Positions 1-64,000 of a DNA stretch of 64,000 nucleotides are shown in pieces. The stretch comes from Kordiimonadaceae bacterium. GTDB taxonomy: Bacteria > Pseudomonadota > Alphaproteobacteria > Sphingomonadales > Kordiimonadaceae. The first letter of the stretch is position 1. The number at the start of each line of letters is the position of its first letter. The notes under the pieces are model-generated. The model worked only from the letters and a program-made list of their open reading frames with translations, searched no databases and was not told where the DNA came from. The stretch covers positions 124,001 to 188,000 of the forward strand of contig JAEPQB010000003.1 of NCBI GenBank assembly GCA_017640725.1, read 5' to 3'. Both the position numbers and the translations under genes were made by a program.

Positions 1-95
1 CGACTGATCGCTCGACTTGTTAAGCATAAATAATCAAAGCACTATCTGCTGTGAAACAAAATGCCACTATCGGGTGCGTTTTGCGTCATTAAAAT

Positions 96-111
96 TTAAA
101 TCAATTTTAAC
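96..111 (+). promoter_or_regulatory. CtrA-type binding box
   Basis: The sequence TTAA-ATCAATT-TTAAC is a perfect match to the alphaproteobacterial CtrA consensus TTAA-N7-TTAAC. It lies 64 bases before the chemoreceptor start at 176. CtrA commonly controls motility, chemotaxis and signalling genes in this class. The rest of bases 1-175 is AT-rich and holds no gene I can support. Confidence 0.5.
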
Positions 112-175
112 AAAATGACTTTAAAAACTTGGATCAGAGGACCAGGGAAGCATTACTCTGAAGTGGGACAGACTA

Positions 176-2074
176 ATGCTGCAAAATTTACTGAAGTCGA
201 CCAATGGCAATCACAAAGCTGTTGTAGATGCTATTGGAAAGTCGCAAGCGGTTATTGAGTTCGAACTCGATGGAACGATCATCACCGCCAATGACAATTT
301 CCTAAACGCGATGGGTTATTCCCTTGCCGAAGTCAAAGGCAAGCACCACCGCATGTTTGTTGAAAAGACCTACGGTAGAAGCAAAGAGTATGAGGATTTT
401 TGGCACACATTGCGCCAGGGCCAATTCCGAGCTGCAGAATTCAAGCGCTTTGCCAAGGACCGCAGCGAAATCTGGATCCAGGCCTCCTACAATCCAATTT
501 TTAACGATAAGGGTCGTGTCGTTAAAATCATCAAGTTTGCCACTGATATAACTGCAGAGAAACTAAAGGCCGCCAGCTACGAAAGCCAGCTGGACGCGAT
601 CAGTAAATCGCAAGCAGTCATTGAGTTTGACTTGCAGGGTAACATTCAGACCGCCAACGAAAACTTCCTGAATGCTATGGGGTACTCGCTCAAGGAAATT
701 GTTGGAAAACACCATCAGATTTTTGTGGAAAAATCCTATGCAGTAAGCGCAGAGTATCAGGCATTTTGGGCGCGCTTGGGTATGGGCACATACGAAGCCG
801 GCGAATACAAGCGCATTGCCAAGGATGGTTCAGACATTTGGATCCAGGCATCCTACAACCCGATTTTGGACGCGAGCGGTCGCCCAGTAAAAGTCGTTAA
901 ATTCGCTTCCGATATTACCCAGCAAAAACTCAAAAACGCCTATTTCGAAGGGCAGCTGGAAGCCATTCACAGGTCACAAGCCGTGATCGAGTTTGAACTG
1001 GACGGCACAATAATTACTGCTAACGAAAACTTCCTCGGCGCAATGGGATATTCCCTCGAGGAAATAAAGGGCCAGCATCACCAGATGTTTGTTGAACCGG
1101 CACTTGCAGCGAGCCGGGAGTATGCTGAATTTTGGAAATCACTGGCAGAGGGCAACTTCAAATCAGCCGAATACAAGCGGTTGGCCAAGGGTGGTAAGGA
1201 AATTTGGATCCAGGCCACCTACAACCCCATTATGAATGCAGATGGTAAGCCAATAAAAGTGGTCAAGTTCGCGTCAGACGTGACGGATCAAGTCAAACGC
1301 CGCAAAGAAGTTGAAAGCATTGGCGCGGATGTCGATACCAGTCTTAGTGAAATCGTTGAAACTGTGAGTAATGCAAATGATAAGGCTGCAGCGGCAGCTG
1401 GGGCTTCAGAGCAGGCGTCAGAAACAGTGCAGGCAGTGGCTGCAGCGGCGGAAGAGTTCAACGCGTCAGCGAATGAAATTGCATCCAGTGTCAACGGTAC
1501 CAACGCATCAGTAGAGCGAGCAGCTTCTGAGGCCGAAACTGCTGATCAAGCGACGAAAGAGCTCACCGAAGCCACTGATTCCATGACAGGCATTGTCGAG
1601 ATTATTCAGGAAATTGCCGAGCAAATTAACTTGCTGGCCCTCAATGCAACCATCGAGTCCGCACGCGCCGGTGATGCGGGCAAAGGATTTGCGGTGGTGG
1701 CAAGTGAGGTGAAAGCGCTCGCGAACCAAGTGGCATCAGCGACGTCACAGATTTCGGGCGAGATTTCAAATGTTCAACAGGTGTCTGACCGGGTTGTCTC
1801 CAGCCTTGGCCGCATTGGCGACGAAGTCAAAAGCGTTCAAGAAAGTTTTGTCGTGGTTGCAAGCGCGGTGGAAGAACAAAGCGTTACATCGCAGGAGATC
1901 ACCAGCAACATGCAAAACGCTTCGTCTGCTGTTGCTAGCATTACAGGTGCACTGCAGGAGATCACGGCGTCAGTGCAAACGACGACAAGTTCAGCGGAGC
2001 GTGGTCGTGCAATGTCAAGGCGATTGCGGGACGAAGAGTCAGGCGCACCTCAACTTGCCATCGCAGCAGAATGA
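176..2074 (+). CDS. soluble methyl-accepting chemotaxis protein with three tandem PAS domains
   Basis: This 632-residue protein should pass a sensory signal to CheA/CheW. Three PAS domains (about 20-135, 138-255, 260-375) are close copies of one another. Each carries SQAVIEF near its start, an AMGYSL segment, and EIWIQA or DIWIQA before YNPI, and each ends in a K(F)A-D-(I/V)-T strand. A helical region follows, then a shortened MCP signalling hairpin whose tip reads [18 protein letters not shown]. There is no signal peptide or membrane segment, so the stimulus is probably intracellular (redox, gas or a small ligand). PAS domains of this type often hold haem or FAD, but I cannot assign ligand residues. 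No che genes are adjacent. The ATG at 176 has only a weak GTGGGA upstream. A CtrA-type box lies at 96-111. Confidence 0.9.
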
Positions 2075-2078
2075 CCTG

Positions 2079-2103
2079 AGGCCCGGATTTTCCGGGCCTT
2101 TTT
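2079..2103 (+). terminator. rho-independent terminator after the chemoreceptor gene
   Basis: A perfect 9-bp stem AGGCCCGGA / TCCGGGCCT with a TTT loop is followed by a T run. It starts a few bases after the stop codon at 2074. Confidence 0.85.
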
Positions 2104-2175
2104 CATTGTCGCAATTTGCTGTGGAAAACCACAACATCTTGTAGCCAATATTCTGAAGGGTGCTATAAATGGCTC

Positions 2176-4422
2176 ATGACTGAGTTAGCACCTGAATCCA
2201 TAGTTGAAGCCCCGTTTGCGGATGCTTTAAGCGAACGCTATCTGGCGTACGCCTTGTCCACCATTATGTCGCGGTCTCTGCCGGATGTGCGAGACGGATT
2301 GAAGCCTGTTCACAGGCGGCTTTTGTATGCCATGCGCATGCTCAAACTGGACCCCAAAACCGGGTACAAAAAGTGTGCCCGGGTGGTTGGCGACGTAATT
2401 GGTAAGTATCATCCGCACGGTGACCAATCGGTTTATGATGCGTTAGTGCGTTTGGCGCAGGATTTTTCTGTTCGCTACCCCCTGGTGGACGGCCAAGGGA
2501 ACTTTGGTAACATTGACGGCGATAACGCCGCCGCCATGCGATACACCGAAGCCCGCATGACCGAAGTGGCCGCCATTTTGATGGAAGGCCTTGAAGAAAA
2601 CGCCGTTGATTTCCGACCAACTTATGACGGGGAAGAAGAAGAACCGGTTGTTTTCCCGGGCGCGTTTCCAAACCTGCTCGCGAATGGCTCCAGCGGTATT
2701 GCCGTTGGTATGGCCACCAACATCCCGCCCCACAATGTGGGCGAATTGATGGATGGCTTGCAGCTGCTGATTGAAGCACGCCGGGACCCCGCGCTTGAGG
2801 TGACCACAGCGCAACTGATGGACCGCATTCCAGGCCCTGACTTCCCAACCGGCGGGCAGGTGGTAGAGCCACGCGAAAATATCGTTCAGGCCTATGAAAC
2901 CGGCCGCGGCAGTTTCCGGGTCCGGGCCAAGTGGGAAAAAGAAGAACTGCCACGCGGCCTCTACAACATCGTCATCACTGAAATTCCGTTTCAGGTTCAA
3001 AAATCAAAGCTCATTGAAAAGATCGCGGAACTGATCAGCGACAAAAAGCTGCCGATCCTGACTGACGTGCGCGACGAATCTGCAGAAGATATGCGCATCG
3101 TGCTGGAGCCGAAGAACCGGACAATTGACGAAAAGGTTTTGATGGAAAGCCTGTTCAAGCTCACCGACCTTGAAACACGTTTTTCCCTGAACCTGAATGT
3201 GATCGCATCCGACAATAAGCCGCGCGTGTTGTCGCTCAAAGAGACGCTCAACGAGTTCCTTGACCATCAAGTTGATGTGTTGGTGCGTCGCAGCCAGTTC
3301 CGCCTTGAGAAAATTGAGCGACGGCTGGAGATCCTGTCGGGCTATTTGATTGCGTATCTCAACCTTGATGAGGTTATTCGCATCATACGTGAAGAGGATG
3401 ACGCCAAAGCGTCTCTGATGAGCACCTTCAAGCTTACTGACCTTCAGGCTGAGTCCATTTTGAACATGCGCTTGCGGGCTTTGCGCAAGCTTGAAGAAAT
3501 CGAAATCCGAAATGAGCATTCAAAGCTTGAGGATGAGCGTTCGAAACTCTTGGCTTTAATTGGGTCCAAGCGCTTGCAGTGGATTGAACTGGGTGACAAG
3601 TTTGCGGACATCAAAAAACGGTTTGGCCCGGACACTGAAATTGGCAAGCGCCGCACAAAGTATGGCGAAGCCCCGGTTGCGGAAGTTGTGCCTCTGGAGG
3701 CCATGATCGAAAAAGAGCCGATCACTGTCGTTTGCTCAAAACGTGGATGGGTCCGGGCGCTCAAAGGGCACGTAAAGCCCGAAGAGGTGCTGAAGTACAA
3801 AGAAGGCGATGAAGAGAAGTTTCGCTTCCATGCCTACACAACGGACAAAGTCTTCCTCTTTGGCTCCAACGGCAAGATATACACTCTTGGCGGCGACAAG
3901 CTTCCGGGTGGGCGCGGAAACGGCGAGCCTGTGCGCCTGATGGTCGACATGGATGCCAATGACGAAGTGATCTCGCTTTTGCCATACATGCCCGGCGGCA
4001 AGCTGATGGTGGCAAGCTCCATTGGTAAAGGCTTCATTGTTGAAGCAGATAATGCCGTTGCCATGACCAAAGGCGGCAAGCAAATCCTGAATTTGCCGGG
4101 TGAAGCTGTTGCGACCCATTGTATGGCGGTTGAAGGCGACAGCGTCGCCGTGATTGGCGACAACAGGAAGCTGCTTGTGTTTGGCATCGATGAACTACCC
4201 ACAATGAACCGCGGGCAGGGGGTAACGCTGCAGCGCTACAAAGATGGCGGCATGAGCGATGTGCTTACTTTCCACCGCGAAGAAGGACTGACTTGGCCCA
4301 TGGGCGGCACGTCTGACCGCTGGCGCACCGAAACCGACCTGGCGCCATGGACCGGAAAACGCGGCAACGCTGGGCGCTTGCCACCGATGGGCTTCCCCCG
4401 CAACAAGAAGTTTCGCGGATAA
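2176..4422 (+). CDS. parC: DNA topoisomerase IV subunit A
   Basis: ParC is the DNA-breaking and rejoining subunit of topoisomerase IV, which decatenates daughter chromosomes together with ParE. The 748-residue product opens with the type IIA A-subunit region ERYLAYALSTIMSRSLPDVRDG and continues with HPHGDQSVYDALVRLAQDFS and the active-site tyrosine context AAAMRYTEARM. The C-terminal half is a beta-pinwheel with repeats such as GKIYTLGGDKLPGGRGNGEP and GQGVTLQRYKDGG. GyrA usually carries a longer C-terminal domain with a QRRGGKG-type box; this shorter one with a PPMGFPRNKKF end matches alphaproteobacterial ParC. The ATG at 2176 (MTELAPES) is chosen over an upstream ATG at 2116 because family members start at this point. 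The gene stands alone and ends at a strong terminator. Confidence 0.93.
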   Translation: MTELAPESIVEAPFADALSERYLAYALSTIMSRSLPDVRDGLKPVHRRLLYAMRMLKLDPKTGYKKCARVVGDVIGKYHPHGDQSVYDALVRLAQDFSVRYPLVDGQGNFGNIDGDNAAAMRYTEARMTEVAAILMEGLEENAVDFRPTYDGEEEEPVVFPGAFPNLLANGSSGIAVGMATNIPPHNVGELMDGLQLLIEARRDPALEVTTAQLMDRIPGPDFPTGGQVVEPRENIVQAYETGRGSFRVRAKWEKEELPRGLYNIVITEIPFQVQKSKLIEKIAELISDKKLPILTDVRDESAEDMRIVLEPKNRTIDEKVLMESLFKLTDLETRFSLNLNVIASDNKPRVLSLKETLNEFLDHQVDVLVRRSQFRLEKIERRLEILSGYLIAYLNLDEVIRIIREEDDAKASLMSTFKLTDLQAESILNMRLRALRKLEEIEIRNEHSKLEDERSKLLALIGSKRLQWIELGDKFADIKKRFGPDTEIGKRRTKYGEAPVAEVVPLEAMIEKEPITVVCSKRGWVRALKGHVKPEEVLKYKEGDEEKFRFHAYTTDKVFLFGSNGKIYTLGGDKLPGGRGNGEPVRLMVDMDANDEVISLLPYMPGGKLMVASSIGKGFIVEADNAVAMTKGGKQILNLPGEAVATHCMAVEGDSVAVIGDNRKLLVFGIDELPTMNRGQGVTLQRYKDGGMSDVLTFHREEGLTWPMGGTSDRWRTETDLAPWTGKRGNAGRLPPMGFPRNKKFRG

Positions 4423-4453
4423 CTTGAAGGCGGCGCGATCAGCTTTAGTTTCA

Positions 4454-4480
4454 AAAGGGCACCATAGAGTGCCCTTTTTT
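4454..4480 (+). terminator. rho-independent terminator after parC
   Basis: AAAGGGCAC and GTGCCCTTT form a perfect 9-bp stem around a CATAGA loop and run into a T tract, 32 bases after the parC stop. Confidence 0.85.
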
Positions 4481-4493
4481 AATGGAGGCAAAG

Positions 4494-4892
4494 ATGAGTA
4501 AAGAAAATCTGCAGCGGTGGTACGACTTTATGAAAGACCACAATGAGCAAGCGCTGGCCGACATGCTGGCGGACGAAGTGGTGTTCCACTCTCCAGTTGT
4601 TCACACACCGCAAGTGGGAAAGCCCATCACATTTGCCTACCTTGCCGCCGCGGGAAAAGTGCTTGGCGGTGACCATTTCACCTATGTGAGCGAGTTCGTG
4701 AGCGATACTGGTGCCGTGATTGAATTTAATACCGAGATTGATGGTATCAAAATCGATGGCATTGATATGATCACCTGGAACGCTGACGGCAAAATCACCG
4801 AGTTCAAGGTGATGGTGCGCCCGCTCAAAGCCGTCAACAAAGTGCATGAAATGATGGGCTTGATGCTTGAGGCTATGAAAAAAGCTGGTTAG
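4494..4892 (+). CDS. NTF2-like / SnoaL-like domain protein
   Basis: This 132-residue protein has the pattern of a single cone-shaped NTF2-like fold. It has an N-terminal helix (LQRWYDFMKDHN), a short 'VVFHSPVV' strand, and a final sheet in which ITWNADGKITEFKVMVRP matches the usual last two strands. Proteins of this kind are small-molecule enzymes or ligand binders, and no catalytic residue can be named here. GGAGG at 4484-4488 sits five bases before the ATG at 4494, so that start is preferred over an ATG at 4482. The gene lies between two terminators and is probably monocistronic. Confidence 0.75.
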   Translation: MSKENLQRWYDFMKDHNEQALADMLADEVVFHSPVVHTPQVGKPITFAYLAAAGKVLGGDHFTYVSEFVSDTGAVIEFNTEIDGIKIDGIDMITWNADGKITEFKVMVRPLKAVNKVHEMMGLMLEAMKKAG

Positions 4893-4918
4893 AAATTCAC
4901 GGTTCACCACCCATAAAA

Positions 4919-4945
4919 AAAGGCGGCTCAGGAGAGTCCGCCTTT
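4919..4945. terminator. bidirectional terminator between convergent genes
   Basis: AAAGGCGG and CCGCCTTT form an 8-bp stem, with an A run on the left and T-rich sequence on the right. It separates the NTF2-like gene from the VOC gene on the other strand. Confidence 0.75.
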
Positions 4946-4996
4946 AGTTTTTGGGGAAGGTTTAGCTTATCTATTATTGGGGCCGATGCGCCAGAA

Positions 4997-5380
4997 TTAT
5001 GCCGGGCCCATGTAAAACGCGTTTAATTTGTTGCCATCAGGGTCGCGGAAATAGGCGGCATAAAAGGTGCTGTCGTCACCACCACGCAGGCCAGGCCCAC
5101 CTTCGCATTTAGCGCCCAGTTCAATGGCTTTTTCATAGATTTTGTCGACAGCAGCTCTGTCCGGTGCCGCGATGGCGACCATAACGCCGTTACCAATGGT
5201 TGCTGGTTCACCGTCATAGGGTTTGGTGACAGCAAGACCGGCACCACCCGGTTTGTTGCCCCAGGCGACAAAGCCATCACTGTCCCATGCGCGCTGTGCG
5301 CCTACCAGTGACAAGAGTTCATCGTAAAATGCGGTTGCCCGTGCAAAGTCGTTAGTGCCAAGCGAAACGTATCCGAGCAT
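4997..5380 (-). CDS. VOC (glyoxalase/bleomycin-resistance) family protein
   Basis: The 127-residue product has the paired beta-alpha-beta-beta-beta modules of the vicinal oxygen chelate fold. It begins MLGYVSLGTNDFARATAFYD, the common opening of the family, and ends with AAYFRDPDGNKLNAFYMGP, the usual second-module finish. The Lys-Leu-Asn-Ala-Phe ending is typical of uncharacterised VOC proteins rather than of glyoxalase I. The substrate is unknown. GAGGAGG lies a few bases before the ATG at 5380. It follows the TRAP/thioredoxin genes on the same strand after a gap of about 125 bases, so cotranscription is possible but not shown. Confidence 0.85.
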   Translation of the reverse strand: MLGYVSLGTNDFARATAFYDELLSLVGAQRAWDSDGFVAWGNKPGGAGLAVTKPYDGEPATIGNGVMVAIAAPDRAAVDKIYEKAIELGAKCEGGPGLRGGDDSTFYAAYFRDPDGNKLNAFYMGPA

Positions 5381-5506
5381 CTGTTCCTCCTCGATGTCAG
5401 TCGTGAATAATCGATGCTATTGATATGGCGCCAGATCGCGCATGTGCAACGTCGAGTGGGTGTATAGCGGGGCTTCAGATTTGAATGGAATTGAAGAAAG
5501 CGGCGT

Positions 5507-5968
5507 TCAGAAGCCGTTTTGCGCCAGAAAAGCCTGAATTTTGTCCGGTGTTATCAAACCAGACTGTCGTGCTGCTTCGCGCCCATCATTGAACAAAACC
5601 ATCGTGCCAGTGTGGTTGAAGCCAAAGGCTTCGCGAAAGTCGCCGTCTCGGTCAAAATCGACCCGAATGGCACGGATCTGTGGGCCGCGCCCTTCTTTGT
5701 GCAAAGTCTCGAGCGCCTCATGCTGCAAAAGGCATGTTGGGCACCATGACGCATACACTTCAACAAGTAGCGGCTCACCGCGCTTCATGAGCTCTTCAAA
5801 GCGCGGCGTGGAATACTCTTCCCATCCTGGCAGAATAGGATCCGCAGGGCGCAAGTTCATATAAATGAGATTGCCCCACAGCAAGATAGCAATCAGGCCA
5901 ACAAACCCAACCTGGGCCCAGATTTTCTTCAACCATGACGTGGTTGGTTTTTGAACAGCTTTTTCCAT
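5507..5968 (-). CDS. membrane-anchored thioredoxin-fold protein
   Basis: The 153-residue protein has one N-terminal membrane segment (about residues 18-38, FVGLIAILLWGNLIYMNL) followed by a thioredoxin fold. The redox motif is W-C-P-T-C, with the usual cis-proline strand near GTMVLFNDG, where the normal T-P pair reads G-T-M. It should face the periplasm and act as a thiol-disulfide reductase or a cytochrome c / TlpA-like thioredoxin. A TTG 39 bases upstream keeps the frame open, but the ATG at 5968 gives the expected membrane-anchor start. The gene lies about 70 bases downstream of dctM, so it is probably read with the TRAP genes. Confidence 0.8.
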   Translation of the reverse strand: MEKAVQKPTTSWLKKIWAQVGFVGLIAILLWGNLIYMNLRPADPILPGWEEYSTPRFEELMKRGEPLLVEVYASWCPTCLLQHEALETLHKEGRGPQIRAIRVDFDRDGDFREAFGFNHTGTMVLFNDGREAARQSGLITPDKIQAFLAQNGF

Positions 5969-6036
5969 AGCAGTTAGGTATCCACCTGCAGTCCAATCTT
6001 CAACCAAAGGCGGATAAACTTTCCGTTAGGTGTAGA

Positions 6037-7620
6037 TCAGTCTTTGAAAAGAAGGTTGGGCAGCCAGGTAACCAGTTCCGGTTCAACAGATATCAGGATT
6101 AGCGCCAATAGTTGGATTACCACAAAGGGCAATACCCCTTTGTATATCGCGGTTGTGGGAACGCTCTCGGGCACAACACCGCGCAGGTAAAAAAGAGCAA
6201 AGCCAAACGGCGGTGTCAGGAAACTGGTTTGCAGGTTCATGGCCATCAAGACACCAAGCCATATGGGGCCGTATGTGCCGTCCATGGCAAGGAGTGCGGG
6301 GGCAACGACAGGTACGACAACAAATGTGATTTCAATAAAATCCAGAAAAAAGCCGAGCACAAACATCAGCAGCATAACGATCAGAATTGCGGTGAACTGA
6401 CCACCAGGCAGGTTGTGCAGCATGTTTTCAATAATTTCGTCGCCTCCAATACCCCGGAATGTCAGCGAGAAAAGAGATGCACCGATCAGAATGGCGTAAA
6501 TCATGGTGCTGATGCGAACCGTGGAGCGCATAACTTCACCCAGCACACCCGTTTTGTGGGTGCGCCACAGAGACACCACCAGTCCAAAAGCAAACAGTGC
6601 CGTCAGCAGCACAGCTGCCCCAAAGGCAATCTGGTCGGAGGTTGGCACGACTTCACGCCCCATACGCAAGTCGAAAGTGTTGGAAATCAACAGCAGTGCC
6701 ACGATGCCGATGAGGCTGACGAGTACGATACGCACCATTGTAGCACTAATGCGGGAGGCGCCGAGCATGATGGCGCCGATTGCACCAACAGAAGCCGCCT
6801 CTGTAGGGGTCGCGATGCCGGTTAAAATTGACCCCAGAACCGCGACAATCAAAAACAGCGGAGGAACGAGCGCCATCAGCAGCTTGCGATAAAGACCTGT
6901 ATCATCCTCGCCAGCATCGGGTTCAATGGCAGGGGAGGTTTCTGGCTTAAATATCGCCATTGCTACTTGATACAGAATATACAGACCAACGAGGATAAGC
7001 CCCGGAATAAGGGCACCTGCGAACAGTTCACCAGCACTCATGGGAATGGGCGAAAATAAACCCTTGTTCAATTGTGCCTGCTGCCAGGCGTTCGACATTA
7101 CATCTGCGAGAAGAATGAGCACAATTGAGGGTGGGATAATCTGTCCCAGTGTACCTGCTGCTGCGATTGATCCTGTAGCTAGAGACGTGTCATAGCCGCG
7201 GCGCATCATTGTGGGTAGAGACAACAGACCCATCGTGACAACCGTGGCACCTACAATTCCCGTGGACGCAGCCAATAGAGCGCCGACGATGGTGACTGAA
7301 ATTCCGAGACCGCCGCGCAATGGCCCAAAAAGCTTGCCCATGCTTTCCAGCAACTCTTCTGCGACATTGGATTTCTCGAGCATCACGCCCATGGTGACAA
7401 ACAGGGGTACCGCGAACAAAAGTTCGTTGCGAATAACACTGCCAAACAACCGATTGGGCAAAATTTCCAGGAAAGAAAGATCCATTAATCCTGTGGCAAT
7501 GCCAATGCCGCCAAACAGCAAGCCAGTGCCTGCAAGCGTGAAGGCTACAGGAAAACCCGTCATCAGCAGGCCCACCAAAGTCAAAAACATGGTGACGGTC
7601 AGCACGGTCGACATATCCAT
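6037..7620 (-). CDS. dctM: TRAP transporter large permease (DctM family)
   Basis: This 527-residue integral membrane protein is the large subunit of a tripartite ATP-independent periplasmic transporter, which drives solute uptake with a sodium gradient. Family hallmarks include MTGFPVAFTLAGTGLLFGG at the N-terminus, GLLSLPTMMRRGYD, GSIAAAGTLGQIIPPSIVLI, and a C-terminal MNLQTSFLTPPFGFALFYLR. At least twelve hydrophobic segments are visible. It is longer than a typical DctM (about 430) because of an extra hydrophilic and membrane region in the middle (about residues 220-350), as seen in the subfamily that pairs with 2-oxoacid or chloroaromatic-type binding proteins. Its ATG overlaps the stop of dctQ (TGATG), which indicates translational coupling. 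Confidence 0.93.
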   Translation of the reverse strand: MDMSTVLTVTMFLTLVGLLMTGFPVAFTLAGTGLLFGGIGIATGLMDLSFLEILPNRLFGSVIRNELLFAVPLFVTMGVMLEKSNVAEELLESMGKLFGPLRGGLGISVTIVGALLAASTGIVGATVVTMGLLSLPTMMRRGYDTSLATGSIAAAGTLGQIIPPSIVLILLADVMSNAWQQAQLNKGLFSPIPMSAGELFAGALIPGLILVGLYILYQVAMAIFKPETSPAIEPDAGEDDTGLYRKLLMALVPPLFLIVAVLGSILTGIATPTEAASVGAIGAIMLGASRISATMVRIVLVSLIGIVALLLISNTFDLRMGREVVPTSDQIAFGAAVLLTALFAFGLVVSLWRTHKTGVLGEVMRSTVRISTMIYAILIGASLFSLTFRGIGGDEIIENMLHNLPGGQFTAILIVMLLMFVLGFFLDFIEITFVVVPVVAPALLAMDGTYGPIWLGVLMAMNLQTSFLTPPFGFALFYLRGVVPESVPTTAIYKGVLPFVVIQLLALILISVEPELVTWLPNLLFKD

Positions 7621-8126
7621 CAGGTGTTCCCCCCAAAAAAGGATCGTCCATGACGGATGAGGTCTGCTACGGCGCTGATAGTAAGCGTGATGGCAAACAA
7701 GAGAAGAGTGGACTTCAGAATATACACGAACGGCAAGCCGCTTGCTTCGACGCTGGATTCGCGGATCGCCCAGCTATCGAGCACATAGGGGATACTTGCG
7801 TGCCAGAACAGAATGAGAAACGGCACCAGCAAGAACAGCGTGCCGAAGAAATCGGTGCGTGCTTTCTGGCGAGCATTGAATTTGCTGTAGAATAAATCCA
7901 CCCGTACATGCTCGTCCTTGAATGCGGTGTACCCAGCACCGCCCAGAAACATCATCGCATTGATATACTGCAGGCTTTCTTGCAATTGTATGCTGCCTGT
8001 CGAGAAGACATAAACCAACAGTACGATAGCGAACTGCAGTAGCACTAGGAGCAGGGGCAGGAAGGCCAATACAGTGCCTGACCGTTCGGCAAAATTGTCG
8101 AGCCGCTTCAGGAAGTTTTCAGCCAT
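7620..8126 (-). CDS. dctQ: TRAP transporter small permease (DctQ family)
   Basis: The 168-residue protein has four predicted membrane segments, the normal architecture of the TRAP small subunit. The segment GAGYTAFKDEHVRVDLFYSK contains the conserved H-V-R-V-D motif after helix II. It should form a complex with the large permease encoded next to it. The gene starts six bases after the substrate-binding-protein stop and its own stop overlaps the start of dctM, so the three are one operon. Confidence 0.92.
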   Translation of the reverse strand: MAENFLKRLDNFAERSGTVLAFLPLLLVLLQFAIVLLVYVFSTGSIQLQESLQYINAMMFLGGAGYTAFKDEHVRVDLFYSKFNARQKARTDFFGTLFLLVPFLILFWHASIPYVLDSWAIRESSVEASGLPFVYILKSTLLLFAITLTISAVADLIRHGRSFFGGNT

Positions 8127-8132
8127 TTATGC

Positions 8133-9293
8133 CTAAGCCTCTGAAAGGTTGCGGGCATCCATAAATGCTTTTTCCGCAATATTGCCCCAGCGCATACCAC
8201 CGAGCCGAGCCTGAGAAAAACTGTCATAAATCTGGCGCGCCAGATCATCATGATTTGCGGCTTCTGCAACGACTTCAGCTGAAACTCTACCGAGCTCGCG
8301 CAAGATGTTGTCATTGAACTTGCGCAAAGTCACGCCGTGCTCGTTGATCAGTGTGTCGAGTGCACGTGCATTATTAGCGTTGAATTCCGCCAGCATCACA
8401 TCATTTTCAGCCGCTGCTGCGGCTTCAATCCACGCTTTTTCAGTGGCGCTCATGTCGTTCCATACGTCTAGATTGAGGCCCAGAGCCAATGCTGTCCCGG
8501 GTTCATGAATGCCGGGATAGTAATAATTTTTGACAATGGAATAAAAGCCAAAAGCTAAGTCGTTCCAAGGACCTACCCATTCGGTTGCATCAATATTGCC
8601 TTGGCTAAGTGCCTGGAAAATCTCGCCGCCAGCTTTTGTGACAGGCGTTGCACCAATCCGTTGCATAACCTCACCGCCAAGGCCTGGCATGCGGATGCGA
8701 AGACCTTGGAAGTCTTCAATAGAGTTCATTTCTTTGGCAAACCAGCCACCCATCTGCGTGCCAGAATTTCCACCCAAAAATGCCTTCACGTTAAACTGTC
8801 TGGATAGCTGGTCCCACAATTCCTGGCCGCCGCCGTATCGTACCCACGAAGTGATCTCAGGGGCGGTCATGCCCATTGGCACTGCCGAGAAAAAATTGAA
8901 AGCAGGTGACTTGCCCTGCCAATAGTATTCTGCGCCGTGATACATTTCGGCTTTGCCCTGGCTCACAGCATCAAACGCCTCAAGTGCGCCCACTAGTTCG
9001 CCGCCGGCGTACACCCGCACGGTGATGTTTCCGTCAGAAAGGGCTTCAATACGCCTCGCCAACCGTTCTGCGCCTGTTCCCAGGCCCGGAAAGTTTTTAG
9101 GCCAGGTTGTCACCATTTTGAGAGTGCGTTTTTTGCTGACAATTGCCGGCCCACCGCTGGTGCCTTCTTGTGAACCACCTGAGTCACAGGCGGCCAACAG
9201 CGTTGCAGCGCCCACAGCGCTTGCACCACGCAAAAGGCGTCTTCTGCTAACCGGCTTTTCTTTGGCAGAGTTTGGGTTGGATTTTTGGTCCAT
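8133..9293 (-). CDS. dctP: TRAP transporter substrate-binding protein, probable Tat-exported lipoprotein
   Basis: This 386-residue DctP-family protein delivers the solute to the DctQM permease. The leader carries a twin-arginine motif (S-R-R-R-L-L-R) followed by a lipobox, L-L-A-A-C, so it should be exported folded and anchored to a membrane. The mature part starts LKMVTTWPKNFPGLGTGAER and holds the conserved LRIRMPGLGGEV arginine segment that binds the ligand carboxylate. WVGPWNDLAFGFY and YYYPG match the TakP/2-oxoacid subgroup, so a 2-oxoacid or related carboxylate is the best guess for a substrate. The ATG at 9293 is chosen over a TTG 63 bases upstream; neither has a strong ribosome site. 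Confidence 0.88.
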   Translation of the reverse strand: MDQKSNPNSAKEKPVSRRRLLRGASAVGAATLLAACDSGGSQEGTSGGPAIVSKKRTLKMVTTWPKNFPGLGTGAERLARRIEALSDGNITVRVYAGGELVGALEAFDAVSQGKAEMYHGAEYYWQGKSPAFNFFSAVPMGMTAPEITSWVRYGGGQELWDQLSRQFNVKAFLGGNSGTQMGGWFAKEMNSIEDFQGLRIRMPGLGGEVMQRIGATPVTKAGGEIFQALSQGNIDATEWVGPWNDLAFGFYSIVKNYYYPGIHEPGTALALGLNLDVWNDMSATEKAWIEAAAAAENDVMLAEFNANNARALDTLINEHGVTLRKFNDNILRELGRVSAEVVAEAANHDDLARQIYDSFSQARLGGMRWGNIAEKAFMDARNLSEA

Positions 9294-9416
9294 GACTTTA
9301 CTGGAACGCGTCACGTTTGTGCCCCCACACTTAGGCCGCTGTTGATTATGCGCCAAGGCAATCAGCGGGTTATTAGCTTACAGCTGTATCTCAGTCAGCG
9401 AAATTGGCAGCAGTAT

Positions 9417-9435
9417 AAAAGCTGATTGCTCAGCC
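9417..9435 (-). terminator. possible terminator after bpt
   Basis: Read on the minus strand, GGCTGA-GCAA-TCAGC forms a short hairpin with a GNRA loop followed by TTTT. It lies about 25 bases past the bpt stop. The stem is only five pairs, so this is tentative. Confidence 0.4.
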
Positions 9436-9460
9436 GCAAGCTTTCCGGGTGCAAAACCGG

Positions 9461-10198
9461 TTAATCAGGCTCATTTGACTGGGCAAATGGATACCAACCG
9501 TTTGGACCGAGCCTTTCAAGCGGCTTAAAGCGCGCTTTATAGTTCATTTTAGGGCTGTTTTTTACGTAATAGCCCAAATAGACATGAGGCTGATTCGCTT
9601 GAGCGGCTCGGTTAATATGGTCGTGGATTAAGTAAGTCCCAATCGACCGACGATCAGCATCCGGGTCGAAGAAGCTGTAGACCATGGATAATCCGTCAGT
9701 TAGTTCGTCAGTTAGCGCGACTGCGATCAGGTCACCAGTCAGCGCTTTTCTGTACTCAATTAACACGGTTTGAACCGGGCTGGATTCTACCATGTCGTCA
9801 AATTCTTCACGGGTCATACCGGCCATCGAGCCGTCCGCATGTCGGTTTTCTAGATAAGCTGTTAATAGGTCAAATTGCTCGTCAGTTGTTACCGGTGGCC
9901 GGACCTCCGATGTAAGGTCGCTGTTTGCTTTTGCTATGCGTTTCAACGATTTACCCGGTGAATAGTGTTTTGCCAGCACGCGCACTGAAACGCATTCCGC
10001 ACAGGTTTCACACGCTGGGCGATAAACAACAGTTTGACTGCGGCGGAAGCCAACCTTGCCCAAGGCTTCATTTAGTGCCTCAGCATCGGGGCCGCGCAAT
10101 TCCGTAAAGACTTTGCGCTCTTCCTCGCCTTCCAAATAAGGGCAGGGTGACGCGGCGGTCACATAAAACTTTGGGAATTGGATGCCTTGATTGGTCAT
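9461..10198 (-). CDS. bpt: aspartate/glutamate leucyltransferase (leucyl-tRNA--protein transferase)
   Basis: Bpt transfers leucine from Leu-tRNA to N-terminal Asp or Glu residues, marking proteins for ClpS/ClpAP degradation (N-end rule). The 245-residue length and the segments ASPCPYLEGEEERKVFTEL and YRPACETCAECVSVRV are characteristic of the ATE/Bpt family; the cysteine-rich ACETCAEC patch is conserved near residue 60. The C-terminal GNAT-like half has LSMVYSFFDPDADRRSIGTY and HVYLGYYVKNSPKMNYKA. It ends about 30 bases before a possible terminator. It starts 35 bases after the SLC13 permease stop and may share its transcript. Confidence 0.94.
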   Translation of the reverse strand: MTNQGIQFPKFYVTAASPCPYLEGEEERKVFTELRGPDAEALNEALGKVGFRRSQTVVYRPACETCAECVSVRVLAKHYSPGKSLKRIAKANSDLTSEVRPPVTTDEQFDLLTAYLENRHADGSMAGMTREEFDDMVESSPVQTVLIEYRKALTGDLIAVALTDELTDGLSMVYSFFDPDADRRSIGTYLIHDHINRAAQANQPHVYLGYYVKNSPKMNYKARFKPLERLGPNGWYPFAQSNEPD

Positions 10199-10232
10199 TC
10201 ACTGCTGCCGGGCAAAGAAGATATTGGTGTTA

Positions 10233-12068
10233 TCAAAGTAAACCATAATACCACGGAACAAACAAAGTGAATGTGATCCACATGATCAATATTAGCGGTG
10301 TCCCGACACGAACAAAGTCTACAAAGCGATAATGGCCGGGCGCCATAACCAGCAAGTTGGTCTGATAGCTCATCGGTGTGGCGAAACTGCAGTTTGCCCC
10401 GAAAATAACAGCCAGAAGGAAGGGCATTGGGTCGACTTGAAGTTCAAGGGCAATTGACACCGCAATTGGGGTAAACAGCACAGCAGTCGCGTTGTTGGAG
10501 AGCACATTGGTTAGCAAAGCAACCAAGATGAAAAAGCCCGACAACAGAACCCAGACCGGCGCGCCAGTCATCATTTCAATTGAAGTGTGGGCCAGCCAGG
10601 CGGCACCACCGGTTCCTTGCATTGCGGCGCCAAGTGCTAACGCCGCCCCAACAATGGTGAATACGCGGCGATCAATGGCGCGGCTTGCCTGACGAACGTT
10701 CAGGCACCTCAAAACCATCATCATGGTCGCGCCCAATAGAGCGGACACAACAATCGGCATTATTTCTAGTGCAGCAGTAAATACGACGCCCACAAACACC
10801 ATAAGTGCTCTGACCGCATATTCTTTCATGGGCACGTCGCTTGCGGACGATTCCATAAGGAGCACGTCCTGATTTTCACGAAGTTCCAAGACGTTGTTGC
10901 GTTCGCCCATGACAAGAAGAACGTCACCAGCCTCGAGCCTCAGCTGCGATAGCGCTGCTCTGATCATGCGGCTTCGGCGCTGAACACCCAGTACGGAACA
11001 ACCGGTTTCAGCCCGAAAGCCACTTTGCGCAAGTGTGCGGCCATCAAGGCGAGAGGCAGGGGCAATGACCGCCTCTGCCAGTACTCTTCGTTGCCCCGCT
11101 TGTTCATCTAACGAGTCTTCACCTTCTGCATCAGCAACAAGGTCGGGCGAAGCATTTAATAGATCCGTCATCACGCCGCGGGTAGCGGCAACCATCACGA
11201 TGTCGCCCACAGAAAGCGTGATATCATCATACGGGGGCAGCAGCTTCTGATGTCCTCGCTGGATCATGCGTACAGTTACATCTTTAAGCCCAGGAAACAT
11301 GCCGGCGATGGCTTGCTGGCCTACCAAGCCATTATCTGGAGCCAATTCCATTTGGAACAGAAACTGTTTGCCACCGCTTCCGGCGAGGCGTTTTGCGATA
11401 CCACTCCGGTCTACAAGTAGTCGTGGCGCTATGAAAATCACATACAGAAAGCCTACTGCCGCCATTGCTGCACCCGGCACAGTAAAGTCGAAAAAGGCAA
11501 TTGTGCCGCCGTGTGACTGTTCGTAGGCGCCTGCGGCCAAGAGGTTGGTACTTGAACCAATTTTAGTCATGTTACCGCCGAGAATTGCGGCAAAACTCAA
11601 AGGCATCATAACCTGGGCTGACTGTTTGCCCAGTTTTTCAGCCAAAGCACCCAAGATAGGAATAAAAATAACCACCACAGGCGTATTGTTCATGATTGCT
11701 GATATCAGCATCACAACCATGAGGCATGCCAACATAACTACATTCGGGTGGGTCTGCCCCCAGCTAACCAGCATGCTTGCTGGTGCATTCAAGGCGCCGG
11801 TTTGCACCAAGCCTTGCCCTACGACCAGTAAAGCCATAATCGTCACCAGGGACGGGTCTGCAAAACCGCGCAATATGTCGCGACTGGATAGGATTGCGAC
11901 TCCCTCAGCGTTCTGCATCGGCAGCACATGAAAAACAGTCAGCAGAAGGGCTACGGTAGCAATGGAAGAGAGTTCCAGGGGAATTCGGTCGTAAGAATAG
12001 GCTGCGATAGCCCCAATGACGATCGCGAACGTAATCCACATTTGTAATGTAGGTTCAACAAGTTCCAC
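10233..12068 (-). CDS. SLC13-family permease with two RCK_C (TrkA-C) domains
   Basis: This protein of about 611 residues is a divalent-anion/sodium symporter-type carrier. Two hydrophobic halves (about 10-190 and 405-611) flank a cytoplasmic insert of two TrkA-C-like domains: one ends SVGDIVMVAATRGVMTDLL, the other LRLEAGDVLLVMGERNNV. Signature segments are MNNTPVVVIFIPIL and SNNATAVLFTPIAV, the paired S/NNT motifs of the family, and NCSFATPMSYQTNLLVMAPG. Such proteins often carry sulfate, thiosulfate or dicarboxylates; the specificity cannot be read here. I prefer the GTG at 12068 (ELVEPTLQMW) because it fits family N-termini; a TTG at 12101 would add eleven residues. Confidence 0.88.
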   Translation of the reverse strand: MELVEPTLQMWITFAIVIGAIAAYSYDRIPLELSSIATVALLLTVFHVLPMQNAEGVAILSSRDILRGFADPSLVTIMALLVVGQGLVQTGALNAPASMLVSWGQTHPNVVMLACLMVVMLISAIMNNTPVVVIFIPILGALAEKLGKQSAQVMMPLSFAAILGGNMTKIGSSTNLLAAGAYEQSHGGTIAFFDFTVPGAAMAAVGFLYVIFIAPRLLVDRSGIAKRLAGSGGKQFLFQMELAPDNGLVGQQAIAGMFPGLKDVTVRMIQRGHQKLLPPYDDITLSVGDIVMVAATRGVMTDLLNASPDLVADAEGEDSLDEQAGQRRVLAEAVIAPASRLDGRTLAQSGFRAETGCSVLGVQRRSRMIRAALSQLRLEAGDVLLVMGERNNVLELRENQDVLLMESSASDVPMKEYAVRALMVFVGVVFTAALEIMPIVVSALLGATMMMVLRCLNVRQASRAIDRRVFTIVGAALALGAAMQGTGGAAWLAHTSIEMMTGAPVWVLLSGFFILVALLTNVLSNNATAVLFTPIAVSIALELQVDPMPFLLAVIFGANCSFATPMSYQTNLLVMAPGHYRFVDFVRVGTPLILIMWITFTLFVPWYYGLL

Positions 12069-12167
12069 GGTCGACCGTTTCCGCCCTTCATTCCTGATCA
12101 ATGGGTAATGTTACCGTCGCGACAGTGGAAGACAAGCAGAAAAGGCTATGGACAACAGTCAGTTGGC

Positions 12168-13091
12168 TTAGTTGCCGCCTGTCAAGTTTGGTGGAACTAC
12201 AGGTGCTTCGCGCAGAATAAGGACCGTAATCCTGCGGTTTTCGCTGCGGGTGGGATTGTCGGGATACAATGGGTCAGTGCCCGCTTTGCCAATCACTTCA
12301 AAGAAGCGATCTCCGGTAACGCCAGAATCGTCCAACACCCGGCGCGCGGAATTGGCGCGATCTGCACTAAGTTCCCAGTTGCTGCTGCCTTGAGTGCCGG
12401 TAAAATTGCCGCCATCTGTATGACCCTGAATGGTGATCCGGTTGGGCAGATCCTGAATTGAGGCACCAATTTCAATCAGCATATCGCGGGCATAATTGTA
12501 AAGTTCATCCGTGCCCTGTCTGAACATGGCCCGCTGATCCTTGTCAATCAGCTGAATCTTCATGCCATCTTCCGTGATTTCCATAATCAATTGATCGGAC
12601 AGGTCCGACAGGGTGGGAGACTGCTGAATCGCTAAACGCAGTTGTTCCTGCATCTGTTCAAATGATAGGTCTTCCTGCTCGCGAATGCGGTTTGCGGCCT
12701 CAATGATGTCTCGCAAGTCCGGGTCACCGCCGCCCTCAGCGTCTGCACCATCATTATCGCCAGATGTTTGACCTGTTTGCGGGGGGCCTGGCTGCGAAAT
12801 CAATACGGCGGGCGATGGGTTGGACCCCATAGAGTCTTCAGATGGCGGATTAATCGCATCTACACCTGACCGACCAGACACGGCAGCCGTTGTAGGGGAG
12901 AAATAGTCTGCAAGACCCGCCAGCGTTTCTGGCGGTGCAACATTCAACAGCCACAAAAGCATAAAGAACGCCATCATGGCGGTCGTGAAATCGGCATAGG
13001 CCACCTTCCAGGCGCCACCGTGGTGTCCACCACCTTCAACCTTCTTCACCTTCTTGATGATCGGTTTTACTGCGTCTTCTTCACCAGCCAA
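12168..13091 (-). CDS. motB: flagellar motor stator protein MotB
   Basis: MotB anchors the flagellar stator to peptidoglycan and forms the proton channel with MotA. The 307-residue protein has one N-terminal membrane helix, AYADFTTAMMAFFMLLWLLN, with the essential proton-carrying aspartate at about residue 34. A long linker follows, then an OmpA-like peptidoglycan-binding domain with ITIQGHTDGG and LSADRANSARRVLDDSGV. The start is a TTG at 13091; AGGA lies seven bases upstream and no ATG precedes the membrane helix. motA is not in the window, and MotB on its own is common in alphaproteobacteria. The gene is separated by about 100 bases from each neighbour. Confidence 0.92.
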   Translation of the reverse strand: MAGEEDAVKPIIKKVKKVEGGGHHGGAWKVAYADFTTAMMAFFMLLWLLNVAPPETLAGLADYFSPTTAAVSGRSGVDAINPPSEDSMGSNPSPAVLISQPGPPQTGQTSGDNDGADAEGGGDPDLRDIIEAANRIREQEDLSFEQMQEQLRLAIQQSPTLSDLSDQLIMEITEDGMKIQLIDKDQRAMFRQGTDELYNYARDMLIEIGASIQDLPNRITIQGHTDGGNFTGTQGSSNWELSADRANSARRVLDDSGVTGDRFFEVIGKAGTDPLYPDNPTRSENRRITVLILREAPVVPPNLTGGN

Positions 13092-13209
13092 TGTCTATTC
13101 CTGTTGTCGTTCGACAGCCATAACATGCGCCACTATTGCAGCAGATGGTTAACAACTCGTTCACACTGTTGTCTGCTCACCACGGCGTCTCGGCAGCACA
13201 ATCCAACAA

Positions 13210-15648
13210 TTATTCAATTGGTTCAAGCACTAGCACGGCTGAAGCATTTGCTGGAACCGCTGTTTCTGTTGGTATCTCGAAATATTGCACGTTCAACCAA
13301 TCATCAAAAAGGTCTCCATAGTGATCGGAGAACGGATTTCCTGACTGACCAGTTGGTTGAACAAACAAGGACGCGTCCAAGTCCGACATGTCGAAAATTC
13401 CGCGATAGCTTGGCCCAAACGTAGAGTGGTTTAAAGTCCGAGGATTGGTGCTCACGCCCGCTACGTTAACAGTGAAGCGACCACCTGGAACTGGCGCACT
13501 CAGCTCAAAAACATCTTTAAGTCCAGGGATTTGGCTCATAGGGCGATGGCTTTGATGAAGCAGGTGACTTTGGCCCCACCGCCAAGATTGCCAGTCTGGG
13601 CCGTGAGTGTCGCTCAGCTCAGCCAGTGTTTTGTCCATCGCGCTTTTAGCAAGTGCGCTGCATGTTTCAACTTCGTCTTCCGTAGTACCGTCGTCACACC
13701 AAGCCAGGGCTTCACTTTCTCCAATGGGTGGCAACGCATAATAGCCTGTGTTCCAAGCGCTTGGGTCAGAGCTTGTCGACCAAAACAGGCTGGATTTTAT
13801 CAATCGTGGTCTCTGCCTTGTGAAGCTGCTGTACAAATCACCGAGTTCGTCAGACATCAGCAGTTCTTGGTAATGGCGCACCCACGTATATAAGATCAGC
13901 GGTTCACTGGTTTCAGTTGCCATGTTGCCGTCCCAAGCGGCCAAGGCATCCTTGACGGGCGATGCTTCGAGCGCATCAATCATCCAAGGCAGAATATCTC
14001 TAGCCATGTCAGAAATGGTGTCTGCATGAAGAGCAGCAAAAGTGTCGGATGTATGTTGATCTGTTTCACCGAGCACTGAACGAATACGGTTGCCTCGATA
14101 CGGCAACGACCAGTCGTGAGTGATAAAATGTGGGTAGTCTTTATCTACGACTTTTTCGTTTGCGGTAGCGATGACGTTACTTGTCGGGTTGAACCTGGTT
14201 GGCAGCTCGTCGTATGCTACAAATCCCTGCCAATCGTACTTGCTGTCCCAGCCAGGGGAAGGCAATAAGCCGCCAATTTCATTGTCTGCGCGACGCACAG
14301 GAACAAGGGCCGGGGCGTAATATCCAATATTACCGTCGGTATCCGCATAAATCATATTTTGTTGCGGGCCTCGATAGTATTTTCCTGCTGCCTGGAATTC
14401 TTCGAAATTGGTGGCTTGCCCAAGTTTTTGAAGGGCAACCACACCCGTGTCTTCTGGCATGAGGGCGGTCCACTGCAGCGCAATAACGTGATCATCACCG
14501 GTAAATTCTTCGCTTCCCGCGTATACATCTGACACCACTGGGCCATGGCGCGTTTCGCGAACGGGAAGCACAACATCTTCACCGCCGCGCACTTTAATAA
14601 CTTCTTCCCGAACAACAAAAGCCTTGGGTCCTTCAGGCGTGAGGTAACTGTCCTCATCAACCAACTTTTCGATGAACAGATCCATAATGTCGGGGGCTGT
14701 ATTGGTGAAGCCCCATGAAATGTGGTCGTTGCGTCCCAGAACTACACCTGGTGCCCCTGGGAAGCTCACGCCGACGATGTTTGTATTTTTTGTACGATCA
14801 TGCAGCCGCGTCAGATACCAGATCGAAGGTGTTGTTAGTCCCAGGTGTGGGTCGTTTGCTAGCAGCGGCAGTCCGCTCTGGGTTTTTTCCCCAGACACGA
14901 CCCAATTATTAGAGCCATAGCCTTCTGGCTTTGCGGGACCGAGCGCAGTGGCCGCAGCAAGCAAAGGTGCCTGGTCATAAAGCGATGCCAGCGAAGGCAT
15001 GGTCCTTGGTTCTTCACCAGGGTAGGCGGGATAAAGGCTAGCCACTTGCTGCGGCGACAGCTTCTTCAAAAGCCTGGCACGGGCAACCTCATGCCGGGCA
15101 TTGCCTGACAAATCGAGCCACATCATCTTCTGCCAAACTAGGGAATCGACTGGTGTCCAAGGCTCAGGAACCACGCCCGTTAGGACAAATTCAGGGGGCA
15201 AGGCTCCTCGGTGGCTATTAACAAAAGCGTTCACGCCCGCAGCATAACTCTCCAGTGTAACGACAGTCTCAGCAGGCAGTCCATCCAAAGCTGATTTAGC
15301 CCGATGCGTGAAACCTAGGGTCCTGAAGAAACGATCAAAACCAAGTCCAGCTTCTCCGAGAACTTCGGCAACCTTGCCGGAACCAATGCGCCTGTTCATC
15401 TCCATTTGCCACAATCGGTCTTGTGCATGGGAAAAACCTAGGCCAAATGCCAAGTCATTCTCACTGCCGGCATCGATGTGGGGAACACCATGCTCGTCTC
15501 TTGCAATGGTTATTGTGGCCTCAGGTCCTTTAATTTCAATTGTGCCGTCGAGTTGCGGCAGGCTGCTTTGCAACCATCCGTATCCGATTGCCAGAAACGT
15601 GAATAGAACTACTGCAACAAAAGAAAGCCAAAATTTCCAGGGTTTCAT
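13210..15648 (-). CDS. penicillin acylase-family (Ntn) hydrolase
   Basis: This 812-residue exported precursor should be cut autocatalytically into two chains, giving an N-terminal serine nucleophile that hydrolyses amide bonds such as acyl-homoserine lactones or beta-lactam side chains. The N-terminus is a signal/anchor (WLSFVAVVLFTFLAIGYGW). The alpha chain has ARDEHGVPHIDA and FSHAQDRLWQMEMNRRIGSG. The processing site is GYG/SNNWVVSG, placing the nucleophile near residue 246. HLGLTTPSIWYL and NIGYYAPALVPVRR follow the family pattern. GGGAG lies about six bases before the ATG at 15648, so it is preferred over an upstream ATG at 15816. Substrate is unknown; quorum-signal acylase is one possibility among several. 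Confidence 0.9.
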   Translation of the reverse strand: MKPWKFWLSFVAVVLFTFLAIGYGWLQSSLPQLDGTIEIKGPEATITIARDEHGVPHIDAGSENDLAFGLGFSHAQDRLWQMEMNRRIGSGKVAEVLGEAGLGFDRFFRTLGFTHRAKSALDGLPAETVVTLESYAAGVNAFVNSHRGALPPEFVLTGVVPEPWTPVDSLVWQKMMWLDLSGNARHEVARARLLKKLSPQQVASLYPAYPGEEPRTMPSLASLYDQAPLLAAATALGPAKPEGYGSNNWVVSGEKTQSGLPLLANDPHLGLTTPSIWYLTRLHDRTKNTNIVGVSFPGAPGVVLGRNDHISWGFTNTAPDIMDLFIEKLVDEDSYLTPEGPKAFVVREEVIKVRGGEDVVLPVRETRHGPVVSDVYAGSEEFTGDDHVIALQWTALMPEDTGVVALQKLGQATNFEEFQAAGKYYRGPQQNMIYADTDGNIGYYAPALVPVRRADNEIGGLLPSPGWDSKYDWQGFVAYDELPTRFNPTSNVIATANEKVVDKDYPHFITHDWSLPYRGNRIRSVLGETDQHTSDTFAALHADTISDMARDILPWMIDALEASPVKDALAAWDGNMATETSEPLILYTWVRHYQELLMSDELGDLYSSFTRQRPRLIKSSLFWSTSSDPSAWNTGYYALPPIGESEALAWCDDGTTEDEVETCSALAKSAMDKTLAELSDTHGPDWQSWRWGQSHLLHQSHRPMSQIPGLKDVFELSAPVPGGRFTVNVAGVSTNPRTLNHSTFGPSYRGIFDMSDLDASLFVQPTGQSGNPFSDHYGDLFDDWLNVQYFEIPTETAVPANASAVLVLEPIE

Positions 15649-15843
15649 AACCGCTCCCACGCAAAACAAAAAACGCCATATGGACATGACTATATGCCGA
15701 ACAGTTGGAATGCCAACCGGCAACATGGCAAATTTCCCCTTATTCACAAGCCGCTCACCGCTAGTTGTTGTAACGTTAAGAGCGCCTGCCACGTCTAATG
15801 GGTAAATTGAATGCATTGAAAGATCAGAAAGTAGGGGCTCAAC

Positions 15844-16344
15844 ATGAAAAAATTTCTTTGGACAGCAGCGATCAGCTTGGCGGTTGCAGTGCCGACATCA
15901 GCAAACAACTTTTCCTTTTTGACTGAAACCGCAGTTGCCGAGCGGCAAGAAGCATCAAAAGACCTACCGCTGGCTATCGGCGGCTATGATCCAACGCTAT
16001 ATTTTGCTGGTGGTCTTCCAAAGCCCGGCAATGCAGCGATTTCGTACGCCTTTGAGGGGCAACGCTATTATTTTGCCAATTATGAAAGCCGACAAAGCTT
16101 TATTGATGATCCAAAGAAATATGCCCCTCAATATGCCGGTCACTGTGCCTTCGCCATGTCTGAACACCAAACATCGGCAGCCAATCCCACTGTGTTCACT
16201 ATTCAGGACAACAAGCTGTTTTTATTTGAAAATGAAATGAAGCTGGAAATGTGGAAAACCAACAGCCGTAAGTTTCGCATTCTTGCTGACAAAAGGTGGG
16301 AACTGGAAGCAAAGAATTTTTCAAAGTTCCGCGCTGAATTTTAA
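15844..16344 (+). CDS. secreted YHS-domain protein
   Basis: A 166-residue protein with a signal peptide (about 1-20, ending PTSA). It carries one YHS domain at about residues 42-130: LAIGGYDPTLYFAGGLPKPG, then the strand YYFANYESRQSFIDDPKKYA and PQYAGHCAFAMS. YHS domains are often found with metal-related proteins, but the role is not established. It is divergent from the penicillin acylase gene with about 200 bases between them; I see no clear promoter there. Confidence 0.85.
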   Translation: MKKFLWTAAISLAVAVPTSANNFSFLTETAVAERQEASKDLPLAIGGYDPTLYFAGGLPKPGNAAISYAFEGQRYYFANYESRQSFIDDPKKYAPQYAGHCAFAMSEHQTSAANPTVFTIQDNKLFLFENEMKLEMWKTNSRKFRILADKRWELEAKNFSKFRAEF

Positions 16345-16423
16345 TCTCTAAATCAGCACCACAGTCTGGACTTTGCTGCATCTGTAACTTACTCAGAGAG
16401 CGCAATGGTTTCAGGAGGTGCGC

Positions 16424-17308
16424 GTGGCACAGGTTGCTTTTCTTGGTCTCGGTGTAATGGGCTACCCAATGGCAGGACATTTGGTCCGCGCGGGGCATAC
16501 GGTAACTGTTTACAATCGATCTGAAGACAAGGCAGATCGATGGCTTGAAGAATATAGCGATCAAGCCTCAGCCGACGTTTTTTCAGCACCCACGCCTGCA
16601 GGCGCTGCCGCTGATGCAGACATTGTTTTTGCCTGTGTGGGGCAGGATAAAGACGTCGCAGATATCTGTGCCGGTGAAAATGGTGCATTCCATGCGATGC
16701 GGTCGGGCGCTGTTTTTGTGGATCATACAACGGCGTCAGCTGACTGCGCTCGCGCGATGGCAGAGGCCGCGACAGCAAAAGGTCTCGGATTTGTTGATGC
16801 CCCTGTTTCAGGCGGAGAGGCGGGCGCTGTGAACGGCGTTTTGACCATTATGTGTGGTGGTGCGAACGAGCACTTCCAAATTGCTGAGCCAGTCATGCAG
16901 GCTTACGGCAAGTCCATACGGTTGCTTGGTGCCGTGGGCTCAGGGCAACTGGCCAAAATGGTCAATCAGATATGCATCGCGGGTGTGGTGCAGGGCCTGG
17001 CTGAAGCGCTACATTTTGCTATGGAGGCGGGCCTGGACGCCAAAAGCGTTGTTGATGTGATTAGCAAAGGTGCGGCGCAAAGCTGGCAGATGGAAAATCG
17101 AGCAAGCACGATGATCGACGGTGAGTTTGATTTTGGATTTGCTGTAGACTGGATGCGGAAGGACCTTGGTATTGTGCTTGAGGAGGCGTCCCGCATGGGC
17201 GTTTCGCTGCCATTGACGGCGCTTGTTGATCAATTTTACACGGACGTGCAGCGTTTGGGTGGCAACCGTAATGACACTTCGAGCCTTATTCGACGCTTCA
17301 GAGGATAG
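16424..17308 (+). CDS. NAD(P)-dependent oxidoreductase, 3-hydroxyisobutyrate dehydrogenase family
   Basis: This 294-residue beta-hydroxyacid dehydrogenase should oxidise a 3-hydroxyacid or reduce the matching semialdehyde. It opens with a Rossmann fold, FLGLGVMGYPMAGHL, the GxGxMGxxMAxxL nucleotide-binding signature. The substrate segment VDAPVSGGEAGAVNG and the catalytic-lysine helix GSGQLAKMVNQ are both present, and the C-terminal all-helical domain is complete. Two GTG codons precede this reading. AGGAGG at 16413-16418 sits five bases before the second one (16424), so that start is preferred over 16418. The gene is followed after 24 bases by a persulfide dioxygenase-like gene and probably shares its mRNA. 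Confidence 0.9.
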   Translation: MAQVAFLGLGVMGYPMAGHLVRAGHTVTVYNRSEDKADRWLEEYSDQASADVFSAPTPAGAAADADIVFACVGQDKDVADICAGENGAFHAMRSGAVFVDHTTASADCARAMAEAATAKGLGFVDAPVSGGEAGAVNGVLTIMCGGANEHFQIAEPVMQAYGKSIRLLGAVGSGQLAKMVNQICIAGVVQGLAEALHFAMEAGLDAKSVVDVISKGAAQSWQMENRASTMIDGEFDFGFAVDWMRKDLGIVLEEASRMGVSLPLTALVDQFYTDVQRLGGNRNDTSSLIRRFRG

Positions 17309-17332
17309 TGTGATTATGTGGGAACGATACCA

Positions 17333-18049
17333 ATGATTTTTCGGCAGCTTTTTGACCATGACACTTGGACCTATACTTACCTGCTTGCGGATGAGAACAG
17401 TCGTGAGGCAGTGATTATCGACCCTGTGGTCGAAAAAATGCCTCTCTACACGCAGCTCTTCAAAGAGTTGGATGTCAAGCTCACGCATGCCATCGATACG
17501 CATGTCCATGCCGATCATGTCACGGCGCTGGGTACACTCCGCGAAACTTTTGGTGCCAAAGCAGTCCACGGAGCGGCTTCCACTGCGACTGGCATTGATC
17601 GTCTGCTGGAAGATGGTGAAGACCTGGCGTTTGGCAAGCACCGTCTGAGGGGTATTGCGACGCCCGGCCACACGGATGACAGCTTCAGCTATCTGCTGTC
17701 GGCAAATGGGCAGGATATGGTGTTCACTGGTGATACTTTGCTTATCCGAGGCAGTGGACGAACTGATTTCCAAAATGGCGATGCTGGGACACAGTACGAC
17801 AGCATTCACAATCGATTGCTGACGCTGCCAGCGGACACAGTTGTTTATCCCGGGCACGATTATCGCGGCATGACGGAAAGCCGCATTGGTGAGGAAAAGC
17901 GTCACAATCCGCGTTTGCAGGTCGCCAATAAGCAAGAGTATGTCGAGTTGATGGATAACCTGAACCTACCAAACCCCAAATTCATGGATGTGGCTGTACC
18001 AGCCAACCTGGAGGCGGGATACAGCTACGCCACTGAATATCACATTTAA
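17333..18049 (+). CDS. ETHE1-like MBL-fold hydrolase (probable persulfide dioxygenase)
   Basis: The 238-residue metallo-beta-lactamase-fold protein has a full metal set: THVHADH (the HxHxDH motif), TPGHTDDSF, FTGDTL and YPGHDY. GSGRTDFQNGDAGTQYDSIH is the hallmark of the ETHE1/Blh group, mononuclear iron enzymes that oxidise glutathione persulfide to sulfite. Length matches ETHE1 (about 240). The ATG at 17333 follows GGGA by about nine bases; a GTG at 17318 is the alternative. It probably forms an operon with the HIBADH-family gene upstream. Confidence 0.87.
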   Translation: MIFRQLFDHDTWTYTYLLADENSREAVIIDPVVEKMPLYTQLFKELDVKLTHAIDTHVHADHVTALGTLRETFGAKAVHGAASTATGIDRLLEDGEDLAFGKHRLRGIATPGHTDDSFSYLLSANGQDMVFTGDTLLIRGSGRTDFQNGDAGTQYDSIHNRLLTLPADTVVYPGHDYRGMTESRIGEEKRHNPRLQVANKQEYVELMDNLNLPNPKFMDVAVPANLEAGYSYATEYHI

Positions 18050-18062
18050 TGTCGCTTTTCCG

Positions 18063-18091
18063 TTGACATGCGCGGGATAGGGCAGTAGTAC
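18063..18091 (+). promoter_or_regulatory. candidate sigma-70-type promoter for rpsD
   Basis: TTGACA at 18063-18068 is followed after 17 bases by TAGTAC at 18086-18091, a perfect -35 with a poor -10 (three of six). It lies about 120 bases before the rpsD start, in the gap after the ETHE1-like gene. Confidence 0.35.
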
Positions 18092-18208
18092 CCGCCCGTT
18101 AATGAATGGTCAGGGCAATGGTGACCCTGTCCGCACGAGCAACATAGTGCCTTATCGACTATCGGACTGCACACGCTCGTGGCGCTTAGAATAAAAGGAG
18201 CGATTCGC

Positions 18209-18820
18209 ATGTCCAAGCGTATTCAAGCGAAATACAAGATCGACCGCCGTATGGGCGAAAACATCTGGGGCCGCGCAAAATCCCCAGTGAACAACCGTGA
18301 ATATGGCCCAGGTCAACACGGTCAGCGCCGTAAAGGCAAGCTGTCTGACTTCGGTATTCAGCTGCGTGCCAAGCAAAAGCTTAAAGGCTACTATGGCAGC
18401 ATCACGGAAAAGCAGTTCCGCCGCTATTATGACGAAGCAGTACGTCGCAAGGGCGACACAGGTGAAAACCTCATCGGCATTCTTGAGTGCCGCCTCGACG
18501 CTGTTGTTTACCGCGCCAAGTTTGTACCAACAGTGTTTGGTGCGCGTCAGTTCGTAAACCACGGCCACGTCCTGGTGAACGGCAAGCGCTGTAATATTCC
18601 TTCGCGCCTTCTGAAAGCTGGTGACGTTGTTGAAGTTCGCGAGAAAGCCCGCGGCATTCCAATGGTTATTGAAGCTGGCCAAAGCCCAGAGCGTGAGCAC
18701 CCAGAGTATGTAACTGTTGACGGTTTCAAAGCCACTTACGTTCGTGTCCCAACCCTGGACGAAGTTCCATACCCAGTAATTATGGAACCAAACCTGGTGG
18801 TGGAATTCTACTCTCGTTAA
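18209..18820 (+). CDS. rpsD: 30S ribosomal protein S4
   Basis: S4 binds 16S rRNA early in small-subunit assembly and helps maintain decoding accuracy. The 203-residue product begins [20 protein letters not shown] and contains [17 protein letters not shown], then the S4 RNA-binding domain [20 protein letters not shown] and [15 protein letters not shown]. It has the alphaproteobacterial form, without the zinc-binding cysteine cluster near the N-terminus. AAGGAG lies eight bases before the ATG at 18209. As in many alphaproteobacteria, rpsD stands alone, away from the large ribosomal operons, and ends at a terminator. Confidence 0.97.
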
Positions 18821-18845
18821 TAACGAGATACTTCAGAATTATGGG

Positions 18846-18872
18846 GGCTGCCCTTTTGGGGCGGCCTTTTTT
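18846..18872 (+). terminator. rho-independent terminator after rpsD
   Basis: GGCTGCCC and GGGCGGCC pair over eight positions (one G-T) around a short T-rich loop and run directly into six T residues. Confidence 0.85.
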
Positions 18873-18911
18873 CGTTTTGAATTCCGAATACATGCGAGTT
18901 AGGAATATGTG

Positions 18912-19187
18912 ATGGCAGTGTACGTTGACAATGCAATGATCCCGTTTCACGGGCTGCACATGAACCACATGCTGGCTGATTCTGTGGATGAACTGCTTGA
19001 GATGGCCACCAAGCTTGGCATCGATCACAAGTGGTTGCAAAAGCCCGGCACACACCAGGTACATTTTGACATCAGCGCAGAGCGCCGCGCCCTTGCGCTA
19101 GCCATGGGCGCCATTTCTATTACTTACAAGCAGGCAGGCCGTATAACTTATGCTCGCAAGATGGCGATGAAGCGGGCAGCGGAATAG
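18912..19187 (+). CDS. DUF4031 domain-containing protein
   Basis: This 91-residue cytoplasmic protein has the DUF4031 pattern: AVYVDNAMIPFHG at the start, then MLADSVDELLEMATKLGI, and HVHFD-like H-F-D-I-S before a segment rich in ALAMGAI. Its function is not known. AGGA at 18901-18904 is seven bases before the ATG at 18912. The stop codon touches the stop of the racemase-like gene on the other strand with no bases between. Confidence 0.8.
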   Translation: MAVYVDNAMIPFHGLHMNHMLADSVDELLEMATKLGIDHKWLQKPGTHQVHFDISAERRALALAMGAISITYKQAGRITYARKMAMKRAAE

Positions 19188-19862
19188 TTAGTTAGCTGTT
19201 GCGGCTTCATAAATCGCATCAACATGAATGAGGGCACTGTCTAGGACAAGGTAGCCTGGTTCTTGATTGTCAAAAGCGAGACAGAGGTCTGTACCGGCCA
19301 AGACAATTGCCTCAGCGCCTCTGTCGATCATCTTTTGGCCCTCTTCAAAAAAGAATGTTCTTTGGGCGTCGGTGCACGCGCCGGTTCGCGCGATGGCAAA
19401 ATACTCTTCACTGACACGCTCAAATGTCTCTTCCGAGGGCGTAATCAGTTCCGCACTCCTAACGCCACCATAGAATTTACTTTGCATAACGCCGTTGGTG
19501 CCCAACACACCAACCTTTGACAGCCTGTCTTTGGCAAAACGCGCATCAATGGTCGGCACAGCATTCAAAACGGGCAGGGTGGAAACGCCAGCAAATTCTT
19601 CGATGCAGAAATGCCCAGCCATCGACGTAACCACAACAAAATCCGCGCCAGCCTTCTCAAGGCGCTCGCTGAAATTCCTAAAGATTTCAGCTTGTTCCAT
19701 ATTGGCGCCACGCTGGAAATTACTGATCAATTCTGCCGTATTGGCATGAACAATAGTAAGGTCCATGACTTCGCCAACGTCAGCGAATTTTTTAACCAGG
19801 TTTCGGTAATAAAACTCTGTCGCGGCGGGCCCAATACCGCCGATCATTCCAATATGTTTCAT
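19188..19862 (-). CDS. Asp/Glu racemase-fold protein lacking both catalytic cysteines
   Basis: The 224-residue protein opens KHIGMIGGIGPAATEFYY, the clear start of the YgeA/aspartate racemase family, with the usual length. Family enzymes use two cysteines, in a (P)CNT(A)H motif and a GCT(E/D) motif. Here the first reads V-T-S-M-A-G-H and the second L-A-G-T-D-L, so the cysteines are Ser and Gly. I re-read both codons from the DNA. Racemisation by the normal two-base mechanism is therefore unlikely; a ligand-binding or altered reaction is possible. GAGG lies six bases before the ATG at 19862. The gene abuts the DUF4031 gene tail to tail. Confidence 0.85.
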   Translation of the reverse strand: MKHIGMIGGIGPAATEFYYRNLVKKFADVGEVMDLTIVHANTAELISNFQRGANMEQAEIFRNFSERLEKAGADFVVVTSMAGHFCIEEFAGVSTLPVLNAVPTIDARFAKDRLSKVGVLGTNGVMQSKFYGGVRSAELITPSEETFERVSEEYFAIARTGACTDAQRTFFFEEGQKMIDRGAEAIVLAGTDLCLAFDNQEPGYLVLDSALIHVDAIYEAATAN

Positions 19863-19967
19863 AACTTGCCTCGCCGTTCTTTGTGGCAGCATTGCCCCAA
19901 TGCGCTTCAGTCTCAAGCGAGAGAATCTTGTGAATGGGAAAAGCTCTGCCTGCTTCGGAAGCTGAGC

Positions 19968-20714
19968 TTATTCAGGCTTTCTGAATTTGGCGATAAACCG
20001 CTGGCTACTGTCGCGCCCCGTTGGCAACTCTCTGAAATGGATGTTTTGAGGATCGTCGGGGTTTGCAAGTATGTCGGACGTGCCTGCCAGTTCGAAACCG
20101 GAAGCCGTCACATCATCGATCGCATTTTGCAGAGTTGCACGGTGCCATTCCGCGCTATCTTCGCGGCGTGTTCCATCTGGTGCTTGGTGATCGATCACCA
20201 CCAAAGTTCCGCCGGGCTTCAGGAGGCGAAAGGCCTTGTTAAAAAACACTGCTGCACGTTCAGGACGCTGGTTTCCAGCGTTTTCATCATAGTGAATATG
20301 GTGGTAGATGAGACCAAGGAAAACCATATCGAAGGTGCCATCTTCTCCCTCAAAGTCCCGAAGCAGAGTAATCGCAGGTTCCACATTGCCGAGCATCTCA
20401 TAGCGCGGTCTGAGAGCATCCTGCAGACGATTCCAACCGCGATCGCTGATCTGCGCATAGATCTTTCCAGTTGGCCCAACTGCTTCGGAAAAGAGAGTAG
20501 AATAATAACCTGTTGCTGAGGCATGGTCCCATATTTTCATGCCAGGCTGGATGTCCAGGTACGCCATAACTTCTTGCGGTTTGCGGCCTTGGTCCCGTGC
20601 AATTTCTGCCGCGGTACGCATATCCTGAGCATTTTGACCTTCTGAAGCAACGCTTGCGATAACAATGACGAATGCGGCCAGAGCAACACTTGACCTTCGG
20701 ACAAACCTAATCAT
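19968..20714 (-). CDS. exported class I methyltransferase-like protein (paralogue 1)
   Basis: The 248-residue protein has a signal peptide (hydrophobic AAFVIVIASVAS, cleavage near residue 24) and then a Rossmann methyltransferase-like fold of the COG4798 type. Motif I is altered: GMKIWDHASATGYYS. The later motif LLKPGGTLVVIDH is intact, and the C-terminus ends FIAKFRKP, shared with three paralogues at 33.8, 35.4 and 37.6 kb. The substrate is unknown, and SAM is not expected in the periplasm. I choose the ATG at 20714; another ATG at 20750 is possible. Confidence 0.82.
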   Translation of the reverse strand: MIRFVRRSSVALAAFVIVIASVASEGQNAQDMRTAAEIARDQGRKPQEVMAYLDIQPGMKIWDHASATGYYSTLFSEAVGPTGKIYAQISDRGWNRLQDALRPRYEMLGNVEPAITLLRDFEGEDGTFDMVFLGLIYHHIHYDENAGNQRPERAAVFFNKAFRLLKPGGTLVVIDHQAPDGTRREDSAEWHRATLQNAIDDVTASGFELAGTSDILANPDDPQNIHFRELPTGRDSSQRFIAKFRKPE

Positions 20715-20941
20715 TGTTTTTATGCTCCCCGACTGTGTGGACACGTTCATAAATTGTCCGTTACCTAACCTTGGCAAATTTTGCTCAGCAAGCGCAACTT
20801 TTGTTATATGTCTAACCGCCATTTTGACCTATGTAGACCCTATGATGCTGAAAATAAAACGAAAAAAGCGTGGACCGACTCACTTGTTACAGGGGCACTC
20901 ACACAAATGTGTAAGAAGGCTTTTTACGCTTGGTGATCAAA

Positions 20942-21445
20942 ATGAAGAGTGAAACGAGGCATACAAGGCCTGTACTGGACACAGACGCCGAAGCATTGTT
21001 CCAGCTAATTGAACATTGTTACGCCGACTATGAAGGTGTTGTTGTTGAGCGGGATGGCATTGATGCGGATCTCAACCGTTACGCTTCAGTTCTGACTGGT
21101 ATTGGTGGGCAGGGGCTAGTGGTCGAAAATGCGGGAAAGCTGATGGCACTGGTGTCCGGCGCACCGATTGCTGAAAACAAATACCAGTTAAAGAAATTGT
21201 ATCTGCACAACAGTTTGAGAGGAAGCGGCATCGCGACCGAGCTTGTTGCTGAGGTCGTGAGCTGGGCAAGAAACCACGGCGCCTCGACGCTTGAGCTATG
21301 GTCCGACACGCGCTTTGAGCGGGCACATCGGTTTTATGAGCGGGAAGGTTTTGTGCGCCAGAAATCGACTAGAGAACTGCATGATCTTTCCAACTCGGTT
21401 GAATTTCAGTTCGTGAAACAACTTCAATCAAATGAAACCACATAA
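20942..21445 (+). CDS. GNAT-family N-acetyltransferase
   Basis: The 167-residue protein should transfer an acetyl group from acetyl-CoA. It has the central strand KKLYLHNSLRGSGIATELV with the R/Q-G-x-G-I/A CoA-binding turn, and the finish ERAHRFYEREGFVRQ that marks the last helix-strand pair. The acceptor is unknown. No strong ribosome site is visible; a TTG at 20930 and a GTG at 20933 could extend it by three or four residues. The last 22 bases overlap the end of the PD40 gene on the other strand. Confidence 0.82.
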   Translation: MKSETRHTRPVLDTDAEALFQLIEHCYADYEGVVVERDGIDADLNRYASVLTGIGGQGLVVENAGKLMALVSGAPIAENKYQLKKLYLHNSLRGSGIATELVAEVVSWARNHGASTLELWSDTRFERAHRFYEREGFVRQKSTRELHDLSNSVEFQFVKQLQSNETT

Positions 21446-22320
21446 ATGTCCGCTGGTCCGCCGGCTAAAGGCCGACCGGTAAAATAGATTTTTTTGCCTG
21501 CGCTGCCCCATACCGGGTGAGAGATGCGCATTCCCGGCGTTTCAATATGTCTTTGGTTTTGCCCATCGCGGCCCATGACATAAAGCTCTGGACTGCCCGA
21601 GCGCCGGGCAGCAAAGGCAATAAACTGACCGTTTGGCGCCGGGGACGGCACAAAATCATGATCTTTGGCGTCTGTAAGTCTCGTCACGGTTCGCGTTGAT
21701 AGCGTCATATAAAAAATGTCGTCAGATTGCCCCTCTGTTGCACGCCGGGAGAAGAAGTAAATGCCAGTGCCAGACCCGTTGAAGCGAGGCCAGAGGTCAT
21801 TCTGTGGATGGTTTGTGAGGCGCGTAACACTACCATCCTCCATACTAGCCAAATAGACATCAAGGCCACCACTGTCGGTCCGTATGGTCAGAGCAAGCGT
21901 CCGGCCGTCAGGCGATATATCTGGAAACAATTGATCGCCAGTTTGTGCAAATGAAGGAACCAGTGGCCCGCTCAATTGCCCCGTTTCCACATCTATGGAA
22001 TGAATACGCGCCGCCGCATCAGCCATTTTTTGGGAGAGAATGATGTGCTTGCCGTCTTTCGTCCAGACGGGTGGCCCAAGTAGAAGAGCTTGCTCAAAAA
22101 GCCGTCTTTCGGCCCCTGTGATGAGGTTCATTAGCCATAGTTCATTGGAGCGGTCGCCTTTTCTGTCGCTTAGGTAAGCGAGCCATTCACCGCTGGGAGA
22201 AGGGGCGGGTTCCCTGTCTTCGCCGTCAAACGAGGTTAGAGCCGTTAAAGCAGGTTGAGCCTGAACAAACGGTGATGTCGACAAACCGAGGCAAACAGAT
22301 AAGGCCAATAGGTATCTCAT
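21424..22320 (-). CDS. exported PD40/TolB-like beta-propeller protein
   Basis: This 298-residue protein has a signal peptide (ending PFVQA) followed by TolB-type WD40-like repeats. Recurring units include PSPSGEWLAYLSDRKG, DISPDGRTLALT and PAPNGQFIAFAARRSG, giving about six blades. It lacks the N-terminal TolB domain, so it is not the Tol-Pal TolB itself. It may be a periplasmic binding or scaffold protein. The stop lies within the end of the convergent GNAT gene. The next gene on the same strand, an alpha/beta hydrolase, lies 75 bases upstream, so joint transcription is possible. Confidence 0.83.
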   Translation of the reverse strand: MRYLLALSVCLGLSTSPFVQAQPALTALTSFDGEDREPAPSPSGEWLAYLSDRKGDRSNELWLMNLITGAERRLFEQALLLGPPVWTKDGKHIILSQKMADAAARIHSIDVETGQLSGPLVPSFAQTGDQLFPDISPDGRTLALTIRTDSGGLDVYLASMEDGSVTRLTNHPQNDLWPRFNGSGTGIYFFSRRATEGQSDDIFYMTLSTRTVTRLTDAKDHDFVPSPAPNGQFIAFAARRSGSPELYVMGRDGQNQRHIETPGMRISHPVWGSAGKKIYFTGRPLAGGPADIYVVSFD

Positions 22321-22352
22321 GGTCTTACCTTAACGCTGTTGCCAAAACCCCG

Positions 22353-22391
22353 CCAATGACCATTGGTTTAGCATGACGAAGCACCGTCATG
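22353..22391. repeat. two adjacent inverted repeats between minus-strand genes
   Basis: CCAATG-AC-CATTGG (22353-22366) and CATGACG-AAGCAC-CGTCATG (22372-22391) are both perfect. They follow the alpha/beta hydrolase stop but lack a T run, so they are not a standard terminator. Confidence 0.45.
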
Positions 22392-22395
22392 ATGG

Positions 22396-23298
22396 TTATC
22401 TGCAATTGTTTGTAAGCCATTCAGCCACTGTTTGTGCAAGCTCTATTCTGGTCCAGGAAAAGCTGTGATCCCCCTGCAATACAGCATGTGTTAACTCAAT
22501 ATCACTATGCATTTCATAGGCTGAAACCAACGGCACATGATATATCTCCGGCGGCAGAACAGCGTCTTGCGCTCCGGCGAGCAACATCACAGGCCTTTCG
22601 CTGAATTTCGGCGCCAGGGCTCGGGTATCGAATTCCTTGTTTCTGTCGAGCATTTCATCGACAACGGCTTGACCACTCTCCGTATTCAACATCGTGAGGC
22701 TATCGGTGTAAGCTGCAAAGCCCGCGAGTGCTTCTTCCGTCATGCTGGCTGCCGGACGGTTGCCCAAGTTTGCAGGCGCGAGTGCGCCAACACATGCGAC
22801 AGCGGGGTCTTTTGCCCCAGCCATCAACGCAGCAAAGCCACCCATTGAATGACCAATCAAACTCAGTCTTGCCTGGTCTACCCGATACTCAGCAGCTACT
22901 TCAGGTGAGCGAAGGAAGGTGAGCGCGCTTGCCACATCATCCACCACATTCCCGAACGAGAAAATACCTTCGCTGCCCCAGGCACCGCGGTAATGGAAAA
23001 ACAGCACATTAAAACCACCTCGTCGCAGCGCCTGCGCCAAATCAAGGTTTTTTTCATTGCCAGGAAAACCGTGCAGCAACACAACAGTTGGGTGCGGGCC
23101 GGCACCGTTTGCTAAATAGATATGACCATTAAGTTTTGCGCCAAAACTCATGAAATTCAGCTCTGCCATTGCGGGAAGATAGTCTGCGTCTATCGATGCC
23201 GGATCAGCCCAAAACCCGCTGGTGCCTTGCGCGATCACTGGCAGCGTCAATGCTGCCGCCAAAGCCATTCCTGCAGTCAATTTCAGAATATTTTTCAT
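22396..23298 (-). CDS. exported alpha/beta hydrolase
   Basis: The 300-residue protein has a signal peptide (hydrophobic about residues 5-22, ending VIAQ) and an alpha/beta-hydrolase fold. It shows VLLHGFPGNEKN (the oxyanion HG), the nucleophile elbow GHSMGG, an aspartate in GAQDAVLPP, and a C-terminal histidine in GDHSF. This matches a dienelactone-hydrolase-like or S9-type esterase, but the substrate is not known. GGGAG precedes the ATG at 23298 by about seven bases, which favours it over an ATG at 23334. Confidence 0.85.
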   Translation of the reverse strand: MKNILKLTAGMALAAALTLPVIAQGTSGFWADPASIDADYLPAMAELNFMSFGAKLNGHIYLANGAGPHPTVVLLHGFPGNEKNLDLAQALRRGGFNVLFFHYRGAWGSEGIFSFGNVVDDVASALTFLRSPEVAAEYRVDQARLSLIGHSMGGFAALMAGAKDPAVACVGALAPANLGNRPAASMTEEALAGFAAYTDSLTMLNTESGQAVVDEMLDRNKEFDTRALAPKFSERPVMLLAGAQDAVLPPEIYHVPLVSAYEMHSDIELTHAVLQGDHSFSWTRIELAQTVAEWLTNNCR

Positions 23299-23426
23299 CA
23301 CAGTGCTCCCGGCTTGCCATTTGTATTTGAGCATGCCGTTCTGTTGTCTCTCTTACAAGAGAATTGCTGCCAAAATTTCTTGCGCAAGAGCGCGGGCAGG
23401 CGTAGGGTTTCGGCCTCAACTTAACC

Positions 23427-25415
<1,989 letters not shown>

Positions 25416-25441
25416 GTCATCACAACAAACAACGCGAAAAG

Positions 25442-25467
25442 GCCGGGGCTAATGCTCCGGCTTTTTT
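25442..25467 (+). terminator. rho-independent terminator after thiC
   Basis: GCCGGGGC and GCTCCGGC (eight pairs, one G-T) around a short TAAT loop are followed by six T residues. Confidence 0.85.
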
Positions 25468-25494
25468 GTCCCACACGACACAAGGAAGAATGAC

Positions 25495-25959
25495 ATGGCC
25501 ATTGGCGATAGCAAAAAATACCATCTGGCGCAGTTGAACATCGGTACCATGGTTGCGGATCGTGAAAGCGAACAGATGGCCGAGTTTATGAACGCGCTGG
25601 ATGCCATCAATTTGCTCGCAGAAACAACGCCAGGCTTTGTGTGGCGGCTGAAGGATGAAACCGGCAACGCCACCGAAATCAGCGTGTTTGACGATGATAC
25701 ATTGGTGAACATGAGCGTTTGGGAAGACCGCGACAGCCTGTTTGGTTATGTCTATAAGTCAGGTCACACACATTACATTGGACGGCGCAAGGAATGGTTC
25801 AAAATGCCGACAGAAGCCCACATGGTTTTGTGGTGGGTACCTGCGGGCCACGAACCCACACCGGAAGAAGCCAAAGAACGCCTGATGCATCTGCGCGAAC
25901 ACGGCCCAACCACGCATGCCTTCACCTTCAAGCAGTTTTTTGAGGAGCCCAATAAATGA
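25495..25959 (+). CDS. DUF3291 domain-containing protein
   Basis: The 154-residue protein follows the DUF3291 plan: YHLAQLNIGTM at the start, AETTPGFVWRLKDE, then MSVWEDRDSLFGYVYKSGH and EAHMVLWWVPAGHEPTPEEA. The ferredoxin-like fold is related to the ABM/monooxygenase-like group, but no function is established. GGAAG lies a few bases before the ATG at 25495. The gene overlaps the DUF3574 gene by four bases (ATGA), so they are translationally coupled. Confidence 0.88.
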   Translation: MAIGDSKKYHLAQLNIGTMVADRESEQMAEFMNALDAINLLAETTPGFVWRLKDETGNATEISVFDDDTLVNMSVWEDRDSLFGYVYKSGHTHYIGRRKEWFKMPTEAHMVLWWVPAGHEPTPEEAKERLMHLREHGPTTHAFTFKQFFEEPNK

Positions 25960-26429
25960 TCGCGGGCAACAAAGCACAAAGACTTGCAGTTGCCGCCTTA
26001 AGCCTTGGCCTCATTGCCTCCTGCGATTTTGAAGCCAGTGCGACATGTCCAACTGGCACCCTCGAATGGACCGAAACGCGGCTGTTCTTTGGGCGGGATA
26101 TTGGTGAAACGAGGGAGGTATCGGACGAGCAATGGCGAGACTTTGCGGTCAGTGAGGTTATCCCGCGCTTTGGCGATGGTTTCACCGTGCTGGACGCCAG
26201 CGGTTACTGGCAGGGCGAAAGCTGTCATTCTCCTAATCATACGGCACACCATGTCAACCTCGATGGCGGGTGCGAGAAAACCAAAATCCTGCTCGTGCAA
26301 TATGCCCCGAGTGTGGAAGCAGAAACCAAGCTGCAGGCGATCACACAGGCCTACATCGAACGCTTTGATCAGGAAGCGGTGATGCGATCAGACACGCCGG
26401 CATGCACACAGTTCATTGGCAATAACTGA
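25956..26429 (+). CDS. DUF3574 lipoprotein
   Basis: A 157-residue predicted lipoprotein with a leader ending L-I-A-S-C (lipid cysteine near residue 23). The body has the DUF3574 pattern: ETRLFFGRDIGETREVSDEQ, then FAVSEVIPRFGDGFTVLDAS and GYWQGESC. Four later cysteines could form disulfides. The function is unknown. It overlaps the DUF3291 gene by ATGA. Confidence 0.82.
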   Translation: MIAGNKAQRLAVAALSLGLIASCDFEASATCPTGTLEWTETRLFFGRDIGETREVSDEQWRDFAVSEVIPRFGDGFTVLDASGYWQGESCHSPNHTAHHVNLDGGCEKTKILLVQYAPSVEAETKLQAITQAYIERFDQEAVMRSDTPACTQFIGNN

Positions 26430-26514
26430 TTGGCATCATAGTTCCGAAATTAATTGTAAAAGCTTGGTAACTAACCATCTATTGCGTGAGGACCATCAGG
26501 CGAGGAACAATTGA

Positions 26515-26718
26515 ATGACTGAACTTAATTCAGAAAACCAGCCATCTAAACATGAACCAAGTTGGCGGAACCGGCGTGATTTGCCAGTGGCGGTTGGTAT
26601 TTGCCTGGGCTTGGCCGCAGGGGCCGCGATGGGTAACCCCGGTGCGGGCATGGTGATTGGCATTGCGATTGGTGTTGCCATCGCTTCCTCACGCCGCGCT
26701 GGCGGCGATCAAGCTTGA
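26515..26718 (+). CDS. small glycine-rich membrane protein (tandem copy 1)
   Basis: A 67-residue protein with a charged N-terminal third and a hydrophobic, glycine-zipper-like stretch (about 25-58): VGICLGLAAGAAMGNPGAG followed by MVIGIAIGVAIASS. It resembles the next gene in layout, so the two are likely duplicates. AGGA lies 13-16 bases before the ATG at 26515. I do not recognise the family; glycine-zipper membrane proteins can insert in or strengthen the envelope. Confidence 0.6.
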   Translation: MTELNSENQPSKHEPSWRNRRDLPVAVGICLGLAAGAAMGNPGAGMVIGIAIGVAIASSRRAGGDQA

Positions 26719-26749
26719 GTTACTATATTCATACATCAGGAGGTCTTTA

Positions 26750-26941
26750 GTGAGTAAGGACACGGAAACGAACGAAGACAAAGTGCCATTCAATGCTCCC
26801 ATGTTAGCAGTGGGCATCGCAATTGGTGCAGCGCTGGGGGCCGCGCTTAGTAATGTGGCGCTTGGCATTGGTGTGGGCGTCGCGATTGGTGCCGGTCTTG
26901 CGCTTTCAGGTGCGGGAAAAGAAGAAAAGCCCGACGACTAA
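26750..26941 (+). CDS. small glycine-rich membrane protein (tandem copy 2)
   Basis: The start is a GTG at 26750, six bases after AGGAGG at 26738-26743; a longer open frame from 26657 lacks such a site. The 63-residue product has a charged N-terminus, a glycine-rich hydrophobic stretch (VGIAIGAALGAALSN then LGIGVGVAIGAGLALSG), and a charged tail. It resembles its upstream neighbour and lies 31 bases after it. The stop interlocks by four bases with the stop of the TSUP gene on the other strand. Confidence 0.65.
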   Translation: MSKDTETNEDKVPFNAPMLAVGIAIGAALGAALSNVALGIGVGVAIGAGLALSGAGKEEKPDD

Positions 26942-27843
26942 GCAGCCCACAACAAATACGCGGACGACAGTGTGATCCAGCTTGCCGCGAACACTTTTAG
27001 CCGAATGGGTCCGAGCATGAGCGCAAAGCCGCGCGCGACATAAGCGCCGGTCACGGCGCCGGGTATCACAAACAAAAGGACCTCCCAGGGCATGCCGCCA
27101 AACGCGATATGGTCCCATACGCCCACCAGCACATTGGCTGCACTGGCGATTACGGCAATAGCGGCAGTCATGACGAGCGGAAACTGCCGCACAAACAGAT
27201 AAAGCGCCACAAGCTCCCCGGTGCCAACACTGAAAAAAGCAGTCATGCCGCCGCCAATTATGCTGAGGACGGCGACCACCGCAAAATCAACAAACTCGGG
27301 CTGTTTGCGGTCTCGCACCTTGCCATGCGCCGCCCATGTCGTTGCAAGAACAAGGAGGCCAAGTGCAATTGAAAGTGCCTTGAACGCGTACAAAACGAGC
27401 TCTGGCGGGCTAGTGATAAACTGCTGTGCCAACAGAAGTGTGGGAAGGCTGCAAACCAGCACGAGAACCAACAAGCGCGTGAATGTGACTTGATTGGTTT
27501 CAGTGTCATTTGGCCCAAATATATGATTGAGCCATCTGAGCGAGCCAACTGTCATGCCAAAAGACTGAATGACGAAGCTCATGCCGACAATCTGAGCCGC
27601 AGCAATCGCCACATGCCCGCCAGTAGACAAATATTCGAACGCTGGCAGAAACACGACACCGCCGCCCATCCCGGTTGAATTGGCGATTGTGGCTGCCAAA
27701 ACACCGACGCCGTACAGCATCAGGCCATCAATAATGGGCGGAAGGTTTCCGCTGGCAGCCATGAACACCAGTGCGTATCCGGCAGCAAGGCTTGCCGCAA
27801 TGCCAGCAATTGTTGTGCGTAGCCATTTTGGCTCAGGCCTCAT
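26938..27843 (-). CDS. TSUP (TauE/SafE) family membrane permease
   Basis: The 301-residue protein has about eight membrane segments in the two-repeat TSUP layout. The first half has LAATIANSTGMGGGVVFLPAF, the second LSIIGGGMTAFFSVGTGELV; both contain the G-x-G-G/T-G turns typical of the family. It should export or import a sulfur-containing anion or other organic anion; no specificity can be read. The ATG at 27843 begins RPEPKWLR before the first helix and is favoured over an upstream start at 27975. It begins eight bases after the SemiSWEET stop, so they form a minus-strand pair. Confidence 0.85.
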   Translation of the reverse strand: MRPEPKWLRTTIAGIAASLAAGYALVFMAASGNLPPIIDGLMLYGVGVLAATIANSTGMGGGVVFLPAFEYLSTGGHVAIAAAQIVGMSFVIQSFGMTVGSLRWLNHIFGPNDTETNQVTFTRLLVLVLVCSLPTLLLAQQFITSPPELVLYAFKALSIALGLLVLATTWAAHGKVRDRKQPEFVDFAVVAVLSIIGGGMTAFFSVGTGELVALYLFVRQFPLVMTAAIAVIASAANVLVGVWDHIAFGGMPWEVLLFVIPGAVTGAYVARGFALMLGPIRLKVFAASWITLSSAYLLWAA

Positions 27844-27851
27844 GCGCTGTT

Positions 27852-28124
27852 CTATGCCTTGCCTGCCCGCACATGCCGGTACTTCTTGTAAAGAATCGTT
27901 GCAGCTAGAGTTCCCGTAACCACGTTGGTCGCGATCATAGGGGCACTGTTGATCAGCAAAGCATAGGCAAGCCACAAGCCAATGCCAACCGTCATCATCG
28001 TATACATGCCCAGAGAGATAGAGCGCGTGTCATCTGTGCGCCAGATCATCACCGCTTGCGGCACAAATGCACCGGTTGTGAGGAAGGCAGCGATGAAGCC
28101 AATCAGTTCGATTGAATCTGGCAT
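27852..28124 (-). CDS. SemiSWEET family transporter
   Basis: The 90-residue protein has three membrane helices, one PQ-loop unit. AFLTTGAFVPQAVMIWRTDD carries the proline-glutamine pair of helix I, and the conserved S-I-S-x-G-M-Y follows. SemiSWEETs dimerise to move sugars down a gradient across the cytoplasmic membrane. The gene is read together with the TSUP gene downstream. Confidence 0.88.
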   Translation of the reverse strand: MPDSIELIGFIAAFLTTGAFVPQAVMIWRTDDTRSISLGMYTMMTVGIGLWLAYALLINSAPMIATNVVTGTLAATILYKKYRHVRAGKA

Positions 28125-28428
28125 AGCGGGTCTCTGACTAAAGTGAAGAAGAACGGTTTCGCTACCATGAAAAATAATTCAGGGAAACCATTAATCAGCG
28201 CTAAGAGGAGGACGCTTTTCGCTACCGGCGTTGGTTCCATTCAAAGATGAGACGCGCGGTGACATGCTCGTAAAAAAACAGGTCAACTGGCCGGATGATT
28301 GGCCATTCGAGAGGCTTCGCAGCCCCGCGCAACTGAGCATGTTGAGCCCAAATCACAATAAAGGCGTCAACGCCTGCTGCAGCTTAATGGTTCACCTTCA
28401 TATTGCCTGGCCGCTCAACGCGCTATAT
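28125..28428. other. gene-free gap of about 300 bases
   Basis: Neither strand shows a frame with a ribosome site and family resemblance. It lies between the SemiSWEET gene start and the end of a small secreted-protein gene, so it must contain the SemiSWEET promoter, but I cannot point to it. Confidence 0.4.
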
Positions 28429-28764
28429 TCACCGAGGCGGCGCTGGCGGCAGGCCATAGAGACGATAAGCCTCCTGTTTGCGGTACAGGTCGGGATTGAC
28501 CTGATAGCGGTACCAATCAGGGCTGCCCAGCCTTGGCGGCAAAATGGTTGGCCTAAACCTGCCATCCGGACCGACATACGGGCGAATTTGAACGGACGGC
28601 GTTGTTTGCCAGCGTCCCTCGAAATTACACCAGATACGCGTGCCAGACAGGTCGCGTGTGCTAGCTCCAGCCGCATATTTTGTCCCAAACAATCTGCAGT
28701 CCGCTGTTGCTGTTCCGGAAATCGCAAAGACGCTTGCTGCAGCTATCAAAAGAATTCGTTTCAT
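28429..28764 (-). CDS. small secreted protein of unknown family
   Basis: This 111-residue protein has a clear signal peptide (KRILLIAAASVFAISGTATA, cleavage near residue 21) and two cysteines in the mature part that could form a disulfide. The C-terminal half is rich in proline, arginine and tyrosine, with RFRPTILPPRLGSPDWYRYQ. I do not recognise it. AAGGAGG lies six bases before the ATG at 28764, so this start is secure; a longer frame to 28857 is not needed. Confidence 0.7.
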   Translation of the reverse strand: MKRILLIAAASVFAISGTATADCRLFGTKYAAGASTRDLSGTRIWCNFEGRWQTTPSVQIRPYVGPDGRFRPTILPPRLGSPDWYRYQVNPDLYRKQEAYRLYGLPPAPPR

Positions 28765-28894
28765 AAATACCTCCTTGCTGCTGTTGCCCCTCTGTCCTTG
28801 GTTTAGTTGGGGACTTTGCCGACAATAAGGCGGCATGGACCAATGCCGCCTGAACATAAGAAGGAGACAGTTTTATTGTCGCAGTCCTGAGGGG

Positions 28895-30322
28895 TTAATC
28901 GCTTTCGTTCCTGGCCAATGCTTTCAGGTTTTCAGCATGACGAGCCCGCGTGATTTGGAATCGTGTGAGCAGGAATATTGCCACCAAGTAAATTGCCAAA
29001 ATAACAGGAACATATAGTTCCCCCAGCAGGCTGATCATGTCTGGTGTTGCGACTTCAGGGCTCATGCCCTTTTCCAATCCTGCAGCACTGACGATCAATC
29101 CGCCAATCAAAACACCGAGACCGTTTGTGGACTTGCTGGCGAACGTACGCGCAGCGAAGAAAACGCCTGCGCTTCTGCGTCCTGTGCGCCGCTCATTATC
29201 TTCAACTACATCGGCTACCATAGCCTGCACCAGAATCTCCGCGGCAACTCCTAGGCCAACGGCCAATGCGAGCTGAATGAAAATAATCAGCATCAATGCT
29301 GTTGAACCATTTTCGGGCATTATGCCCACCAGGCGCAGCAAAACAGGTAATGGAATGAGTAGAGTGGCAATCGCCGCCAGAACAATTGCCGCCCGACGCT
29401 TCCCGAACCGGCCGCGGGTTGCAAGAGGAGCCGCGATTGGGGCGATGCCAGCGCCCACCAAGAAAGACAGGCTTAGCGTCGCCATCTGGGCCGTTGTGAA
29501 CTCCCAGAAAAATGTATTGAAAAAAAGACTGAGCGAAACCGACACGCCGAGACCCATTGCGAAAAGCAGGGCCGTACCAAATAAAGGTGCGAAAACTTTG
29601 TCTGTCAAAGCAAACCACAGGTTTTTCAGTATCCCGCCCAAAGTAGCGATGGGTTCAGACTTATCTTCCACCAGGTGAGGCACATAGCGAACGGTGCCCA
29701 GTGATGAAATCAGCATGGACGCAATCATGAGCGCCGCACCGAGAAGGGCATACTCCCCGTAGGCTGCAGGATTGGTCAGGCCGTTAGGGAACTCGGTGCT
29801 GTCAGCAAAAATGGTTGCTAGGGCAAACATACTTATGCCTGCACCGCCAAACCAGCCGAAAAAATATCGTAGGCTCGCAAACTGAATGCGCTGGTTATAA
29901 TCCTGCGTGAGTTCTGCCTGCAGGGCGGTTGAGGGTATCTCATAAAAGGTGATGAAAAAACGTGTTGCAGAGGCGCAAACGAGCAAATACCAAAACACGT
30001 TGTCGTCAGAAATACGCTCGGGTGGCAGCCACAGAAAATAAAAGCTAAGCGCGGCTGGAATGATTGCGGCGAACATGAAGGGGTGGCGTCGACCAAGCCG
30101 CGTGCGAATATTGTCTGAAAATTGACCAACCAATGGATCGGTGACTGAGTCCAACAACACTGCAACAAGCAGTGCCGACGAGACAACAGCTGCCGACATT
30201 CCATGAATTAACGTGTAATAAAATAGCAGGTAGATTTGAAAGGCGTTGTCCTTAACGCCGTATGCAATCGTGCCACATCCATAAAACAGTTTGACATGCC
30301 ACGTTTCAGTAACGCGCGCGAT
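28895..30322 (-). CDS. GPH-family sugar/cation symporter (MFS) without a canonical start codon
   Basis: This is a glycoside-pentoside-hexuronide:cation symporter with SVTDPLVGQFSDNIRTRLG and RRHPFMF in the first loop and about twelve membrane segments. The first ATG in frame (30199) would remove helix 1. The frame stays open upstream and encodes VKLFYGCGTIAYGVKDNAF, the conserved family N-terminus, back to a TAA at 30338-30340. In that stretch there is no ATG, GTG or TTG. ATC at 30320-30322, preceded by GGGGAG at six bases, would give a normal 475-residue protein, so it is the best start guess; CTG at 30287 is another. A sequence error or a decaying gene cannot be excluded. Confidence 0.75.
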   Translation of the reverse strand: MARVTETWHVKLFYGCGTIAYGVKDNAFQIYLLFYYTLIHGMSAAVVSSALLVAVLLDSVTDPLVGQFSDNIRTRLGRRHPFMFAAIIPAALSFYFLWLPPERISDDNVFWYLLVCASATRFFITFYEIPSTALQAELTQDYNQRIQFASLRYFFGWFGGAGISMFALATIFADSTEFPNGLTNPAAYGEYALLGAALMIASMLISSLGTVRYVPHLVEDKSEPIATLGGILKNLWFALTDKVFAPLFGTALLFAMGLGVSVSLSLFFNTFFWEFTTAQMATLSLSFLVGAGIAPIAAPLATRGRFGKRRAAIVLAAIATLLIPLPVLLRLVGIMPENGSTALMLIIFIQLALAVGLGVAAEILVQAMVADVVEDNERRTGRRSAGVFFAARTFASKSTNGLGVLIGGLIVSAAGLEKGMSPEVATPDMISLLGELYVPVILAIYLVAIFLLTRFQITRARHAENLKALARNESD

Positions 30323-30463
30323 AAGCCTCTCCCCACCTTAGTTGGAAACAGAGTTGCTGTTTCCTCTCCCGGATTTCAGGGTAACGTCTTACCGCGGGAA
30401 TTCAAATATGCGAGAACTATGATTTGATGCGCACTCTATACTTTTTCGCAAAGGAGAAAGCCG

Positions 30464-30802
30464 TTGAAAGCAGAAGAGCTTGCCAAAGCGTGGATTGAGG
30501 GCTGGAATGCAGGGCGGCCTGATGAAATCCCTTTGGCAGAAAATTTCGTCCACAAAAGCCCGTTTGGGGAAGTTCGGGGCCGCAGCAAGTATTTGGAATG
30601 GGTGAAGCCACTGGCAGCCGAAAATGTCACTGACCTGCGGGTGCAGCGGCTGATGGGCAGTGACCAAGAGGCAGTAATTCATTTCATCATGATGACGCCA
30701 AACGGACCGGTGGATTGTTGCGACTGGGTTGTTTGCAATGATGGCCAGATCAGTGCAATTCACTCTTTCTATGATGCGTCGGGTCTCGATACATCTGGTT
30801 GA
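30464..30802 (+). CDS. NTF2-like / SnoaL-like protein
   Basis: The 112-residue protein has an NTF2-like fold: LAKAWIEGWNAGRPDEIPLA as the first helices, FVHKSPFGEVRG as the loop and first strands, and a final sheet including CDWVVCNDGQISAIHSFYD. It resembles polyketide-cyclase-like or ketosteroid-isomerase-like small proteins, without an assigned activity. The start is TTG at 30464, seven bases after AAGGAG. Its last 34 bases overlap the end of the convergent membrane-protein gene. Confidence 0.72.
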   Translation: MKAEELAKAWIEGWNAGRPDEIPLAENFVHKSPFGEVRGRSKYLEWVKPLAAENVTDLRVQRLMGSDQEAVIHFIMMTPNGPVDCCDWVVCNDGQISAIHSFYDASGLDTSG

Positions 30803-31212
30803 GTATCGCCGTCATTGTCGCCATCGGAAAAAACAAAAGATGCTACGACAGGCACCAGCATCAGGAAGGTGATGGCCAAACCTGGCTCGATCGCTCTGTG
30901 CAAAATGCTAGGCAAAGTTATGTTGGCGAAGTTTGGTGCAATGAAACCAACGAAATAGAGACTTAGGCCCAAACCAGTCAGCAGAATCGGAGCAACCAAG
31001 CTCGCGATTATTTTCACGTATCCGTCGGATCTATTGATGATCCAACTGCTCAGGTAAAACGGAACAATTGCCGTCAACGCCACCAATATAATGACGCTCA
31101 AAAGATAATTGACAGAAAACCCAGTGAACCCGCCTACAAAATATTTCGCGGAGAAGTAATAAAACAGGAATACGATCCAGCCAATCAGTTGAATTCGTTG
31201 TGCAATAAGCAT
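30769..31212 (-). CDS. membrane protein of unknown family
   Basis: A 147-residue protein with four hydrophobic segments (about 8-25, 35-57, 67-90, 112-128) and an acidic, hydrophilic tail (SDGDNDGDTQPD). I do not recognise it. GAGGGGGA lies a few bases before the ATG at 31212. It is convergent with, and overlaps, the NTF2-like gene. Confidence 0.6.
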   Translation of the reverse strand: MLIAQRIQLIGWIVFLFYYFSAKYFVGGFTGFSVNYLLSVIILVALTAIVPFYLSSWIINRSDGYVKIIASLVAPILLTGLGLSLYFVGFIAPNFANITLPSILHRAIEPGLAITFLMLVPVVASFVFSDGDNDGDTQPDVSRPDAS

Positions 31213-31304
31213 CTTTTGTCCCCCTCAAGATAGATGATGGAGAAGCCTGAAACACAGGCAGAACACATGCAATTCGCGATTGCGTGAGAAATGTACACCT
31301 AGGT

Positions 31305-32897
31305 TTATTCAGCGGACCAACTGAAGATTTGTAAGAGGCTCGAATATGTTGAAGCCATGCGATTTGCATGCTTGTGATTATTTAGCCATTTGAGGGTTTT
31401 CTGTCGGTTCAGGAAGGTCCAACACTCTGCCCTGGATGGCAGGCTTTCGCCAACGGCCAAAGCTTCCATCCGTATCGCGTTTCCTGATGGTGCAATTGGC
31501 TGTTGAGGAGGGTTTTCCGTTTTGGTGCCCAGTGCTTTGATTATGTGCTGCAGTAGCTTGGCCGGGTCTAAATTCAGCTTGCTGTTGTTTAGGGCGTCAG
31601 AACTAAACCAGGGGTCAAGTAACGGCACAAAGACAGGAGACCTATGGTTATCCGCTGACAAAACCAGCGTTTCTTGGCGCATGTGGAAGCGTCCGATCGC
31701 CGCCCGGCCGCCATTTTTCTGCATGTTACTGGATTTGAATATCTCTTCGACCAACCGCTCCATACACTGGCGTAAGAATGAACGACGTATCAGACCATTT
31801 GTGTCGCTATGTTCACGTGCGATTGCCAATGCCAATGCAGGAGCTTCGGATGTTGGTTGCCTTAGTTTTGCGGTCAATGCAGCAAAATACATGGGGTCGC
31901 TATTGGAAAACTCCATCAAGCTCCTGAAAGGGGTTTTCCAAAACAGCGTCTCTGGTTGTGTGGTCACATTTGACGGACATAAACTGAAGTCGAATAGGGC
32001 GGATACCGTTGGTGTTTGCAGCGAACGCCAATAACACTCTTGTGTCATCACTGCTGACCCCATGGCGTGTTTTGTTCTCCAGAGACGTTCAATTTTGTCC
32101 GCTTGATCGTCAGCAGGGTGAAAGCCAGATTTCAGAACTGACGCGAATAAATCCTGCGCGCTGCGATGCGTAACGGTCGTGGCGTCCAGCAAGCTATTAC
32201 AAGCGCTAACATTGTACGAAAGCCGATGAACAACCTTGGAAACAAACTCTTTCTGGCTGGTGAAGTCAGGCATGGAGGTTGGTGCTTGGTCAATTATGCG
32301 CCAGTTGGGGCCTATACCAGTTATCAGTTTCCCCGGAGCCAATAATGCGACCTCGCGAAACCCGGTTCGATTTCCAGGTGAAACACCAAGCACCATTCCC
32401 ATCACCAAGGACTTTGATGACTTGGATAACGACAACCCAAATGCACGAACGGCCGTTTCAAGCAATGCGATATTGTTGCTTACGATTAGCGTTTCGCCAA
32501 ATCCACATATTGCCAATGGATAGGCTGACACTGGGTCCGTCGCGATGTTGAATGCCCGGGTGTGCGGGTTGAGACGAACTGCGCAAAACATGCCCCGCAA
32601 ACTCGACTTGTTTTCCTTATCCATGGTGCCATCGAGATAGTCCACCAATTGTGAATGTGTGGGTCGTCGATTTAGAGAGCTGTTGTGGGCGCGGTGATTA
32701 TCGATTGCACTACCATCAAAGCCGATAGCGCTAACTTCATCGGCATCCATTTCATTGCTGGCCAAAAACAGGCCATCGAAAGCATAGAATTTGAGACCTG
32801 GTTGATTTGGGTTTTTTAGCGGAACGTCTGAAAGCAAGGGGCCAAGCGGCTGGGACCCACTCTGAAGTTCTGGCGAGGAAATCAGAACAAATTCCAC
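31305..32897 (-). CDS. asparagine-synthetase-like protein lacking the PP-loop
   Basis: The 530-residue protein has a glutamine-amidotransferase-like N-terminal half. LRGMFCAVRLNPHTRAFNIA and TDPVSAYPLAIC, then ETLIVSNNIALLETAV match the 'GxFaxxxxdxxxxxlxlaRDPlGxrPLYY' and 'lvfaSelkaLl' signatures. The C-terminal end has VFVPLLDPWFSSDAL, like the PLLD motif of the synthetase domain. However, the nucleophile cysteine at residue 2 is absent (it begins MEFVLI), and the ATP-binding SGGxDS loop is missing; the corresponding part reads NVSACNSLLDATTV. It is probably not a working asparagine synthetase. Such proteins are often near surface-polysaccharide genes. It is divergent from an SDR gene 86 bases away. 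Confidence 0.6.
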   Translation of the reverse strand: MEFVLISSPELQSGSQPLGPLLSDVPLKNPNQPGLKFYAFDGLFLASNEMDADEVSAIGFDGSAIDNHRAHNSSLNRRPTHSQLVDYLDGTMDKENKSSLRGMFCAVRLNPHTRAFNIATDPVSAYPLAICGFGETLIVSNNIALLETAVRAFGLSLSKSSKSLVMGMVLGVSPGNRTGFREVALLAPGKLITGIGPNWRIIDQAPTSMPDFTSQKEFVSKVVHRLSYNVSACNSLLDATTVTHRSAQDLFASVLKSGFHPADDQADKIERLWRTKHAMGSAVMTQECYWRSLQTPTVSALFDFSLCPSNVTTQPETLFWKTPFRSLMEFSNSDPMYFAALTAKLRQPTSEAPALALAIAREHSDTNGLIRRSFLRQCMERLVEEIFKSSNMQKNGGRAAIGRFHMRQETLVLSADNHRSPVFVPLLDPWFSSDALNNSKLNLDPAKLLQHIIKALGTKTENPPQQPIAPSGNAIRMEALAVGESLPSRAECWTFLNRQKTLKWLNNHKHANRMASTYSSLLQIFSWSAE

Positions 32898-32983
32898 GTC
32901 AGGTCACCAAGTAGGTTTGCTGAATTTCGTATTTTTTACAGGGCCTTACCATCCGTTGTTATTATGGCGCCGTATAGGCAAAT

Positions 32984-33712
32984 ATGGAAGAACAAAAGCC
33001 ATCTGTTGCTTTGGTATGGGGAACCGGCGGGATCGGCTCCGCGCTTGCGTTTCGCTTGCTCCAGCAAGGAAAATTTGAACGCGTGGTTTGCGTTTCCCGG
33101 CGCGCTGAAGTTGAAGTACCCGACGGTGCAGAGTTTTTTGCCGCTGACTTTTTGGACGAAAATTCGATCAAGAGCGTGGCAAACGGTGTGCGTGCACTGG
33201 GTGAGCTTCAGCAAGTGATTGTGGCAACAGGTGTTCTGCACACTGATGAAGTGCAGCCTGAAAAATCCATGCGGGCGCTATCTGCAGACAATATCGAATA
33301 TGTTCACAGGATAAATTGTGTCGGGCCCGTATTAGTTGCAAAGCATCTAATTCCTCTGATGCCTCTTAAAAAGCGTGTAGTGTTTGCTGCTATTTCGGCT
33401 CGCGTTGGCAGCATTTCTGATAACAGGTTGGGCGGCTGGCACTCTTATCGTGCCTCGAAGGCTTCATTGAATATGATGCTCAAGGGCTTGTCTATCGAAT
33501 GGGCCCGCAAAAACCCCGACAGCATATGTGTTGGTTTGCACCCTGGCACAGTAGACTCTGCACTTTCTGAGCCCTTTCAAACTGGCGTGCCAGCTGAAAA
33601 GCTTTTCAGTCCCACACATTCGGCGGCTATGTTGGTCGACACTTTGGACGGCCTCAACGGCAGTGATACCGGCAGTGTATTTGACTATGCCGGCAAAACT
33701 GTGCCTGCGTGA
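32984..33712 (+). CDS. short-chain dehydrogenase/reductase, CsgA (C-factor)-like
   Basis: This 242-residue SDR has a modified cofactor loop, ALVWGTGGIGSALAFRLLQQ, and the active-site Y-x-x-x-K as SYRASKASLNMMLKGLSIEW, with an upstream S in FAAISARVGSI. The C-factor/CsgA group shows the same length and the VGLHPGTVDSALSEPF segment. The substrate is not known. It is divergent from the asparagine-synthetase-like gene and precedes an exported methyltransferase-like gene by 102 bases. Confidence 0.85.
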   Translation: MEEQKPSVALVWGTGGIGSALAFRLLQQGKFERVVCVSRRAEVEVPDGAEFFAADFLDENSIKSVANGVRALGELQQVIVATGVLHTDEVQPEKSMRALSADNIEYVHRINCVGPVLVAKHLIPLMPLKKRVVFAAISARVGSISDNRLGGWHSYRASKASLNMMLKGLSIEWARKNPDSICVGLHPGTVDSALSEPFQTGVPAEKLFSPTHSAAMLVDTLDGLNGSDTGSVFDYAGKTVPA

Positions 33713-33814
33713 CCAACATCTTCAGAAAAAAGTGAATAGAACGGCTGACTTGCTTTTGTAAAAATTCGGCCTTAGTTGATACAGTTAATCAAACAGAATG
33801 ATCAGGAGGGCTAG

Positions 33815-34690
33815 ATGATCAGAACGATAGCGAAGGCGTGCGCCCTTGCCGCCGCCACTCTTATTGTGAGTTTCCAACCAGCGGTACACGCGGAAAATTT
33901 GTCAGCAGACGAGCGTGCAAAACTGGAAACAATTCTGGCGGCTCAGCCCGACAGTGTTAAGGCCAGGTATCAGTACAGGCATCCACTCGAAACACTAGAT
34001 TTCCTGGGTGTCAAGCCGGGTATGACGGTCGCGGATACATTGCCCGGCAGTTACTACAGCAACATTCTATTGCCATATCTTGGGAATAGCGGAAAATTGG
34101 TTGGTGTGAGCTATTCAATTGATCATCGGGCACTTGATTACGGTGACAATGAAGAGCGGATGGCCCGATTTGCCGCTTGGCCTGAGCGCTTTGTAAGTGA
34201 AGCCAGTGAGTGGCGCGGCGAAGGAAAAACCGAGATTGACGCATTTTTGCTAGGTGCGGTTCCAGAAAACGCTAAAGGCACGGTTGATGCGTTTTTGTTG
34301 TTCCGCGCCATGCACCACCTCAACAAGTATGAAGACCGTATTGGAACACGTACAAACGCGTTCAAAGACATATATGCTGCGCTGAAACCGGGTGGAATTG
34401 TTGGTATTGTGCAGCACAGGTCACCCGTAGGAAACAGTGATGAATGGGCAAAAGGCTTTAATGGCTACATCAAGCAGCAGCCACTGATCGACAATATGAT
34501 CGCTGCCGGCTTTGAGTTTGTGGGAGCCAGCGAAGTCAACGCAAACCCAAAAGACGTACCGACCGAGGGTGACTATGTTTGGCGTCTGCCGCCGCGTCTT
34601 GCAGGCAGTGATGATGACCCAGAAAAACGTGCGCGTTTGGAAGCGGTTGGCGAGTCTGACAGAATGACACTCAAATTCCGCAAGCCTTAA
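33815..34690 (+). CDS. exported class I methyltransferase-like protein (paralogue 2)
   Basis: The 291-residue protein has a signal peptide ending PAVHA (about residue 26). The mature part is a COG4798-type methyltransferase-like fold: FLGVKPGMTVADTLPGSYYS replaces the usual glycine-rich motif I, AMHH comes mid-domain, and LKPGGIVGIVQHRSPVG is the post-IV motif. It ends GESDRMTLKFRKP, shared with paralogues at 20, 35 and 38 kb. AGGAGGG precedes the ATG at 33815. The role is unknown. It ends at a bidirectional terminator. Confidence 0.85.
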   Translation: MIRTIAKACALAAATLIVSFQPAVHAENLSADERAKLETILAAQPDSVKARYQYRHPLETLDFLGVKPGMTVADTLPGSYYSNILLPYLGNSGKLVGVSYSIDHRALDYGDNEERMARFAAWPERFVSEASEWRGEGKTEIDAFLLGAVPENAKGTVDAFLLFRAMHHLNKYEDRIGTRTNAFKDIYAALKPGGIVGIVQHRSPVGNSDEWAKGFNGYIKQQPLIDNMIAAGFEFVGASEVNANPKDVPTEGDYVWRLPPRLAGSDDDPEKRARLEAVGESDRMTLKFRKP

Positions 34691-34715
34691 TTGGTTATGA
34701 CATCATAATAGTTTG

Positions 34716-34743
34716 AAAAGCGACTGAAGTTTCGGTCGCTTTT
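34716..34743. terminator. bidirectional terminator
   Basis: AAAAGCGAC and GTCGCTTTT form a perfect 9-bp stem between two convergent genes, with T residues on the right and A residues on the left. Confidence 0.8.
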
Positions 34744-35190
34744 TTATAGCCATCTTCGCACCACACTTTTGTATGTGTCGAATTGCTCACCGAAAACAGC
34801 ATGCATGCGTGCTTCTTCGAAGGGTATGTACCACCAGTTGGCAACGCCAAAGAACAACAATACAAAGCCAAAACTTTCCAAAGTGCCGAGTTTGACTGCG
34901 GTCCCAATCAAAACGAGCAACATACCCAAATACATGGGATTGCGCGTAAACTTGAATGGACCTTCTGTGACAATTTTTTCTGGGTCGCGATAGGGTAATA
35001 TATTGGTTTCACGCCGCTTAAATATTCGTGCGGCCCATATTGGTAAAAGTACCCCCAAGGTTACGATTGCCCACCCCGCCTTATCAAATGGCTGTTCGAA
35101 CCAAATGGTGGAAGGGCCGTATCTACTGACAACAATCATTCCAATCAGGCACAACACCAATAGTAATGGTGGTACTAGGATTTTTCGCAT
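34744..35190 (-). CDS. isoprenylcysteine-carboxyl-methyltransferase-like membrane protein
   Basis: The 148-residue protein has four or so membrane segments and the ICMT/PEMT-like signature: VTEGPFKFTRNPMYLGMLLV (the G-P-x-x-x-x-R-N-P-M-Y-x-G SAM-binding motif) and a C-terminal E-E-x-x-x-x-x-x-F-G-x-x-Y (PFEEARMHAVFGEQFDTYK). These enzymes methylate small lipidic or thiol groups in the membrane; the bacterial substrate is mostly unknown. The ATG at 35190 follows GGGGAGG by five bases, better than a GTG at 35196. Confidence 0.85.
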   Translation of the reverse strand: MRKILVPPLLLVLCLIGMIVVSRYGPSTIWFEQPFDKAGWAIVTLGVLLPIWAARIFKRRETNILPYRDPEKIVTEGPFKFTRNPMYLGMLLVLIGTAVKLGTLESFGFVLLFFGVANWWYIPFEEARMHAVFGEQFDTYKSVVRRWL

Positions 35191-35384
35191 TTTCACCTCC
35201 CCATTAGTTTAGCGACCAAATAATTGGTAACTTTCGTTTGCTTATCAACGTCCTATTTTCGACCCTTTATTACGAGATCGTGATCAGGCGACCGTACATG
35301 AGCATTGGAATAAAACGGCGGTTTTAGTATGTTTTTGCCGTTGTATGTGATTTTGAATAGTCATCAAACAGTGGGGGAATGAAC

Positions 35385-36158
35385 ATGAAAAACACACTAT
35401 TTTCAGTTAGCAAGAAATCCTTATTAGCGGTTGTTGCATGTGTAGGGATGTTGATGTCGCCAGCGGCAATCGCTGACCATCATGGTGCGATTAAAGCGGC
35501 GGTAGGCCATGCTGATCGACCCGACCAAGACCGCTCAAGAGACGTAAACCGCAAACCTGAAGAGGTGCTGCTATTTGCAGGAGTGAAGCCTGGCATGACA
35601 GTGCTCGACTTGAACTCGGGCGGTGGCTACTACAGCGAAATTCTCTCACATATAGTCGGATCAGACGGCAAAGTGATCGCCCACAATGGTACCGTCTACT
35701 GGACATTCATGAAGAAGACAGTTCCGTCTCGTTTCACTGAGCGACTGACGAATGTTGAGCCGCTTAATGTTGAAAGCGAAGCAGTTGATTTACCAGAAAA
35801 CAGTGTCGATGTTGTCATGTCAGTGTTGGCGTACCATGACTATTTCTTCAATCATGAATCGCGCAAGGCGCCGGAAGACATGCCAGCTGTCCTGGCATCC
35901 ATTTATCGTTCCCTCAAGCCCGGTGGTTCATTTGTTGTGATTGACCATGAGGCCGAAGACGGCACAGGCAGTGAAGTTGGAGATTCACTGCATAGAATTA
36001 ATTCCAATTTCGTGAAAAACCAGGTTTTGGCTGCTGGATTCAAAATAGACAGCGAAAGCGAAATACTGGCCAATCCCGATGACAGCAATACCCAGTCAGC
36101 GTTTCATCCAGACGTCCGTGGAAAAACTGACCGGTTTGTAATTAAGTTCACAAAATAG
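35385..36158 (+). CDS. exported class I methyltransferase-like protein (paralogue 3)
   Basis: The 257-residue protein has a signal peptide (LLAVVACVGMLMSPAAIA, cleavage before DHHG). Its motif I is the most canonical of the four paralogues: GMTVLDLNSGGGYYSEIL. AYHD comes mid-domain, SLKPGGSFVVIDHEAEDG follows, and it ends TDRFVIKFTK. The ATG at 35385 is preferred over one at 35379 because GGGGG lies seven bases before the former. The substrate is not known. It is not clearly in an operon. Confidence 0.85.
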   Translation: MKNTLFSVSKKSLLAVVACVGMLMSPAAIADHHGAIKAAVGHADRPDQDRSRDVNRKPEEVLLFAGVKPGMTVLDLNSGGGYYSEILSHIVGSDGKVIAHNGTVYWTFMKKTVPSRFTERLTNVEPLNVESEAVDLPENSVDVVMSVLAYHDYFFNHESRKAPEDMPAVLASIYRSLKPGGSFVVIDHEAEDGTGSEVGDSLHRINSNFVKNQVLAAGFKIDSESEILANPDDSNTQSAFHPDVRGKTDRFVIKFTK

Positions 36159-36495
36159 GCATGTTGGACTGGTGACCAGACGGCTTGTTTGAGAGCAATG
36201 GTCTGGAATCTGTTCAAAGTTTGAGAAATCAGGTCGCTGATCGGTGACCTGATTTTTCTGTTTGGCGGCAACTTGAAGGCTGGCGAGCTTTTTTTACTCT
36301 CAAGACAGTTTATCCCTAAGTATTTGGAAAATAATGACTATAAGCCAAAACATGCCAGTCATTTTAGTTGAGGCGACAGAATTTTTGACTGTAACAAAAC
36401 TTTAACAATACCTGCGGCGGAGTTCTGATCTATAGATTGGCCACCACACAGTGTGTGTTCAAAGTAGTGTGATGGTCAAACAGGGGAAACGACCG
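36159..36495. other. gene-free gap of about 340 bases
   Basis: It holds the terminator at 36226-36258, an AT-rich stretch at 36300-36410 and the leader of the PiT-like permease. GTAA-CAAAACT-TTAAC near 36391 is a one-mismatch CtrA-like sequence, too weak to call. Confidence 0.4.
36226..36258 (+). terminator. rho-independent terminator
   Basis: AAATCAGGTC and GACCTGATTT pair perfectly over ten bases around a GCTGATCGGT loop and run into TTT, about 70 bases after paralogue 3. Confidence 0.8.
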
Positions 36496-37527
36496 GTGGC
36501 TAGCATTGAGATTTTTGGCATTATCGGCTTCATTTTAGCTGCCTACTCAATAGTTGCGAATGATGCGATCCAAACTCTGGGAACGTTTCTTTCGTCAAAC
36601 TCACACCGGCCCTGGCAGACACTGTGGGTGTTTGCATGTACAATCATTCTTGTCGTTCTTGTGTATGGCTATTTCGCCAACGATGGCGACATTGCCTATG
36701 GACGCTTGAACCAGATTCCGTATCAGGATGGTATCCAGTGGTGGCATGCCGTGCCTCCGTTGTTTCTACTTATCCTGACAAGATTTGGCGTGCCGGTTTC
36801 TACTACGTTTCTGGTTTTGACGATTTTCACGCTTACGGGTGGGGCTCAGACCGAAGAAGTGCTGGGCAAAATGCTGGTGAAGAGTGGGCTGGGGTATGTT
36901 GTAGCTTCTGTAACCGGATTGATAGTTTACATGCTGGTTGCGCGTTCATTCGAGCGCTGGATCAGTGAAACACCGCGAGCCAGTCATGATTTGAAATGGA
37001 CTGTGGTTCAATGGGCTTCCACCGCGTTTTTGTGGTCTCAATGGCTGATCCAAGACCTTGCAAATATCTTCGTATTTTTGCCGCGCGAGACTGTGACCAA
37101 TGCGGATGGATCCATAAGTGTCACGTTTTCTTTTGAACTGTTAGTATTTGCCACTATCGTAATGTTGGTGCTGCACGCAGTTATTTTCGCGCGTCGCGGC
37201 GGCAAAATTCAGGAAATCGTTCTGTCCAAAACCAACACTTCAGATGTACGCGGTGCGGCTCTCGTGAACATCATCTACGGCTCAATCCTGATTTTCTTTA
37301 AAGAAATTAGCGACATACCCATGAGCACCACATGGGTCTTCCTCGGGTTGCTTGCAGGCCGCGAGATTGCCGTAAGTTATGTCGGCGGACTTCGCAATCG
37401 CCGCGAGGCGTTCCAGGATATCGCTTCGGATATTTTACGTGCGCTTGTTGGTCTGGTTGTGAGCGTTGTTCTGGCGATCGGCCTTCCTGCCATTGCTGCC
37501 GGGCGTTTGCCCACTTTCCTTCAGTAG
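36496..37527 (+). CDS. PiT-like (inorganic phosphate transporter-like) membrane protein
   Basis: This 343-residue protein has eight or nine membrane segments. The two halves echo PiT permeases: SIVANDAIQTLGT and WLIQDLANIFVFL stand where PiT has its GANDxAN repeats, and RFGVPVSTTFLVL and IPMSTTWVFLGLLAGRE match the P-x-S-T-T repeats. The first repeat lacks the second Asn, and the second reads QDLAN. It could move phosphate, sulfate or another anion. The start at GTG 36496 follows AGGGGA by eight bases; GTG 36451 or ATG 36472 would extend it. It precedes paralogue 4 by 93 bases. Confidence 0.6.
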   Translation: MASIEIFGIIGFILAAYSIVANDAIQTLGTFLSSNSHRPWQTLWVFACTIILVVLVYGYFANDGDIAYGRLNQIPYQDGIQWWHAVPPLFLLILTRFGVPVSTTFLVLTIFTLTGGAQTEEVLGKMLVKSGLGYVVASVTGLIVYMLVARSFERWISETPRASHDLKWTVVQWASTAFLWSQWLIQDLANIFVFLPRETVTNADGSISVTFSFELLVFATIVMLVLHAVIFARRGGKIQEIVLSKTNTSDVRGAALVNIIYGSILIFFKEISDIPMSTTWVFLGLLAGREIAVSYVGGLRNRREAFQDIASDILRALVGLVVSVVLAIGLPAIAAGRLPTFLQ

Positions 37528-37620
37528 CTTCCGAGCTTTGCCAACTTCTTGACGCATCTGTGATGCCGGGTTGACCTATGCTTTGATGTATCTTCGGTCT
37601 ATAGCCACGAGGACCGACAG

Positions 37621-38358
37621 ATGAGACATTTGCCAAAAGTTGTATTTGCATTGCTTGCTTTTTCGATCAGCAGCCAAGCTGATGAGCGCCCGACCGCAAC
37701 AGCAGAAGTTGTCACACAGCTTGAGGCATTGATTGCCAACCCTGAACGGCCTGATCGGCATGTGGCACGCGATCAATACAGACATCCACTGGAAACACTC
37801 ACTTTCATGGGTATTAAGCCCACAGAAACGGTTGTAGAAATTTTCCCTGGAGGCCAAGGTGGATGGTATCGCCGAATTATCGAGCCGCTGATCGAACAGG
37901 GTGGGGGCGACTATCATCCTGTGCGCGGAAGAGCAGGCTGGCCGGAAAATACCGCTGAAGGTGTGCCATACGGCGAGGTGGACATGGTGTTTGTTTTCCG
38001 TGTCCATGGATTTCTTATCTATGGTGCACCGGCTGAGGACCATGTTTCTGACATTTTCAGAATGCTAAAACCTGGTGGTTACTTTGGTATTGTTGATCAC
38101 GCGGAACGCGAAGATGTGGAACAAGACCCGGTCAGCCAAAATGGGTACGTGAAAGAAAGCTACTTCAGGGCGATGGCTGAAGCTGCAGGTTTTGAATTGG
38201 TGAGAACCAGCGATGTGAACCGCAACCCAGGCGACACAAAAGAGCACCCTATGGGCGTCTACTCGCTTCCACCGTCACTCAGAGGACCCAACAAAGATGA
38301 ACACCGGGCGGTTGGGGAAAGCGACCGGTTTACGCACCTGTATCGTAAGCCCAGTTAA
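37621..38358 (+). CDS. exported class I methyltransferase-like protein (paralogue 4)
   Basis: The 245-residue protein has a short signal peptide (VVFALLAFSISSQA, cleavage before DERP). Motif I is degenerate, ETVVEIFPGGQGGWYRRI. MLKPGGYFGIVDHAERED is retained, and the C-terminus is GESDRFTHLYRKP. It shares the QYRHPLETL segment with paralogue 2, so these two are the closest pair. Its stop codon interlocks by four bases with the stop of the aldo/keto reductase gene. The substrate is unknown. Confidence 0.85.
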   Translation: MRHLPKVVFALLAFSISSQADERPTATAEVVTQLEALIANPERPDRHVARDQYRHPLETLTFMGIKPTETVVEIFPGGQGGWYRRIIEPLIEQGGGDYHPVRGRAGWPENTAEGVPYGEVDMVFVFRVHGFLIYGAPAEDHVSDIFRMLKPGGYFGIVDHAEREDVEQDPVSQNGYVKESYFRAMAEAAGFELVRTSDVNRNPGDTKEHPMGVYSLPPSLRGPNKDEHRAVGESDRFTHLYRKPS

Positions 38359-39413
38359 GGGCAAGGCATAGGATACTGTGTTTCTATCTTGTTGATCTCT
38401 TTGATCAATTCTTTTGGAAGTGTCATGTCGTGGGTTTCCAGCGCCGTCTTGAGCTGTTGCTGGCTAGTTGCACCGATAATGTTAGACGTCAGAAACGGCT
38501 GCATATTTACAAATGCATTTGCCATTTGAGAAGGGTCCATTCCATTTTCGCGTGCAAGCTTCACATAGGCTTCCATCGCTGCTTCGCCAGCTTCATTCAA
38601 GTAGCGGCCAAATGTGCCTGAGAATAACGTGAAACGAGCGCCTTCTGGGCGCGCACCATTCATATACTTGCCAGTCAAGAAGCCAGAGGCCAGCGGGGAG
38701 TATGCCAGAAGTCCGCATTCTTCTCGGATGCTCATTTCAGACAGGCCGATCTCATAAGAACGGTTTAGCAAATTGTAGGGGTTTTGCACGCTGGCAACCC
38801 GAGGTGCTTTATCGGCTTCGGACAAACCAAGCGCTTTTGAAAGGCCCCATGGTGTTTCATTGGAAAGACCGATAGCTCTAACCTTGCCAGCATCCACAAG
38901 CTCCTGCATTGCGGACAGGGTTTCTTCAAGTGGAACAGCATTGTCCTCTTCCAAATGCCGGTACTTTAAGACACCAAAAAAATTGGTGCGCCGACTTGGC
39001 CAATGCACTTGATAAAGGTCGATATAATCGGTTCCCAGGCGTGTCAAACTGGCGTCACAGGCTTCTAAAACAGAGCGTCTGTCGAGATCATTGCGCCCTT
39101 CGCGGTGCAGGTGTGGCCTGATGTGCTTCAGGTGGGGCATTGGCCCCGCGACCTTGGTCGCCAGCACAATGTCTTTTCGCTTGCCGCTTTTTTTGAGCCA
39201 AGAACCGATTATTTCCTCGGTCCGGCCGTATGTCTCTTCCCGGGCGGGCACAGAATACATTTCTGCGGTGTCGAGGAAGTTCACTCCATAGTCCAGCGCT
39301 GTCTCTATCTGGGCATGGCCCTCTTCTTCAGTGTTCTGCTGGCCCCAGGTCATGGTGCCAAGACAGATTTTGCTCACATGAATGTCGGTGCGGCCCAGTC
39401 GGCGCATTTCCAT
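38355..39413 (-). CDS. aldo/keto reductase (Tas-like)
   Basis: The 352-residue protein has the full (alpha/beta)8 barrel pattern of aldo/keto reductases. RRLGRTDIHVSKICLGTMTW opens the barrel. The catalytic Asp and Tyr are in FLDTAEMYSVP, Lys in VLATKVAG and His in DLYQVHWPS. The size, the long insert RRTNFFGVLKYRHLEEDNAV, and the late SNIIGATSQQQLKTAL fit the Tas subgroup. It reduces an unidentified aldehyde or ketone with NADPH. The gene precedes grxD/bolA reading in the same direction but starts downstream of them, so it may be co-transcribed from the bolA side. Confidence 0.9.
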   Translation of the reverse strand: MEMRRLGRTDIHVSKICLGTMTWGQQNTEEEGHAQIETALDYGVNFLDTAEMYSVPAREETYGRTEEIIGSWLKKSGKRKDIVLATKVAGPMPHLKHIRPHLHREGRNDLDRRSVLEACDASLTRLGTDYIDLYQVHWPSRRTNFFGVLKYRHLEEDNAVPLEETLSAMQELVDAGKVRAIGLSNETPWGLSKALGLSEADKAPRVASVQNPYNLLNRSYEIGLSEMSIREECGLLAYSPLASGFLTGKYMNGARPEGARFTLFSGTFGRYLNEAGEAAMEAYVKLARENGMDPSQMANAFVNMQPFLTSNIIGATSQQQLKTALETHDMTLPKELIKEINKIETQYPMPCP

Positions 39414-39437
39414 AGAGTGGATCCTTCCTTCAGGGGA

Positions 39438-39770
39438 TTATTGCTTAGTAAGGCCCTGGTCTGCAAAAAGCTGTTGCAATTCGCCAGCCTCAAACATCTC
39501 TTTTACGATGTCACAGCCACCAACAAACTCACCCTTCACATACAATTGCGGGATTGTTGGCCAGTCTGAATATGCTTTGATGCCTTCACGAAGATCCATG
39601 TCTTCAAGAACATTATAGCTCTCAAAGTCTACGCCTACATGGTTCAAGACCTGAGAAACAACACTTGAGAAGCCGCATTGGGGGAAAATAGGAGTGCCCT
39701 TCATAAACAGAACAACATCATCCTTACCAACATACTCTTTAATGCGGTCAAAAACGGGATTTTCACTCAT
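39438..39770 (-). CDS. grxD: monothiol glutaredoxin, CGFS type
   Basis: The 110-residue protein has the CGFS active site ([12 protein letters not shown]) that defines monothiol glutaredoxins of the Grx4/Grx5 type. These bind a bridged 2Fe-2S cluster with glutathione and donate it to target proteins. [19 protein letters not shown] is the conserved glutathione-binding loop. The ATG at 39770 is preferred to a GTG just before it. bolA lies about 120 bases upstream on the same strand. BolA and CGFS glutaredoxins form heterodimers that share a cluster, so the pair is a functional unit. Confidence 0.95.
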
Positions 39771-39889
39771 CACTTTGATCCTGTGTGTTTGATGATTTGG
39801 CTATTAAATAGGGGGCAATCCGCCGACTGCCAAGGGAATTCGGCTAATTTTGACTGTTTTTGTCAGAAATTATGTATTGGAGAGGCTTT

Positions 39890-40123
39890 TTACTCTGGCA
39901 AACTTGTTTGCAAGGCCAGGGCATGCAATTCGCCGCCCATGCGTCCTTTAAGGCTTTTGTATACCATTTGGTGCTGTTGAATCCGGGATTTGCCGCGAAA
40001 ACCTTCATAAACAACATGGGCTGCATAGTGGTCACCGTCTCCGCGAAGGTCTTCGATGCGTACTTGGGCGCCCGGAAGGTCTTCTTTGATGAGTTTTTCG
40101 ATTTCATCTGCGATCATGGCCAT
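39890..40123 (-). CDS. bolA: BolA-family protein
   Basis: This 77-residue protein has the class II KH-like fold: IEKLIKEDLPGAQVRIEDLR, then GDGDHYAAHVVYEGFRGKSR and the VYKSLKGRMGGELHALALQT ending. GDGDHYAAHVV is the region where BolA proteins place their ligand histidines. It pairs with the CGFS glutaredoxin next to it in iron-sulfur sensing or repair. The ATG at 40123 follows GGAG by nine bases. Its short length is normal for the BolA2 (IbaG-like) group. Confidence 0.93.
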   Translation of the reverse strand: MAMIADEIEKLIKEDLPGAQVRIEDLRGDGDHYAAHVVYEGFRGKSRIQQHQMVYKSLKGRMGGELHALALQTSLPE

Positions 40124-40301
40124 CACTATTTCTCCGAACTATCAATACAGCGAAATGTGCCCGTTGGGCGGTTCTTGCCAGTATCCATAAAATGGCTTGT
40201 CACTCAATAGGATTCGGCTTCAATTATACGAAGTTATTACGGCACCCCTGCAGCTAGATTGCAATTGCCATGAGTGTTGATTACCGTAAAAACAGGGGGC
40301 G

Positions 40302-41723
40302 ATGAAACGGGGAATTATGGCCGAACAAACTGATTTGAAGGTCAAGACCATGGGCAATGCCACACTCCAGTTGTGGCAAGGCAATCAACCACTTTTGACA
40401 ACTGACCCTTGGCTGGTTGGCAGGGCATATTTTGATAGTTGGGCACTGCATCATCCTATGAGTGATGCCGAAATCGAGGCCTCGCTCAATAGTGAGTTTT
40501 TGTGGATATCGCACGGTCACCCTGACCATATGCACATTGAGTCCTTAGAAAAATTCCCCAAAGGCAAAAAGCTCTTCATACCAAACCACTATCACGACGA
40601 AATCTCGCAAACTCTCGGCGAGATGGGATTTGATGTAACGGTAATGAAGTATCGGCAATGGTATAAGCTTTCAGATCAGCTGGAAATTTTGTGCCTCGAT
40701 AACATCAATCAAGATGCTATTTTGATCGCTCGCTTTGGCGACAGTCTGTTGGTGAACCTCAATGACAGCCCGCTTTGCGGCGATGCAAGCTTCATCCGAT
40801 CCTTGGTGCGCCAGCACCCGAATGACAGCACTTATGTTTTCAAATTGGTGGGCATTTCAGCAGATATGCTGAATTTCGTTGACTCCGAAGGCAATCGGAC
40901 GATCGAGCCAGCTGAAAACTATAAGCCGGGTTGCATAAAAGATGCTGCGAACCAGATTGCAGGGCTTGGGTTGAAAAACTTCTGCCTCTCGTCTTCGCAG
41001 CATATTTTTGTACGTCAGGACAGTCGCTGGGCAAACGAGTACGAATTTACCCACGCAGACTTCCAAAAACACTGGGACCAAAACCACATAAGGGTTTTGC
41101 CGCCATTTGTGACGATCGAATTGAGCCAAAACACATATGTCGAAGACTGGCCACAAGTCGTTGCGGACGACTCCCAATTTATCAACGACAATGGTGAAGA
41201 TGATTGGTCGGATAAATTGAGCGAGGAAGAATGGAGGAAAGTTGCGGCATTCTTCCAGAAGTTCGAAACAATTGAGGACATAATCGATTTCGTCGACTGT
41301 ATTGTTGGTGGTGAAAAGCGGCGTGTTTATGAGCGGGATAGACAGCGCAAGACTCCCAGAGGCGTTCGCTTTCACGTTCCAAAAAACTCACTGTTAGAGA
41401 CCATCACTTGGGGTTATTTTGATGACCTGCTCATTGGTAATTTCATGAAAACGGAATTGGTGAACATGGGGCTGTACCCTGATTTCACGCCACGCATCGC
41501 CAAATATGGTGGCAATGCTAAGGTATACAGCAAAAAGAATCTAAGGAAGATGCGCGCGCATTATTGGCGTCGCAATCCGATCGGGGTCACCCTGTTCTGG
41601 GTATCAGGGTTTTGGAGGACACGTGTTCAGCGCGCGGTGAGCGACTGGGCTGATGACTGGGGTGTCAAAACCCCGATGAAGTGGGCCTATCATCAGATGC
41701 GCCGCATAATACCAGGGATTTGA
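40302..41723 (+). CDS. MBL-fold protein related to the CMAH hydrolase domain
   Basis: The 473-residue protein opens with a metallo-beta-lactamase-like domain. TTDPWLVGRAYFDSWALHHP (about 33-51) and WISHGHPDHMH (about 69-78) match the MBL part of CMP-N-acetylneuraminate hydroxylase-like proteins; no Rieske domain with its cysteines is present. A further 250 residues are unique, with basic helices near the end. It may modify a glycan or nucleotide-sugar precursor, but the reaction is unknown. A second ATG at 40317 is an equally possible start. It is the first gene of a four-gene surface-glycan operon; the next gene starts one base after its stop. Confidence 0.65.
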   Translation: MKRGIMAEQTDLKVKTMGNATLQLWQGNQPLLTTDPWLVGRAYFDSWALHHPMSDAEIEASLNSEFLWISHGHPDHMHIESLEKFPKGKKLFIPNHYHDEISQTLGEMGFDVTVMKYRQWYKLSDQLEILCLDNINQDAILIARFGDSLLVNLNDSPLCGDASFIRSLVRQHPNDSTYVFKLVGISADMLNFVDSEGNRTIEPAENYKPGCIKDAANQIAGLGLKNFCLSSSQHIFVRQDSRWANEYEFTHADFQKHWDQNHIRVLPPFVTIELSQNTYVEDWPQVVADDSQFINDNGEDDWSDKLSEEEWRKVAAFFQKFETIEDIIDFVDCIVGGEKRRVYERDRQRKTPRGVRFHVPKNSLLETITWGYFDDLLIGNFMKTELVNMGLYPDFTPRIAKYGGNAKVYSKKNLRKMRAHYWRRNPIGVTLFWVSGFWRTRVQRAVSDWADDWGVKTPMKWAYHQMRRIIPGI

Positions 41724-41724
41724 T

Positions 41725-42948
41725 GTGACAGCACCGACATGTCTGTTTGTTGTGACACACTATTTGCCCTTGGTTGGGGGAGGGCAGACTGTCTATGACG
41801 CCCTTTGCAGGAAAGTTCCAGAACAGTTTCAAGTGCTTACGAGCAGGACAGACTACATCACAGGCGAAGTCGTAGAGGGCTTTGAGGTGTTCGATGCCGC
41901 AGCTCCATACAAAATTCACCGTGTTGCGCGAACGCGTCCTAACATCGGCGCGCCTAAGGTTACGCTGTTGAACCGGCTCAAAGGATTTTTGCGATCGAGG
42001 CAGGTCAAGCGCGAATTGGTGGACACAGTTTTGTCTATCAGCGAACAGTCAAACATTGACACCATTTGCGTGGGTGCTGCGGAAGCCTTCACTTGGTTGC
42101 CGGCAGCACTGAAACGTCGAACCCAAACGCCCATCATTTACTACACTCACGGCGAGGAGTTTTCGCAAGCTGCGCACTCAGAAAAAGCAGATTTAATGCG
42201 CAAATCCGCCATTAATCACGCCGACAAAGTCATCTGCGTCAGCAGCTTCACACGCGATCTTTTGATCGAAAGATATGACGCCCAGCCAGAACAGATCGAA
42301 CTTATTCATAATGGTGTTGATTTTGACCGATTTTTGAAACCAACAGCCGATAATCCTTTTGCAAAACCAGATTGCAAGCATGTGGTGGCGGCTGGAAGAA
42401 TGGTTGAACGAAAAGGGTTTGATAAGTTGGTCGCGGCATGGCCGATTGTCCTTGAAAAGGTTCCGGACGCAAAGCTTAGCCTTGCTGGAAAAGGTCCAAT
42501 GTTTGACTCCTTGAAAAACGAAATCACACAATTGGGTTTGGAGGACAGCGTAGTCCAACTCGGTTTCGTCTCTGATGAGGACCTTGTTGCGCTCCACCAG
42601 TCCGCCGACCTGTTTGCTATGCCCAATAGAACGATGCCAAATGGGGATACAGAAGGCTTTGGATTAGTGTTTCTTGAAGCTGCTGCGGCTGGAGCCCCGT
42701 CTGTTGGTGGGCGAGCAGGCGGTGCTGTCGATGCGATTGCGCACGAAAAAACAGGTTTACTTGTGGATGGAAACGATTGTGCCGCAATTGGCACAGCCAT
42801 AATTGAGCTGCTTGAAAACGATGCTAAACGCTCTGAAATGGCCAGTGCCGCTTATAGTCTTGCCCAGAAAAGTGACTGGAGCGCGAAAGCACATCAATTT
42901 CAATCGATTGTTGAAGGACTGGCCAACAGACCTTCAGCGACGAAGTGA
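41725..42948 (+). CDS. glycosyltransferase family 4
   Basis: The 407-residue GT-B enzyme should add a sugar from a nucleotide- or lipid-linked donor to a growing glycan, with retention of configuration. LFVVTHYLPLVGGGQTVYDA is the N-terminal acceptor domain opening; VVAAGRMVERKGFDKLVAAW starts the donor domain, and the E-x7-E motif is in TEGFGLVFLEAAAAGAPSVG. Donor and acceptor are unknown. It starts at GTG 41725, one base after the stop of the MBL-type gene, so translation is likely coupled. A sulfotransferase gene follows after 15 bases. Confidence 0.92.
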   Translation: MTAPTCLFVVTHYLPLVGGGQTVYDALCRKVPEQFQVLTSRTDYITGEVVEGFEVFDAAAPYKIHRVARTRPNIGAPKVTLLNRLKGFLRSRQVKRELVDTVLSISEQSNIDTICVGAAEAFTWLPAALKRRTQTPIIYYTHGEEFSQAAHSEKADLMRKSAINHADKVICVSSFTRDLLIERYDAQPEQIELIHNGVDFDRFLKPTADNPFAKPDCKHVVAAGRMVERKGFDKLVAAWPIVLEKVPDAKLSLAGKGPMFDSLKNEITQLGLEDSVVQLGFVSDEDLVALHQSADLFAMPNRTMPNGDTEGFGLVFLEAAAAGAPSVGGRAGGAVDAIAHEKTGLLVDGNDCAAIGTAIIELLENDAKRSEMASAAYSLAQKSDWSAKAHQFQSIVEGLANRPSATK

Positions 42949-42963
42949 GCAAGAGGGACAGTT

Positions 42964-43980
42964 TTGCCGGAAGCTTTTAGAGAGAGATTAGTGCGCAGCT
43001 TGGTACGAGTGCCGTTTGCACACCGTGCGGCAAGCCATTTGTATGCTCCTTTCTCTGCTCGTGCGACACTGCCAGACTATCGGGAGCCGGGCTGCGTGCC
43101 GCAGCGAGAAGTTCAAGTGGATCCGCAGTCACCTTTGTTTATTTCTGCGCGTTTTCGTTCAGGCTCAACGCTTTTATGGCAGTGTTTCCAAAGGCTTGAA
43201 GGGTTTACCGCTTACTATGAGCCATTCAATGATCGGAAATGGTTCGACCCAAAATGCCGTGGCAATAAAGTGGATACATCTCATCGCGGTGTCGACGATT
43301 ACGCCAGCAATTACGACAATCTGGAGCATTTGAGCCAAAGTTTCAGGGACCATTGGGGGGTGAGGCACCTTTCACTGGGTGCCCAAGCAAACCAGCCCCA
43401 AATGCTTGGATATATACAAGGCCTCATCAAGGGAGCGGCGGACCGGTCCGTTCTTCAGTTCAACCGAATTGATTTTCGACTACCATTCCTGAGGGCAGCT
43501 TTTCCAGAAGCGGTTTTTTTGCATCTTAGCAGAAACCCAAGGGACACCTGGAGTTCTACGCTTCGCGGCGTTGCAAATGACTGCGATTGGACGATCAACA
43601 GCTTTGGTCCATATAGTAAATTCTACCTGCTTAACTGGTATCACGACTTGTCCATGTCGTATCCGCAAATGTGGCGAAATCCCAGCACTACGCACCCCTA
43701 TGAAATTCACTATCTGATACATCGACTTTCCGAATTGTTTGCTTACCGGGACTGTGACGTGTTCCTGCACTATGAAAACCTGGAAGCGAATTTAGTCGCC
43801 GAAATTAAGAGGCTTCTGACCAGCATAGGCGCGGACACTGTCGACTTGTCTCCGATTGAAAATTTGCTGTCACCGCGCAATCAGGCTTATGACCATAGCG
43901 GCAGCCTTAGTCTGTACAGCGAAATTGAAGCACGAGTAGACACTTGGCTTTGTGAATGGTTGGGAAGCACATCATTGTGA
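42964..43980 (+). CDS. sulfotransferase
   Basis: The 338-residue protein has the PAPS 5'-phosphosulfate loop ISARFRSGSTLLWQCF and the 3'-phosphate motif LHLSRNPRDTWSS, the two signatures of the P-loop sulfotransferase family. It would transfer sulfate from PAPS to a hydroxyl or amine of a glycan. Its place between a glycosyltransferase and a flippase points to a sulfated surface polysaccharide. The start is TTG 42964 after AGGG; a GTG at about 42991 is an alternative. Confidence 0.9.
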   Translation: MPEAFRERLVRSLVRVPFAHRAASHLYAPFSARATLPDYREPGCVPQREVQVDPQSPLFISARFRSGSTLLWQCFQRLEGFTAYYEPFNDRKWFDPKCRGNKVDTSHRGVDDYASNYDNLEHLSQSFRDHWGVRHLSLGAQANQPQMLGYIQGLIKGAADRSVLQFNRIDFRLPFLRAAFPEAVFLHLSRNPRDTWSSTLRGVANDCDWTINSFGPYSKFYLLNWYHDLSMSYPQMWRNPSTTHPYEIHYLIHRLSELFAYRDCDVFLHYENLEANLVAEIKRLLTSIGADTVDLSPIENLLSPRNQAYDHSGSLSLYSEIEARVDTWLCEWLGSTSL

Positions 43981-45452
43981 CATCGAACAAACAAGAAAAA
44001 TCACTCAGCCAAAAGTCACTTGAGGGCACAGCACTGTTAATCGTAACGCGATTCATTGTGCGTATGATTGGTTTTATATCGGTATCAGTAACAGCGCGCC
44101 TGTTGACGCCGGAAGATTTTGGCATTGTAGGGGCGGCGAGCTTGGTAATTGCGTTGTTTGCAGTTTTGAACCAAGTGGGCATCGGCGAGTATGTTGTTAG
44201 AACCAAGGAGATTGATGAAGAAGAACTGCATACCATATGGACATTTCGAGTAATTCTCTCAGGGGGTATTGCTGGGTTGATTTTTCTTCTAGCCCCTTGG
44301 GCAGCACAATTTCTACAGGAACCCAGGCTGACAGAAATCTTGCGAATTCTTTGTATCACGTCGCTTTTGGGTTCGTTGCGAGCGCCTGCAGCGGAGTTTT
44401 TCAACCGCAATATGCAATACAATAGAATTCTGTTTCTCGCAGCAGCAGACAAGATTGTTGCCGTGTCCGCCACAATTATTGCGGCGCTAATTCTTCAAAG
44501 CTATTGGGCATTGGTGTGGGGGCAGGTCATTGGAATGAGTTTTGCAATTTTGTCCTCACAGATTGCACGACCATTCAAGCCTCGTCTGACGCTGTCGAGG
44601 TTTTCGAAACTGAAAAATCTGGCACTATGGACCTTTCTAGTAGGCCTGAACACCTATGGGGTGAAGCAGGTCGATGAATGGATTGCAAAGCGAGCAAGCG
44701 ACAGCGCCGCATTCGGTGCCTACCATGTTGCACGGGATCTTTGCCGACTATTTGTGGCAGAATTGTTGGCGCCGGCCGGTCAGGTGTTTTTGCCCGCAAT
44801 TGCCAAAGTTCAGGATGACAAAGAAAAAATGTCTGATGCTGTGGGGCGACTGGCAGGGGCGGCGTTTATTGCTGGGTTCGCAGTTTCGGTTGGCATTGCC
44901 TCAATTTCGAACGAGTTGGTTTATTTGTTACTGGGGTATCAGTGGGGACAAGCAATTCCCTATGTGCCCTATGTTGCGATTGGTACGGCCGCCATGATCG
45001 TATGTGACTTGTTCCAGGGGCTTTACGTTGTTGATGACAAACAAAACATTTCTACCCGTTTTCGGTTTGGGCGACTGCTGTCGCTGTTGGTGGGTTGCAT
45101 CACAGCAGCGCAGACGACGGGCGACCTTCTGCATATTGCGATGACGTTTGCTGGCGTTTCGATCATTACTGTTGCGCTCGAACTGTCATGGTTGTTTGCA
45201 CGCACCAGATACAATGTTGCACTATTGCCTCGCGTGTGGCGGCCTCTGACAGGGGCAATTGCGATGTTTTATGCGGTGTCTGCAGTTGCACTACCACAGA
45301 CTTGGTTGCTGCCAGTGGTAACCGGTCTGAAGGTGCTTGTCGGTGCAATGACCTACCTGGCCGTTATTGGCCTATTGTGGCTGATCGCCGGAAAGCCCAA
45401 AGGTGGAGAAACAGAGTTCATGGATCGTATTGCTGAATATCTGAAACGCTAA
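43977..45452 (+). CDS. oligosaccharide flippase (Wzx/MATE-like)
   Basis: The protein of about 491 residues has twelve or more membrane segments and the polysaccharide-transporter pattern: TRFIVRMIGFISVSVTARLL and TPEDFGIVGAASLVIALFAV at the start, VRTKEIDEEELHTIWTFRV after helix 3. It should flip a lipid-linked glycan unit to the periplasmic side. The GTG at 43977 overlaps the sulfotransferase stop (GTGA), so translation is coupled; an ATG at 43956 would add seven residues. It is the last gene in the tight operon that starts at 40302. Confidence 0.88.
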   Translation: MTSNKQEKSLSQKSLEGTALLIVTRFIVRMIGFISVSVTARLLTPEDFGIVGAASLVIALFAVLNQVGIGEYVVRTKEIDEEELHTIWTFRVILSGGIAGLIFLLAPWAAQFLQEPRLTEILRILCITSLLGSLRAPAAEFFNRNMQYNRILFLAAADKIVAVSATIIAALILQSYWALVWGQVIGMSFAILSSQIARPFKPRLTLSRFSKLKNLALWTFLVGLNTYGVKQVDEWIAKRASDSAAFGAYHVARDLCRLFVAELLAPAGQVFLPAIAKVQDDKEKMSDAVGRLAGAAFIAGFAVSVGIASISNELVYLLLGYQWGQAIPYVPYVAIGTAAMIVCDLFQGLYVVDDKQNISTRFRFGRLLSLLVGCITAAQTTGDLLHIAMTFAGVSIITVALELSWLFARTRYNVALLPRVWRPLTGAIAMFYAVSAVALPQTWLLPVVTGLKVLVGAMTYLAVIGLLWLIAGKPKGGETEFMDRIAEYLKR

Positions 45453-45541
45453 ACTTGACCGTCTTGCACCTGTGCTACAGCGAATATCGCCTATAGGGAT
45501 TTGTCGCTTGATGGCAACCATCAGCACGCTAGGTTATCATC

Positions 45542-46435
45542 ATGACAAATAAGCAATCATCAAATTGGCTGTTCCTTTCGAGCGAAAATGGAGCCGAGAT
45601 ACCCGTCGCATGTCATGATGCGGTCGGTAAACCCGTCGCAACGTTTATCATGTTGCCGGCGCTTGGTATTCGGGGGACATTTTATAGAAAACTTGCGAGC
45701 GGGCTGGCCTCCAAGGGCATCAGCACGGTAATCGTGGAACAGCGTGGACATGGTGAGAGCCCGAACCGTCCTTCGCGCAATGATAAATTCACGATACAAG
45801 ATTATTTGTTCGAAGATATTCGAGCAGTTGTGACGTGGTGTAACCAGAAACTGCCTGAAACGCCGCTATACATTGGTGGACACAGTCTGGGCGGTCATAT
45901 GGCCAGCATTGCCGCTGGCGCGTTCCCAGACAAGTTTGCTGGTGTGGTGCATATGGCCTGCGGCTTTCCTTACCATGGCGACTATAAAAAGCCAGCGTCA
46001 GGTTTTGTGAAGCTTGTTGCCGCACTTATTCCACCGCTTACCGCTATCATGGGCTATTACCCCGGCAACTGGTTCAAGTTTGGTGGGCGTGAGTATCGCG
46101 GCCTAATGATGGATTGGCGTCATTGGGCATTGAAGGGCAAATATGCGGTGCCTGGTATTGAAAATGCAGACCAGCAAATTTCGGTCTTCCCGGGGCGCGC
46201 CATCTCAATTGCTTTTGACTACGACAGCTTGGCCAGCAGTGCATCAATTGAACGCTCGCGTAAGGCGTTGGCATCTACAACAATGACCCGTCTAAAGCTT
46301 ACTGAAAAAGAGCAGGGTGATTTCCTTGGCCATGTGGAGTGGGGCAAAAGGCCCGACGGTGTTGTTCGGGCCTTAAGCGAATGGTTTTCGGCCGATCAAT
46401 CTGATGCCAGTGCTTTCAACACATCTGCGGCATAA
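45542..46435 (+). CDS. alpha/beta hydrolase
   Basis: A 297-residue cytoplasmic alpha/beta hydrolase without a signal peptide. It has FIMLPALGIRGTFYRKLASG as the oxyanion region, an HGES loop in EQRGHGESPN, the nucleophile elbow GGHSLGGHMA and a late histidine in FLGHVEW. It matches serine aminopeptidase/monoacylglycerol-lipase-like proteins. It follows the flippase gene after 89 bases and might be linked to glycan or lipid metabolism. Its last 40 bases overlap the end of the serine hydrolase gene on the other strand. Confidence 0.85.
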   Translation: MTNKQSSNWLFLSSENGAEIPVACHDAVGKPVATFIMLPALGIRGTFYRKLASGLASKGISTVIVEQRGHGESPNRPSRNDKFTIQDYLFEDIRAVVTWCNQKLPETPLYIGGHSLGGHMASIAAGAFPDKFAGVVHMACGFPYHGDYKKPASGFVKLVAALIPPLTAIMGYYPGNWFKFGGREYRGLMMDWRHWALKGKYAVPGIENADQQISVFPGRAISIAFDYDSLASSASIERSRKALASTTMTRLKLTEKEQGDFLGHVEWGKRPDGVVRALSEWFSADQSDASAFNTSAA

Positions 46436-47805
46436 TCATGCATCTGGAAACCAGGTCCGCCAGCAATATCATAGCCCCGGCGCACCAAAATAAGTCCCTT
46501 TGACGGAATGATCATCAGAATTTGTCCACGGTTACCGCGCGCTGCGTATGTATCCGCTGGCAGACCAGGAAAATCCTGATACAGCCACCACTGTGCACCG
46601 TATCCAACTGTTGGCCGACCATCTGTGCGCTGGGGTGGCTGCGCAGGGGCTGGTGTTGCAACATAGTTTGCCCAACCTTTTGGTAATATTTGTTCCCCGC
46701 CCCATACACCATCATTGAGGTGCAGTAGCCCAAGGCGTGCCAAATCACGTGAGGTGGTCCAAACCTGGCTGGAAAGAATGAAGTTGCCCTCCCAGTCGGT
46801 TTCAAGGTACGTGTGCGTCATGCCTATTTTATGGAGAAGGGCGCGATAGGGGTAGGCCAGATAAGACGCGTCATTATCAATGGCTGCCCTGAGATGCCGG
46901 ATGGCAAGAAGGGTGTCATTGTTGGCGTATTTCCACCGAGAGCCCGGCACGGCTTCAAGCGCGTTGCGGCTGGCGGTATCGGTCACCAAACCCCCGCCGA
47001 TGTACAGGCGATCAGTTCTGTTGCCGGCGCGGTTGCTGTCAAGGCCAGATGCCATATGCAGAAGGTTTTCAAGCGTTATTGTTCCTCGCGGATCAAGAGG
47101 GCGAGACCATTCAGGCATACTGGCTGGGGCTTTTACATCCACAATTCCGTCCTGAACTGCGGCACCAACGACACTGGCACCAATACTTTTTGCTACAGAC
47201 CAGGTTCGCTGTGATGTGGTTGGCGTGAAGCCTTCAATATAGTTTTCGGCAAGGATTTCATCCGCCGTAGCTATCAAAATGGCAGATGTGCGTGCATTGG
47301 CACCATATTCGCCGCGGATGAAGGCGCGCCGGATAACATCATCAAGGGCAGCATTGCCGGTGGGTTCGTTGACGGGCCGTCGCTTTTGCCAGGGCGCTCC
47401 GTCATCTTGGTTTGGATTGGTAGCTGGTACTCCCTCTGCTTGCGGCAAATCGGCAGTGTCATAGCTATCGTTGCCAACAGGAAGCTGTACGCAGCCAAGG
47501 TTTGGGCGCCACTGTGCAATGCGCGGCGGCATGCTGTCGCTATAAGCAACGCTGACGCGCTTGGCGTCAGTGTCAATCTGGGCCGTGAGTTCGTTCACAC
47601 GGTTTTGCACCAAAGCGTATATGCCGGTGAATTCATGCTCGTCGATGGCAGCCATCTGTTTGCCGGCATTGAAGACCGCGCTGCAGGTGAATGCTGCCTT
47701 ATATCCTGCAGCATAGGCGTCGACCGTTGCTTCAGTTTCTTGCGCTTTTGCTGTGGTTGCGAGCGTTAGTGCGGTGATCGCCACACCCATCAAATATCTA
47801 CTCAT
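46396..47805 (-). CDS. exported serine hydrolase, beta-lactamase class C-like
   Basis: The 469-residue protein has a signal peptide (ending TTAKAQ, about residue 21) and an extra N-terminal domain of about 130 residues with paired cysteines. It then follows the beta-lactamase class C / DD-peptidase fold: SVAKSIGASVVGAAV carries the S-x-x-K nucleophile, KYANNDTLLAI the Y-x-N motif. The C-terminal part reads GYGAQWWLYQDFPGLPADTY, where a K/H-T-G-like box is expected. It could act on peptidoglycan, a peptide or an ester; no specificity can be read. Confidence 0.87.
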   Translation of the reverse strand: MSRYLMGVAITALTLATTAKAQETEATVDAYAAGYKAAFTCSAVFNAGKQMAAIDEHEFTGIYALVQNRVNELTAQIDTDAKRVSVAYSDSMPPRIAQWRPNLGCVQLPVGNDSYDTADLPQAEGVPATNPNQDDGAPWQKRRPVNEPTGNAALDDVIRRAFIRGEYGANARTSAILIATADEILAENYIEGFTPTTSQRTWSVAKSIGASVVGAAVQDGIVDVKAPASMPEWSRPLDPRGTITLENLLHMASGLDSNRAGNRTDRLYIGGGLVTDTASRNALEAVPGSRWKYANNDTLLAIRHLRAAIDNDASYLAYPYRALLHKIGMTHTYLETDWEGNFILSSQVWTTSRDLARLGLLHLNDGVWGGEQILPKGWANYVATPAPAQPPQRTDGRPTVGYGAQWWLYQDFPGLPADTYAARGNRGQILMIIPSKGLILVRRGYDIAGGPGFQMHDYAADVLKALASD

Positions 47806-47957
47806 GTGCCCCTCCTACTGTGACGCAGGCACATTAGTCAGAACAGGCCCGGTTTCCCAATGAGAAATTCGTGAAAACGTTGGGTCAGCAATCTGATTGA
47901 CGTCTCAACCAATGGTGAATTGAGGACATGCCCAGGAACTTGTATGATGGCGATCCT

Positions 47958-48857
47958 ATGAAACCTGGGTTGTCATTGTTAATCGGCACGATGTTAAGCG
48001 GATTGCTTGCTTATCCGTCTGCCGCTCTTAGTAGCCCAGAGCCACTCACAAGCATGCGACTATTGATGGACAAAAATGGGCCTATCAAAGTACGTAGCAA
48101 ATCTAAAAGCGGGGTTTCGCTTCGAGTGGTATTTGATACGGCGGCCGCAAACTCCATTCTATTTGATCATCGACGCACAAACGGTGTGGGAGATCGATTG
48201 GAAGAAGACCAGTTTGTCTACTTTCCATTCACCGACCGCATTCTCGATTTTCGACAACTTGGAATTTTTACCCTGAAGCTCGGTAAACACAGTTTTTCCA
48301 GCAACAGTTGGGTGTATGGCCCTTGGCAATCAACGGGCTTGTTTCCAGGTCGCAATGAACCAAACTATGATGTGATTGCAGGGCGCGACGTATTTATCAA
48401 TTACGCTGTGGCTGTTGACCCCAAAAAGCGTCGGGTCCGCTTGTATGAAAGTGGATTGGACCTCTCCAGTCGATACGACACATCTGTTGATATCATTGAT
48501 CTTAATCCGCTGATGGGTGTGCAGGTCACGGTCAGCCGAGCCGACACTGGCGAAGTCTCTGAAAAGCTTATGATTATCGACACTGGCTTTCCTGGTGTGT
48601 TGCTGTTCGCCAATGAAGAGGAGTTAACGCGTCTGCAAGCCGATGAGTATACTGCGCCAGCCGAAACCATTGGTAACGCCATAATTGCACCAGGCCGCTT
48701 GAAGCTCGGAGAACTGTCCTTTAAAGAGCACACGGCTTTGGTTGTCAGCAAGGGCACCTTTGAAGCCGATGGCATAATCGGCACCGGCTTCCTGGCAAAT
48801 TATCGCTATGCCTTTGATTTACTGGAGAAAAAGCTCTATTTAACAGAGCTTCGCTAG
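47958..48857 (+). CDS. exported retropepsin-like aspartic protease with two D-T motifs
   Basis: The 299-residue protein has a signal peptide (about residues 1-24, ending YPSAALSS). Two related halves follow, each like a retropepsin unit. The first has VVFDTAAANSILFD, the second IIDTGFPGVLLFAN with a final IIGTGFLANYRYAFDL flap-like end. The first unit reads D-T-A rather than D-T-G. Together they could form an intramolecular two-lobed active site. The ATG at 47958 gives a normal signal peptide; one at 47928 would add ten residues and follows GAGGA too closely. The target is unknown. Confidence 0.72.
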   Translation: MKPGLSLLIGTMLSGLLAYPSAALSSPEPLTSMRLLMDKNGPIKVRSKSKSGVSLRVVFDTAAANSILFDHRRTNGVGDRLEEDQFVYFPFTDRILDFRQLGIFTLKLGKHSFSSNSWVYGPWQSTGLFPGRNEPNYDVIAGRDVFINYAVAVDPKKRRVRLYESGLDLSSRYDTSVDIIDLNPLMGVQVTVSRADTGEVSEKLMIIDTGFPGVLLFANEEELTRLQADEYTAPAETIGNAIIAPGRLKLGELSFKEHTALVVSKGTFEADGIIGTGFLANYRYAFDLLEKKLYLTELR

Positions 48858-49300
48858 CCCGCCAGCCCCACAATTTCTTCAAATGTCAGGCCGTCCAGTT
48901 TGTCCTTCATGTTGTCGTAAAGGATGTCTTCCATCGACTTGCCACCAACCACGTCTTTCGCGGCGCTTAACAGGCCGCCTTTGCTTTCCTTGGCGGAAGA
49001 TTTGGCAAGATACCCAAGTGCATCGGTCAACTGACCAGCTTGATCAGTCGACAAGGACGCCTGCATATCAGAAAGACTGGATTTGAAGCTATCGAGGGAG
49101 CTTGTGTCGAGTTTTAGCGCCTCAGCGACAGCAGCGGCCTTTTCTGCAACCTGATTGGCAATTTCCTGCGCTTGCTCAACCGTGCTGGTTTGCTCCTGTG
49201 CAGTTTCAGTGGCTTGTTCAGCAGATTGAGTGTTTGTGCTGTCGCCGCCGCTACATGCTGCCAACGCCAGCCCAGCTGTTAGTGCAATTGTGTATCTCAC
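48854..49300 (-). CDS. predicted lipoprotein with helical body
   Basis: A 148-residue protein starting at GTG 49300, seven bases after AGGGAG. The leader ends in the lipobox L-A-A-C (about residue 15), followed by an acidic, Ala/Glu/Gln-rich coiled-coil-like helix (EQTSTVEQAQEIANQVAEKA) and a helical C-terminus. I do not recognise the family. The stop shares four bases (CTAG) with the convergent retropepsin-like gene. Confidence 0.65.
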   Translation of the reverse strand: MRYTIALTAGLALAACSGGDSTNTQSAEQATETAQEQTSTVEQAQEIANQVAEKAAAVAEALKLDTSSLDSFKSSLSDMQASLSTDQAGQLTDALGYLAKSSAKESKGGLLSAAKDVVGGKSMEDILYDNMKDKLDGLTFEEIVGLAG

Positions 49301-49531
49301 GAATTTCTCCCTGATGTACCCCCAGCGCAGATTAGACATAAACAATAGTTGTAGCAATTTTGTGGCAGGGCGTGTTGCAGGGCTCACTCGCTAACTGATT
49401 TGGGCCGCTCAGACCTGCACATACTTAGCTCACAACAAGACCGTGCCATCGAAAGATGATTGCAATCTACTTTCTTGGAAACATAGTATCGAATAGCGAA
49501 AGAGTGTTTTTCAGAGAATTGAGGGGGTGTC

Positions 49532-49981
49532 ATGGGATTGAAAATAACAGTTTCCAGGATCGTGATGCTTCAGGCAGCAACACTCTTTATCTTGGTACTG
49601 TACTTAACTATTCCTTGGGGTGATCTATCTCTTGTACGCGTGCCTTTTGGACTTTTTATCCTCGCTTTGTGGATGGCTCCCTTCTTCCCACTGTATCGGT
49701 TGACTAAACGGCAGGGAAAGTTTGCGTCCTATTGGATACTACCGCTATGTCTGTCGACACTTGTCTTTGCGTTTGATTTTTGGGCTTTATATGCCGGAAT
49801 GTGCCTTTTCCAAGACTTGGCAACATGCCCCGGCGCGGACGCGCAGATGGGATTGATCATGATCTTTGGTCCATTCTGGTCTGGTTTGTTTTCTATACCA
49901 TTTATAATTTTATGCTACGCGCTCGGCACAACCGCTAAGGCTGAAAAAGGCGCCGAGGAGGGCGCCTTCTTAGGTGATTAG
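49532..49981 (+). CDS. membrane protein of unknown family
   Basis: A 149-residue protein with four membrane segments (about 9-28, 33-55, 65-90, 108-130). I do not recognise it. GAGGGGG precedes the ATG at 49532. Its 3' end contains the hairpin at 49947-49968, which looks like the terminator of the pur operon on the opposite strand. Confidence 0.6.
   Translation: MGLKITVSRIVMLQAATLFILVLYLTIPWGDLSLVRVPFGLFILALWMAPFFPLYRLTKRQGKFASYWILPLCLSTLVFAFDFWALYAGMCLFQDLATCPGADAQMGLIMIFGPFWSGLFSIPFIILCYALGTTAKAEKGAEEGAFLGD
49944..49968 (-). terminator. terminator of the pur operon, inside an opposite-strand gene
   Basis: AAGGCGCC and GGCGCCTT form a perfect 8-bp stem with a six-base loop. The T run follows on the minus strand (GGCGCCTTTTTC), so it works for purL, whose stop is at 49996. 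It lies within the last codons of the plus-strand membrane-protein gene. Confidence 0.7.
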
Positions 49982-49995
49982 ATCTAGCTACTTGA

Positions 49996-52209
49996 TTAAG
50001 CCGACAGTGGCTCTTTCGCCATAAAGTTTGGCATCCAGCCCGCGTGGGCTTTTGTGACGTCCGCCAGTGCAATATTCACAACACCATCTTGAAGACTGAT
50101 GTTGAGACCGCCTGTTGTGCCAACAATTGCAGCAATGACACCAGCACTTGAAGCCTCTGTAACGACCGCATCTGCCGTTGCGGCGTCTGTCGCAATCAGA
50201 TAGCGGGCTTGTGTTTCTGAGAACAGTACGGCGTGTGTTGGCAGGTCAGTTTCAACCGAAACAGTCGCGCCGATGCCACTTGAGATCGCCATATCAGCAA
50301 CCGCAGCAGCAAGGCCACCATCTGACAGGTCATGACATGTATCGACGCGGCCGCTTTCAATCAGGCCGCGCACAAAGTCGCCGTTTTTGCGCTCGAGTGC
50401 CAAATCCACGTGCGGTGGTGCGCCAGCGTCTTCACCGATGATTTCGCGTTGATAGAGCGTTGCACCCAGTTCATTCTTGGTTTCCCCAATTAGAACAAGA
50501 GTTTGGCCTCCGCTCTTGAAGGGAATGGTTGCCATTTTGACGCTGTCTTTCATCACGCCAACACCGCCAATGGCCGGGGTTGGCAAGATGCCAGAGCCGT
50601 TGGTCTCGTTATAAAGCGAGACGTTTCCAGATACGATTGGGTAATCAAGTGCCCGGCAGGCTTCACCCATGCCCTCTAAGCAGCCAACAAACTGGCCCAT
50701 GATGTCCTTGCGTTCCGGATTGCCGAAGTTCAGGCAGTTGGTGATTGCAAGCGGGTTGCCTCCCACGGCCGTAATATTACGCCATGTTTCCGCAACTGCT
50801 TGACGACCGCCTTCAACCGGGTCCGCATAACAATAGCGCGGCGTCACGTCAGTGCTGATCGCCAGCGCTTTTTCTGTGCCATGCACACGCACAACTGCAG
50901 CGTCGCCCCCGGGGCGCTGGATCGTGTCGCCCATAACCATGTGATCATACTGCTCCCAGATCCAACGACGAGAGCACAGGTTCGGTCCACCCATAAGATC
51001 CAGAACTGCTTTGTTCAGGTCATTCACTGCCGAAACATCGGCCGTTTCGCGTTTTGCGGTCGGCTCGTAGGGGCGCTGATACTCCGGCGCGTCTTCAACA
51101 AGGCTGTTGATCGGCATGTCGCCGACGACTTCGCCGCCAAACTTAAGCGTGAGGTTGCCAGTATCGGTGATATGACCGATCACGGCAAAATCCAGTTCCC
51201 ATTTTTCGAAGATGGCTTTTGCCATGTCTTCGCGACCTGGCTTAAGGACCATCAGCATGCGTTCCTGGCTCTCAGACAGCATCATCTCGTACGGCAGCAT
51301 GTTTTCTTCGCGCTGCGGTACCTGGTCCAGGTCCAGCTCAAAGCCTACACCGCCTTTGGAAGCCATCTCAACGCTCGACGACGTGAGGCCAGCGGCCCCC
51401 ATGTCCTGAATTGCAATGATGGCGTCTGTGGCCATCAGCTCGAGGCAGGCTTCAATGAGCAGCTTTTCAGTGAAGGGGTCGCCAACTTGCACGGTTGGGC
51501 GCTTTTCTTCACTGTCTTCTGTGAATTCAGCTGATGCCATCGTCGCACCGTGAATGCCATCGCGGCCGGTTTTGGAACCCACGTACACAACCGGGTTCCC
51601 GACGCCTGCAGCGGCGCAGTAGAAGATCTTGTCTGTGTCTGCTAGGCCCACCGTCATGGCGTTCACTAGGATGTTGCCATTGTAGGATGGGTCGAAGTTG
51701 GTCTCGCCCCCAACCGTGGGCACACCCACACAGTTGCCGTAACCGCCAATACCTTCAACCACGCCGGCGAGCAGGTGCCGGGTTTTAGGATGGTCTGGCT
51801 CACCGAAGCGGAGTGCGTTCATATTAGCAACGGGTCGTGCGCCCATGGTAAACACGTCGCGCAGGATGCCGCCCACACCGGTTGCGGCGCCCTGATAAGG
51901 CTCGATGTAGGATGGGTGGTTGTGGCTTTCCATTTTGAAAATGGCGGCTTGGCCATCGCCAATATCAATCACACCCGCGTTTTCGCCAGGGCCTTGGATA
52001 ACCCATGGGGCTTCCGTCGGCAGCTTCTTAAGGTGAAAGCGGGATGATTTGTAAGAGCAGTGCTCAGACCACATCACACTATAGATGCCAAGTTCGGTGT
52101 AGTTTGGCTCTCGGCCCATGGCGCCAACAATGCGCTGATACTCTTCTTCCGTCAGGCCGTGCTCTTTCACCATTTCAGGGGTGATTTGAATTTCGTTTCC
52201 TGTTTTCAT
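49996..52209 (-). CDS. purL: phosphoribosylformylglycinamidine synthase subunit PurL
   Basis: PurL converts FGAR to FGAM with ATP in purine synthesis, using ammonia from the PurQ glutaminase through the PurS bridge. The 737-residue protein is the small (Gram-positive and alphaproteobacterial) form. It has [40 protein letters not shown] with the catalytic histidine, GEAAI-like [40 protein letters not shown], and [20 protein letters not shown]. The ATG at 52209 follows a GTG by one codon. It is the last gene of purC-purS-purQ-purL on the minus strand. Confidence 0.97.
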
Positions 52210-52220
52210 CACTGCACCCC

Positions 52221-52883
52221 TTAACCCAACTTATTCATCACAGATTCGAAAAGCACACGGCCATCAGAACCGCCAAGCGCTGGTTCGATCATGCGTTCAG
52301 GGTGGGGCATCATGCCAAGTACGTTGCCTTTGCCATTCAAGATGCCTGCAATCCGGCGCTGAGCGCCGTTAATGTCGTCCGCATACTTGAAAGCTACCTG
52401 GCCTTCGCCTTCCAGGCGGTCAAGCGTGTCGGCGTCGGCAAAATAGTTGCCGTCATGATGTGCGACAGGGATCGTGATCTCTTGGCCTGCACCATAAGCA
52501 TTGGTGAACATGCTGTCGGTGGTTTCCACCGTCATCTTTACGTCTTTGCAAACGAAGTGCAGATTGGCGTTGCGCATCAGCGCACCAGGCAAGATGCCGG
52601 TTTCGGTCAAAATCTGAAAGCCGTTGCAAACACCAAAAGTTGGCACACCGTCATTCGCGCGCTTGATCACTTCTTTCATAATGTGGCTGCGGGCGCTCAT
52701 TGCGCCACAGCGCAAATAGTCGCCGTAGGAAAAACCACCGGGCAGGGCAATGAAATCGACAGTGTCGAAGTCATACTCCTGGTGCCAGACCATGAGGGGC
52801 TTGGTGCCGGTGATTTTCTCCAGCGCCACAGCCATATCCCGGTCGCAGTTTGAGCCGGGGAATACGATAACCGCGGATTTCAT
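52221..52883 (-). CDS. purQ: phosphoribosylformylglycinamidine synthase subunit PurQ
   Basis: PurQ is the class I glutamine amidotransferase that feeds ammonia to PurL. The 220-residue protein opens with [15 protein letters not shown]. The nucleophile cysteine is in [15 protein letters not shown], and the catalytic His-Pro-Glu appears in MMPHPERM near the end. [19 protein letters not shown] is the conserved loop. GGAG lies nine bases before the ATG at 52883. It follows purS closely (five bases). Confidence 0.97.
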
Positions 52884-52888
52884 GAACG

Positions 52889-53128
52889 CTACTCCAGCTC
52901 GATGCTGTAGTTTTCGATAACAGTGTTGGCGAGCAGCTTGCGGCACATCTCGTCAACCGCTGCTTCTGCCTTGGGTCGGTCAGTCTCATTTAGCTCAAGC
53001 TCGATGAACTTGCCTTGGCGGGCTTCGTTCACTCCGTCAAATCCCATGTTGCCGAGCGCATGCTCGATGGCTTTGCCTTGAGGGTCCAGGACCCCGTTTT
53101 TGAGGGTGACATGGATGCGGGCTTTCAT
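52889..53128 (-). CDS. purS: phosphoribosylformylglycinamidine synthase subunit PurS
   Basis: The 79-residue PurS dimer bridges PurQ and Pur[21 protein letters not shown] and [20 protein letters not shown] are characteristic. It lies between purC and purQ in the usual order. Confidence 0.96.
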
Positions 53129-53163
53129 GGGGTGCGTTTCCTTTAAGCTATATGTTGGTGGTG

Positions 53164-53934
53164 TTAACTGCGCTTTTTGTTTTTATGATCAGCGATTTCG
53201 GTAACGTCGGCTGATGGCAAAATTCCAAGTCGGCGGGCAACTTCGATATAGGCTTCCATCTCACCGCCCAGGTCGCGGCGGAAGCGGTCTTTGTCTAGTT
53301 TTTCACCGGTTTTCATGTCCCAAAGGCGGCAGCCGTCTGGGCTGATTTCGTCAGCGAGAATAGTGGTGCATTCGTCACCTTCATACAGGCGGCCAAACTC
53401 CAGTTTGAAATCCACGAGCTTGATGCCTATGCCTGCAAACATACCGGACAAGAAATCGTTAACGCGAAGCGCGTAGAACATCATTTCGTCGATTTCCTGC
53501 TCCTCGGCCCAGCCGAAAGTCAGAATGTGTTCTTCGGCAATCAGTGGGTCGCCAAGTTCATCAGACTTGTAACAGAATTCTACCAGAGGATTCGGCAGGG
53601 GTGTGCCTTCCTCAATGCCCAACCGTTTGGACATGCTGCCTGCTGCGATATTGCGCACAATGATCTCAACCGGAATGATTTCAACCGCTTTCACCAGTTG
53701 CTCGCGCATGGAAAGGCGCTCGATGAAATGGTTGGGAACACCAATGTCGTCCAAGGCTTTGAATAGATATTCAGAGATGTGGTTATTCACCACACCTTTA
53801 CCTGAAAGTGTGCCTTTCTTCTCAGCATTAAATGCAGTGGCATCGTCTTTAAAATACTGGATGATGGTGCCGGGCTCGGGTCCTTCAAACAGGACTTTGG
53901 CCTTGCCTTCATAAAGCTTGTTGCGGCGGGACAT
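53164..53934 (-). CDS. purC: phosphoribosylaminoimidazole-succinocarboxamide synthase
   Basis: PurC joins CAIR and aspartate to make SAICAR. The 256-residue protein begins [20 protein letters not shown] and shows [40 protein letters not shown] and [10 protein letters not shown], plus [12 protein letters not shown], which are the two signature motifs of the family. The frame is open to 54174, but the ATG at 53934 matches the family start and length. It is the first gene of the pur operon and is divergent from the ATPase zeta gene, a common alphaproteobacterial arrangement. Confidence 0.97.
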
Positions 53935-54164
53935 GGTTGTGCTTTCCCCTTTTGGCCGATGGGCGCTGAAGGCGCTCTCAAAATTTGGCCGGAACATAGC
54001 CGAAGTGAGAACACGGGACAATGATTGTGACGCACAAAATTGAATTAATTGCTTTTCGGGTTGAAATTGCTTCGAAATGGAGCGAAGAAACATCTGTTGC
54101 CGGTTGAATTTCGGCTTCGTCCCGCCCATTTGGTCAAGAGAATCGGACACAAGGACCCATTGTA

Positions 54165-54488
54165 ATGACGACATTTGACGATCGTGAAAAAGCCTTTGAA
54201 GACAAATTTGCCCATGACGCAGACTTGGTGTTTCGTGCCCGTGCGCGCCGCAACCGTCTGTTTGGAGAGTGGCTTGCTGGTGAAATGGGCTTGAGCGGTG
54301 ATGCGGTGAAAGACTATGCTGGGTCGATCGTGGCGGCTGACCTTGAGGAAGAAGGCGATGCTGATGTGGTTCGCAAGGTAGCTGCTGATCTTGAGGGGTC
54401 AGACGTCAGCATGACAGATGCTGAAATCGAAACAAAATTGAATTCTTTCATGGATGCAGCCAAATCCCAGATAATGTCTGAAACATAG
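54165..54488 (+). CDS. F-type ATPase zeta subunit (DUF1476, inhibitor)
   Basis: This 107-residue protein has the DUF1476 pattern. The N-terminal part [20 protein letters not shown] is the inhibitory region of the alphaproteobacterial zeta subunit; the rest is a four-helix bundle with [19 protein letters not shown]. In Paracoccus denitrificans zeta binds F1 and blocks ATP hydrolysis. Its place beside purC is typical. A TPR lipoprotein about 1 kb downstream ends in a domain of this family. Confidence 0.93.
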
Positions 54489-54513
54489 GCACGCGCAAAC
54501 AGCCAAAAATATA

Positions 54514-54535
54514 GGGGCCGATGGCCCCTTTTTTT
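54514..54535 (+). terminator. rho-independent terminator after the zeta gene
   Basis: GGGGCC-GAT-GGCCCC is a perfect 6-bp GC stem with a three-base loop followed by seven T residues. Confidence 0.85.
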
Positions 54536-54547
54536 ATGACAGATTGT

Positions 54548-55261
54548 CTAGGCTGAGATCCTAGCTTTTTGTCGCTGACGGCGCGCAACCCAGATCAAGC
54601 CTGGCACAAGTAACAGCAATTGGCTGGGCTCAGGCACAGCCACTGGCCCAGAGATTGTGAAGCTTGAACCCCAAGCGGCGGCATTATTCAGATTACCATT
54701 TTGACTGATGGCCTCGGTCAAGGTCGTCGCGTAATCGGGGCCCAGGCTAGCATTGAAATGAAACGGTGTGCCGCCGTTGCTGATAATCTCAGTGAAAGAA
54801 ACATGGTTGGTCGTACCAGCAACATACAAGCCGATTGAATAAGTGCCTGGACTGCTGAAAAAGCTGCCAGCTCCCGTGCTAACGGTCGTCTGCAAATTCG
54901 CTGCTGCTGTGTTTACCGGGATGTTAAGAACATCGATATTGGGGTCGGTTCCCAAGTTGCCGGTCAGCCATGAAAATGCGTTTGTATCTTCGTTTTTCGC
55001 AAACCAGTTGGCCCCAAAGAGTGACAAATTCATCATGTCACACATAGACGTACCATAGGGGGTGTAGCCCACGACAAACAAACGTGAACCACAACCATCA
55101 AGAGCAATATCTTCGCCAAGAACAATGGGTGCGAAACTGCCTGCATCAGCGGAAACATCCCAATAGAATGTTGCCTTTGCAGCAGAACTCAGCATCATTG
55201 AAGAACTCACAATGCCGAAAGTTACCCCAAGCCCTTTGGCTATTGATTTCAACAACTTCAT
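54548..55261 (-). CDS. PEP-CTERM sorted surface protein
   Basis: The 237-residue protein has an N-terminal signal peptide (hydrophobic GLGVTFGIVSSSMMLSSAA) and a typical C-terminal tripartite PEP-CTERM anchor: VPEPSQ, a hydrophobic helix LLLLVPGLIWVA, and RRQRQK. An exosortase should cut at this site and link the protein to the envelope or a matrix polysaccharide. The body is rich in Gly, Ser, Thr and Asn and has no recognised domain. No exosortase gene is in the window. It is divergent from the TPR lipoprotein gene. Confidence 0.85.
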   Translation of the reverse strand: MKLLKSIAKGLGVTFGIVSSSMMLSSAAKATFYWDVSADAGSFAPIVLGEDIALDGCGSRLFVVGYTPYGTSMCDMMNLSLFGANWFAKNEDTNAFSWLTGNLGTDPNIDVLNIPVNTAAANLQTTVSTGAGSFFSSPGTYSIGLYVAGTTNHVSFTEIISNGGTPFHFNASLGPDYATTLTEAISQNGNLNNAAAWGSSFTISGPVAVPEPSQLLLLVPGLIWVARRQRQKARISA

Positions 55262-55481
55262 ACAATTTCACCAACAAAAACCGGCAATCCAGCAAAAAAG
55301 CCAGAGAGCCGCTTCCACACCCCAGTCACAATCTCTAAGTACATGTTAAATTACAATAAATTCATGCAAAATTCAAGGTGTGAGGTGTCGACGGGAACGT
55401 TTTTTTGCGATACGCTCTTAACTGGCGATTGTAGTGGTGAAGAATAGGCAATCGTTCTGATCCAATAGAGGTGCCGGGGCA

Positions 55482-57950
55482 ATGAGTTTTCACAAGGGTT
55501 CAAAAACCATATCCATGTGCTCAAAATTGCTCGCTGTCGGAGTTTTGAGTTTAACACTTGTTTCCTGTGGTGAAGATGAAGCTGTGGTGGCCCAGCGAGA
55601 GCGGTTTGAAGCCTATTCGCAAGCAGATTTGGAGGCCTTGTTACAGGACGGTGAGGGCCGCGAAGTCATCAATGCGATTAACTATTATCGCAATGAAGCT
55701 AAAGCCACCGACGAACACCTTTTTCTTCTGGCCCGAACATATGTGAGTTTCGGCGGCGGAATCGCTGCAGAAGAAACCATCTATCGATTGCATAATCGAG
55801 GATATGACGAAGCCAAAACCGCTCTTGTGCTGGCGCAGGCACTCGTGCTCCAAGGAAAAAATGCCGAAGCCGAAGCGATTTTGGCCAAAAACCAAGCCCA
55901 AACTGATGAACAATATGCCCGCCTGGTTCTGCAAGGCGATATCATGCTGTCCTTGCGAGAGTTTGATCAGGCTGAAGCCTTGTATCTTGCCGCTGTTGAG
56001 GCGGAACCAAACAGTTTCCGGGGGTACTTGGCTGCTGCCTTGTTTTATTTGCAGACTGGAAATTTAACCGAAGCCGCCAAGTTTGCCGAGCAGGCCAGCG
56101 CGCTGGAATTCGACGACCCAATGGTAAGTTATGCTCAAGGCATGGTGGCGCGTTATTCGGGCCGGATTGCAGATGCAAAACAGCATTTTTTGGACGCGAT
56201 TAACGCCAACGGTTCAGACACTCTGTCCCGCCTGGAAGTTGTCGGCATTATGATAGCTGAAGGTGAATTTGAGGCAGCGCAAGAACAATTAGATGCAATC
56301 TATGCAGTGGCCCCGATAAATCCTGTTGCGAACTATTATTCGGCACTTATTCTGGTTAGGAACCAAGAGTTTGATCAGGCGGAAGACCTGTTGTTGAGGA
56401 CCGGCGACTTCACGCGTGACTATCCGCTCGCTGCACAGGTTTATGGGTTTGTTTCCTACGAGCTCGCAAAATATTCAACGGCTATTCCGTATCTGGAAAG
56501 AGCATTGTCCTTTTTCCCGAACGATGCAGACACAAGGCTGGCTCTTGCAGACTCTCTTGCCCGGCGCGGAAGGTCCCAAGAAGCGCTGGATATTCTGCAG
56601 CCATTGATCGAGAGCGGTGATGACGTAACCGCGCTTGTGCACGCTACTGCCGCTGCGGCTGGTCTTGGCAAAGTCAAGGAAGCAAGGCAATATATTGAAC
56701 AAGCAGTTGAGGTGGCGCAAAATAGCGGCGTAACTGACCCGGAAACCCTGCAAACAATTACCCGCCGAGCGGCATTTGCGCGATTTTTGGACGATGATCT
56801 GGACGGTGCAACGGCTTTGTTGGACGCCATGTATGCGGACAATGCCGACGATGTGGAGTCACTAACCAACAAAGCAAACCTGTTTCTGGCAGCCGGGGAC
56901 CTGGAGCGCGCACAAACCGCACTCAATCAACTCGCGTCATTTGACCCGGACAGTGCTGTTGTCGCCAATTTACAGGGCGCCATATATCACCGTCAAAAAC
57001 GCTACCCTGAAGCCGTGGAATTTTATTCAAAGTCAATTTCCACACGGCCACAATATCAGTCTGCGCTGAAAAACCGTGCTTTTGCCTACATCCAGCAAGA
57101 AGATTATGAGCGCGCCAGAGCTGATATTGAAGCACTGCTGCAGTTGACAGAACCTGACCCTCAACTTCGGGCCATGTACGGTCGGTCTTTGTTAGAGACA
57201 GGTGCTGCTCAAGCAGCATTGGACCAATTAAACCAAGCGGCAGAAGACTTACCTGATTTTTTCATAGTTCATGCGGACCGAGCCGAGGCGCTTGCTGAAC
57301 TTGGGCACTATTCGCGTGCAATTTCCATTGCAGGTGTCGCCAAACGAGCTGCTCGATATAACACTGAGTTTAATGCCTATATGGACGAGAAAGTCGCAGA
57401 ATGGGAGGCCATTCAGGAGGCTCAGGAGCAAGCCGCGGAAGAAGAGCGTCAAGAGCGGCTTGCAAAGGCTGAAGAGGAACGCAAAGAGGAGCAGGCCCGT
57501 CAGCAGGCTATATTGGAAGAAGCTGGTGATCTGCTTGACGAAGAAGATGACCAGACTGAGTTGATGGCCGAATTGGAGCGCATCGCCGAGGAAAACCGCA
57601 AATTGCGGGCCGAGGAGGAACAAGCGGCTTTGGAACAGGCCTTAGAGGCGAACCAGTTGACCCCCGAGCAGGCCGAACAACAAGCCAGAGAGCAGAGGGT
57701 CCGCGATGCACGGAACCAATATTTTGGGCTCTGGCTCGCCAATGAAATTGGATTGACTGGCGAGGCGGCACTCCAATTTGCTGCGGTCACCGCTGAGGCC
57801 GATAAAATTGAACCGGGGGATACCGACCTAATTCGAAAAGCAATCGCCGATATCGAGGCTGCAGGATTAACGGCAACGATTCAATCGATAGAAGCAAAGT
57901 TGGCCGAATTTCGGGAACAGGCACTGCAGTCAGACCAGCAGGATCAATGA
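55482..57950 (+). CDS. TPR lipoprotein with C-terminal F-ATPase-zeta-like domain
   Basis: The 822-residue protein begins with a lipoprotein leader (LLAVGVLSLTLVSC, lipid Cys near residue 29). At least ten TPR repeats follow, from about 35 to 630 (for example the ERAQTALNQLASFDPDSA and PEAVEFYSKSISTRPQY units), then a charged coiled coil (about 635-735). The last 85 residues are a zeta-subunit-like domain: DARNQYFGLWLANEIGLTG aligns with [19 protein letters not shown] of the DUF1476 protein at 54165. The zeta inhibitory N-terminus is absent and replaced by coiled coil. TPR lipoproteins linked to PEP-CTERM systems (PrsT) are similar in plan; a PEP-CTERM gene lies next to it. No function can be assigned. 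Confidence 0.8.
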   Translation: MSFHKGSKTISMCSKLLAVGVLSLTLVSCGEDEAVVAQRERFEAYSQADLEALLQDGEGREVINAINYYRNEAKATDEHLFLLARTYVSFGGGIAAEETIYRLHNRGYDEAKTALVLAQALVLQGKNAEAEAILAKNQAQTDEQYARLVLQGDIMLSLREFDQAEALYLAAVEAEPNSFRGYLAAALFYLQTGNLTEAAKFAEQASALEFDDPMVSYAQGMVARYSGRIADAKQHFLDAINANGSDTLSRLEVVGIMIAEGEFEAAQEQLDAIYAVAPINPVANYYSALILVRNQEFDQAEDLLLRTGDFTRDYPLAAQVYGFVSYELAKYSTAIPYLERALSFFPNDADTRLALADSLARRGRSQEALDILQPLIESGDDVTALVHATAAAAGLGKVKEARQYIEQAVEVAQNSGVTDPETLQTITRRAAFARFLDDDLDGATALLDAMYADNADDVESLTNKANLFLAAGDLERAQTALNQLASFDPDSAVVANLQGAIYHRQKRYPEAVEFYSKSISTRPQYQSALKNRAFAYIQQEDYERARADIEALLQLTEPDPQLRAMYGRSLLETGAAQAALDQLNQAAEDLPDFFIVHADRAEALAELGHYSRAISIAGVAKRAARYNTEFNAYMDEKVAEWEAIQEAQEQAAEEERQERLAKAEEERKEEQARQQAILEEAGDLLDEEDDQTELMAELERIAEENRKLRAEEEQAALEQALEANQLTPEQAEQQAREQRVRDARNQYFGLWLANEIGLTGEAALQFAAVTAEADKIEPGDTDLIRKAIADIEAAGLTATIQSIEAKLAEFREQALQSDQQDQ

Positions 57951-58076
57951 CTGGCTAATTTTTTGCCCAATATATTGTGCCTACCAGAAAGCTGATGTAG
58001 GTCATTCGCTTTGAGTATTCTTGAAATAGTTTAGGGCCTCCCTTCACCCGCAATTTAGCGCCAGTTGGATGAATTT

Positions 58077-59249
58077 ATGCCGGTATTGTTTGCAGCCGTT
58101 TTGGTGATCATGGGTAGTTTTGCCATGCTGTTGCCGGCAATTATGTTTGTTCTCGCTAACCTTGGACTTTCTAACAGCTTTTCGACGCCCATTATCGCAG
58201 TTTACAGCCTTGCGCAATTTGTTGCTGGCCCACAGTGGGGACGGCTTTCTGATGGCATGGGGCGCAAGCCTGTCCTCGTGATGGCGTTGGTTGGGGGAGC
58301 ACTCTCTTATGCGTCGATGTCTTTGTTTTCTGAGAGTGCAATCGCCCTGTTTGTGAGCATGACCATGGCCGGGTTTTGTGCTGGTTCGCTGGCGGTGGTT
58401 TTTGCTGCGGTTTCCGATATTACATCTGAAGAAAACCGGACCAAAGGAATGGGATTGATCGGAGCGGCGATTGGCCTGTCATTTGTTGTTGGAACTGCGA
58501 TTGGCGGTTCGGTGTCCGGTTCAAACGCATCGGAAGCAAGCATTGTAAACCCTGCCTTTGCCGCGGCAATAGCCTGCGCCATTGGAGTGATCACCGTATT
58601 GCTATTTATGAAGGAAACAAAGTCTGCAGAGACCGCTGAAATAGAGCAAGCCACTCAGCGAGCTGGTCGCCTGGATGCATTTCGAACAGTTGGCCGACAC
58701 AAGTTTTTGTTTCGCCTGTGCCTACTGATTTTTGGTTTCACGTTTTGTTTGGCCCTGATGGAGCCAATGATTCCTCGTTACATCAATGTTCATTTCAATT
58801 GGGGACCAGTTGAGATGCGAAACATTTTCATATTCATTGGCACAATCCTGGTGTTGGTTCAGGGCACTTTGGTTGGCCCAATGGCCAAAAAGTTTGGTGA
58901 ACTTACAGTCACTCGCCTTGGTCTCGCGCTGATGGGATTAGGGCTTACGATGCTTGCATTATTGCCTGACCCGACGGTTTTGGCAGTGGCACTAGTGTGC
59001 ACGAGTGTAGGAACCGCCCTGTTCAATGCCTCTGCCTTGTCTATGGCGTCTCACAACGCCGGCGCGCATGAGCGGGGCGCAGTTCTAGGGGTTGCGCAAT
59101 CCATGCAGGCTTTGGGTCGATCCTTCGGCCCATTGATGACGGGTTTCATGTTTGACACGCATTCAGCTTTGCCATTTTTTGTTGGTGCTGGACTGGTCGG
59201 CTTAATGCTTTTGGTGATTTTTTTCTCGGCCGAGACAGAGAGTAATTAA
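58077..59249 (+). CDS. MFS transporter
   Basis: The 390-residue protein has twelve membrane helices and the major facilitator loop motif GRLSDGMGRKPVLVMALVGG between helices 2 and 3. The drug/tetracycline-type (DHA1) layout fits, but the substrate is unknown. The ATG at 58077 is preferred over a TTG at 58065 because GGA lies seven bases before it. It stands alone. Confidence 0.88.
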   Translation: MPVLFAAVLVIMGSFAMLLPAIMFVLANLGLSNSFSTPIIAVYSLAQFVAGPQWGRLSDGMGRKPVLVMALVGGALSYASMSLFSESAIALFVSMTMAGFCAGSLAVVFAAVSDITSEENRTKGMGLIGAAIGLSFVVGTAIGGSVSGSNASEASIVNPAFAAAIACAIGVITVLLFMKETKSAETAEIEQATQRAGRLDAFRTVGRHKFLFRLCLLIFGFTFCLALMEPMIPRYINVHFNWGPVEMRNIFIFIGTILVLVQGTLVGPMAKKFGELTVTRLGLALMGLGLTMLALLPDPTVLAVALVCTSVGTALFNASALSMASHNAGAHERGAVLGVAQSMQALGRSFGPLMTGFMFDTHSALPFFVGAGLVGLMLLVIFFSAETESN

Positions 59250-59330
59250 GAAATTGGGTGAAAATTACATCTATTGATTGTATCCTTGGCGATGTTGGCG
59301 CGATTTTTTATGCTTACATCGTGATTGACG

Positions 59331-59346
59331 TTAAATTTCGTTTAAC
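59331..59346. promoter_or_regulatory. CtrA-type binding box upstream of the STAS/REC-PP2C operon
   Basis: GTTAA-ATTTCGT-TTAAC (59330-59346) contains the perfect CtrA consensus TTAA-N7-TTAAC on both strands. It is 105 bases before the STAS start. Confidence 0.5.
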
Positions 59347-59374
59347 AATTTGTGTCTAAAGTCCCTTTCAGAAT

Positions 59375-59393
59375 TACCTTGAACTTTAAGGTA
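59375..59393. repeat. inverted repeat in the STAS leader
   Basis: TACCTT-GAACTTT-AAGGTA is a perfect inverted repeat with a seven-base loop, 59 bases before the STAS start. It could be an operator or a leader hairpin. Confidence 0.4.
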
Positions 59394-59451
59394 CTTGCAG
59401 CCAGAATTTTTGCGTGAGCCAAACTCACCACCGAGCAAAGAAGGAAACACC

Positions 59452-59751
59452 ATGGAATATCGGATCGACAAGGATGGCAGTAACGTAACTGTTGTATTCA
59501 CGGGCGATATCACTTTTTCAGAAAACGTCTCTTTTCGTCAGATTTTGAAAGAGCTGGGCGAAAGTGACATTCAAACTTGCACGTTTGATCTTGGAAACGT
59601 TGGCATGGTAGACTCTGCCGGTCTTGGTATGTTCCTGATTGCAAAAGAGCAAGCGGATACAAGCGGTTGGAAGTTGACTGTATCTGGCGCGCAAGGCCAT
59701 GTGGCAAGCATGCTGAAGTTGACAAAACTGTCTGATCTCCTCGCGGGCTAG
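59452..59751 (+). CDS. STAS-domain anti-sigma factor antagonist-like protein
   Basis: This 99-residue protein is a bare STAS domain. VDSAGLGMFL holds the serine that is phosphorylated in SpoIIAA/RsbV-type antagonists, followed by KLTVSGAQGHVASMLKLTK. Unphosphorylated it would bind its partner kinase or anti-sigma factor. AAGGAAAC precedes the ATG at 59452, which is preferred over an upstream ATG at 59395. The next gene, 28 bases away, encodes both a PP2C phosphatase and an RsbW-type ATPase, the expected partners. Confidence 0.9.
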   Translation: MEYRIDKDGSNVTVVFTGDITFSENVSFRQILKELGESDIQTCTFDLGNVGMVDSAGLGMFLIAKEQADTSGWKLTVSGAQGHVASMLKLTKLSDLLAG

Positions 59752-59779
59752 GAACAGGCACCCTCAAAGAGGGGCGACC

Positions 59780-61891
59780 ATGCTGGGAAATTCACCCGAG
59801 TCAAATCCTGTACCTGGAAGAAATAAAGCTCTTCCGGAAGGCGTGAGCAGCGCCCATATCCTCGTTGTGGACGATATGCCACTCATGCGAAAAATGATTG
59901 GTATGTGCCTCGAGCGGGGAGGATTTCACAATATTAGCTTTGCTGAAGACGGCGACGAGGCTCTGGATCAGATAGCGGAGTCTCAACCAGACCTGGTGAT
60001 CCTTGACCTCAATATGCCCAGAGTGTCCGGATACGACGTTTGCAAGCAATTACGTGCAGATGATCGAACAGCAAACTTGCCGATTTTGGTTCAGTCTGCG
60101 TCTGAAACAGCTGAAGAACGTGTAGAAGTTTTCGCCGTGGGCGCAACTGATTTTGTTTCAAAGCCCATTAACCACCCGGAGTTGCTTGCGCGCGTTTGCA
60201 TGCACTTGGAAAACCGCTTCCTGATCAGAAGTCTAAGCGATTTTCAGGACATGATGCAGAGCGAGCTGAAGATGGCTCGCGAGATGCAGCATTCTTTGTT
60301 GCCGGAAACGCAGGTAATTGAAGAAGTAGAAACAGTCAGTGACGCCAAAATTGAAGCGTTTTACAAGGCCTCTTTTGAATTGGGTGGAGATCTCTGGGGC
60401 ACGTGGCCTTTGCCAGGCAACAAGTTGGGCATTTATGTTCTTGATGTGACTGGGCACGGCGTTGGTGCGGCGCTTAATACCTTCAGTTTGCATGCCACCA
60501 TGGCTCGCTTTGAAGACAAGAAGCTTGATCCAGCTGCCTTTATGGATGCCCTCAACAGTTCACTGGTTGGATCGTTCCAGTTAGGTCGATTCGCCACCAT
60601 GTTTTATGCTGTGCTCGACTGTCAGAGCCACGAACTGCTGTATGCAGGAGCGGGGGCGCCCAGGCCAATTATTTTTGGTGCGAACGGTAGTCGCACACTT
60701 GATAGTTCTGGCCTGCCGATTGCGATCGTTAAGTCAGCAACTTACGAAAACAAAACCGACCGATTGGAGCCTGGTGAAAGTCTTTTCTGTTATTCTGACG
60801 TACTTGTCGAAGCCGAACAGCCAGACGGATCTATGCTGGGAGAAGAAGGTCTTGTTCAATGGATCGAAGAAGCGTCAACAGCTAGCGGACGCGGATCGTC
60901 GGTAAAGCATCTATTGGATCGATTCTATGAAGGGCAAGATGAAAATTTACCTGATGATCTGACAGCCGTTGCAATCCACCGAAATGAAGGAAGCGCCAAT
61001 TCTGCCAACGGCAACGAACACGAGCCTTCAAAAGTTTTGTTGCTTTCAGAGACCGAAAATACCGATTTAATGAAGTCACTTGTGTCTCCTGGGCTCGACA
61101 TTATTCAGTCGCGTATAGGTGAATACACTGCCGCAGAAAATTTTGATTTTTCTGCCGTGATAATTGACGGAGCAGATGATTTCGAAGCTGTGAAAGTCGG
61201 TTTGGCACTGGTTGATGATCATTATGTGGAGCGTGGCGGGCCTGTAGTGGTGGCATTGAAGCATGCGCCTGAACCGAATGACCCAATTTTGTCGTTCGAT
61301 AGGGTTAGGTACTGCGATGTCGGTCAGGGTGTAGATGGGTTGCGGCGACTGGTAGCAGAAGAGGCGGACGATTTTATACGGATTTGTGCGCTGCGTGCTG
61401 CACTTGAGGCTGACCATGCTGCAGAAACCGTTGATCTGGATGGCACCTATCGATTTGCGTCGCGCCGTGAAGCTCAGAAATTGGCAATGACGTTTTCACA
61501 GGCCAGCACGGACCCTGTTCCTCTGGCAATTGGCTTGTCTGAGTTGTTTTTGAATGCCATCGAACATGGCTGTTTGGAGATTGGGCACAACGAAAAAGGG
61601 GAGCTGATTGAGAATGGTCGGCTCAATGAAGAAATCATCCAAAGACGTCGGTTGGAAAAGTATCGCAGTCGGTTCGCAACCGTGATCGTCACGGAAGAGG
61701 GTGACACCATTAAGTTCCGTGTTGAAGACCCTGGCAATGGATTTGATTATTCCGCTTACTTGGAGGACGACGAAGGCCACTCCAAAAAACATGGCCGTGG
61801 CATCGCTATGGCAAAAGGCTGCTTCCAATCACTGACTTACCTGGAAAAAGGAAACATTGTTGAAGCAGAAGTTTCTCGGTCTTCGGGCTAA
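59780..61891 (+). CDS. REC-PP2C phosphatase fused to an anti-sigma-type ATPase
   Basis: The 703-residue protein combines both enzymes of a partner-switching module. Residues about 25-150 are a receiver with a DD pair (VVDD), the phosphorylatable Asp in LVILDLNMP and a Lys in DFVSKP. About 165-400 is a SpoIIE/PP2C phosphatase: FELGGDLWGTW, DVTGHGVGAAL, DENLPDDLTAVAI. About 425-540 resembles a second receiver (LLLSETENTD, AVIIDGADD) without the usual Lys. About 560-703 is an RsbW-like ATPase: GLSELFLNAIEHG (N box), EDPGNGFDY and KHGRGIAMAKG (G boxes). The upstream STAS protein is the likely substrate. It should set the activity of a general-stress or surface-response output. No sigma factor is in the window. 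Confidence 0.88.
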   Translation: MLGNSPESNPVPGRNKALPEGVSSAHILVVDDMPLMRKMIGMCLERGGFHNISFAEDGDEALDQIAESQPDLVILDLNMPRVSGYDVCKQLRADDRTANLPILVQSASETAEERVEVFAVGATDFVSKPINHPELLARVCMHLENRFLIRSLSDFQDMMQSELKMAREMQHSLLPETQVIEEVETVSDAKIEAFYKASFELGGDLWGTWPLPGNKLGIYVLDVTGHGVGAALNTFSLHATMARFEDKKLDPAAFMDALNSSLVGSFQLGRFATMFYAVLDCQSHELLYAGAGAPRPIIFGANGSRTLDSSGLPIAIVKSATYENKTDRLEPGESLFCYSDVLVEAEQPDGSMLGEEGLVQWIEEASTASGRGSSVKHLLDRFYEGQDENLPDDLTAVAIHRNEGSANSANGNEHEPSKVLLLSETENTDLMKSLVSPGLDIIQSRIGEYTAAENFDFSAVIIDGADDFEAVKVGLALVDDHYVERGGPVVVALKHAPEPNDPILSFDRVRYCDVGQGVDGLRRLVAEEADDFIRICALRAALEADHAAETVDLDGTYRFASRREAQKLAMTFSQASTDPVPLAIGLSELFLNAIEHGCLEIGHNEKGELIENGRLNEEIIQRRRLEKYRSRFATVIVTEEGDTIKFRVEDPGNGFDYSAYLEDDEGHSKKHGRGIAMAKGCFQSLTYLEKGNIVEAEVSRSSG

Positions 61892-61903
61892 AGCGTTCCT
61901 TGC

Positions 61904-62800
61904 TTAAATCGCGCCCTCAAAGGCCGCTGCATTTTTGGTGAATAGATCGCCCAAAAAGTCATACATCGCTCTGATACGGGCGCTGCGCCTCAGCTCAGCG
62001 TGGCTTACGAGCCAAATATCCGAACTGAATACAATCAGATCACCAAAAAGGCGCACCAAGTTTGGGTCTTTGTCTGCCATGATGCAACTGTACGCTCCAA
62101 TACCAAAACCCTCCCGGACTGCAGACGCTAACGAAATGAGATTGTTTGATCTGAAGGCGATATTGCCCTTCGGATGAAAAGGCCTTTTCCCAAACTTATT
62201 GGTGTGAGCCAGAATTTCGTCGTGCGGCAGAATAAACGCGTGGTCAGAGATATCATCCATGCTTTTAGGTGTGCCGTTTTTTTCAAGATACTCTTTGCTG
62301 GCGTAATAACCGTATTTCATTGTGCCCGTCTTGCGCGCGATTAAATCGTTTTGCACTGGGCGGAACATGCGAATAGCAATATCGGCTTCGCGGCGCAGTA
62401 AATCAGATGTCCCATTTTCGATTTTGAATTCGACGGTAATTCCTGGGAATTGCTCTCTGAAGGGACGGGTGTGCTTCACCAACCAATCAGCCCCTAAAAT
62501 TTCAATGCAAGAGATGACGACGCTTCCTTGAAGGCTGCTGTCATGGCCTGTGATCATGCGTTCGATAGAGTAGACGTCATCCCGCATGTGTTTTGCGTGT
62601 TCAACAAGGCGCTCACCCACCGCAGTCATTTCTAGGCCTGTGCGTGTGCGCGCAAACAAATCGGAGCCGACACTCTCTTCCAGTGCCGTCAATCGGCGGG
62701 ACAGGGTGGGTTGGCTGACACTCAGCTTACGCGCGGCGGCGGACAGGCTTCCTTCTTCTGCCATGGCCAAAAAATACTTCAAATCATCCCAATTGATCAT
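61904..62800 (-). CDS. LysR-family transcriptional regulator
   Basis: The 298-residue protein has the LysR winged helix: DDLKYFLAMAEEGSLSAAAR then KLSVSQPTLSRRLTALEESV. The effector-binding domain follows, with SLQGSVVISCIEILGADWLV and the RREADIAIRMFRP hinge. It should bind its own promoter and a neighbouring target; the divergent gene at 62967 is the nearest one. The ligand is unknown. Confidence 0.92.
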   Translation of the reverse strand: MINWDDLKYFLAMAEEGSLSAAARKLSVSQPTLSRRLTALEESVGSDLFARTRTGLEMTAVGERLVEHAKHMRDDVYSIERMITGHDSSLQGSVVISCIEILGADWLVKHTRPFREQFPGITVEFKIENGTSDLLRREADIAIRMFRPVQNDLIARKTGTMKYGYYASKEYLEKNGTPKSMDDISDHAFILPHDEILAHTNKFGKRPFHPKGNIAFRSNNLISLASAVREGFGIGAYSCIMADKDPNLVRLFGDLIVFSSDIWLVSHAELRRSARIRAMYDFLGDLFTKNAAAFEGAI

Positions 62801-62966
62801 GATGTCCTCTTAATCATCTATACACTAATGAATAGTACAAATGCGGTTTTTGTCAATTATCATAGGAAAATGAATTCATATATGGGTTTTGTCAGCGCCT
62901 CCCCAAAACAGCTGACATCGGAACCCCCAGAGAGGCTCGACCTCTCACAATGCGAGGAGAAACAAG

Positions 62967-63443
62967 ATGTTTCGGATGATTAAAGCAGTAACGGTAATGG
63001 CCGGTGTGTTGTTGGTAAGCACTGGCGCAAGTCAGGCCCAAGTTATTTACGGCCAGGAAAACAGCAATCTAACAAGGGCCAACCAATCAATGATGGCAGG
63101 CGATCTGGAATCCGCTTCTAAATATTTTAGGCGTGCAGTCAAAGCAAACCTCGGTCATGAGCGTTTGGTGCCGACGTTGAACAACTATTGTGCTGTAGAG
63201 TACGCCATTGGGAACTTTGAAAATGCCGAAAAAGTTTGTTCAGAAGCAATCAGTAATGATCGCCGCTATTGGAGAGCGTATGTAAATCGCGCCAACGTGC
63301 GGGCTGCCCTTGGCGATGCGGAGGGCGCAGCCGCAGACTATGACAAGGCACTGTCTATCAAGCCAAATAGCCGCATTGCTGCCGATGCATTTGCTAAATT
63401 CCAGGCAAAAAACGCGACCTTGCTCGCTGCAGCATCTCGCTAA
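62967..63443 (+). CDS. exported TPR-repeat protein
   Basis: The 158-residue protein has a signal peptide (ending GASQAQ, about residue 24) and three TPR units, including MAGDLESASKYFRRAVKANL, YAIGNFENAEKVCSEAISND and AALGDAEGAAADYDKALSIK. It is a small periplasmic scaffold. GAGGAG lies about eight bases before the ATG at 62967. It is divergent from the LysR gene and ends at a bidirectional terminator. Confidence 0.83.
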   Translation: MFRMIKAVTVMAGVLLVSTGASQAQVIYGQENSNLTRANQSMMAGDLESASKYFRRAVKANLGHERLVPTLNNYCAVEYAIGNFENAEKVCSEAISNDRRYWRAYVNRANVRAALGDAEGAAADYDKALSIKPNSRIAADAFAKFQAKNATLLAAASR

Positions 63444-63461
63444 ACTGGAATGAATTACTTT

Positions 63462-63489
63462 ACGACTGCGCCTAATTGGGCGCAGTCGT
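63462..63489. terminator. bidirectional terminator
   Basis: ACGACTGCGCC and GGCGCAGTCGT form a perfect 11-bp stem with a short loop between two convergent genes. On the plus strand TTATTTG follows; the last base overlaps the stop of the minus-strand gene. Confidence 0.8.
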
Positions 63490-64000
63490 TATTTGTTTTG
63501 CCGCACGATATGCTTCACTAAGCCTCGTCCCGGGTGCAGTTTTGCGATTACGTCGACGGGCAATGGTAGAGGGTCCCCCGCAATAAGAGCTGCCAGGTAA
63601 TTTGCCAGAAGGGGACCGTACTGAAATCCCTTTGAACCAAGCCCCGTTAATATATACAGTCCGTTTTCTGCCGCTGGGGTGTGCATCGGTTCTTTGTTCG
63701 CGTCCACTGACATGGGCGCGCAGGCCTTTGCGAGGTCTGTCCACTGTGGAATTGGTCCAACATAGGGCAAATGGTCCGGCGTCGTTGCCCGTACTCCGGA
63801 CCAGGACTGCAAACAATCTTCCTTGCTTACCTTCAGACCAAATTGGTCAATCAATTCGTCCAAAATCAAGGAGCGTGACTCCGGGGAATTGGCGATAAAA
63901 TCCTGCAAATTCTTATACTTGTCGAATGTGGTGCCAATGCTTCTGACTGCCTCACCTTCCACATTGACCGATGCAGAAACGTAATTGCCAAAGCTATGTG
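63489..64000 (-). CDS. MnmC-type FAD-dependent oxidoreductase, cut by the window edge
   Basis: Only the C-terminal 170 residues are present; the frame is open through the right edge (it reads HSFGNYVSASVNVEGEAVRS across the edge, with no start). LQSWSGVRATTPDHLPYVGP and NGLYILTGLGSKGFQYGPLL match the C-terminal FAD domain of MnmC, which demodifies cmnm5s2U34 to nm5s2U34 in tRNA. This is the FAD/DAO half; whether a methyltransferase half precedes it cannot be seen. It converges on the TPR gene. Confidence 0.75.
   Translation of the reverse strand, partial: HSFGNYVSASVNVEGEAVRSIGTTFDKYKNLQDFIANSPESRSLILDELIDQFGLKVSKEDCLQSWSGVRATTPDHLPYVGPIPQWTDLAKACAPMSVDANKEPMHTPAAENGLYILTGLGSKGFQYGPLLANYLAALIAGDPLPLPVDVIAKLHPGRGLVKHIVRQNK

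Follow-up and report, generated by a model that had tools for sequence, protein, structure and literature searches.

A TPR lipoprotein encoded in the window (the whole 64,000-nucleotide stretch of Kordiimonadaceae DNA analysed here) ends in a domain that is homologous to zeta, the inhibitor of the alpha-proteobacterial F-ATPase. Among the genomes searched the fused form is confined to one genus, in which it has a single origin. The fused gene is an uninterrupted open frame (55482–57950, + strand) coding for 822 aa. The features of the locus are as follows:

54165..54488, + strand: free-standing zeta subunit gene, inhibitory N-terminus included (PF07345 over positions 1–102 of 102, 131.3 bits)
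54548..55261, − strand: PEP-CTERM protein, its gene divergent from that of the TPR lipoprotein (TIGR02595, 18.5 bits; cut-off 16)
55262–55481: intergenic stretch between the PEP-CTERM and TPR lipoprotein genes
55482..57950, + strand: TPR lipoprotein of 822 aa ending in the zeta domain (open frame, TPR and PF07345 matches, five orthologs of the same architecture)
55482..55568, + strand: putative lipoprotein leader with lipobox LVSC, Cys29 and Gly at +2 (pattern check; lipobox in 6/6 fused orthologs)
55578..57350, + strand: TPR solenoid, residues about 33–623 (Pfam TPR families; paired helices in the full-length prediction; PrsT TIGR02917 matched remotely)
57363..57650, + strand: charged helical stalk, predicted helices 628–684 and 691–723 (full-length model)
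57663..57947, + strand: predicted zeta-type four-helix bundle, residues 728–822

A zeta domain on a TPR lipoprotein

The original prediction rested on an ungapped alignment of 69 residues with 30 identities counted by hand, and that count proved exact: residues 742–810 (57705–57911) align with residues 27–95 of the zeta encoded upstream, and the best identity count in 5000 segment shuffles, taken over all offsets, was 17. BLASTP of the fused domain against the local zeta gave 33/76 identities (E 1e-17, with that single sequence as the database). When the full protein was run through hmmscan PF07345 was matched at residues 732–816 with 45.7 bits (E 9.4e-12), above the curated cut-off of 25, and the last 89 aa alone, the part for which a match had been expected, gave a significant 52 bits (E 1e-13); the fused domains of the six genomes described below score 51.7–70.0 bits. 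Profile–profile comparison with zeta returned a probability of 99.6 (E 9.8e-24). The structure prediction also agreed with expectation, giving a four-helix bundle like that of the zeta globular domain, and the top three PDB matches by sequence are all zeta structures (2LL0, E 6.5e-9; 2KZC, 2.5e-7; 7VKV, 5.1e-5). The domain is that of zeta in sequence and predicted fold, but its build is not that of a zeta subunit.

TPR families in Pfam span most of the length of the protein. The leader had been read as that of a lipoprotein, and the lipobox ending in Cys29 recurs in all six fused orthologs, as judged by a pattern check without a signal-peptide predictor; the mature parts of all six have no Cys beyond the lipobox Cys. 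Among 16 TPR copies found at this locus in the genus two fall outside the lipobox pattern (one of the G013 copies, with Cys18 after HA, and the G001 copy, without Cys) and neither is a fused form. Confidence in the full-length model is low at 681–691 and at 720–726, within the stalk.

Thirteen residues that are near-invariant in 34 separate zetas are retained in every fused domain (R29, N30, G34, W36, A38, D59, E62, G64, D67, R70, K71, D75 and A99 in zeta numbering). Absent from all six are F15, H17, D18, F23 and Gln102, the last of which is present in 34/34 separate zetas, while K14, R28 and V68 are each retained in one fused domain only. Positions 1–13 were trimmed from most fused rows of this residue alignment; in the ungapped alignment the window protein has zero identities at zeta positions 1–15, and the PF07345 match starts at profile position 16–26 in five of the six fused forms and at 9 in the sixth (G009). 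The proposed loss of the inhibitory N-terminus is thus borne out by the missing residues (K14 being gone from five of the six): the conserved segment 1–18 is lacking and a predicted helical stalk stands in its place. In the sections of PMC5795051 that deal with Pd-zeta in solution, residues 1–18 are unstructured, residues 19–103 form the bundle, and helix 4 contacts an alpha subunit in the complex; PMC9317440, in the part consulted, terms the globular domain the anchoring domain, held mainly on F1 beta, and describes zeta as a family essentially exclusive to alpha-proteobacteria that inhibits their F-ATPase. The fusion thus has the part of zeta that anchors, but lacks the brake.

The zeta domain is conserved on a par with the TPR part and above the stalk, mean pairwise identity among the six fused proteins being 0.55 for the zeta domain (1% gaps), 0.57 for the TPR part, 0.41 for stalk residues 631–739, 0.34 for the leader region and 0.11 for the C tail.

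Distribution and origin of the fusion

A zeta match was found in 27/29 genomes of the family Kordiimonadaceae, and in six of the 29, the window genome being one of them, a second zeta match lies inside an open frame of 828–848 aa. All six belong to the window's genus, whose nearest named relatives are Kordiimonas, and each also has a complete separate zeta. The search for further TPR–zeta fusions thus yielded five genomes with the same architecture, and as these share the frame without an internal stop the continuity claimed for it from one genome holds in all; the five proteins are 43–58% identical to the window protein over the full length. Proteins from three named loci (L062–L064) are 100% identical to those of three of the family genomes.

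The fused domains form one clade, with support of 97/97 in a first tree, where it is nested among Kordiimonas zetas, and of 97/95 in a second, from which four rows were dropped (L076, L082, L084 and L087) and which gave a subclade support of 89/93 with a long-branch warning. In a purL/Q/C tree (a quick search with SH-aLRT only, keeping 15/17 genomes after G014 and G020 were dropped for short data) the six fusion genomes fall within a seven-genome clade (SH-aLRT 99), of which G021 is the only member without a TPR gene at the locus; the stretches fetched for G018 and G022 held none of the three genes. The locus also supplied ten zeta-less TPR proteins, and a search of these for a trace of the zeta domain found none (best E 0.54). 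The simplest account is one gain in the seven-genome clade, followed by gene loss in the G021 line.

A duplicated zeta gene had been put forward as the source of the domain. Descent from zeta and a single origin stand, while the neighbouring zeta is no more than a candidate donor: an AU test did not reject a tree that groups the 19 family-genome zetas to the exclusion of the fused domains (p 0.35, although two further Kordiimonadaceae rows, L071 and L073, stood on the other side, which makes the test unclean), and the fused domain is closest to the zeta of its own genome in only one of the six.

When the last 186 aa were used as query against 196 genomes of the order, stalk-to-domain matches among the matches listed came from the same six genomes only, and a PF07345 search of 385 genomes of the class gave a match in 248; both sets were drawn from larger groups. 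Re-searching the 18 genomes outside the family with two PF07345 matches gave a longest second-match frame of 207 aa. Eleven long frames with a zeta match (333–745 aa from stop to stop) were rejected as fusions, as all eleven zetas have their own N-terminus and start Met, and the upstream parts read, by eye, like chance open frames. No second origin of the fusion was seen among the matches listed for the 196 order and 385 class genomes, in the 18 two-copy genomes or in the 11 long frames. A simple ORF caller was applied to six of the two-match loci. Two of them, L123 and L125, encode zeta bundles that lack the inhibitory segment, in frames of 161 and 173 aa; the genomes concerned (G376 and G156), from other alpha-proteobacteria, contain a full-length zeta match too. 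L117 has an altered N-terminus, and no zeta reading was obtained for L119, L120 and L124. The separate zeta as query returned 26 loci, and 13 plasmid records had a match, known by annotation names. With the full-length protein as query the genome contig collection gave no matches, L062–L064 being orthologs there that short patterns missed. The fusion had been thought undescribed, in keeping with which the open-access papers found to name DUF1476 make no mention of fusion, TPR or tetratricopeptide; no mention of PF07345 was found in the open-access literature.

The PEP-CTERM gene and the likeness to PrsT

The gene order purL–purQ–purC, zeta, PEP-CTERM gene, TPR lipoprotein, MFS, STAS, SpoIIE recurs partly or wholly across the genus. 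The PEP-CTERM protein of the window passes the TIGR02595 cut-off only narrowly and has no Pfam match; its relatives, identified by similarity and not by motif, are encoded divergently beside 14/16 TPR copies, the exceptions being the G016 copy, near a contig end, and one of the two G013 copies. In three genomes whose zeta gene adjoins the MFS gene (G012, G021 and G022) neither a PEP-CTERM nor a TPR gene was found at the locus. The divergent gene is the strongest clue to the job of the scaffold, and from it we infer that the TPR lipoprotein works with the PEP-CTERM protein. A sigma-54-like motif of the type described for PEP-CTERM genes was not found toward the PEP-CTERM gene in any of the 14 intergenic regions, and one loose match faces the TPR gene, in G014. 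Two loci (L130 in G013 and L133 in G015) have two TPR lipoprotein genes each, and PEP-CTERM relatives lie next to these or in between. Farther along the window a STAS gene (59395–59751, + strand) is followed by one for a response regulator–SpoIIE phosphatase–HATPase protein (59780–61891, + strand), a partner-switching pair that lies near the locus in much of the genus.

PrsT, according to the relevant portion of PMC1569441, was named for its link to the PEP-CTERM system, and in Aquincola, as far as the excerpt of PMC9850573 goes, prsT is required for flocs and an upstream PEP-CTERM gene is involved. Like a PrsT, the window protein combines a lipoprotein signal (lipobox by pattern) with TPR repeats, and its genome has both exosortase and PEP-CTERM genes; there are two exosortase (PF09721) matches above cut-off, the better of them about 0.47 Mb from the fused gene on the same contig. 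The TIGR02917 match covers residues 77–724, but at 181.6 bits it falls below the equivalog cut-off of 312.2 (two relatives score 197.9 and 224.4 bits), and its score does not certify the protein as a PrsT. The only NCBIfam model above its cut-off, the SctY type III secretion chaperone (86.7 against 70 bits, over four stretches), was taken as a TPR cross-match. Outside the window a 937-aa frame with a PrsT-like match lies some 13 kb away from the top exosortase match (G000:C8:669504-671207 and C8:655937-656680) and is, by size and place, the likelier PrsT of this genome. No mention of Kordiimonas in connection with PEP-CTERM was found in the open-access literature.

Possible roles and closest known systems

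With modest confidence we take the protein to be an envelope lipoprotein whose once-added, zeta-derived tip bundle serves as a docking module for a new partner in the PEP-CTERM or surface-matrix pathway. The leader and the lipidated Cys29 would tether it to the membrane, facing the periplasm as the leader pattern suggests. The bundle, presumably derived from the globular, anchoring half of the F-ATPase zeta, would have been acquired a single time by an existing PrsT-like TPR lipoprotein, in the common ancestor of a Kordiimonas clade. The TPR part would then handle the PEP-CTERM protein or a matrix partner and the bundle at the stalk tip would dock to a further protein, so that the partner-holding job of the zeta bundle would be carried over to a new partner; the gene pairing and the role of the bundle in zeta point to such docking and to such a partner. 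As the inhibitory tail is gone and the bundle is expected in the periplasm, no braking of F1 would be looked for. All ten TPR relatives at the locus outside the clade lack the domain, which should therefore be dispensable for the basic job of the scaffold.

Four other explanations, and one bolder reading, were weighed against docking. The bundle might be a periplasmic small-ligand sensor in which the nucleotide site of zeta is kept and a nucleotide of the periplasm or the cell exterior, or some other phosphate compound, is signalled to the scaffold through the stalk, and we regard this as unlikely: eight of the 13 retained residues are charged or polar (R29, N30, D59, E62, D67, R70, K71 and D75) and a nucleotide site in Pd-zeta is reported in a passage of PMC9317440, although the same residues may merely hold the fold and the affinity of that site is said there to be low. 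A purely passive function, in which the bundle would cap the stalk tip or act as a spacer by virtue of a stable helical fold and have no specific partner, seems rather improbable. TPR relatives outside the clade do finish in a charged tail without the domain, and G021 and, by its zeta, G022 are in the clade yet have no gene at the locus, but conservation equal to that of the TPR part and the retention of near-invariant polar residues are more than a spacer should need. We are more doubtful still of a far-reaching proposal in which the zeta domain, exapted once into a PEP-CTERM-linked surface scaffold, still binds nucleotide and lets the envelope read periplasmic or extracellular ADP/ATP.

It is very improbable that the protein, at full length or as a shorter form begun at an internal start codon, is cytoplasmic and acts on F1, for example by filling the zeta anchoring site without braking. 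The excerpt of PMC9317440 treats the globular domain as the anchoring part, zeta domains free of the inhibitory segment are also encoded on their own, in short frames, in two other alpha-proteobacteria (L123 and L125), and three TTG codons accompanied by a ribosome-binding-like motif lie ahead of the domain in the window gene. However, no start codon in the stretch scanned is accompanied by such a motif in the remaining five fused genes, and an internal start was rejected as the fused genes share none that has a ribosome-binding motif; the lipobox and the loss of Gln102, both seen in 6/6 fused forms, speak against F1 binding or inhibition. The chance that an assembly or sequencing error joined two genes is negligible, in spite of a zeta gene 1 kb upstream, being refuted by orthologs whose joined frame has no stops in six genomes at the divergence given above and by a domain that differs from the local zeta at 43/76 aligned residues.

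The docking module that we favour has its closest counterpart in zeta of the F1FO-ATPase (PF07345/DUF1476; 2LL0, 2KZC and 7VKV), to which it is alike in sequence, predicted four-helix bundle and near-invariant residues; unlike zeta, the fused form has neither the inhibitory N-terminus nor Gln102, is carried on a scaffold with a lipoprotein leader, and coexists with a complete separate copy. PrsT (TIGR02917, XrtA/PEP-CTERM system TPR-repeat protein) shares the lipobox, the TPR solenoid, the adjoining PEP-CTERM gene and a remote profile match, whereas the fused form scores below the equivalog cut-off, lies outside the exosortase locus and ends in a stalk and zeta bundle. The zeta-less Kordiimonas TPR lipoproteins (such as L072, L078 and L070) are alike in neighbourhood, lipobox, TPR part and charged tail, but their alignment stops near residue 690 of the window protein, with no trace of zeta beyond. 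Set against these systems, the fusion is a known domain in a new architecture and suggests that one marine bacterial group has turned an ATP-synthase regulator into a component of its envelope. The globular zeta domain can evidently be retained without its inhibitory tail, and probably at a distance from F1; the folding or ligand-binding work of the conserved residues is thereby separated from their work on F1, and one genus with related proteins that have or lack the domain offers a natural experiment on PrsT-like proteins in the PEP-CTERM system.
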